Shown here one piece after another: positions 1 through 64,000 of a DNA stretch of 64,000 nucleotides (its first letter is position 1; each line of letters opens with the position of its first letter). The notes beneath the pieces are model-generated. The model was not told the DNA's origin. It saw nothing but the letters and a program-made list of their open reading frames with translations, and did not search any database. The DNA is from Mesostigma viride (Eukaryota; Streptophyta; Mesostigmatophyceae; Mesostigmatales; Mesostigmataceae). The stretch is taken from assembly GCA_009746045.1 (NCBI GenBank), contig RPFO01000022.1, positions 3,068,443 through 3,132,442 of the forward strand, written 5' to 3'. The position numbers and the translations under genes were made by a program.

Positions 1-374
<374 letters not shown>

Positions 375-958
375 AACAGCCCTTCCTCTCCCGCGCCTCC
401 GATAACACCCACCCCGCATACCTGCACCTGCACACACACACACACACTTATAACACATGCGCCCTCACGCAAACCCAGTTTCCCCTTTTAGCTCTGCACA
501 CTCTTGCCCCCCTAATGCCTGCCTTCCTGCCCTTGCCCTAGTACACAGAAGTGTGGCATAGCACCCTGACAAAACTAGGAAGTACTTGCATTCTGCACAT
601 GGGCTTGTCAAAACAAATAGTCATCACGGAGTGCGATCCAAAGTTCCCACCGATGCTGGGAAACCTAACCTTGTCATGGGGGGTAAATACGGATTGCTTT
701 GGAAAAGTGTTGGCCCGTGTGGAGCCTAGTCTGCAGCCACTGCACTACCCATCGTATAATCCCTGCTTCTTGGTGTACCAACTGCCTACCGCCTGCTTAT
801 CCCATGGTTACCCAAACAATACAAGCAGACATTCGCCCCCTGAAAGCCCGTGCGGGCCGTGCGGGTCAAACCTGCCTGCGTGGTGATGAAAATAGAGAAA
901 AAAAAATTTCCTGGTCTCAACACGCGCCACCCCGTTTCGCCCCGCATCGTCCCTGCAG
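375..958. other. no recognised gene; sequence upstream of first visible COG6 exon
   Basis: I see no exon matching the COG6 N-terminus here. The open frame at 551-886 resembles no family I know. The missing first ~100 residues of COG6 are most likely further upstream, outside the window. The tract ends in a usable acceptor, with CAG at 956-958. Confidence 0.5.
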
Positions 959-23390
<22,432 letters not shown>

Positions 23391-23589
23391 GGCATGAGAA
23401 TGGCCTTGCGTGGCAGGCAAGGCACAGATGCATGTCTCACAAAGCTTGCACGAAATGCCTTCCAAAGCATGTCAACAAGATCAGTTTGTTATTGATGAGA
23501 CAACCAGCGCATGAGATTTCCCAGGCGAGTCTGGGGTTAGCCTTGCGGGTGGTCTTTCACAGATGGCTTGTTGATTAACACACAGATGT

Positions 23590-23668
23590 CTCAGTTGTGC
23601 ACCCCGAGTAGGTGGCAATTTACACCCACCACCTGCAGGTTGTCGGCTAGAATGTATTAAAAACCGTA
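23590..23668 (+). repeat. 3' tail of an ORF1-like retroposon
   Basis: CACCTGCAGGTTGT and GTATTAAAAACCGTATGCCC resemble the tails at 25840-25890 and 39170-39225. It begins about 200 bp after the COG6 stop, so the gene's 3' flank is itself retroposon-derived. Confidence 0.65.
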
Positions 23669-23711
23669 TGCCCCTTAGCCACGCGCAGGAGCCACGAGCC
23701 ACGAGGTAGCC

Positions 23712-23846
23712 ATGGCTGACGCCGGCGCTCATAACTTTCAGGTTTGGGCACGCAATTCGGCCGTGAATATCACAATCTGGCTTCATCTTTCTAAGACGCA
23801 CACGCTGATATATTTTCCCGAAGCTAACACGCAATACATATTATGA
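23712..23846 (+). CDS. small upstream ORF overlapping the next start by ATGA
   Basis: A 44-residue ORF from ATG 23712 (MADAGAHNFQVWARNSAVNI start) ends with TGA at 23844-23846. That TGA overlaps the ATG (23843) of the following MTSKRS ORF as ATGA. In the sister copy at 24508 the same ATG is kept but the frame stops after 11 codons, so the peptide is not conserved full-length. The geometry suggests coupled reinitiation, but it could be chance in one copy. I know no homologue. Confidence 0.35.
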   Translation: MADAGAHNFQVWARNSAVNITIWLHLSKTHTLIYFPEANTQYIL

Positions 23847-24145
23847 CGAGCAAACGCTCCACGACGCAACGCAGTTTGGAGGCTGCGATGAGCAATGCAA
23901 ACACGCCTGCAGCTGCGGCTGCAGTTCCGCCTCCCGGCCTCGCAGGCAGCGGTGACACTAACCAAGCGTCAGGGGTCTACTCGGCTCCTCCCGAGGCCTC
24001 GCCTGAGCCCAAACGCAGTCGCCCTACGGCCATTGCGCGCTGGCGCGAGGTCGACTTCGACGTCACCTCTCCCGGCTATTGGCAACACACCCCAATCCAA
24101 TTCATGGATTACGTGTTTTTCGGTACCCACGCCTCGCTCGTGTAA
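23843..24145 (+). pseudogene. truncated ORF1-like protein, copy 1
   Basis: 100 residues beginning MTSKRSTTQRSLEAAM, with an Ala/Pro-rich stretch and PKRSRPTAI. It ends soon after MDYVFFGTHASLV. The N-terminus and the FFG-x-x-ASL motif match the 261-residue ORF at 24686; everything after that is missing. Since the C-terminal nucleic-acid-binding part is absent, it is likely non-functional. It lies in tandem with copy 2, which suggests local duplication or two insertions at one site. Confidence 0.6.
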
Positions 24146-24469
24146 GTAATTAAGTACTTGCGTGTCATGCCACGGAGTACTATGCTAATCTCATTAGAAA
24201 AAAAAATTATACAAAAGTTTAAACAAATATCGTCTGCATCATTAATTCCCCAACCATTAAGCACTAGATGGGGATGTAATCCTCATGCGAGCTGTCCTCT
24301 ACTGTAATGGCAGACGAGGCGGTAGTGTAGCGGCTATCCTCAGGGCCAATTAATAACCTCCACCTGCGGACTTCTACCCTGGCTAGCAACGGGCCGCGGG
24401 GCCCGTGGGGATAAAACAGGAGCGTAACGCTCAGTGGTCCCAGCCCAGTTTGAACACCGCATCCACTCT
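24146..24469. other. spacer between the two retroposon copies
   Basis: AT-rich start, then a fragment (24265-24345) that is the reverse complement of 15688-15756. No gene recognised. Confidence 0.5.
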
Positions 24470-24685
24470 CTTTTTTGCGGGCACGAGCCACGAGCCACGA
24501 GGTAGCCATGGCTGACGGCGGAGCTCATAACTTTCACGTTTGAGTACCGAATTTAGCCGTGAATATCACTATCGCTTCGTCTTTCTAAGACGCACATTAA
24601 TTAATTAATTAATTATCAACATCACTCCGTTGGGAGTAGATGTAGCACATAGCTGATATAATTTTCCGAATCTATTACGCAATAT

Positions 24686-25471
24686 ATGACGAGCAAACGC
24701 TCGTCGACGCAACGCAGTTTGGCGGATGCGCTCGGCCATGAAAATACGTCTGCAGCTCAGGCTGCAGCTTCGCCCTCAGGTCCGGCAGGCAGCGGTGACA
24801 CTAGTCATGCACTGGTGGTCGCCCAGCAACCTGCCGGGCTCAATGCCTCGCCATTGGCATCGCCTGACCCTAAACGCACCCGCTCAGCCGACAAAACAGG
24901 AGGGTCTTCACGCCCCACAGAACCGCGCTTTCGGCCCCAGCCGGCTTTCCAGGTCGATGATTACGACTGCACCAAAATGTCTCCGAGCGATGCTATGCAC
25001 TGCATCTTCTTCGGGGACTACGCCTCGCTTTACGACCTGCGCCTCCATCTCCAGGACATCAATCACCTCATCTGCACCAACGGCGGCCGCTGGCACAACA
25101 TCAGCCAGATGTTCGGGTGCCCACGCCCTCAACTCCAGCATGCCGTCCTCAACTCCCTTCTCCAGCGCTCTGATGGCGAGATCTGGGCTCCATCCCTTTC
25201 CGCCCCCACACTCCGTTCCATCCTCACGGAGCTGGCGTTCCTTAAATGCCGCAAGAAGCTCTCGGAGACTCGCTTCACGCTGGACGACGACTTGACCCTG
25301 GCCCAGCAACAGCGGCGACGCGAGCTATGGCCGACCTACCTTCAGCTCCGGCAGCGTGCAGGGGGGAAGCCGGTATACTGGAGGGGAACGGTCATCCACG
25401 TTGACCACAAGCCCTGGCAGGCACCTCCTGCCACCCCAGACTACGGGGAATATACCAGTAGTGTAGATTAG
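24686..25471 (+). CDS. L1-ORF1-like nucleic-acid-binding protein
   Basis: 261 residues from MTSKRSSTQRSLADALG. The N-terminal ~90 residues are Ala/Ser/Pro-rich with a basic patch (PDPKRTRSADK). The middle (FFGDYASLYDLRLHLQDINH, CPRPQLQHAVL) I do not recognise. The last ~70 residues (AFLKCRKKLSETRFTLDDDL, then LAQQQRRRELWPTYLQLR and KPVYWRGTVIHVDHKPW) have the pattern of the C-terminal domain of LINE ORF1 proteins, where a predicted strand, an L-T-P-x-x-x-x-x-R-R-x-L-W-P helix and a final R-G hairpin bind RNA. Copies 3 and 4 carry a coiled-coil/RRM-like middle that this copy lacks at ILTEL-AFLK, so it has an internal deletion but stays open. No RT is attached; it would depend on a partner LINE. 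Confidence 0.7.
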   Translation: MTSKRSSTQRSLADALGHENTSAAQAAASPSGPAGSGDTSHALVVAQQPAGLNASPLASPDPKRTRSADKTGGSSRPTEPRFRPQPAFQVDDYDCTKMSPSDAMHCIFFGDYASLYDLRLHLQDINHLICTNGGRWHNISQMFGCPRPQLQHAVLNSLLQRSDGEIWAPSLSAPTLRSILTELAFLKCRKKLSETRFTLDDDLTLAQQQRRRELWPTYLQLRQRAGGKPVYWRGTVIHVDHKPWQAPPATPDYGEYTSSVD

Positions 25472-25890
25472 ACAGGCTTAGCCTTTGCAAGTGGCCCACG
25501 CGCATGCATGTGCGCCCATAATGGCCCCCATGGATGATGCTTTCAGTATTTAGCCGCGCCCAGCCTACAATGGGACCTCCCATGGATGATGCATTAAGAA
25601 TTTAGCCATGCTATGCCTATGCAGGGAGTTACTCTCTGCTGAGATGCCATGTGTACACCAGCTATAGCCTAGCCACATACCTTCCACCCCATATGTCATG
25701 CAGGCCTTCTAGGCCCTCTCCTCAAGCCCCCCCTGGGTGCCTGTGCTTGTTAAGGAGGCATGAACCATCATGGCGGTGCATGCAGGTGCACCTTGTGCAC
25801 CCAGAGCAGGTGATAGTTGTACATCCTCCACCTGCAGGTTGTAGCCCTGTTTGCATTACAAACCCATAGATGCCCCTTTCTCAGGGCTAT

Positions 25891-25905
25891 GTGTTACATA
25901 TATAT
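25891..25905. other. target-site duplication of LINE copy B, left
   Basis: GTGTTACATATATAT, identical to 37944-37958. Confidence 0.9.
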
Positions 25906-26040
25906 TAATAATATAATTACTTACAGCAGAGTGAAATCACTCAAACCAAAGCAAACGCCCAGCTATAAACCTATATACAGAGCCATGTCAAATCTCTATA
26001 CTACGATAAGACCAATGGAAACTCCTAACGGGAGGAACCT

Positions 26041-26950
26041 AATAGCCCTGCTGCACCGCAAAATCAGCCCGCGTACGGCGGAGCATGATGTCAGCCATGG
26101 CCCGAGTCAGCGCCACCGACAAGCGCTGACGCCAATATGACGTCCAGGTCCGCGCCGACCATGGGGCCCGCTGGCCCTCCAGGTCCAGCCGGTCCTCCCG
26201 GAGCCGGCAACACTCCTTGAAGAAGGCGGAGGTCAGGGGCCCCATGGCCCCAAACTCCTCCAGGACAAAGGGCACCACACGATGGTGCCCGACGTCGCCG
26301 TAGGCCAGGAGCTTGGCCCGCTCCGCCCGGTCCGCCGTGTAACCTGCCGTGAGGGAGGCCCCAGCCACGTGGCTAAGAGCCAAGGGCCGCGCCACCGAAA
26401 CGTCGATAAGCAGATGCCGGCCACCCCCTCAAAGTCCAGCACCACGATGTCAGGCCGGTGGTTGGGGGAATAGAAGGCAGCGCCATCCGCATCCTCGGAC
26501 CGGATGTTCGCGTGGGGGAAAACCGACCGAATCATGGCGAGCACCACCGTCAGGAGGACAGTGTGCAAATACAAATACCAATTCTGATTCTGTTGGCCCC
26601 CCATGCAGGCAAGGTAGTGAGTCCCCGTGGGATCCAGCGGCTGCCCACAGCTACCACAAGGCCGCCCGGCCGGAACAAGAGGCTGCGGGGCAAATAGCTG
26701 GTGCCGGAGCGCCACCGAGTAGTGGCTGGGAGCCAAGGCGAATGGGGGGGCCATGGGAAGAGCACGAAGGTACGCCGAGCCCACACTCCGCAAGGAAAGC
26801 GAGAACAGCCACGCACGTCCAGGGCTGGGCGTTGAGGTCCGCGAAAAGAGCAATCCAATCAGCCGTGTGCAGAATACCCGCGTAGGTTTTCTGGTGTTTA
26901 TCGATGACGCGAGCAGGGAATGCGGCGGGAGATTGAACGGAGGCGACCGA
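26041..26950 (-). pseudogene. LINE copy B, CCHC and restriction-like endonuclease part
   Basis: Minus-strand frames give the knuckle (CGSCGQPLDPTGTHYLAC), then HRPDIVVLDFEG and the endonuclease C-terminus ending ADFAVQQGY. They match the last ~300 residues of the full LINE. A frame change occurs near 26425, where one C of a run is missing relative to the copy at 48490 (VAGICLST instead of GGRHLLID), and a second near 26820, where GGGCTGGGC replaces the shorter string at 48103. The LTR element separates this piece from the RT at 36512, so no complete ORF2 can be made here. Confidence 0.85.
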
Positions 26951-26971
26951 GGGAGTGCCGCGAGGGAGGTG

Positions 26972-26976
26972 GCGCT
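26972..26976. other. target-site duplication of the chromodomain LTR element, left
   Basis: GCGCT, repeated at 36507-36511. Joining across the element restores the LINE sequence GGTGGCGCTGTACCGCC without gain or loss. Confidence 0.93.
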
Positions 26977-27712
26977 TTTAACACGTATGGCTATTGAGAA
27001 TAGCGCCTTAATGATTGAGAATGAATGCGAAAGACCTTTGACTTCCTATGCGTCACAGCGCACGATGGTGGCTTAAGAATACTTGTCACACAATACGAAT
27101 AAGCTCAAACCCGGAAAACCGGTTTCGTATATTACAATGTCACCACACAGATTAAAACACTCAATGCGGGAAGACTTACACCCAGTAGGCGAGGGATTCA
27201 CACTCGAGCCCACAGGAGATTTACACTCCAGGATTAAGCGATGGTAAATAATCTGTAGAGCAACGTGGTAAATTACGATACAAGGTCCGGATTGCTGGCA
27301 TAGCTCGTGCCTTCCTATTTTGTCCCTTCGTCCCCGTTGGTGGCTGCGCCTGGCGCTGCCAACCAGGCATGACGTGAGGTCCGCGGGGACGGGCTTCTCG
27401 AACCGTCTAGAACACATTAAAGACCAGTACGGCTAGAGGCCTCTCCTGAAAATATCCAAATGTCCGTAGGTACCATCATAACGCATGTGCAGTGCCACTT
27501 GGCTGTCCCGTAACTCCCGTTCAGGCGCTAGGTCTGCCTACGGCGCAAAGGCCAAGTTCGTCAGCAAAACTTCTACACTTATACTTCCACACGGGTTGCC
27601 TCGGCTGCCAACTACTATGGCCTCGGCACTGGCGCCGGATTACGGTCGGCGCCGATCGACCGGGACGGATAATTTATATTTACCACAAACGGCATGTTGC
27701 ATCCGTGCAACA
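26977..27712 (-). repeat. 3' LTR of the chromodomain element
   Basis: 736 bp, direct repeat of 35771-36506. Confidence 0.95.
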
Positions 27713-27725
27713 CACCTCCCCCCCC
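27713..27725 (-). promoter_or_regulatory. polypurine tract
   Basis: GGGGGGGGAGGTG on the minus strand, directly abutting the 3' LTR, the usual place for plus-strand priming. Confidence 0.8.
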
Positions 27726-27842
27726 AACAAAAGAGGCGGCTACTCCTGTAGCCGGGACTTATAAATGACTGTATACATGGTCACTGTTCCCTTCCAGGGC
27801 ACGCATCGATCGTGCCAATTGTCACCGTCCGTTGGCGATGGT

Positions 27843-29046
27843 TTACGGCGCCGGGCGGTAAGGGCTCGGGCGGTGACCCCCACGAGCGGAGCCCCCACGG
27901 CCATGCCCGCGCAGAGGTGCGGCCGGGCGTTGACGCCGGTGGACACGCTCAGCCGGCGCGGCCTCAGCCGGCTCGGGAAGAGGCAGGCCATTGGCCTGGA
28001 CTAGGGCGTGCTGGAAGGTGAGTTGCCGCTCGCCGGCGCGTGCATCATGGCGTTTGGCCAGGTTGACATCCCGCAGCGCCTCCAGTGGGAAAACGCTCAA
28101 GAAGGCGGCGAGGAACGTGTGTCGGGTGAGGGACACCGAACCTCCTGTCCAAACGATACCGCAGTGGTGGGTCCGACAAAGGATGCCATGGCCTGGTCGA
28201 GGACAGACCGGGCGCCCCATGGGTCCGTGAACTGTACGGCAGAGAACATCTCTGGCGGGAGCACGTGCCGATAAAACTCCACCGGCTGATCCGCGTGAAA
28301 CCGCGGATGTGCAGCACCTGCATGGGCGCCGCCCGGGGTGTCCCCCGCGAGATCGTACATGATCCCGTCGATCACGTGGGTTGGGGCCACGATGCGGCGG
28401 CGCTCCGCAACCGGCACCGCCAGCGGCACGTCGACGTCAAGCTCCAGTAAGGACATGCCCTCCGGTTGCGCCAACTGAACGCCTAAGGTGGGACGCACCC
28501 TCACGCGGGCCCACACGAAACCCAGGGGGGCAGGCCCAGCATCGGCGCACATGACACGCACGCGAGCAATGGTGGCAGCCTGCGTACGCCGTAGAACCGT
28601 GGTTACAGTCGTGAAACGCCGGGGGCGCAGGACAGGGGCGGGCGGAATCGACCGAGGCACTGTGGTCGCGGCAGCGGGAGTAACCGATGCCGGGGCTTGC
28701 TGGGCTCCGAGGAGATGTTGCACCAAAAGAGACTGCTGTCGCAACATCTCTTGCAGCATATGTGACTGCTGCTGGAAAAGCTCGACCAGCTGGGGGGTAC
28801 TAGCCACGGCGGCCGCGTTGGGGCGTGGGCTCCACCCGCCAGCGCAGGCAACGCACCAGCAACCTGCCCCTGAGCCGGCTCAGCTGCCGTCCGCGGCAGG
28901 GGGGCGCTGCCGGGAGCGGTTGGACCCATCGCGCCGCGCTCACCAACCCCTGAGTCGCCCGCAGAGGAACTGTTGTCATCTGCCACCGCAGGGGATGCAT
29001 TTCCACCACCGGCGGTATCCGCACCGAATAACTCGATGTCGCCCAT
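27843..29046 (-). pseudogene. extra ORF between chromodomain and 3' LTR, function unknown
   Basis: A minus-strand reading frame of roughly 400 residues in the env-like position of the element, broken by two frameshifts (near 28800 and 28140). It starts MGDIELFGADTAGGGNAS, then an Ala/Pro-rich linker, then a Gln/Leu-rich probable coiled coil (LFQQQSHMLQEMLRQQSLLV). A folded-looking part follows (PAPLGFVWARVRVRPTLGVQ, FYRHVLPPEMFSAVQFTDPW, LEALRDVNLAKRHDARAGER). There are no membrane segments or signal peptide, so a classical envelope is unlikely. I do not recognise the family. Codon use stays GC-rich and amino-acid composition looks coding through both frame changes, which suggests recent decay or homopolymer error. 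Confidence 0.5.
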
Positions 29047-29127
29047 GGACTCCTGGGGCGGGGCGGCCTGCATCAAGGCAATGCACATGCAAGGAGCATT
29101 ACGCAAAAGGTAAGAGATGGGCCAGAA

Positions 29128-30785
29128 TTATGCCAACCCTGCCCGGGCTTTGTACTCCTGTAGCAAGCGTGCACAGCCCGTGAGTCCAGCCTCAGCTACC
29201 CATGAGTGCTCTAGCTCTGTTTGGGAGAACTTCCACTTAAGGAGGTACTCGCGGCGACGGCCTCGATTGCGGTGGGCTACAATGTCCTCCACCTCATCCT
29301 CGGGTTCGCCCGTCTCGGGGTTGAACTCCAAGGGGGCGGGTGCCATGACACGACCTGGGAAGGTGCTCTTGCGGTAAAGCTTAAGCTGGTCAACGTGGAA
29401 AACATTGGACTTCAGCTGCCACGAGTCCGGGATGGCGACAGACACCATCACCTCATTGAACACCTTCTCCACCAGATACGGTCCAAGGAATAAGGGGCGG
29501 AGCTTGACCTTCAGGCTGTCCTCGAACTTGTGCGAGAAGCGGCCTTGGTGGGGGCCCTCAATTAAAACCAAGTCACCTGCTTCGATTGCAGGGGTGCGCC
29601 TGTCCAGGGTACTTTGGACTCGCGCCATGTACTTGGCACGCGCCTGACGTAGGCCACTTATGGCGCTGGAATGAGCTTGCACCATCCGTTGTACCAGCTC
29701 CCGCGCCCCTGCGACTGTGGAGCGTAGCTCCGTTGTCGTGGTGATGGCTGGGGCGGTCAAGAGATCGGTGGGAGTAAGGGGATGCCTGCCTGTATCAAGA
29801 AAGAACGGGGTATACCCGTGGGCAGAATGGGGGGCATTATTGAGTGAAAACTCAATGAATCCCAGCACTTCGTCCCAATTCCTCCCGTCTCGATCCAGGT
29901 AGTGCCGCAGTGCCTCTTCCACCACCCGATTCACTCTCTCCACCATGTGAGAAGAGCTACTGTGATAGGCCGTACCCATAGACAACTTAGTCCCGACGAC
30001 CTGAAAAAATGAGGTCCAAAATTTGACGTGAACAGTTTGTCCTTGTCGGTGATAAATTGTCGGGGCATGCCATGGAGCCGGAACACATTGTTTAGGAACA
30101 AGTGGGCACACTCTTCAGCCGTCAGGGTGGCCTTGCAGGGGATTAAATGGCATCTCCGCGTGAGCCGGTCCACCACTACCAGGATCTGAGCATTGCCCGC
30201 CTTGGTCTCTGGCAAGGGCCCAATGAAATCCATCATCACCGAGTCCCAAGGGAACATGGGGTCTGGAATTTCCTTTGGAACGCCCTGTTTGCCCGTATTC
30301 CGTGGCTTCATGTGCTGGCAGCTGTCACAGGTACTGACATACTCCCGCACATCACGAGCCATCTTAGGCCAATAGTAGGACCTCCGGGCCCTCGCTAACA
30401 GCCTATCCTGGCCTTGGTGTCCCCCCAAGACGGAGTCATGTAACTCAAATAATACCTCGGCGCGGCATATTTGGGGGACATACAAGCGCCATGAGTCTTG
30501 ACGGGCCGCCTGGCCACTGACATTCACGTAAAGGAACCCGTTTTGAAACTTGGCTGGGTAGCCGTCCATGCTCTGAGGGCGGGCAGCTATGGCTTCATTT
30601 GCCTTGTCCTCAGTGACCGTGAAGCGCGAGATGAGGCGCTCTAGGTCCGAGCTGATGACGACCGTTGTTGCAGTATTTGCCAACGTGAATGCCTCTCCAA
30701 CGGGCTGCATTGGAGGGTAGACTCCTGTCGCCGGCACCATATGGCTGTACGGGGCCGAAGTCCTTCCCCCCCTGCGGCTGCGCAC
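29128..30785 (-). pseudogene. integrase with C-terminal chromodomain (one frameshift)
   Basis: The first frame (30785-29931) has the zinc-binding HHCC part (HDSVLGGHQGQDRL, YWPKMARDV, STCDSCQHMKP) and the start of the catalytic core (MMDFIGPLPETK, FITDKDKLF), giving the first two Asp. The second frame (30111-29128) continues the core (GTAYHSSSSHMVERVNRVVE with the catalytic Glu) and the C-terminal beta-barrel (DRRTPAIEAGDLVLIEGPH, FHVDQLKLYR). It ends in a chromodomain (EDEVEDIVAHRNR, REYLLKWKFSQTELEHSWV). The chromodomain would steer insertion to marked chromatin and defines the chromovirus clade. The frame change lies near 30010, within the core, at a run of A/T bases. Confidence 0.92.
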
Positions 30786-30931
30786 GTGCCCTCACGTGCA
30801 GGGGTGCTGCCGGCAGGCGCCGGAATGGTCAACAGTGTCAACCTCCGCGGTTGTGGCGCCACAGAAGAGGAAGGGGCTCATCGGGTCGCTCAAGCGGTCG
30901 CCAAAGGGGGCGACGGGACCATGGGAGGGGA

Positions 30932-31651
30932 TCAACGTCGTGGCAAAACGTCAAGATCCTCATAAAACCAATAGTCGGGGCGACGCGACAGGGCGTCAGG
31001 GACCGTGTTGTCAAGGCCCTTGACATATTCGATCTTGAACGGACCGAACTGTGCCAAATATTCAAGCCAACGGGCTTGGCGTGGCGTAAGCGTGGGCTGC
31101 GTCAACAAGTGCGTGAGGGGCCGATGGTCGGTCTGGATGATCAAGCGGTACGGGTCCGCAGGGTCGGGTTCGGCCATGGCCACGTTGAACTGAGCACCCA
31201 GAAGATGGTGCCGCCAAGTATGGCAACAGTACACCACGGCCAACAACTCTTGCTGATGGACCGGGTAATTTCTTTCGGCCGGGATCATCGTCCGGGAGAT
31301 ATACTCGACCGGTTGGAGACCGAGACCATGGTCTTGGAGCAGCACACCGCCAATAGCAACCTTGCTAGAATCGCTATTGACCACGAATGGCTTGGTGGGA
31401 TCCGGAAGGATGAGGACAGGCGCAGTGGCGAGCCTGGCCTTCAGCAGGTCAAAGGCCTGTTGACACAGGCCTGACCATTCCCACGGTACGTCCTTCTTGA
31501 GGAGGTGAGTAAGCGGGGCCGCAATGGTCGCGAAACGCGGGATGAAGCGGCGATAATACGATACCAAGCCCAAGAAGCTGCGCAAGGCGCGAACATTCGC
31601 GGGAACAGGCCACTGTTGGACGGCGGCGACCTTATCGGGGTCCGTGGACAC
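30932..31651 (-). pseudogene. Ty3/gypsy RT thumb and RNase H
   Basis: 239 residues with VRALRSFLGLVSYYRRFIP (the typical gypsy RT thumb) and FVVNSDSSKVAIGGVLLQD (RNase H, where the usual T-D-A-S is S-D-S-S). Then come ISRTMIPAERNYPVHQQELL (catalytic Glu), IIQTDHRPLTHLL and VPDALSRRP. It follows the RT ORF after a frameshift near 31740. RNase H degrades the RNA template and creates the polypurine primer. The core acidic residues are kept. Confidence 0.9.
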
Positions 31652-31700
31652 GCCCTTGTCCGAGAGAATGTGGCCTAAAAGGGGACGCTGCGGCCTGATT

Positions 31701-33161
31701 CTACCTTGCTGCGGCGGGCGGACAGTTTATTATCCGCCATGATCTGCAAACCGCGGCAACATCCTCCAAGTGCTCCTCGAACGTGCGAGAGAAAATGAGG
31801 ATGTCATCCAAGTAGATGGCCACGCAGGTGCGTTTGTACGGCTGCGTCCCCGGGTCCCACGGGATAGTCGGGTCGCGCAGGTCTGCCGAGACCTGGGGCA
31901 GCCGACTAGTGCCCATCACCGACCTAAAGAGGTGGTTCATGAGCATCTGAAAAGAGGCAGGGCTGTTACACAAGCCCATGGCCGCCACGCGGAATTGGTA
32001 ATGGCCAAAAGGCGTGGCAAAGGCTGTTTTATGGCAATCTTCGGGGGCGATCCGAAGTTGCCAAAAACCGTCTGCACAATCGAGCACCGTAAAGTACTTT
32101 GCGCCCTCCACCTTATTAAATATATCATCGATGCGGGGGAGGGGATACTTGGACTTCACGGTGATCGCATTGAGTTTGCGATAATCCGTAACCAGACGCC
32201 ACTTCCCATTGGGTTTGGGCACCAGCAACACGCCCGCGCTGTAAGGGCTATTGCTGGGCTCGATCAAGCCGGCCTCCAACAAGCCGACCAAGATCTTCTT
32301 GAGCTCTGCCAACTCCACGGGCCCCATGCGAAAAATGGGTGAGGTGGTAGGTGGGTGCCCCTCCTGCAAATGAATGCGGTGGAGCACCGGTCTGGCCGGG
32401 GGAAACGTAGGTGTTTTCTCCTCAAACACGGCTGAATACTGATCGAGCACTGCGTTGAGTCGTTTCACCTCGTCTTCCGACAAGTCCATGCCAAGCGAGT
32501 TTAACGAAACTCCAGCTTGGGCATGCTGGGCGCTGGGCCCGCGCGCGTGGGCAAGGGCGTCCAGACGAATGGAGTAAACGGGAGGAGGCTGTCGGGCTCT
32601 CATCATCCGCTTGAACTCCCTTTTGGACATGAGAATGTCCGCAAGGCGACGACGGTCACTCTTGAGGGCAGGCGTGTCATCGGTGATGGTCATGCCGTTG
32701 GCCGCATACTGCCGCTCAGGTAACCAGAATGACCCATCTGGGAAGTGGGTAACCATGGTACCAAAAGAGACGGTCACCTTGGATATGTGCAGCCAGTCAA
32801 TCCCTAGGATGATATCAGCCGCTTGTAAGGGAATGACCGTGGCGCGAATGGGCACGCTGGTGCCTTGTACGATAGGGGCCAAGTCCGCATAGCCCGGGGA
32901 TGGCTGAGTGTAGCCATCCGAGTATCGCACGCGCCGAGCAATGGTATGGGGAGTCGGGGTTACTCCCAGGCGCTGCACTATGGCCTCACTGACGAAGGTG
33001 GTAGCCGCACCACTGTCAATGAGGACCTTGATGCCCTCCAAACAACGCCCAGAGCCCTGGGGGTCTGGTAGGCTTCCAGTGAAGAGGAGTAGTTGCCGCG
33101 GGCCTTCGCTAGGCTCCGCTTGCCATTCCTGGGTCTCTGTCACCACATTACATGGTAACAA
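31701..33161 (-). CDS. aspartic protease and reverse transcriptase of the chromodomain element
   Basis: 486 residues on the minus strand. The protease holds the active site IKVLIDSGAATTFVS and the flap-region/strand AADIILGIDWL. RT begins near LHRIHLQEGHPPTTSP and shows LVPKPNGKWRLVTDYRKLN, FTVLDCADGFWQLRI (motif A; the usual D-L-x-x-G is D-C-A-D-G), FGHYQFRVAAMGLCNSPASF (motif B) and CVAIYLDDILIFS (YLDD catalytic box). It ends out of frame shortly after EEHLEDVAAVC, where thumb and RNase H should follow. It starts 60 bp after the gag stop in a different frame; whether the element uses frameshifting or a separate start I cannot tell. Confidence 0.92.
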   Translation of the reverse strand: MLPCNVVTETQEWQAEPSEGPRQLLLFTGSLPDPQGSGRCLEGIKVLIDSGAATTFVSEAIVQRLGVTPTPHTIARRVRYSDGYTQPSPGYADLAPIVQGTSVPIRATVIPLQAADIILGIDWLHISKVTVSFGTMVTHFPDGSFWLPERQYAANGMTITDDTPALKSDRRRLADILMSKREFKRMMRARQPPPVYSIRLDALAHARGPSAQHAQAGVSLNSLGMDLSEDEVKRLNAVLDQYSAVFEEKTPTFPPARPVLHRIHLQEGHPPTTSPIFRMGPVELAELKKILVGLLEAGLIEPSNSPYSAGVLLVPKPNGKWRLVTDYRKLNAITVKSKYPLPRIDDIFNKVEGAKYFTVLDCADGFWQLRIAPEDCHKTAFATPFGHYQFRVAAMGLCNSPASFQMLMNHLFRSVMGTSRLPQVSADLRDPTIPWDPGTQPYKRTCVAIYLDDILIFSRTFEEHLEDVAAVCRSWRIINCPPAAAR

Positions 33162-33220
33162 AACGTGGGCGACTTGTTCATGGCCGGGTAAGGTGTCGCC
33201 CGGAGTGCCCTCCCGGCCTC

Positions 33221-34336
33221 TCAGTCCAACGCCTCTCCTGCAGGCCCCTCGTCCACCGGTGTGCCTCGCAGGTGGCCGGATGCGGCCGCGGAAGAGCCAT
33301 CATCAGGCTCGGCCGCGTCTGCGGCATCCAGTTGGTTGAGGGCATGCCCAGCTTGCTGGTAGGCGCTTGGGGGCGCCTTGGGTTGTTGGTACAGCCGGGG
33401 CTGTTGGCGCGCTTGTTGCAAGCGTCGGGCACGCTCACCCGCACTGGGAGCTGTGCGCATATTTCGCGCCGGTGGTGGCCTCGAGGCCATTTGCGGGGAG
33501 GCCGCTTGGAAGTTGTTGCGTTGCACAGGCGGGGCCTGGTCCAGCGGAGGGAGATCAGGGCACTCACGTTTGATGTGCCCCACGCGGTTGCAGTGGTAGC
33601 ACTGAATCCGGGAAGTGTCCAAGGCATTAATGTCCAGGACCTCGCACTGTAGCTCATCCACCCACACGGGGGCGAATCCCAGCTCATTGAGTTCCAGTGC
33701 ATTCACGCGGGGTTTTGGGGTCCGCTGCACCAAGGGAGCTATCTCCGCTAGGTAGGTCTTGATGTCCTGCAGGTTCCATTGAGCCCAGGAGAGGTGGGCG
33801 AATTTCCGCTTCACCTCATCCCGGAATTCGGGTTGCAAGCCCTCATAGAACCTTGCCAAGGCTTCTGGGCCCATCAGGTCATCAACCCGCCCAGCTAGAA
33901 GCTCGAACTTGGTCATATATTCCCGATAGCTCAGGTTCCCCTGCTTGAACGCCCCAAAAGCCTCCCGGTCCAGCTTGTCTTGGTCGGGTGGCAGGTACTT
34001 GGCCCGTGCTCGCCGAAATAATTCAGCCAAGCTGCTGGGGAAGCCATTGGCCAGGGCGCTTTCGCAATGGAGAGCTTGTCTCACATCGGGAGCCAGTGCC
34101 TCGCTGGACACCAGCTTGACCTTGATATCCTCGTCCAAGAGCTTGCGATTGTATGTCTCCCAGATGTCGATCTTCTGAGACACTGCAATCTCCCAAGCCT
34201 CAAACTCTTGGTACGAGCAGTCGGGTTTAAACTTGGGAATATCCGACAGCTTGGGCAACGGTGGTAGTCGCCCTGCATTGTGAGTATCATCGTCATGATG
34301 GCCCATGATACTCGCGGGTCTCCCGGGCCTGGCCAC
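33221..34336 (-). CDS. gag of the chromodomain element
   Basis: 371 residues with the gypsy capsid pattern (YQEFEAWEIAVSQKIDIW, FRRARAKYLPPDQDKLDREA, LSYREYMTKFELLAGRVDDL, ARFYEGLQPEFRDEVKRKFA) and one CCHC knuckle, CYHCNRVGHIKREC (about 33560-33602). A Gln/Pro/Ala-rich tail follows. It forms the particle and packages element RNA. The start at 34336 is only the first Met of this frame: related sequence continues upstream in two other frames to about 35093 (MADGIERGRREAHRF), so the true gag is probably ~600 residues and interrupted by frameshifts near 34350 and 34740. Confidence 0.9.
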   Translation of the reverse strand: MARPGRPASIMGHHDDDTHNAGRLPPLPKLSDIPKFKPDCSYQEFEAWEIAVSQKIDIWETYNRKLLDEDIKVKLVSSEALAPDVRQALHCESALANGFPSSLAELFRRARAKYLPPDQDKLDREAFGAFKQGNLSYREYMTKFELLAGRVDDLMGPEALARFYEGLQPEFRDEVKRKFAHLSWAQWNLQDIKTYLAEIAPLVQRTPKPRVNALELNELGFAPVWVDELQCEVLDINALDTSRIQCYHCNRVGHIKRECPDLPPLDQAPPVQRNNFQAASPQMASRPPPARNMRTAPSAGERARRLQQARQQPRLYQQPKAPPSAYQQAGHALNQLDAADAAEPDDGSSAAASGHLRGTPVDEGPAGEALD

Positions 34337-35093
34337 ACCTTGCGAGGTGTGCCCACGCGGGTAACCTGCCGGGGGGCTGCACTCATCCTCACCCGGGTGC
34401 TCATACCCATGTGGGTAGTGGGCGCGGCTTGCATAATGATGGGCGGCGGTGGCCGCTGGGTGCTGCGCTCGTGGGTCACCCGGAGCCAGGCGGTCGTATG
34501 CTGAGTTGGGGAGGGGAATCGCCTCCCCTGCGACCCCGAAGGAAGACCGACCGGTCCGTGCGGTGCCTGGCCCTGCCCAGCCATATTTGGCGAGGCATGG
34601 CCGAAGGGGCTAGCCCCAAGGGGTCCAGGCGCATGATAGGACGCCCGATTCGCAGCGCGGCGAGACCGCGATCGGCTATCATACAAGGGTGGCGCCGGGG
34701 CGCTGCTGGGCCAAGTGGCCAATGTAGGTTGCGGCAGCACCGTAGGCAGGGCCCCACTCCTACCGTAGTGCAGGGTAACATTATTCCCCTGCGCCCCGCG
34801 CCGGCTCCTACACCAAGGGCCGGACCCGCCGACAATCCCGCGATGGATGTTCCACTAGGTGGTCCATTAAGGGGATTCACTATGGGGCTATCAGGTGGTG
34901 CACCGGCAGCCGCCGAGGAATTCCCTCCCAAACGTGGGGTTTGTGCTGGGGATGACCCCCTAGAGCCACGCTCACTACTCGGGCGTGAGTGATTTTGGGT
35001 AGCTCTCTCTGCCGCCTCGAGTGCTGCCACGAGGGAAGGGGCAGGAGAGAAGCGATGGGCCTCTCGTCGCCCTCGCTCAATACCGTCAGCCAT
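34337..35093 (-). pseudogene. frameshifted N-terminal extension of gag
   Basis: The frame from ATG 35093 gives MADGIERGRREAHRF, LVAALEAAERATQ and a Pro/Gly/Ser-rich stretch. A second frame around 34740-34400 continues with NMAGQGQAPHGPVGLP. The composition looks coding and both point into the capsid ORF, so I read this as one gag N-terminus with two frame breaks. It could be an unrelated upstream ORF. Confidence 0.5.
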
Positions 35094-35752
35094 CGCGTGG
35101 TGGCTGGTACAGTGTGAAACAATGTGCCTTTAGTCTTGGCAGGGTGATAAATTAATAATAATCCTCACACACACCCACAGCTTCCAAACAGGTTACACAA
35201 TGCTCTAACAAGGGGGGTAGGGCATGTTCCTTGTTAGCCTACAATGTACCTGGTTGTCCATGCGGATCCGCTGGAAGCGCAGTCCCTTGAACGACCGGTG
35301 CTGGAATAGATCCGTGGAAGCGTCCTCTCGGGCACTGTCACGCGAACCGGGTCACGGGGACCAAGCACCAAAATACGTCAATCAAGGGACGTGAGATATT
35401 CATGCAGCTTGCCGGAGCTGACAGTATATATCCCAGATATAGGGTGTGAGGCAATATCCAAGACGCCAAATAATGCGTGAAATCGCAACCCACAAAGCGT
35501 TTCCTTATAAAGCACGCAGTATAAGGAGATTCGTTTCCGGACGAATCCCTTAGGTCAACCGGACAAGGCCAGGTTGGGGCATGCAAGAACCGCAATGTGG
35601 GTAACGGGTATGGACAGATAGGATTGTGGGGATCCGACCCCCACAATGAATTACTGCAAGCGGAATTAGTAAGGGTTCCGGCCCTTATATAATTCCGTTG
35701 CTGATCCGGATCAGATTACAGAAAAACGGGACGGGATAGAGGCCACTAGGAA
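35094..35752. other. leader between PBS and gag
   Basis: Untranslated leader of the chromodomain element, about 660 bp, without ORFs I recognise. Packaging signals would lie here. Confidence 0.6.
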
Positions 35753-35769
35753 GGTTTCCTCCGAGTCCA
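35753..35769 (-). promoter_or_regulatory. candidate primer-binding site
   Basis: TGGACTCGGAGGAAACC on the minus strand, one base inside the 5' LTR. It begins with TGG, complementary to a tRNA CCA end. I cannot name the tRNA. Confidence 0.7.
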
Positions 35770-35770
35770 G

Positions 35771-36506
35771 TTTAACACGTATGGCTATTGAGAATAGCGC
35801 CTTAATGATTGAGAATGAATGCGAAAGACCCTTGACTCCCTCTGCGTCGCAGCGCACGATGGTGGCTTAAGAATACATGTCACACAATACGAATAAGCTC
35901 AAACCCGGAAAACCGGTTTCGTATATTACAATGTTACCACACAGATTAAAACACTCAATGCGGGAAGACTTACACCCAGTAGGCGAGGGATTCACACTCG
36001 AGCCCACAGGAGATTTACACTCCAGGATTAAGCGATGGTAAATAATCTGTAGAGCAACGTGGTAAATTACGATACAAGGTCCGGACTGCTGGCATCGCTC
36101 GTGCCTTCCTATTTTGTCCCTTCGTCCCCGTTGGTGGCTGCGCCTGGCGCTGCCAACCAGGCATGACGTGAGGTCCGCGGGGACGGGCTTCTCGAACCGT
36201 CTAGAACACGTTAAAGACCAGTACGGCTAGAGGCCTCTCCTGAAAATATCCAAATGTCCGTAGGTACCATCATAACGCATGTGCAGTGCCACTTGGCTGT
36301 CCCGTAACTCCCGTTCAGGCGCTAGGTCTGCCTACGGCGCAAAGGCCAAGTTCGTCAGCAAAACTTCTACACTTATACTTCCACACGGGTTGCCTCGGCT
36401 GCCAACTACTATGGCCTCGGCACTGGCGCCGGATTACGGTCGGCGCCGATCGACCGGGACGGATAATTTATATTTACCACATACGGCATGTTGCATCCGT
36501 GCAACA
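35771..36506 (-). repeat. 5' LTR of the chromodomain element
   Basis: 736 bp, about ten differences from 26977-27712. On the minus strand it begins TGTTGCACGG. Confidence 0.95.
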
Positions 36507-36511
36507 GCGCT

Positions 36512-37790
36512 GTACCGCCTGAGCGGCACGGACGGGAGAACAGGCCTGCTGGATCTCAGCATAGGCCTCCTGGATGGCGGTGACGAAGGGCAAAGGGCTG
36601 CTGGGGTCCAGGAGGTCAGGCGCTGCCGTTGCCAAAAGGGGCAGGAGCCGGCAGCTTTCCGCCCACGACTGAGCGACGGAGCCCAAAAATGCTGCTGGGG
36701 CCAGCCGGGCGGCACGAGTCAGACCACAGCCACCCATCCGTGCAGGCAGGGAGGCAATGCGAATAGCATGTGGCGGGAGGTCGGGGCCCGGGACCAGCTG
36801 CGCCAAGGCCGACTGGATGCGTTCGTCGTGGCCCTCGGCGGCCAGCCGGACCTGAGCCGGAAGAGCGCCCCGGAGCCAGTGAACGACGCGAGGGTGAGCG
36901 CAAAACCACAGAAGCAGACCCTTGGTCTGCGAATCATGAAGGCGCGCAATCAAGGGCAGTACCTCAGTGCGTGCCTCGAGGGCGGCCCGCAGAGCATCGA
37001 TGACAAACGCGGGGTCGCCAACCGGAACGCCGAGGACATCCAACCCAGGGAGGCGCTCGTCCCGGCCCAAGAGCTGGGGCGGGAAGCCGGAGCAATCACC
37101 TTGGGGCGAGTACACCGCGCACTTGGCCAGGGTCAACTGGAGGTTGATGTCGGCCACCGCGGTCTGCAGTGCCAGCAGAGCCGCGGTGGTGTCCGGCACA
37201 GGGCCCAGAAGGTAGATATCATCCAAGTAGGCCTGAATAGCGACCGCCGGGTGGGCAGCATGGACCGCTTGGAGGCAACCCTGGAGGGGGGCGGCAAAGT
37301 ACAGGGGTCCCAGGGGGTCCCCTTGCTGGGTGCCCGACCGCGACAGCAGGCCGCCGCGAGTGCCGTCCTCCATGATGTGAACCAGTTGGCCGGGCTGGCC
37401 GTAGCACACGGCTGTCCAAGCGTACAAGTCCTCGAAGGACTCCATGACGGCCGCAAACATGCTGGCGCGGGACAGACTGTTGAACGCGTTGTGGCAGTCG
37501 ACCTTGACGACAGCGTGGGTGGGGTGGGCCTCGAGGTAGGCCTGCACCGAATGGATGAGGATATCCGCCCCGCCTGGAGTCGTCACCCCCAGCTGGGCCG
37601 CCACCGAGGTCTCACCCGCTGCGAGGGGCGGGCAGAAAAAGGCACGGAGCTCGGGCGCCTTTTGGCGGCAGATCACTTTGCCCACGAGCTTGCGGAGCAC
37701 CTCACCGCAGGCGATCCGGGGCGCACCTTGCCCTCGGGGGGGGGCAAGACACCCTTGAGCAGAGCGAGGAGGCGAGCGCCCGCTAACCAC
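36512..37790 (-). pseudogene. LINE copy B, reverse transcriptase part
   Basis: Nearly identical to 46680-47960 of the full LINE: VVKVDCHNAFNSLSRASM (motif A), SGTQQGDPLGPLYFA (motif B), AYLDDIYLLGPV (motif C). In this copy the C-run upstream of GGCGATCCGGG differs in length from the other copy (APPRGQGAPRIACGE versus APPEGKVRPIACGE), so the frame is differently repaired. The endonuclease half is on the other side of the LTR insertion, so this copy is dead. Confidence 0.9.
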
Positions 37791-37943
37791 TCGCGCGCAG
37801 CGGGAGGAACGCGACCAGCCGCCAGGTCAATGAGGGTGCCAAAGAGAATGTCCTCGCCCCCATGCCCCACCAGGACCTCCAAGTGCTCGTAGCGCCAGCC
37901 CGACGGCCCGGTAGAGGAAGCCCGCGGGACCGCACGCATCACC

Positions 37944-37958
37944 GTGTTACATATATAT
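37944..37958. other. target-site duplication of LINE copy B, right
   Basis: GTGTTACATATATAT, followed by the continuation of retroposon copy 2's tail (GCTCCCAACGGAGC). Confidence 0.9.
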
Positions 37959-37984
37959 GCTCCCAACGGAGCTATGATTTTAAT

Positions 37985-39245
37985 TAATTAATCCTCACGG
38001 AAGCCTTCCAGCAGCACGTGACCCCCCTTGCTGCCGACGTAGCAGCAATGGGTGGCACGCTGGCTACTGAACTTCCTCACCTTTCCACCACCGCCGCCTC
38101 CACCTCCACTGCCACTTCCGCCTCCACTGCCGACATCAAAGCCCAGCTCCTCGACCTCGACCAACGCCTTCAAGCCACCGCCACCGCCCTTGAGTGCTTG
38201 CATGACACCGCCGGCCTCAACGCCCAGGTGGTGATGACATCGCCGCCCAGCCGGCACCTGCTGGCCCGGCCGGTGATGCTCCCTCCACCTGGGCGGCCGG
38301 ACTTGCTTAAGCATCACACCACCTCCACCACCTCCACCATATTGCAGCACAACTCAAGCAACAAGCCCTCGACCTTCGCGAGGAGGCCGACATCACCAAG
38401 CGCAGCCACAATGTCATCGTCAAGCACTTCGACCAGCCGGCAGGTGAGACCTCCACGAGCCTTCTTGAGGCATTTAAGCGCGACATTTTTGCCCCCGTGC
38501 AACTTACTGGTGAGCTGCGGATGTCGGCTGTCCGCCTCCCCCGCGCGCGCGGGGTAAGGCTGGCCCGGCACCCGTGCTCCTCACCTTTAAGTACATGGCG
38601 GACAAGCTGGCGTTCCTTAAATGCCGCAAGAAGCTCTCGGAGACTCGCTTCACGCTGGACGATGCCCTTGACCCTGGCCCAGCAACAGCGGCGACGCGAG
38701 CTATGGCCGACCTACCTTCAGCTCCGGCAGAGCGCAGGGGGGAAGCCGGTCTAGATACTGGAGGGGGGCGGTCATCCAGTGACGTTGACCACAAGCCCTG
38801 GCAGGCACCTCGTGCCACCTCAGACTAGGGAATATGTACCAGATCGAAGTGTAGATTAGTCAGGCTTATAGCCTAGCATGTGGCCCACGCGCATGTGCGC
38901 CCATAATGGCCCCCATGGATGATGCCTTCAGAATTTAGCCAAGCCATGCCTATGATGGGACCCCCATGGATGTTGCATTAAGAATTTAGCCATGCTATGC
39001 CTCTGCAGAGCTCTAGATGCTCTCTGTTGAGAAGCCATGCCCTAGTAGCTCTTGTATAGCCATGCTGATCTTCCCCCACATGACAGGCTCCCCCTTAGCT
39101 GGGCATAGCTTGATAGATCATGAGGGTGCAGGTGCCCTGGTGCACCTAGAGCAAGGGTAGCTTACATTCCCACCCTTGCAGGAAGTAGCCCATTATGTAT
39201 TAAAAGCCATATGCCCCTTCTCAGGGATATGTGCTACATGTATTC
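37985..39245 (+). mobile_element. ORF1-like retroposon copy 3, 5'-truncated
   Basis: Begins inside the ORF (CCTCACGGAAGCC, matching copy 4 near 56039). It runs through the coiled-coil and C-terminal regions, then the shared 3' UTR (AATGGCCCCCATGGATGATG) and tail (ATGCCCCTTCTCAGGGATAT), and ends at TTAA repeats. Confidence 0.75.
38018..38828 (+). pseudogene. L1-ORF1-like protein, copy 3, frameshifted
   Basis: Pieces in different frames show a Pro-rich stretch, a coiled-coil-like segment (QLLDLDQRLQATATALECLH), an RRM-like middle (HFDQPAG, LLEAFKRDIF, LTGELRMSAVRLPRARG), then LTFKYMADKLAFLKCRKKLS and ETRFTLDD before frame is lost. The order coiled coil, RRM-like, C-terminal domain is that of LINE ORF1 proteins. 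It shows what the shorter but intact copy 2 lost. A frameshift also lies near 38660 at GATGCCCTTGACC. Confidence 0.6.
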
Positions 39246-39272
39246 GATCCCGCAACAGTGAGTTATGTTCCT

Positions 39273-39306
39273 AATTAATTAATTAATTAATTAATTAATT
39301 AATTGA
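39273..39306. repeat. (TTAA)n microsatellite
   Basis: Eight TTAA units at the end of retroposon copy 3; A/T-rich tails of this kind also end copies at 37975-37990 and 59200. Confidence 0.9.
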
Positions 39307-40286
39307 TAAATACCCCTCAGGAAGGTGCTTATCGCAGATGGCAGCCCGTTTCTCCTTGTCACATCACCTAAAAATGGCCTTTTTTGTTACATGGGGTCAT
39401 ATCTCCCACACATATAGTCAGATCGGGGTGCCTTTCTGGACTTAAGGTCCCCCTAGGACCCTGTTCACATCACATAAATTGGGGGGCCAACTGAACTATT
39501 TTTAGCATCAAACCGTGACGTGGAAAAGTGCAAAAAACGATGTTTTCCAGGCATAAGGAGGCATAGCAGCCACACACAAGTAGTAAATGTAGTCCAGTTC
39601 AGCTGGAAATGGTCATGCTTATTAATTTACATCCAAAGACAAAAACCGCCCTTAAGTATGCAATGTAGGACCAAACTATGTGCTATAATTCTGGCATGCA
39701 TACATGAGCCAAAACACCGTTTTAGTGCATTATTTTCAAACTTATGAAGCCCCTGCCAGCACATATGTGGCCCAATCATGCCAGAATTCGTCACAATAGT
39801 AGCACAATACTTGAATTTACACTAGAACACAAGTTGGACATACTAGGACCACTGCCGGCCCACTGAAAGTGACGGATGCAAGCAGAAATAGAGCGATTTT
39901 TGCCAAAATACTCCATATTCTGCGCCATTGTCTTGGAAAACTTTGCATTCTTCACTCAATTATCGTCATGGCTGTCATGGGATTCATATACATGCCACTG
40001 GGGCTGGATACATTAACCAACACAGACTAAAAAAAGCGATCATCAAGGGACAAAATCTCCATCAATCACAGTAGATGCTGGCATTCGGAACAAGCACCGT
40101 AGTGCCTACAAGCCTCAAGAAGGGGAGCTTGGCTGACCAGTCGTGCCTGTCGGCTGACCAGTCTCTTTTCTAAACGGGCCCCGCTTGGCAGCACACACAA
40201 TCTCCTTTGCAGTACTTGGCCCACATTGCTGGGCAACCCTGCTGTGCGTGTGTTATAGCAGCTAATCCACATATATATCTGCCAGG
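39307..40286. other. AT-rich stretch, no gene recognised
   Basis: No ORF resembling a known protein and no clear repeats. It ends with ATATATCTGCCAGG (40273-40286), which recurs at 49662-49675 after the LINE block and is probably the target duplication of the truncated LINE there. Confidence 0.6.
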
Positions 40287-40305
40287 ATCCGGTCCGAGGA
40301 ATCCA
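40287..40305. other. direct repeat bracketing array plus LINE, left
   Basis: ATCCGGTCCGAGGAATCCA, repeated exactly at 49027-49045; likely target-site duplication of the full-length LINE. Confidence 0.75.
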
Positions 40306-40316
40306 CATATATATAA

Positions 40317-43300
40317 AAAACATGCGTGGACGATAGGAATTATAGCACCGGCGGGCTTCAAAGTGCCGGACGGCAGGCGGTACCACCATTCCGTGGCAGC
40401 TTGGCCCAGTTTGCTACCGGCTGGCACACGTTTTCAGTGAATTTTGGGCTCCAGATTTAAATGCAACGTGCGGTTTGAGGCAGGGGAAAACATGCGTGGA
40501 CGATAGGAATTATAGCACCGGCGGGCTTCAAAGTGCCGGACGGCAGGCGGTACCACCATTCCGTGGCAGCTTGGCCCAGTTTGCTACCGGCTGGCACACG
40601 TTTTCAGTGAATTTTGGGCTCCAGATTTAAATGCACCGTGCGGTTTGAGGCAGGGGAAAACATGCGTGGACGATAGGAATTATAGCACCGGCGGGCTTCA
40701 AAGTGCCGGACGGCAGGCGGTACCACCATTCCGTGGCAGCTTGGCCCAGTTTGCTACCGGCTGGCACACGTTTTCAGTGAATTTTGGGCTCCAGATTTAA
40801 ATGCAACGTGCGGTTTGAGGCAGGGGAAAACATGCGTGGACGATAGGAATTATAGCACCGGCGGGCTTCAAAGTGCCGGACGGCAGGCGGTACCACCATT
40901 CCGTGGCAGCTTGGCCCAGTTTGCTACCGGCTGGCACACGTTTTCAGTGAATTTTGGGCTCCAGATTTAAATGCAACGTGCGGTTTGAGGCAGGGGAAAA
41001 CATGCGTGGACGATAGGAATTATAGCACCGGCGGGCTTCAAAGTGCCGGACGGCAGGCGGTACCACCATTCCGTGGCAGCTTGGCCCAGTTTGCTACCGG
41101 CTGGCACACGTTTTCAGTGAATTTTGGGCTCCAGATTTAAATGCAACGTGCGGTTTGAGGCAGGGGAAAACATGCGTGGACGATAGGAATTATAGCACCG
41201 GCGGGCTTCAAAGTGCCGGACGGCAGGCGGTACCACCATTCCGTGGCAGCTTGGCCCAGTTTGCTACCGGCTGGCACACGTTTTCAGTGAATTTTGGGCT
41301 CCAGATTTAAATGCAACGTGCGGTTTGAGGCAGGGGAAAACATGCGTGGACGATAGGAATTATAGCACCGGCGGGCTTCAAAGTGCCGGACGGCAGGCGG
41401 TACCACCATTCCGTGGCAGCTTGGCCCAGTTTGCTACCGGCTGGCACACGTTTTCAGTGAATTTTGGGCTCCAGATTTAAATGCAACGTGCGGTTTGAGG
41501 CAGGGGAAAACATGCGTGGACGATAGGAATTATAGCACCGGCGGGCTTCAAAGTGCCGGACGGCAGGCGGTACCACCATTCCGTGGCAGCTTGGCCCAGT
41601 TTGCTACCGGCTGGCACACGTTTTCAGTGAATTTTGGGCTCCAGATTTAAATGCAACGTGCGGTTTGAGGCAGGGGAAAACATGCGTGGACGATAGGAAT
41701 TATAGCACCGGCGGGCTTCAAAGTGCCGGACGGCAGGCGGTACCACCATTCCGTGGCAGCTTGGCCCAGTTTGCTACCGGCTGGCACACGTTTTCAGTGA
41801 ATTTTGGGCTCCAGATTTAAATGCAACGTGCGGTTTGAGGCAGGGGAAAACATGCGTGGACGATAGGAATTATAGCACCGGCGGGCTTCAAAGTGCCGGA
41901 CGGCAGGCGGTACCACCATTCCGTGGCAGCTTGGCCCAGTTTGCTACCGGCTGGCACACGTTTTCAGTGAATTTTGGGCTCCAGATTTAAATGCAACGTG
42001 CGGTTTGAGGCAGGGGAAAACATGCGTGGACGATAGGAATTATAGCACCGGCGGGCTTCAAAGTGCCGGACGGCAGGCGGTACCACCATTCCGTGGCAGC
42101 TTGGCCCAGTTTGCTACCGGCTGGCACACGTTTTCAGTGAATTTTGGGCTCCAGATTTAAATGCAACGTGCGGTTTGAGGCAGGGGAAAACATGCGTGGA
42201 CGATAGGAATTATAGCACCGGCGGGCTTCAAAGTGCCGGACGGCAGGCGGTACCACCATTCCGTGGCAGCTTGGCCCAGTTTGCTACCGGCTGGCACACG
42301 TTTTCAGTGAATTTTGGGCTCCAGATTTAAATGCAACGTGCGGTTTGAGGCAGGGGAAAACATGCGTGGACGATAGGAATTATAGCACCGGCGGGCTTCA
42401 AAGTGCCGGACGGCAGGCGGTACCACCATTCCGTGGCAGCTTGGCCCAGTTTGCTACCGGCTGGCACACGTTTTCAGTGAATTTTGGGCTCCAGATTTAA
42501 ATGCAACGTGCGGTTTGAGGCAGGGGAAAACATGCGTGGACGATAGGAATTATAGCACCGGCGGGCTTCAAAGTGCCGGACGGCAGGCGGTACCACCATT
42601 CCGTGGCAGCTTGGCCCAGTTTGCTACCGGCTGGCACACGTTTTCAGTGAATTTTGGGCTCCAGATTTAAATGCAACGTGCGGTTTGAGGCAGGGGAAAA
42701 CATGCGTGGACGATAGGAATTATAGCACCGGCGGGCTTCAAAGTGCCGGACGGCAGGCGGTACCACCATTCCGTGGCAGCTTGGCCCAGTTTGCTACCGG
42801 CTGGCACACGTTTTCAGTGAATTTTGGGCTCCAGATTTAAATGCAACGTGCGGTTTGAGGCAGGGGAAAACATGCGTGGACGATAGGAATTATAGCACCG
42901 GCGGGCTTCAAAGTGCCGGACGGCAGGCGGTACCACCATTCCGTGGCAGCTTGGCCCAGTTTGCTACCGGCTGGCACACGTTTTCAGTGAATTTTGGGCT
43001 CCAGATTTAAATGCAACGTGCGGTTTGAGGCAGGGGAAAACATGCGTGGACGATAGGAATTATAGCACCGGCGGGCTTCAAAGTGCCGGACGGCAGGCGG
43101 TACCACCATTCCGTGGCAGCTTGGCCCAGTTTGCTACCGGCTGGCACACGTTTTCAGTGAATTTTGGGCTCCAGATTTAAATGCAACGTGCGGTTTGAGG
43201 CAGGGGAAAACATGCGTGGACGATAGGAATTATAGCACCGGCGGGCTTCAAAGTGCCGGACGGCAGGCGGTACCACCATTCCGTGGCAGCTTGGCCCAGT

Positions 43301-43614
43301 TTGCTACCGGCTGGCACACGTTTTCAGTGAATTTTGGGCTCCAGATTTAAATGCAACGTGCGGTTTGAGGCAGGGGAAAACATGCGTGGACGATAGGAAT
43401 TATAGCACCGGCGGGCTTCAAAGTGCCGGACGGCAGGCGGTACCACCATTCCGTGGCAGCTTGGCCCAGTTTGCTACCGGCTGGCACACGTTTTCAGTGA
43501 ATTTTGGGCTCCAGATTTAAATGCAACGTGCGGTTTGAGGCAGGGGAAAACATGCGTGGACGATAGGAATTATAGCACCGGCGGGCTTCAAAGTGCCGGA
43601 CGGCAGGCGGTACC
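40317..43614 (+). repeat. 170-bp tandem array, 19.4 units
   Basis: CATGCGTGGACGATAGGAAT starts at 40321 and every 170 bp through 43551; the last unit stops at GGCGGTACC (43614). Units are essentially identical; I see one A-to-C change in the first unit boundary (near 40636). Each unit contains CCAGATTTAAATGCAACGTG and GGGGAAAACATGCG. Low divergence means recent amplification or strong homogenisation. Confidence 0.97.
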
Positions 43615-43628
43615 GCGACCGCAGCGCG

Positions 43629-43680
43629 TTGGGGGGCTGCCGCCCCCCAAACCCCCCGCGTGGGGGGCTCCGCCCCCCAC
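43629..43680 (+). other. two GC hairpins in the LINE 5' leader
   Basis: TTGGGGGGC / GCCCCCCAA (43629-43650) and GTGGGGGGC / GCCCCCCAC (43660-43680) form 9-bp stems with 3-4-base loops, about 45-95 bp before the first Met of the PHD ORF. Confidence 0.75.
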
Positions 43681-43722
43681 ACCCCCCGCCCCCCCCCTCG
43701 GTGGCTGCCACGCCTGCCCTGA

Positions 43723-44230
43723 TTGTTCATGGACGACCCACGACCCCCTTCGCCCAACGGCTCCCCCGCTCCCCGGTTGGCGCCTCGGCGGTCCTCTCGG
43801 CTTGCGGCCCTTCTTGCGGAGGTGGGCGACCCGGCTGCGGGGGGCTCGGGCGCCCCGGTCTCCCCCTCCTTGGTCTGCGAGGTCTGCCGGAGCGGGCACC
43901 GCGGGCACCACATGTTAGTTTGTGATGCTTGCAATTCCGGGTGGCACTTGCAGTGTCTTACTCCCCGGCTCTACCGGGTCCCGCCGGGCTCCTGGACGTG
44001 CCCGCGCTGTCCCCCCCGGCGGGCCCCCGGGCTGCCCTCCCCGCTGGGTGCTCCGGCCCCCTGCCCCGTGTGCCCCCCTGCCGAGGCCCTCGGGGCGGGC
44101 CGTGGCCTGCCCGATGGGGCCGCCGTTGCTCGGGCCCTGGCGCCCTCGGCCCCGGGGCCCCACCCGTCGCCTGGCCCCGCCGACGGGGGCGCGGCGCTGT
44201 CGCCTGGGCTGGGCCCGGCCGACCCCCGGC
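43723..44230 (+). CDS. LINE ORF part 1: PHD finger
   Basis: It starts at ATG 43723 (MFMDDPRPPSP). After a Ser/Arg/Ala-rich 45 residues comes a textbook PHD finger (about 43873-44011): CEVC, then VCDACNSGWHLQC, then WTCPRC, i.e. C2-C2-H-C-C2 with the Trp before the last pair. PHD fingers read histone H3 tails, and in LINE proteins they may aid chromatin targeting. A second possible CPVC pair follows near 44070. The frame then runs through Pro/Ala-rich linker and shifts by about 44230, where coding-like sequence continues in another frame. The C-rich composition makes the exact break uncertain. Confidence 0.85.
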
Positions 44231-44234
44231 GGGC

Positions 44235-45117
44235 CTGGCGACCCCGGCGCCCGCCCCCGGCCCCTCGCTCCCCGACGCTCTGGCCTCCCTTCCCCCGGCC
44301 GCGGTTGGCCACCCAGCCGCCACCCCCGTCCTTGCCGCGTGGGACGGCGGCCCCCGGGCCCACGCGTTCACCTCGTGGCCGCCCTCGCACATTGTCGGCG
44401 TGGTGGGCCGCGCCACCTTTTCTTGGGCGTACTGCCCTTTGTTGCTGGACGCGGTCGGGTCCAGGCCGCCTTCCCCTCGCTCCCTAGGCCCCCGGCCTTC
44501 CTGGCCCTAGTTGCGCGGTGCGGGCGACATTTCTTTCCGCCGCCCCCCGGTGACGGCCTCGACTCTTTGGGGGTATGTCTTGGAAGGATATCACGCCGGC
44601 TGCCGGCTGCCGTGGCATCTCCCGGCCGCCCGGCAGGAAGAGCTGCTTTCCCTGGACGAGCGGGTGGGTCAGGAGGTGGTCGAGTTCGTCACGGCGGTGG
44701 CTCGAGACGCACAGGTCTCGGTGCGGGCGGCCTACCTCGCGGGCGGCGCCGACCTGGGCCTCATGTCCCCGCGGCAGCTTCGCCTCTTCTTGGACGCCCA
44801 GGCCCCGCCTCCCGGCCCGGTTGCCAGTGGGGGCTTTCTCATCACCTCCCTCAGCCTGGCGCAGGCCGCCATGCTGCGTGTGGAGTTCGGGGCCCCCATC
44901 GCGGTTCAGGGCGGCCAGGCCATCTTGGTGGACTCGGCCGGGCGCGCCCAGCCCCTAACCGCGGGGACGCCTGTTTCTGCCTTCCTCCACGACATCCTGG
45001 AGTTGGCAGGCATCCCGCACGAATGGCACCCCGCGGCTGACCAACCGGTCGGCATCCTCTCGCGCGCCCAGATTGCTGCTCTCCCGGGTTGCTGGGAGGC
45101 CGGCTGGGACCCGCCCC
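44235..45117 (+). pseudogene. LINE ORF part 2: unrecognised ~200-residue domain
   Basis: This frame reads HAFTSWPPSHIVGVVGRATF and SWAYCPLLLDAVG, meets a TAG at 44508-44510, and continues in the same frame with LWGYVLEGYHAGCRLPWHLP, QEVVEFVTAVARDAQVSVRA, LMSPRQLRLFLDAQ, LITSLSLAQAAMLRVEFGAP and LHDILELAGIPHEWHP. The length, position and HEWHP ending made me consider an OTU- or ULP-like peptidase, known from some LINEs, but I see no convincing catalytic triad. The in-frame stop suggests this copy is inactive. It ends at a C-run near 45117, where coding moves to the RING frame. Confidence 0.55.
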
Positions 45118-45925
45118 CCCTCATGTCCGGTCCCTTCTGGAGGGGGACGACCCCGAGTCGGGCTCCTGTGCCATCTGCCTTGAGCCCTTCCGGCCGGGGG
45201 ATGGCTTGTGTCGCCTGCCCGCGTGCGGCCACACATTCCATCAAGCGTGCATCGCGCGCAGCTTGCTCCACTCCGTGCCGCGCTGCCCGTTGTGCCGGGC
45301 TGTTGTGCCGCCCCCTGGGACTGCGCTTCCTCTCGGCCCGCCCCCGGTCTCGCTGGGTCCCCTGCCGGGTCCCCACCGGGCCCCGGGGCCAGCTGCCTCC
45401 CCGACCCCTCGGCCGCCGCCCCCGGCCTCGTTGCCGGGGCCTGGGGTGGTCGCGGGCGCGCTGGCGAGTCCCCCTGGGAGGGGCGCCGGCGTTCTCGATC
45501 CCCCTCCGCTGGGGGTCTCCCCGGTGGGCACTGCCTCCTCCGTGGCCCCGGCGGGCATGCCGGGCGCTGGTCGGGTCGTGGTGCGCGCGCCTGCCGGCCC
45601 GGCTGGGGAGACGCCGCAGGCCCCACGTCCTGCCTTTGCTGGCGCCGCTCCCCGCCACTCAGCGCCCGCCGACGGCCTTCACCGGTGTGCCGTGCTGCTT
45701 CCCACGGGGTCCCCGTGTGCTGGTGTGTTCCACAACCGTAACCTCCTCTGCCAGCACCTTCGCGCTGTGCACCCCGATCTCGGCGCGGCGGATCTGCAGG
45801 CCATGAGCTGTTACCGGTGCCCGGAAGCTCACTGCCAGCGGGTGTACTCCATTCACGGGCGCGCTCAGCACGCGCGCGCCTGTGTTGCTCAACGGCCCCT
45901 CAACCGGCCAGCAGTCCCGGCCCCC
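45118..45925 (+). pseudogene. LINE ORF part 3: RING-H2 finger and C2H2-type fingers
   Basis: The RING-H2 finger spans about 45168-45295: CAIC, then CGHTFHQAC, then RCPLC, which is C3-H2-C3 with the usual spacing and hydrophobic residues (the I-C-L-E-x-F start). RING-H2 fingers recruit E2 enzymes for ubiquitin transfer. A Pro/Ala-rich linker follows. Two fingers lie near 45685-45890: C-x9-C...HNRNLLCQHLRAVH, and CPEAHC...HGRAQHARAC. C2H2 fingers in this place bind target DNA in R2-type proteins. The frame changes again around 45925. I know of no LINE described with PHD and RING together, but I cannot search. Confidence 0.8.
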
Positions 45926-46728
45926 TCCCCCCTCCCGCCTCGGCTCCCACCGGCTCCCAGCCCCCGCCGCCCGACTACTCGGCCAGTTGGCGTTGGCTTG
46001 ACACGGTTCCCTGGGATGCATGCGCCATCAACCCGACGTCTACCCTGACCGACCTCCCCCACCGCGCGCGTAGCCTTTTCGCGCAATGTGCAATCGTTTC
46101 TCTCCGGCGCATGCACGCCGCTCCGGACGACCCGCTGGGCTTTAAACTGCACATGGTGACCCCCCGCCTGCTCCTCACCCCTCTCGGGCGTGGTGTGCGC
46201 GGCCTCCAGGGTGCGGTTATTGCCCGTTGCCGACGCTTTCTGCAGGGGGACTGGGAGGGGCTGTTTGGCGTGCCGCCCCCGCGCACGGCCCGGCTGTCGG
46301 GGGAGGTCAACTTCGAGCGGGTGGCCGCCGACGTCATCCGCCTCGTCCGCGAGGGGCAGCTCAGCCGGGCCATGACCCGCTTGGAAATGGCCAAGCTGGC
46401 CCCCGCCAATGCGGCTACCCTGGCGGCCTTGGAGGCTCTTCACCCTGCGGAGCCCGGATTCCAGCTGCCCGTGCCGGACCCCCTGCCGGCCCCCCTCCGG
46501 CTGGACCGCGACTGCTTCCTGGAGGTGATGCGTGCGGTCCCGCGGGCTTCCTCTACCGGGCCGTCGGGCTGGCGCTACGAGCACTTGGAGGTCCTGGTGG
46601 GGCATGGGGGCGAGGACATTCTCTTTGACACCCTCATTGACCTGGCGGCTGGTCGCGTTCCTCCCGCTGCGCGCGAGTGGTTAGCGGGCGCTCGCCTCCT
46701 CGCTCTGCTCAAGGGTGTCTTGCCCCCC
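45926..46728 (+). pseudogene. LINE ORF part 4: region before and start of RT
   Basis: Frame 1 from PDYSASWRWLDTVPWDACAI to LLALLKGVLPPP. It holds the usual pre-RT segment of LINEs: LAALEALHPAEPG, then VPRASSTGPSGWRYEHLEVL (the S-A-G-P-D-G-type entry to RT) and AAGRVPPAAREWLAGARLLA. A run of C at 46721-46728 then shifts the frame; sequence after it (EGKVRPIACGEVL) continues RT. The C-run has a different length in copy B, so a slip or sequencing error is likely. Confidence 0.85.
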
Positions 46729-48887
46729 CCGAGGGCAAGGTGCGCCCGATCGCCTGCGGTGAGGTGCTCCGCAAGCTCGTGGGCAAAGTGATCTGCCGCC
46801 AAAAGGCGCCCGAGCTCCGTGCCTTTTTCTGCCCGCCCCTCGCAGCGGGTGAGACCTCGGTGGCGGCCCAGCTGGGGGTGACGACTCCAGGCGGGGCGGA
46901 TATCCTCATCCATTCGGTGCAGGCCTACCTCGAGGCCCACCCCACCCACGCTGTCGTCAAGGTCGACTGCCACAACGCGTTCAACAGTCTGTCCCGCGCC
47001 AGCATGTTTGCGGCCGTCATGGAGTCCTTCGAGGACTTGTACGCTTGGACAGCCGTGTGCTACGGCCAGCCCGGCCAACTGGTTCACATCATGGAGGACG
47101 GCACTCGCGGCGGCCTGCTGTCGCGGTCGGGCACCCAGCAAGGGGACCCCCTGGGACCCCTGTACTTTGCCGCCCCCCTCCAGGGTTGCCTCCAAGCGGT
47201 CCATGCTGCCCACCCGGCGGTCGCTATTCAGGCCTACTTGGATGATATCTACCTTCTGGGCCCTGTGCCGGACACCACCGCGGCTCTGCTGGCACTGCAG
47301 ACCGCGGTGGCCGACATCAACCTCCAGTTGACCCTGGCCAAGTGCGCGGTGTACTCGCCCCAAGGTGATTGCTCCGGCTTTCCGCCCCAGCTCTTGGGCC
47401 GGGACGAGCGCCTCCATGGGTTGGATGTCCTCGGCGTTCCGGTTGGCGACCCCGCGTTTGTCATCGATGCTCTGCGGGCCGCCCTCGAGGCACGCACTGA
47501 GGTACTGCCCTTGATTGCGCGCCTTCATGATTCGCAGACCAAGGGTCTGCTTCTGTGGTTTTGCGCTCACCCTCGCGTCGTTCACTGGCTCCGGGGCGCT
47601 CTTCCGGCTCAGGTCCGGCTGGCCGCCGAGGGCCACGACGAACGCATCCAGTCGGCCTTGGCGCAGCTGGTCCCGGGCCCCGACCTCCCGCCACATGCTA
47701 TTCGCATTGCCTCCCTGCCTGCACGGATGGGTGGCTGCGGTCTGACTCGTGCCGCCCGGCTGGCCCCAGCAGCATTTTTGGGCTCCGTCGCTCAGTCGTG
47801 GGCGGAAAGCTGCCGGCTCCTGCCCCTTTTGGCAACGGCAGCGCCTGACCTCCTGGACCCCAGCAGCCCTTTGCCCTTCGTCACCGCCATCCAGGAGGCC
47901 TATGCTGAGATCCAGCAGGCCTGTTCTCCCGTCCGTGCCGCTCAGGCGGTACAGCGCCACCTCCCTCGCGGCACTCCCTCGGTCGCCTCCGTTCAATCTC
48001 CCGCCGCATTCCCTGCTCGCGTCATCGATAAACACCAGAAAACCTACGCGGGTATTCTGCACACGGCTGATTGGATTGCTCTTTTCGCGGACCTCAACGC
48101 CCAGGGACGTGCGTGGCTGTTCTCGCTTTCCTTGCGGAGTGTGGGCTCGGCGTACCTTCGTGCTCTTCCCATGGCCCCCCCATTCGCCTTGGCTCCCAGC
48201 CACTACTCGGTGGCGCTCCGGCACCAGCTATTTGCCCCGCAGCCTCTTGTTCCGGCCGGGCGGCCTTGTGGTAGCTGTGGGCAGCCGCTGGATCCCACGG
48301 GGACTCACTACCTTGCCTGCATGGGGGGCCAACAGAATCAGAATTGGTATTTGTATTTGCACACTGTCCTCCTGACGGTGGTGCTCGCCATGATTCGGTC
48401 GGTTTTCCCCCACGCGAACATCCGGTCCGAGGATGCGGATGGCGCTGCCTTCTATTCCCCCAACCACCGGCCTGACATCGTGGTGCTGGACTTTGAGGGG
48501 GGTGGCCGGCATCTGCTTATTGACGTTTCGGTGGCGCGGCCCTTGGCTCTTAGCCACGTGGCTGGGGCCTCCCTCACGGCAGGTTACACGGCGGACCGGG
48601 CGGAGCGGGCCAAGCTCCTGGCCTACGGCGACGTCGGGCACCATCGTGTGGTGCCCTTTGTCCTGGAGGAGTTTGGTGCCATGGGGCCCCTGACCTCCGC
48701 CTTCTTCAAGGAGTGTTGCCGGCTCCGGGAGGACCGGCTGGACCTGGAGGGCCAGCGGGCCCCATGGTCGGCGCGGACCTGGACGTCATATTGGCGTCAG
48801 CGCTTGTCGGTGGCGCTGACTCGGGCCATGGCTGACATCATGCTCCGCCGTACGCGGGCTGATTTCGCGGTGCAGCAGGGCTATTAG
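46729..48887 (+). CDS. LINE ORF part 5: reverse transcriptase, CCHC knuckle, restriction-like endonuclease
   Basis: About 720 residues ending at TAG 48885-48887. RT motifs: VVKVDCHNAFNSLSR (motif A, ~46960), SGTQQGDPLGPLYFA (motif B), AYLDDIYLL (motif C, ~47232-47255). A long thumb/connector follows. CGSCGQPLDPTGTHYLAC (~48267-48320) is the CCHC knuckle that precedes the endonuclease in R2-like proteins. RPDIVVLDF (48468-48494) and LLIDVSVARP (from ~48513) supply the PD...D core of a restriction-like nuclease. The enzyme would nick target DNA and prime cDNA from the 3' OH. All catalytic residues I can identify are present, so this half looks functional. The displayed ATG at 46677 belongs to the pre-frameshift overlap and is not a natural start. 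Confidence 0.93.
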
Positions 48888-49026
48888 GTTCCTCCCGTTA
48901 GGCGTTTCCATTGGTCTTATCGTAGTATAGAGCTTTGACATGGCTCTGTATATAGGTTTATAGCTGGGCGTTTGCTTTGGTTTGAGTGATTTCACTCTGC
49001 TGTAAGTAATTATATTTTTAATATAT

Positions 49027-49045
49027 ATCCGGTCCGAGGAATCCA
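49027..49045. other. direct repeat bracketing array plus LINE, right
   Basis: ATCCGGTCCGAGGAATCCA, exact match to 40287-40305. Confidence 0.75.
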
Positions 49046-49050
49046 TATAT

Positions 49051-49661
49051 ATCCGGTCCGAGGATGCGGATGGGCGCTGCCTTCTATTCCCCCAACCACC
49101 GGCCTGACATCGTGGTGCTGGACTTTGAGGGGGGTGGCCGGCATCTGCTTATCGACGTTTCGGTGGCGCGGCCCTTGGCTCTTAGCTGCACGTGGCTGGG
49201 GCCTCCCTCACGGCAGGTTACACGGCGGACCGGGCGGAGCGGGCCAAGCTCCTGGCCTACGGCGACGTCGGGCACCATCGTGTGGTGCCCTTTGTCCTGG
49301 AGGAGTTTGGGGCCATGGGGCCCCTGACCTCCGCCTTCTTCAAGGAGTGTTGCCGGCTCCGGGAGGACCGGCTGGACCTGGAGGGCCAGCGGGCCCCATG
49401 GTCGGCGCGGACCTGGACGTCATATTGGCGTCAGCGCTTGTCGGTGGCGCTGACTCGGGCCATGGCTGACATCATGCTCCGCCGTACGCGGGCTGATTTT
49501 GCGGTGCAGCAGGGCTATTAGGTTCCTCCCGTTAGGCGTTTCCATTGGTCTTATCGTAGTATAGAGCTTTGACATGGCTCTGTATATAGGTTTATAGCTG
49601 GGCGTTTGCTTTGGTTTGAGTGATTTCACTCTGCTACATAAGTAATTATATTATTAATATA
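49051..49661 (+). mobile_element. 5'-truncated LINE copy
   Basis: Starts at ATCCGGTCCGAGGATGCGGA, the same point as LINE position 48420, and runs to the 3' end at 49661 (TTATTAATATAT). It carries only the end of the endonuclease. There are small differences (GATGGGCGC, TTAGCTGCACG), each shifting frame. Followed by ATATATCTGCCAGG, also present at 40273-40286, a likely 14-bp target duplication. Confidence 0.9.
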
Positions 49662-52197
49662 TATCTGCCAGGTGCCTCTCTGCTACATGGAAATACAAAG
49701 CGCAATCAAGGACAGCAGTGGCTTGGGCTGCTATTCGATTGAGCTCAGCACCTAGCTGCTGTGCAACATGATTCTGCATCAGTGCCTGTCCTAATTGCGC
49801 CCCCCCGCCCCCTTGCCATCATCGTCATGCTCATCATAGTCTTTGGAACGTGCACTGAACTCCAACCCTTGGACAGTCCATAGGTCATTAAAGAATCTGT
49901 GCATGTAATGCTAGCGCTTCTCAGTTGAACTCATCTACCACCCTCTCATGGTCGTGTCATCTCTCATGTAATCCACCTAGGTTTATCGTGACCACTGATC
50001 TTTCAGCCCCTCCTGACATCAAAATCTGGGCAAACACACTGTTGACATCGCCCTTCCTTTTTAGCCTGCATGGCTCCTCATGTTTATCCAGTCTCATCCC
50101 TCAATACACCTAGAACTGTCTATTCATCCCCCTTGCATAGGCGGTGCATAATTGCGGCGTGATGGGGGATTGCCAAAAATAGGTGTAAAATGCATGGGAT
50201 GGCACGGGGAGGCTCACACTCATCGCTTTACAATCACATGCACTCATGTGCTAACAATGTCCCTCCCTGCTTTTGACACTGCATGCACATGCATTTCCTA
50301 CCGGCTATATCAAGCCTTTAGTGTGGTTTGGTGCATCAAGAGACATGGCAGGTCAGCTGAGTGCATCAGACCACATTTGTGTTAAGTGTACGCTTGCAAC
50401 GCTGTTTGCCCACCGCATGGAGCTCCCATTTCGGACAGTGGCACAAGTAGCAATTACACCTTACTCCCAGCCGCTCACCCTGCCCATGCTAGCAACAAGA
50501 ACAAATGCATGGTCCCCATCCCAACGTAAGGTGCATCACATTGATGGCCCTGCCATCACCTAGCAGTGTGCCACCCCTCTCCACCTCAACCTACTCTGAA
50601 AGGCCTGGGCCCCAACAAACCTTTCAAGACATGGCACTCCTCAAAGAAGGCAACCCCTACTAACCCCTAAATGGGCAGAAATACTGCCGATGCATCGGCT
50701 GTAACTTCACAATTTTGCAAACCAGATGCCATCCAACCCACCCATATCCAATGGCTGTCCTTGGGGGCCAAGCATGTCCATGAGTTGCCCTTCGGGTTGG
50801 TATATCACAACCTTACATATATGCAGGGTAGGCCATGTATAACTGCCGTCAAAGTCAGGGGGGTCAAGACGAGCGTTTTCATTTTTGGTAGAATGTGCAT
50901 TTTGAATTATGTTGTAAGAGCTAGGCACCTACCACTTCAGGGATGATGAACAATTAGTTGCTGAACAGTTTGAGCCATTGGGGTCATCATTTGGGTGGGT
51001 ATACCAGCAGTTACACCCAGTACAGCCCATAGGGGTACCGTTGGTAAAAAGCAACCAAGGGGTAGGAGTGGGCATACTACCTACTAATACCTACTAATAT
51101 GGCCCCCAACCATGCCACACAATACATTTCCCTTCCACAATGATGGGGAAACATAACTGCATCATCACACTGCCCTTACATGGCACCTATGTGCAGGTGC
51201 CACCTTGTCCATGCACGTAGGTAACGTGGTACGGATACCCTACGCAAGGCATGCATTCTAGGAGGCAGCCACCAACAAACTAGTGATTTTAAGCCTATTT
51301 CAGCTTGCCCTAGCAAGGATAAACTAGGCCTAAGCTGCTATAGCTTGCCAGGTGATGGCCAGCACACCTGGTGGCACATGCTGACAATGGGAAGCTTCTA
51401 CTCACCGGTTACATGCTTGATGATGCCACAGAGACCAGCCAACTGCCTCACACTCATGCAATATGTGTGTGGGAAATGTATAACAAACATATATGGAGGT
51501 ATTCAAACCCATACAGCCTCTAAAACTTATCACCATCACCCTGTGGCAGGTCAACTGACTGAGGGAAGCATCTAAGAAGGGTGTTTTAGAAAGGGGCCAG
51601 GCCAGGGTCAAGAAAGAGCATGAATAATGCAAAAAGAATGCGCTACACAAGCTAGAACGTATATATAAACGTCAAACATCGATAGGAAAACGATGATTAA
51701 GCTTTACCAGGCATGGATGGCGTTACCTTGGCCCAGACGGTGGCCGCAAAATGGCGCATTTCGGCACACCAAAGTTGTGCAGCATGGTCGCTGGATTCGG
51801 CGATTTCTGGCCACCCTTGCACGTTTACGACTACTATGTATCATAACAAGTACAAAGAAACCAATATATCCTTTAAAATACGCCGGAAAGGTATTGCTGT
51901 CAACGTTTCTATCGTCCGGCCTGATCGCAGTTTTTTCGAGCAAGAACGCTGCCGACACCTATCAAATGGCATTCCCGCGAACCAAAAATTGGCCTGTATC
52001 ATCTTTAGGACGTATAAAATCAATTTCCTGAGTTTGGTCAGAAAATTCGAACGAAAACGTAAATGCCATGCGTGGGCGCAAGCCGCCATGGCCAGGTCGT
52101 CGTTTTCCGGAATGCACGTTGTACGTGAAAAAGTACCCTGACCCCTTGTACTTTGACCGGCCAGAACACCTCTATAATGTTAATCTTCCCAGAAAAA

Positions 52198-52213
52198 GTC
52201 CTAAATTTAGGAC
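52198..52213. repeat. 16-bp palindrome, copy 1
   Basis: GTCCTAAATTTAGGAC, perfectly self-complementary; identical to 53922-53937. Confidence 0.9.
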
Positions 52214-53739
52214 CACTTTGAATTAAAATATATACATGCAAACATTAAAATTTGACCCTGGCATTCGTTCCCATGATGACAGATAACACACTTTTTTAGT
52301 TGGCATCAAAAACCTGGGGTCAAATAATTACATTTAGTGCATGAATGGGCCCTGCCACCTGCCAGACCTCAAAGCGCGAATTTGGCCAAAATGTGGGTTT
52401 TAGGACCATTAGGACCAATTATTGTCAACGCATGACCATGCTATCCACACGGTCCCTTGAGCATCTTACAAGCGCTAGGGGACCCTACGAGGCCTTGGGA
52501 TGGCGGGGCAGCGTATAACAAGGCCATACCCTGCTGTGGCTGCCTCTATATATACGCGTGATTAACGGTGTCACAGATGGTGCAGGTAATGCAATATAGG
52601 GTTGCATGGTTGCTGAGGTTGCCCGGCTTGAACATGGCCCACCCCTTGCGGTAAACTTTCTCTAAGCATATGCCAAACCTTCTTTGACATCACGGACATG
52701 CTGGCCACCACCCAGCGATGAAAAAACATTGCATTTGCATTGCAACTAACACATGAATGCAGCCAAATCAAGTTACAAAACAACGTTGTGCTAACATGCA
52801 ACGCTTTGTGAGCGAATTCAGCGTGCATGTAACACGTAAACCATACTGTATATACTGTCTGAGAACACCCTGAACGACTGCAGGCCATAGGACAGTGGTT
52901 TATAACTAACACATGAGTAAAACTGCTCTTACGCATGTGTGTTTTAGCTGCAGCGGACGACGAAGATAGAGACGTAAAAAATTGTATGACGTAAACCAAC
53001 TATGTGTGACAGTTATGTGCACAGAGAGCGTCCCCTCTTTTTAGGCATAGCTGGCTGACTCAAAACACCACGACAGCGTTGCCAGTTACACTCATGATCT
53101 AGGACAACCCGGCACTTACCTGCTACTTACGTCGCCTCATTCCAGATGGTTGCAAAAAAGTCGCTGAAATCCGCAGCGAGGTCAGCTTTCCGAGAGCTGA
53201 GCGCACCAAAGCTGGCCGACCGGTTCGACAATGATATAAACCACGCTTGTGCTGCGTTCTAGGTCCAAGAAATACCGAAAGTGAAGACCTATAAGGTGCG
53301 CTCGCTGCCCAGCCTGAACGTCCCTAAAACATGGTCGACAATGGAAATCGGGCAAGAATATCACGGCCCAGGCGCTCCCATGTCAAATACTCCGTTTCTG
53401 AACTCCAGACTAAAATAAAAATCGTCCACAAAAATTTCCTGGCTTGATTCGCACCACCATTGCTAATACACTAACATGTTTGTGCCAAAATCGACCCTCC
53501 GCGAGCAGGCGATCTGCGACCCATTTGTGTTGTGCCGCTGTGATACAGCGCTACACATAAAAACTTGCGCAGAAAATATTCACAGCCTTTAAGCATAACT
53601 AACAACCTTTCGTTTTTGCTACTGGGCGCCTGAAATGATAAACGCACGTGAAAACGCCGGCCACGATTGTCAGGTCGCCATATCCACCTCACTTCATTCC
53701 CGCACCCACTTTTCGCTCCAAAATCGGTTATATTTTTGG

Positions 53740-53900
53740 TCGAGGTACCTACTTTCCCGCCATTATACCCGGTACCCGGGTACGGAATCCGGGTACCATG
53801 TGCCGGTACCACGGGTCGGGTACATCATACCGGGTACGGTGGACATGGGGTACGGACCATATAGTGACCCCCCCTACCCGGTACCTCGGTTATAGTGACC
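53740..53900. repeat. GGTACC / GGGTACGG-rich patch
   Basis: About ten GGTAC or GTACC occurrences in 160 bp, including CCGGTACCACGGGTCGGGTA. Mirror-like and self-complementary, in otherwise ordinary AT-rich DNA. Confidence 0.7.
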
Positions 53901-53921
53901 TCTAGGACAATTTAGGACAAA

Positions 53922-53937
53922 GTCCTAAATTTAGGAC
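53922..53937. repeat. 16-bp palindrome, copy 2
   Basis: GTCCTAAATTTAGGAC, as at 52198; both are followed by C and a short AT-rich stretch. Confidence 0.9.
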
Positions 53938-55639
53938 CGTGAGTGGATTAACACTATAACTTTGTCAGAAGTATGCAAACCCTAGTACCATGCTGTGAGG
54001 AAAATTATAAACTTTCGATCTTCTCAGCTAAACTTTTCCTAATTCTCAATAGTTTTCGTGGCATTTGGTCCCCCGAGAAGGGGCCGACGTGTCGGCTGTA
54101 ACTCAGTTTTAGGCGGAAAATCGGCAGCCAGACCATTTAGGGGCTAAAAGAAGGCGAGGCAGTTGAGGTCTAGGGGGGCTTTGGGTAAGTTAAAAGATGA
54201 CTGATAGAGTTCACTAACACAGGCCATGGCAACGACAACCTGCTTCACCCGCTGCATCCATACACCACAAGTCATAAACTGCACAGCCTGGCATGATTGC
54301 CTATAAGGGTCACGTGATCCAAGATGCCCTTCAGGCTCACCCCAGCACACCGGCCCATCCTCACCACCCCACTGGTCATAGTCATCTACAGTGGCATCAA
54401 ACTCCTCTATGTAGGACAGAGTGCAGTAAAGGCAACATATGTAGACGTCCTGACACAATTGAATAAGAACGTGGCTGCTACCTACTGCCCTTAAAAAAAA
54501 ATGTCGATTGCTTGCACACATACGCATTCAATTCTTCAAGCAAGCATGCTAACACCTTCACAGCACATCCCAAGGTTGACATCCATCGAGCTTTGTCAAC
54601 AAGCATGACTTCCTGATGCAAACTTAGCTGTCAAGCTAGGAGAAGGAAAGCTAGGTAAAGAGGTGAGATAGACCCCCCCACAGCACCTTCTTGCACCAAA
54701 ACCATGACAATATCATCCAGAGCTTGCTAAATACGTACAGCTAACCGGTAGCGGGCGACCTTGCAGTCCAGCTAGGTTCAGCGCAAACATCTCGTGTCAG
54801 CACCCGCCGGAGATGGCGGACGCGAACCCACAATGCTTTTAAAGCGAGTCATAAGACTATTTCGGGGAGCGGTGAACGGCTTGGAACACCGAAGGTATGC
54901 CGCGACAAAAGCCTGAAGTTTTTCTCGGAAATACACGCCTGGATGTGGATAAGGGCACCGTTGTCGTGCTTGTGCTTGCGTTGCGAGCAGGCAACCAGTG
55001 TTTCTTGCAGTGTCGAGCAGTAACAGATGGTGGCGCGAGAGCAATATGTGACTTTTAAATCATGGCTACACAGCTTACACCTCCGCAGGCATGTTGGAAC
55101 AAGCCCCGCCATGCCGTGAGCCGAAAAAAAGGAAGAAACGCATCAATCAAGGACGGTCGTAAACGTCACTGAAAACAGCAAAATCTGACCTGCCGGCAGG
55201 TGATGCGACAGCCTGGAAAATGTGATTCGTTTCTCGAAAAACTGATCAGCGCTCGTGAAAGTAGACTTGAAGCCCATTCGGATTCGACCTTTTGGGAATT
55301 GTGAGCTTCCAACAAAAAAGTTTCCCCCACAATTAATAAACATGCATTTTCGCTGCCAATTCCAGATCTGGCTGACACAAAAAAACAGCGTCTCAGTTTG
55401 CGAATTATTTTGACGCATGAACATACGCGAATAATAGATCTACCATGCATCATCGCAAAGCAGGAGAGTTTACGCGTCGTTTGCATCCATCGCAGCGACT
55501 TAACATGCATAATTGACTTATGACTGATATTCCGGCGGACATGGGGTCGACAGCCATGCGAGGTGGAATTTTTCTGGTCCCGTCGTCCTCAACGCGACGC
55601 GTTTGCGCCAAAATTCCCAGGATCTCATGTAACCGGACG

Positions 55640-57060
55640 GACCGATTTTAGGTGATGTGTCAATCATGCGGGCGCGGACTACGGATAGTCCCAGAAGCCC
55701 TGTGCACATCTTCAAGCAGTTGTGTCACATAGGTCCGGGTCGCGCCGCGCCGGTGCCGGGCGCGCGCAAGTTTGCCAGTGGGTTGCGATGGCCTCCGACG
55801 CTCGTGGAACTGTGCCGGCACCTTCACGGCCAGCATCGCCTCAACACTGGGATCGGCTCCCAGGCCCCGCATTTGCTCCAATCTGCTGCGGACCTTCTTC
55901 ACGTTATAGGTACCCATACACCCCCGCCTTCAGCGCATCGCTCTCTGCTCTCGCCTCGGGCGCACCGAGGCCGAGAACTGGGATCTCCCGCCCAGTCCGC
56001 CCCCACCGCCCGGTCACTGAAACCACATTTCGCTCCATCCTCACGGAGCTCCTTGCACAGCACGTGACCCCCCTTGCCGCAGATGTGGCCGAGCAATGGG
56101 CAGCACGCTGGCTGCTGAGCTCCCTCACCTTTCCACCACCGCCACCGCCACCTCCAAAACCACCGACACCATCACCGACCAGCTCCTCGACATCGACCAG
56201 CGCCTCAAGGACATCGCCATTGAGTGCCTGCAAAACACCGCAGGCATCACCGCCCAGGAGGTACGTGAAGGACATGAATCGTCGCAGCTCGCCCGGCATC
56301 TGCTGGCCCAGCCGACGATGCTCCCCCCACCCAGACCTGCATGGGCGGACATGCCGGCTGAAGCATCACACCAACTCCACCGCCTCCACCATCGCAGCAC
56401 AGCTCAAGCAACAAACGCTCGACCTCCGCGAGGAGGCCGACCTCACCCAGCGCAGCCACAACATCCTCAAGCACTTCGACCAGCCGGCAGGTGAGAACTC
56501 GGAGTCTCTTGCCATAACGTTTAAGCGCGACATTCTTACCCCCATGCAACTAACTGGTGAGCTGCACTGAGATGTTGGCTGTCCCGCGCCTTGATCCCCG
56601 CCGGCGCGCGGGGTAAGGCTGGCCCGGCTCCCCTGCTCCTCACCTTTAATTAAGTACATGGCGGAGAAGCTGTCGTTTCATACTGTAAGTACATGCCGCA
56701 AGAAGCTTCTCGGGGACTCCCTACACACTGGACAACGACTTGACCCTGGCACAGCAACAGCGCGCGGCGACGGGAGCTATGCATAGCCGACCAACCTCCA
56801 GCTCCGGCGGAGCGCAGGGGGGAACTATCTTGTTATTGTGAACCAGTACATATACTGGACCTTGGGCGGACGTCATATCCACATCGACCACACTGTTAAG
56901 CCCTGGCAGGTGCCCCTTGCCACCCCAGCAAACCCAGTCTAGGGAATATAGCAGTAGTGTAGATTAGTCAGGCTTAGTAGCTTAGCACATGGTAGCCTAT
57001 GCGCATGTGCGCCTATAATTAATAAATTAAACTCGTGCTCCCGTTGGGGAGTTACGGAGC
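55640..57060 (+). mobile_element. ORF1-like retroposon copy 4, decayed
   Basis: From about 56030 it matches copy 3 (CATCCTCACGGAGCTCCTTG, then GCACGTGACCCCCCTTG). The 3' part includes decayed LAFLKCRKK-region sequence at 56690-56780 and the start of the shared 3' UTR (TAGATTAGTCAGGCTTAG) at 56960, then diverges after GCGCATGTGCGCC. The upstream limit is uncertain. Confidence 0.65.
55722..56570 (+). pseudogene. L1-ORF1-like protein, copy 4
   Basis: A 282-residue open frame that changes register inside. The recognisable parts are TTFRSILTELLAQHVTPLAA, AARWLLSSLTFPPPPPPPP, STIAAQLKQQTLDLREEADL (coiled coil), RSHNILKHFDQPAG and LAITFKRDILTPMQLTGEL. These correspond to the middle of the full ORF1 and include the segment deleted from copy 2. 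The C-terminal RNA-binding part is broken by frameshifts after 56570. Function would be RNA binding and packaging for retroposition, but this copy is probably inactive. Confidence 0.55.
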
Positions 57061-57474
57061 ACCGGAGTGCTTATGAAGTAAAAACAACCGGTATGAAGTG
57101 AAGACAACTATCCCTGTATGTGCACAACAGGAAGAAAGGGCAGAGACCCCCTTTCTCCTTCATGCCAGAGGCATGCCACAGCTGCAATGGGACACGATAG
57201 ATGATGATTCCGCCAAGTTCTGTGGGTGCAATTTAAGACCCATGTGAGCATATCATAACAAGGAGCGTGGGCAAGTAATCTGATCATAGCCAGGATGTAG
57301 CATGGCTGTACAAGGGCTAAGCTAAGGCTATGGCTGGTTGTGTACATGTACCGTGCGTTCGCGGAGCACATGACTAGGTATGGTGGCACGGCTAGGCATG
57401 GCTGCCATGGCGGCAGTGACTACGTATACCTTGATGATTACAAGCTAGGGCTATTCTAGCCCGCAGGCCGGGCG
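57061..57474. other. no gene recognised
   Basis: Short stretch between retroposon copy 4 and LINE copy C; no motif or clear repeat seen. Confidence 0.5.
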
Positions 57475-57517
57475 CGACCTATATATTATAAAAATATAAT
57501 TACTACGACCTATATAT
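57475..57517. other. duplicated LINE target with a minimal LINE tail
   Basis: CGACCTATATAT occurs at 57475 and 57506 here and again at 59053. Between the first two lies TATAAAAATATAATTACTA, which matches the extreme 3' end of the LINE. It looks like a ~19-bp insertion next to the 1.5-kb copy C at the same target. Confidence 0.8.
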
Positions 57518-59052
57518 ATTAAAAATATAATTACTTACAACAGAGTGAAATCACTCAAACCAAAGCAAACGCCCAGCTATAAACCTATATACAGAGCCAT
57601 GTCAAAGCTCTATACTACGATAAGACCAATGGAAACGCCTAACGGGAGGAACCTAATAGCCCTGCTGCACCGCAAAATCAGCCCGCGTACGGCGGAGCAT
57701 GATGTCAGCCATGGCCCGAGTCAGCGCCACCGACAAGCGCTGACGCCAATATGACGTCCAGGTCCGCGCCGACCATGGGGCCCGCTGGCCCTCCAGGTCC
57801 AGCCGGTCCTCCCGGAGCCGGCAACACTCCTTGAAGAAGGCGGAGGTCAGGGGCCCCATGGCCCCAAACTCCTCCAGGACAAAGGGCACCACACGATGGT
57901 GCCCGACGTCGCCGTAGGCCAGGAGCTTGGCCCGCTCCGCCCGGTCCGCCGTGTAACCTGCCGTGAGGGAGGCCCCAGCCACGTGGCTAAGAGCCAAGGG
58001 CCGCGCCACCGAAACGTCAATAAGCAGATGCCGGCCACCCCCCTCAAAGTCCAGCACCACGATGTCAGGCCGGTGGTTGGGGGAATAGAAGGCAGCGCCA
58101 TCCGCATCCTCGGACCGGATGTTCGCGTGGGGGAAAACCGACCGAATCATGGCGAGCACCACCGTCAGGAGGACAGTGTGCAAATACAAATACCAATTCT
58201 GATTCTGTTGGCCCCCCATGCAGGCAAGGTAGTGAGTCCCCGTGGGATCCAGCGGCTGCCCACAGCTACCACAAGGCCGCCCGGCCGGAACAAGAGGCTG
58301 CGGGGCAAATAGCTGGTGCCGGAGCGCCACCGAGTAGTGGCTGGGAGCCAAGGCGAATGGGGGGGCCATGGGAAGAGCACGAAGGTACGCCGAGCCCACA
58401 CTCCGCAAGGAAAGCGAGAACAGCCACGCACGTCCCTGGGCGTTGAGGTCCGCGAAAAGAGCAATCCAATCAGCCGAGTGCAGAATACCCGCGTAGGTTT
58501 TCTGGTGTTTATCGATGACGCGAGCAGGGAATGCGGCGGGAGATTGAACGGAGGCGACCGAGGGAGTGCCGCGAGGGAGGTGGCGCTGTACCGCCTGAGC
58601 GGCACGGACGGGAGAACAGGCCTGCTGGATCTCAGCATAGGCCTCCTGGATGGCGGTGACGAAGGGCAAAGGGCTGCTGGGGTCCAGGAGGTCAGGCGCT
58701 GCCGTAGCCAAAAGGGGCAGGAGCCGGCAGCTTTCCGCCCACGACTGAGCGACGGAGCCCAAAAATGCTGCTGGGGCCAGCCGGGCGGCACGAGTCAGAC
58801 CGCAGCCACCCATCCGTGCAGGCAGGGAGGCAATGCGAATAGCATGTGGCGGGAGGTCGGGGCCCGGGACCAGCTGCGCCAAGGCCGACTGGATGCGTTC
58901 GTCGTGGCCCTCGGCGGCCAGCCGGACCTGAGCCGGAAGAGCGCCCCGGAGCCAGTGAACGACGCGAGGGTGAGCGCAAAACCACAGAAGCAGACCCTTG
59001 GTCTGCGAATCATGAAGGCGCGCAATCAAGGGCAGTACCTCAGTGCGTGCCT
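57518..59052 (-). mobile_element. LINE copy C, 5'-truncated
   Basis: Minus-strand copy of the last ~1.5 kb of the LINE, flanked by CGACCTATATAT (57506-57517 and 59053-59064). It is truncated within the RT connector at a point matching LINE position ~47490. Confidence 0.93.
57653..59029 (-). CDS. C-terminal half of LINE ORF, copy C
   Basis: 458 uninterrupted residues identical or nearly so to 47515-48887: RT connector, CCHC knuckle (CGSCGQPLDPTGTHYLAC), endonuclease core (RPDIVVLDF, LLIDVSVARP) and the terminal ADFAVQQGY. It lacks the RT catalytic domain and all N-terminal fingers, so it cannot retrotranspose. The lack of any stop or frameshift over 1.37 kb shows this insertion is young. A Met start is only fortuitous. 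Confidence 0.88.
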   Translation of the reverse strand: MIARLHDSQTKGLLLWFCAHPRVVHWLRGALPAQVRLAAEGHDERIQSALAQLVPGPDLPPHAIRIASLPARMGGCGLTRAARLAPAAFLGSVAQSWAESCRLLPLLATAAPDLLDPSSPLPFVTAIQEAYAEIQQACSPVRAAQAVQRHLPRGTPSVASVQSPAAFPARVIDKHQKTYAGILHSADWIALFADLNAQGRAWLFSLSLRSVGSAYLRALPMAPPFALAPSHYSVALRHQLFAPQPLVPAGRPCGSCGQPLDPTGTHYLACMGGQQNQNWYLYLHTVLLTVVLAMIRSVFPHANIRSEDADGAAFYSPNHRPDIVVLDFEGGGRHLLIDVSVARPLALSHVAGASLTAGYTADRAERAKLLAYGDVGHHRVVPFVLEEFGAMGPLTSAFFKECCRLREDRLDLEGQRAPWSARTWTSYWRQRLSVALTRAMADIMLRRTRADFAVQQGY

Positions 59053-59063
59053 CGACCTATATA

Positions 59064-59210
59064 TGCCCCTTCTCAGGGATATGTGCTACATGTACTCCCA
59101 ATGGAGATATGTTACAATTTAATTTTACTTTCATGCCCCTTCTCGATCAGGGACATGTGTTACATATCCTCCCCGCCACGGACAGAGGTACGTTTTTTAA
59201 TTAAATGTAG
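59064..59210 (+). repeat. two retroposon tails in tandem
   Basis: ATGCCCCTTCTCAGGGATAT, then GTGCTACATG and TACTCCCAATGGAG, at 59064-59120; a second, diverged tail at 59135-59205 (ATGCCCCTTCTCGATCAGGG, GTGTTACATATCC). LINE copy C inserted at the edge of the first. Confidence 0.7.
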
Positions 59211-59241
59211 CGTTTGGAAGTTACCAACTACCAAGGTCTAC

Positions 59242-59505
59242 GATCCTATATAGCTGGGGATCTGACGGAGCTGGTGTCGGTTAGCTATTCTACAGCGTCT
59301 TGCCAATGTCAGATCATTACGCTAAGGGTAAATGAGATTGTTTGAAGTCCGTGGACTTACAAATCATGCAGGCCAGCACGCATGCCCAGATAATGTCAAC
59401 AATTAACAACAAAAAAGTACCCTTAGCGTATAATGATCTGACATAGGTGAAGGCGCTGTAGAATAGCTATAACCGACCGACCAGCTCAGATCCCCAGCTA
59501 GGATC
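59242..59505. repeat. 88-bp imperfect inverted repeat with ~87-bp loop
   Basis: Left arm 59242-59330 and right arm 59418-59505 are reverse complements with about 85% agreement. They share TAGCTATTCTACAGCG, GTCAGATCATTA and CGCTAAGGGTA. It could be a foldback or MITE-like element. Confidence 0.85.
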
Positions 59506-59559
59506 ATTCCAAGTGTCACCACCCAGTTCACTTTGAAGGAATTGGACGGCGCCCTTGCT

Positions 59560-60970
59560 CGCCTGCGGTAGTAACGTACGATGCGGCGGTCGGTGCCGAC
59601 CACCTTTCTGCTGAGCTGCTGAAGACAACTGATCCGGCGGTTATGGATCTTCTGCTGGCGTTCTGCAACCGTGTCCTGCTTTCTGACGAGCCTCCGCCTG
59701 CTGCATGAGTGGTAGACGTACGGCCATCCGCGTCATGATGTACAAGAATTAGGGGCTCTGCTGCTGACCCCGGTAACTATCGGGATGTCTGCCTCCAGAG
59801 CGCCGCGCTGAAAGTCTTCATATGTGCATGATGCTGCACAGGCTCCGCGCCGCGCTGGACCCACACCTGGGTGAGTCTCCGAGATGGGTTTCTGTCGTGG
59901 TCGTAACGCTGTCATGGCTGTGTTTGTCGCGCGCCGACTGATGGAGGAGGTGCGTCGCCTTTGCCCTGACGTTTTGCTGCTGGTCTTCATTTTTGTTGAC
60001 TATATCAAGGCTTTTGACACGGTCCTCTGGGAGGCTCTTTGGGCCATACTACTAGCTCTGGATCGGGTACCACCAGCGTTTATTGCTGCCATTCGTCGAC
60101 TGTATGAGGGCTCACAGGACTAGTGCGGACTGCAGAAGGCACCATGCACCCCACCATTCCCCTAGCTTCACCACGGGGTGTGGCAAGGTTGTGTACTGTC
60201 CCCATACCTGTTCATTATTGTCGTGGATCACAGTCATGCGCCGGGCACGTGCGCGCTTCACTGCTCTTAAGGGGTTCGAGCCCGGCTTGGACATCCTTAA
60301 CGAGAAAGAGCACGGCGGGGTTACGCCTGGCTACCGCCTGGCCGACCTGATTTATGCAGACGACACCACCCTCATCGCGCGCCCCGAGCACATTCAGACC
60401 TGGCTGGACTGTCTGGGCCTGGAGGCGAGGACGGTGGGGTTGGAGATTAGTGTCAAGACTGAGGCGATGGTGATTGGGGCCTCCAGTAGCCCACCGCTGC
60501 CGCGGCTGCTAGACGGGATGGAGGTCCCGTTCCACGACCGCTTCAAACTGCTGGGGAGCATGCTCCCTGACACCGCCGACGATATCGACATCCGCATCGG
60601 CCTGGCCTGGGCCAGGCTCCGTTCGCTCTCCACCTACTGTCGCTCGAAGAGCCTGGGCGAGCACCCCAAGCGCATGCTCTTCAAGGTCCTCGTCCTCACG
60701 GTGCTTACGTATGGCGCCGAGGCGTGGACAAGATTTCACACCAACACTGGCAGCTAATAAGCTAGACGGCACGGTTTACAGGATGCTCCGTCGGACAGGT
60801 CCTGAACGTAGGGTTTTCCAAGCGGCCCGTCATTGGAGTCTTTGTATCAGGGTATGCCTCGTATTTCGGACGAGATTAGGCAGCGTAGGATAGCATTTGT
60901 AGGACACCTTGCTCGCACCATGCAGCCAGGTCGACACCGCCCTTGGTCTGGCGGGCCCCCAGCGGCTTGG
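59560..60970 (+). pseudogene. second, unrelated LINE reverse transcriptase, decayed
   Basis: Reading across frames, SAELLKTTDPAVMDLLLAF (pre-RT), PGNYRDVCLQSAALKVF, GFCRGRNAVMAVFVARRLME, FVDYIKAFDTVLWEALW (motif A, with D), LADLIYADDTTLIARPEHI (motif C, YADD), then the thumb (GLEISVKTEAMVIGAS, HDRFKLLGSMLPD, TYGAEAWT) and the typical 3' end (RQRRIAFVGHLARTM). This is the apurinic-endonuclease-type LINE layout (jockey/RTE/CR1-like) and is not close to the PHD-RING LINE. At least four frameshifts and the lost motif B make it dead. The LTR at 61043 lies just downstream. Confidence 0.85.
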
Positions 60971-61042
60971 CCAGCCAGGGCGGCATATATTCTGACCTGG
61001 CCTGGCCCCAAGGGCATTCCTAAAAGGGTAGGGAAACATGCA

Positions 61043-61513
61043 GTTAGTCTCCATGCTTTGCTGTAGACTAAGTCTCAAAGGCATTGTGAATACAACGTAT
61101 GAATAAGCCTTGTAAACCTACGTTGGTATGTGAATATAAATACCACGTGGGCTATGCAGATAGGAATGCTAGTCGAGTCGCATACGTTTCCCTAGATAGG
61201 TACTTTGGGTACTGGGGTACGTGACAGATGTCAGTACCCAGTATACATAGTGTCCTGTCATTGGACGGTACTAGAGTATCCTAGATAGGGACCGTACTGC
61301 AGCGTGCATTGATCTGTGATCACACGATGCAGTGACTAGACTGCTACCTGTCATCGTGCGGCCTCGGGCCAACGGTCTGCACCCAACGGTAACTGGCGGC
61401 GCAGCCAGTGAGAGGAACGTTGATAAAGGGTAAACCTATTTTCTAATGAACCAAGCAATTCATTGCTCACAGCGTACAGTGTTCTCAAGCAACATATCCC
61501 GTCGCATTCTAAC
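61043..61513 (+). repeat. 5' LTR of a second copia-like element
   Basis: 471 bp, reverse complement of 3748-4226, starting GTTAGTCTCC and ending ATTCTAAC. The gag ORF begins 20 bp later. No partner LTR lies within the window. Confidence 0.92.
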
Positions 61514-61532
61514 TTGAATTTTATTTGCTACC

Positions 61533-63265
61533 ATGGCTATCACGAACAAGAATGTCGCTAAGAAGCTTAACTTCAACGAGGATGATGATGGGCAGGATCG
61601 GCGGATGCCCAAAGACAACAATCAGAAGCCGGCTGGCGATGCGGCCATTTCAAAGAAAAAGAAGAAAAACAAAAAGAACAACAATGTCTGCCAGGACGAG
61701 GGGACGGCGGCTGCAAGGCCGACCGACCTACCCCCCTCCCCTGAGAAGCCGGAGGACGAGACGGCTCCCCCCCGGGGGACCGGCTTACCCTCGACTCCGG
61801 CGGCTGCAACAGCCGAAACCACGGCTGGAGCAGCCATGGCTGCGGAGCCCTCGGCGGTCAACCCCACTGAGGCTCCCCAGTTCGGCCCTCCGTTGCCGAC
61901 TATTCGGGAGCTCATGCCCCGTCAGACGGCTTCGGTGGCGCCGGACGGGGCGATCACGTTTCGCCCCGCCACATCTGATCTTCGTGTTCCCTTCGCTCAG
62001 GGACACAATCACATCGAGCTTCAGCTTGGGCGACCATCGTCCCTTCTTCGCAAGAAGAAGGACATGGAAACGCGCGGGTGGTGCGTAGACCCGTGGAGCC
62101 CATCGGAGGACAACAAATGTCCGATGATGAGGTCTCCGATACTGCCAGTCTTCCCGACGGGGAGACTGAGATAACTCTTACCCCAGCGCTCCTGGCGGTC
62201 GAGCAGGCCGCGCTGGTGGCTAACGAAGAACGCCGAGCGAGGCAGCGAGACCGGGAGGTCCGTCGAGAGACGGCTTTTCGGCTCGCCGCTAAGCGGCAGG
62301 AATATGAGGAGGAGGCCGCCCGTCGTCTGGCAACCCACCAGGCGATGGCGGCGGCGTACCGCGAGGCGACTCAGCGGCTACGTGACCTTCTCACCAATGC
62401 TGATTATCCGATGGAATACTCGGATGGTCAAGACCTGGCCGAGCTTGCTCGGTCAGCCCATTTTAAAGCTATGTCCTCCCTAACCCAAGCCAGGGTAACG
62501 GAGGCCATCTTGGCCAAGCATGGGGTGGTAGCTGAAGCTGCCCCCCCACTGGAAACCACCAAGAAATCCTCACCTCCCCAACCCTTGCAGTTCAAGGAGG
62601 GCCTTCTGGTCTTGGCCCAGGGGAAGGGCAAGGCCCAAGAGTTCAATGTCAAGGAGGCCATGATCATGGGCAACCCCCTCCCTGACATTCCTACGGATGA
62701 GGCGGCCTTTCAGGCTGCCCTCCGCGAACATGAGGTACGCAAGGAGATGAAAAGGCTCCTCAAGGAGGAGGCAGCGAGGAGAGCGGCGGCAGACACCCCT
62801 GCCCGCCCCTCCACCGCTGGGGCTGGACCCAGTGGGGTCACCCGGACCCCCCGGACTCCCCCCGGGCCACCACGGCCCCCCCCCCCTCCCCCACCACCCC
62901 AGGTTCGCCCTGTGGGTTGGGGCCCCCTCCCCAACCAGGGGGGGTGGCCAGGACCCCAGGAGGCCCTGGGGGGAGGTCAAGAGGTGCCCAGGGCACCCAC
63001 CCAACCTGCTGAGGCCCCCCCAAGGACGGGGGATATCCAGGAACAGCTCGCCATTCTCCAGGCTCAGCTGGCCTCGTTGCAAGACCAGCAGTTAACAGCT
63101 AACCAGCTGCAAACTGTCGAGGGCCTGCGCGCCCTGATGTCGCGGTATGAGCGGGGGACCATCAACCTGGACCCCACCCGCCTCCAACAGGCAACCGACG
63201 TCTTCTTGAGGGCCAACCCCCCTCTCACAGGTGTGTTTAACCCTCATAAGGCACGACTCACATGA
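61533..63265 (+). pseudogene. gag-like ORF of the copia-like family, one 10-bp deletion
   Basis: The first frame (61533-62070) runs MAITNKNVAKKLNFN, the Lys-rich AAISKKKKKNKKNNNVC, a Pro/Ala linker and PLPTIRELMPRQTASVAPDG. A 10-bp deletion near 62072, relative to 7401-7410, shifts to the second frame (62078-63265). That frame has RRPVEPIGGQQMSDDEVSD, an Arg/Glu-rich helix (RRARQRDREVRRETAFRLAA), ATHQAMAAAYREATQRLRDL, a Pro-rich stretch and a C-terminal Gln/Leu coiled coil (EQLAILQAQLASLQDQQLTA). About 575 residues if joined. It has no CCHC knuckle and no capsid motif I recognise; its gag role is inferred from position after the LTR. It ends HKARLT-stop exactly where foreign sequence seems to start. 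Confidence 0.7.
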
Positions 63266-63564
63266 GGCTTGGTGAACTCCGTCGGTGAACTCTTTGTGAA
63301 CTGGGTCGACGGCCGGGTCGCCACCGGCGCTTCACCGGCCCTTCACTTCGAGTTCACGCACTCACATGGGTCGCAACGACGTAGTGAACTGCTCGCCAGT
63401 GAACTCGTTTGTGAACTGGCGGAGGCGCGGGAAGACAGCCCAGATTTCGCGGGAAAGGGCGCAAACGTCAAGCAAGTGCATGATGCATCCTTGCATGCTG
63501 GCTAATAACATGCACGTCTTGTCCAGCTGTAAACCACTAACTTCTGCACCACTAATTTGATACA

Positions 63565-63990
63565 GTGCTGCAGAAATATGATAAAAACGCGCCGGTGACC
63601 TGTCGTGCATGTCGCTTTTCCAGCTACCTGTCTGCGTTCGAACGCAGACAGGTAGCTTTCTTTGCAAGTTTTTCCAGGTGTTGGTGCCAGTGCTTCTCTG
63701 TCGATATTGTTTCAAAGCCGGTTTGTTTATTGGCTGGGGACGACCCCAGAGCCGCCCGCCGTCACATGCACAAAACATGCCATATCTCGCTGGAGGCGTT
63801 CGGTTATTTACTGGAGAAAATCGGCCCGATCAGCGAGCCGAATCTCCAGACAATGGCGGGCGCGGGCTCCGGTTGGACGTGGTAAGACCCGAGCAAATGC
63901 TCATTGGTGCATTAGAGTGGCTTTCTCATAGCTGCGACTATGGTACCTTGGAGCGTGCATATATGGCATCGCTTCAAACACGTGGTCCAA
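63565..63990 (+). pseudogene. possible PIF/Harbinger-like transposase N-terminus, partial
   Basis: The frame from 63565 includes CHISLEAFGYLLEKIGPISE. A shifted frame near 63880 continues VVRPEQMLIGALEWLSHSCD and YGTLERAYMAS. The pattern of F-x-x-L-L-E-x-x-G-P followed by a basic residue and A-L-x-x-L-x-x-x-x-x-Y-x-T resembles the region before the DDE domain of HARBI1/PIF transposases. The DDE part would be beyond 64000, so this is a weak call. A frameshift or a small intron must lie near 63870. Confidence 0.3.
63622..63657. repeat. 36-bp perfect palindrome
   Basis: AGCTACCTGTCTGCGTTC joined directly to its exact reverse complement, no spacer. The flanking bases (C and T) do not extend it. 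Confidence 0.97.
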
Positions 63991-64000
63991 AAATGGGGAA

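Follow-up and report, generated by a model that had tools for sequence, protein, structure and literature searches.

The genome of the green alga Mesostigma viride (440 Mb) harbors a young, high-copy R2-type LINE, one copy of which occupies positions 40317-49021 on the + strand of the window (the whole 64,000-nucleotide stretch of DNA analyzed here). In the reading that we consider well supported and quite probable, this is an R2-like element with a single protein, in which a PHD finger, an orphan domain and a RING-H2 finger have been gained ahead of the usual fingers (Table 1). The initial annotation had drawn the element from 40306 to 49026; its start lies just ahead of the monomer array at 40317 and its end a few bases from the estimated terminus at ~49021. 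The parts had also been described as collinear on the + strand within one element, and so they are, though in the window copy they are spread over different frames.

Table 1. Features of the Mesostigma element and its surroundings in the window
Feature	Position	Strand	Basis or remarks
Target-site duplication, left copy	40287..40305	+	19 bp; pairs with 49027-49045
170-bp monomer array, probable 5' UTR/promoter array	40317..43614	+	19.4 head-to-tail units, 99% matches
G+C-rich unique leader, array to first ATG	43615..43728	+	Sequence
Coding unit, ~1,720 codons	43729..48887	+	~7 breaks in window copy, bridged by overlapping open frames in other copies
PHD finger, Cys4-His-Cys3	43876..44010	+	PF00628; PDB, WSTF PHD
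Orphan domain, between PHD and RING	44256..45113	+	No detected relative; RNase H-like by eye only
RING-H2 finger, C3H2C3	45164..45298	+	PF13639; PDB, RNF165 and Arkadia
Two C2H2/C2HC-like fingers, N-terminal to RT	45686..45890	+	Sequence; same placement in relative P0008; no Pfam match
RT N-terminal extension, conserved region	45931..46719	+	Conserved in alignment
Reverse transcriptase (RT), YLDD	46734..47381	+	PF00078; AlphaFold model
CCHC zinc knuckle	48267..48320	+	Conserved columns
Restriction-like endonuclease, RPD...D...K	48420..48700	+	Conserved columns, profile, fold
3' UTR, last bases TTATATTTTTAA, then target ATATAT	48888..49021	+	Copy comparison
Target-site duplication, right copy	49027..49045	+	19 bp
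5'-truncated sister copy, reduced to 3' UTR and endonuclease part	49051..49655	+	Sequence comparison

Membership among the LINEs with a restriction-like endonuclease (RLE), proposed at the outset from the YLDD-containing RT, the CCHC knuckle and the PD...D nuclease, is upheld by Pfam, profile and fold comparisons and by 28 genomic copies. The RT scores above the Pfam cut-off (42.7 bits against 29.6, E 6.6e-11) and its AlphaFold model reaches a pLDDT of 92.0. The CCHC and RPD...D...K residues (the latter at 48468-48614) match conserved columns of 24 aligned proteins, whose profile finds R2 of Taeniopygia at 7.4e-41 in a match extending nearly to the C-terminus; from RT to endonuclease, R2 is the best match both by profile and by fold. 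Together with the Y-x-D-D motif and the CCHC followed by PD...D...K at the C-terminus, the element has the variable 5' end, constant 3' end and target-site duplications that characterize RLE-type LINEs. No Exo_endo_phos match, indicative of an APE endonuclease, was returned by Pfam for five ORF pieces and two orphan-domain pieces. Among the RT relatives, 43 of 75 matches were scanned and 42 contained a Pfam RT; none of the 43 gave a PHD or RING match at E<=0.1, many of them lying on short contigs and being possibly cut. One relative (P0041) displays, by eye, a PHD-like finger without a Pfam match.

Both the PHD finger (first placed at 43873-44011) and the RING-H2 finger (45168-45295) are recognized by Pfam above cut-off, the former at 40.8 bits (cut-off 24, E 2.2e-10), the latter as zf-RING_2 at 44.6 bits (cut-off 27.3, E 1.7e-11). 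The best PDB match of the PHD finger by sequence is the PHD of WSTF (9.2e-14). The finger resembles the PHDs of WSTF, KDM5 and ATXR5, the solved structures that it matches include those of KDM5A/B, BAZ2A/B and ATXR5, and in the PDB alignments it retains the core of H3-reading PHDs. The RING has all eight zinc ligands, and its best PDB matches, RNF165 (9.2e-9) and Arkadia (1.1e-8), are named E3 ligases. These resemblances make the PHD a likely histone-reading finger and the RING a likely ubiquitin-ligase finger; it is plausible that the protein reads histone tails and acts as, or recruits, ubiquitin machinery. One could also envision that the two are zinc-binding folds for the element's RNA or its target DNA, with no role in histone recognition or ubiquitylation. 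R2 and other RLE-type LINEs bind nucleic acid with their N-terminal fingers, the Mesostigma protein carries many fingers in a row, and, in our own reading of the alignments, the loop following the first cysteine pair of the PHD is basic, whereas WSTF and KDM5D have an acidic one. However, the complete ligand set of the RING, its kinship with E3 ligases and the H3-reading core of the PHD speak against this alternative, which we regard as possible but on the doubtful side.

The two C2H2-like fingers (originally given as 45685-45890) remain a reading by eye, joined now by a similar finger pair in the relative P0008; Pfam yields no match for this region (~45686-45890) at E<=0.1. The orphan domain matches nothing in Pfam, or by sequence in the PDB, at E<=10. 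A collection of 5.8 billion proteins, searched twice, yielded no relative; in one of these searches the query took in linkers rich in proline, and scoring was limited to the candidates with the most words in common. A single-sequence model of the domain was poor (pLDDT 39.1), the modeled stretch having overrun the domain end out of frame. An RNase H-like pattern can be made out by eye. Pfam finds no Ulp1-like protease in the ORF pieces or the orphan-domain pieces.

The coding unit of the window copy is broken at about seven places. The PHD lies in one frame, the orphan domain in a second, and the RING and C2H2 fingers in a third; the region before the RT, and then the RT-endonuclease part, each follow a further shift. 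The fingers had been expected to be in frame with the RT. Natural copies bear this out stepwise from the PHD through the endonuclease: some have the PHD in frame with the orphan domain, others the orphan domain with RING, C2H2 fingers and the region before the RT, others this region with RT and endonuclease. No single copy examined is open throughout. In three copies (L042-L044) the orphan domain is joined to the region before the RT and the PHD stands in a different frame; one of the three (L043) has an additional break in the RT. Another copy, L025, joins PHD to orphan domain through differences in linker length other than those the window would need, and the frame of the linker (44020-44250) is uncertain for this reason. 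An unbroken protein of ~1,720 residues is thus what we infer from overlapping open frames of other copies. Introns are an unlikely cause of the frame changes, since these are single-base changes absent from other copies and the element moves through RNA.

A different interpretation of the breaks is that the visible copies form a non-autonomous, frame-broken family, mobilized in trans by rarer intact relatives, with PHD and RING being passengers in most of them. Each of the 28 copies in the first set shares three of the breaks, and in 57 of 62 scored RT matches the RT frame is only the short one (748 codons). Matches to one RT pattern number 545 in the genome; among the 100 of them listed, only 15 have a longer run of C, while in 83 the run is shorter and in two a base is changed. 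The longer run appears to go with the open frame, as suggested by three copies (on C25, C145 and C224) that have both. On the other hand, the breaks in the window shift the same way, four of the seven or so, including the three fixed ones, coincide with C runs six to eight bases long, and these breaks are missing from other copies. Two window breaks located away from long runs are present in a minority of copies only and may be real. According to its description, the published M. viride assembly was made from PacBio RSII reads and polished with Illumina data by Pilon (PMC6947507). Such polishing would probably correct near-identical repeats poorly. The substitution pattern also argues against a frame-broken family. 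Of 18 shared substitutions in the 28-copy alignment we counted 13, leaving out one in the 3' UTR and four at 44212-44462 beside frame breaks; five singletons were set aside too. Eleven of the 13 are synonymous in the inferred frames. The RT-endonuclease part holds eight of the 13 (one missense) and the RING-C2H2 segment three (one missense), with one each in the orphan domain and in the stretch ahead of the RT. Neither the PHD segment nor the RING itself contains any of them, and the synonymous excess applies to the frames that begin with the orphan domain. On balance, mobilization in trans seems to us rather unlikely. Programmed frameshifting, yielding a set of separate proteins, is very improbable: several changes do occur at homopolymer runs, where slippage is possible, but other copies do not need them, and we know of no precedent for about seven successive events of this kind.

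The initial annotation would have been contradicted by copies in which the PHD and RING segments were absent or belonged to a separate host gene. Instead, 27 of the 28 copies (99.6-100% identical) run through both segments, making the two fingers part of the element and ruling out a neighboring host gene. That upstream host genes supplied them and the element proper begins at the C2H2 fingers, as might be suspected from relatives whose N-termini, where read, either begin no earlier than such fingers or open with unrelated sequence, is scarcely credible when these 27 copies carry the whole block between flanks that nearly all differ (L011 and L019 are alike), the 170-bp monomers precede the block in 27 of 28 copies (the 28th has masked sequence there) and 150 scored genomic matches to the orphan domain, copies already counted among them, are 99-100% identical.

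Target-site duplications of 10-19 bp flank eight of 13 copies, the other five having no clear duplication, and the 3' junction falls within ATATA in 24 of 28. Judged from their flanks compared among themselves, these 28 copies are dispersed rather than inserted at one site. The initial annotation had inferred a site-selective endonuclease; the target is mostly ATATA-containing sites and not one unique gene. The window element is inserted within or beside the 5'-truncated sister copy. In other copies the number of monomers varies from 3 to at least 29. No ribozyme match was obtained from Rfam at E<=5 over 43000-49700, which covers the last monomers of the array, and one 170-bp monomer folds worse than most of its shuffles (z 2.1).

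These properties inspire a model for the life cycle of the element. Transcription would probably start inside the 170-bp monomers, which would act as promoters, and the ~1,720-residue protein would bind its own RNA. The endonuclease would nick the target beside ATATA, where reverse transcription would be primed, leaving the duplications behind. Most likely, the PHD would tether the complex to accessible nucleosomes by way of the histone H3 tail, and the RING would recruit an E2 so that, where the element inserts, a silencing factor, a histone or the protein itself is ubiquitylated. It is tempting to speculate that the retrotransposon thus carries a chromatin toolkit in its own protein, the H3 reader choosing nucleosomes and the E3 marking or removing chromatin or silencing proteins, and that this helps explain the copy number; extrapolated as it is from domain resemblance, we hold this idea tentatively and think it rather less probable than not. 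The questions of how LINEs select their chromatin sites and how they cope with silencing by the host are open and have mostly been approached through host factors. If one protein indeed unites a nicking endonuclease with a histone reader and a RING, both questions would become testable with single domains. The many near-identical copies with clean duplications offer a ready map of insertion preference.

Among the closest known systems, R2 of animals shares the single ORF, the fingers ahead of the RT and the C-terminal CCHC and PD-D/E-K endonuclease. R2 sits in 28S rDNA, whereas the Mesostigma element occupies dispersed, mostly ATATA sites and has in addition the PHD, the orphan domain, the RING and the 5' monomer array. 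Dualen/RandI of Chlamydomonas, likewise a green-algal LINE with an RLE, also has an APE endonuclease, which Pfam does not detect in the Mesostigma element. Mouse L1 carries tandem 5' promoter monomers whose number differs among copies; variable monomers are common to both, but the 170-bp unit is unrelated and belongs to an R2-like element. Gains of N-terminal domains by RLE-type LINEs have precedents in the Ulp1-like protease of nematode Utopia/NeSL elements and the RNase H preceding the RT in oomycete Utopia, as described in PMC4640811. Extra N-terminal domains are thus found in both, those of Mesostigma being a PHD and a RING, with no Ulp1 by Pfam and an RNase H likeness by eye only. An N-terminal PHD occurs in CR1 and L2 LINEs, and in some subgroups it opens the only ORF, which a repetitive 5' region precedes; these LINEs carry an APE endonuclease, and the term 'ring' appears nowhere in the article (PMC4120745). 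The initial annotation knew of no described case of the combination, and a literature search covering titles and the beginnings of abstracts, with subscription papers, Repbase and Dfam outside its scope, likewise found no RLE-type LINE with PHD and RING among the papers listed. What is new, in a class of elements already known, is this domain architecture.

The PHD and RING fingers belong to the LINE and not to a neighboring gene. A DNA search of the Mesostigma viride genome (439.9 Mb, 2,243 contigs) with positions 43620-49010 as query, in which the best candidates were scored, returned at least 28 copies, 99.65-100% identical to that in the window, and one 30-base match. By the initial annotation's criterion, other copies devoid of the PHD and RING segments would have refuted its reading; instead, 27 of the 28 carry essentially the whole query, and the remaining one starts 526 bases into it, its locus being masked there. 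Two of the copies, L011 and L019, have a common 3' flank and may be a single locus. When the orphan domain between PHD and RING served as query, the best 150 of 628 candidates were scored and all proved 99-100% identical, copies already counted being among them. A pattern within the RT that contains a variable-length run occurs 545 times in the genome. Counts from the DNA, orphan-domain and RT-frame searches are lower bounds, only the best candidates having been scored.

Positions of features of the LINE and its surroundings in the window
Feature	Position	Remark
170-bp monomers, near-perfect, 19.4 units	40317-43614	5' end of LINE
Orphan domain	44256-45113	between PHD and RING
5'-truncated sister copy	49051-49655	directly downstream; full window copy nested in or beside it

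Anatomy, copy number, duplications and site preference of the LINE are directly observed. Its 3' end hardly varies, reading TTATATTTTTAA in most of the 28 copies, and the flanking sequences differ; downstream of this end, ATATA begins to appear within 14 bases in 24 copies, as against 0.6% of 14-mers in window positions 1-39000. Target-site duplications of 10-19 bp accompany 8 of the 13 copies with both ends available; the other five comprise one 9-bp low-complexity match, one uninformative match and three without duplication. The 5' junction often carries extra bases. These features fit target-primed reverse transcription that favors ATATA, and not strict site specificity. Monomer number in other copies ranges from 3 to at least 29. 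Four of 13 copies (L009, L010, L013 and L027) begin at monomer positions 1-5, which points to a transcription start inside the monomer. Such a start would recall rodent L1, whose transcription starts inside a 5' monomer. No ribozyme was found by Rfam (E<=5) in positions 43000-49700, which include the last monomers.

A consensus with the fingers out of frame with RT would likewise have refuted the initial annotation; here the copies mostly support it. The coding unit in the window changes frame about seven times, always in the same direction, four of the places being runs of six to eight C; the change after the PHD is placed approximately. Across the 28 copies, three places are invariant, a fourth and a fifth are open in 23 and 24 copies, respectively, and a sixth in 3. 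In L025, PHD and orphan domain share a 694-codon frame, through linker lengths differing from those of the window; L042, L043 and L044 hold orphan domain, RING, C2H2 fingers and pre-RT region in a single frame of 956-958 codons, with the PHD out of frame; and a copy on contig C25 links pre-RT region, RT and endonuclease over 1,124 codons. These frames overlap, and jointly they imply a single ORF of about 1,720 codons. No scored copy was seen to be open from PHD to endonuclease. The shorter RT frame was present in 57 of 62 scored RT matches (best candidates).

The simplest cause of the frame breaks would be run lengths left uncorrected when near-identical repeats were assembled from long reads, judging from the published assembly method: the account of strain NIES-296 (441.8 Mb, 2,363 scaffolds) describes PacBio RSII reads, Pilon polishing with Illumina reads, and optical maps (PMC6947507). 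The main rival explanation is that most copies are defective and mobilized in trans. Run lengths vary among the near-identical copies L020, L025, L034 and L042-L044; gene models within repeats of this assembly may therefore often be frame-broken through homopolymer errors. The EukProt model P0002 ('jgi/Mesvir1') matches the RT part at 86% identity over 58% of the query. Coding segments show an excess of synonymous changes. Eighteen substitutions recur in at least two of the 28 copies; 13 lie in the coding segments used, none of them in the PHD segment, and 11 are synonymous, against a chance expectation of 27% (35% for transitions), with P values of 2.8e-5 (3.1e-4) that serve as a guide only, the copies not being independent.

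In the same genome, the 150 RVT_1 matches that were scored reach 120-136 bits, far above the LINE's own RT, and their open frames are as long as 1,364 codons. Many of these scores coincide, which points to further young, high-copy RT families. P0041, a distant metagenomic relative, bears near its N-terminus (residues ~9-48) a PHD-like cysteine pattern, which Pfam did not match, followed by a C2H2-like finger.

From their sequences, the PHD is inferred to read the H3 tail and the RING to act as an E3. PHD fingers are known in CR1 and L2 LINEs, with a targeting role proposed without functional tests (PMC4120745), and the RLE-type LINEs NeSL and Utopia have extra N-terminal enzymes, Ulp1 protease and RNase H (PMC4640811). 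No relative of the orphan domain could be detected; to the eye, its motifs LFLDA..., ILVDSAG... and ...LSR resemble RNase H, which stands ahead of RT in oomycete Utopia. Literature searches for the combination among openly available papers listed, by title or abstract start, no RLE-type LINE with PHD and RING; the initial annotation knew of no such combination either. Unlike CR1/L2, NeSL and Utopia, the LINE unites PHD and RING with an RLE-type core.
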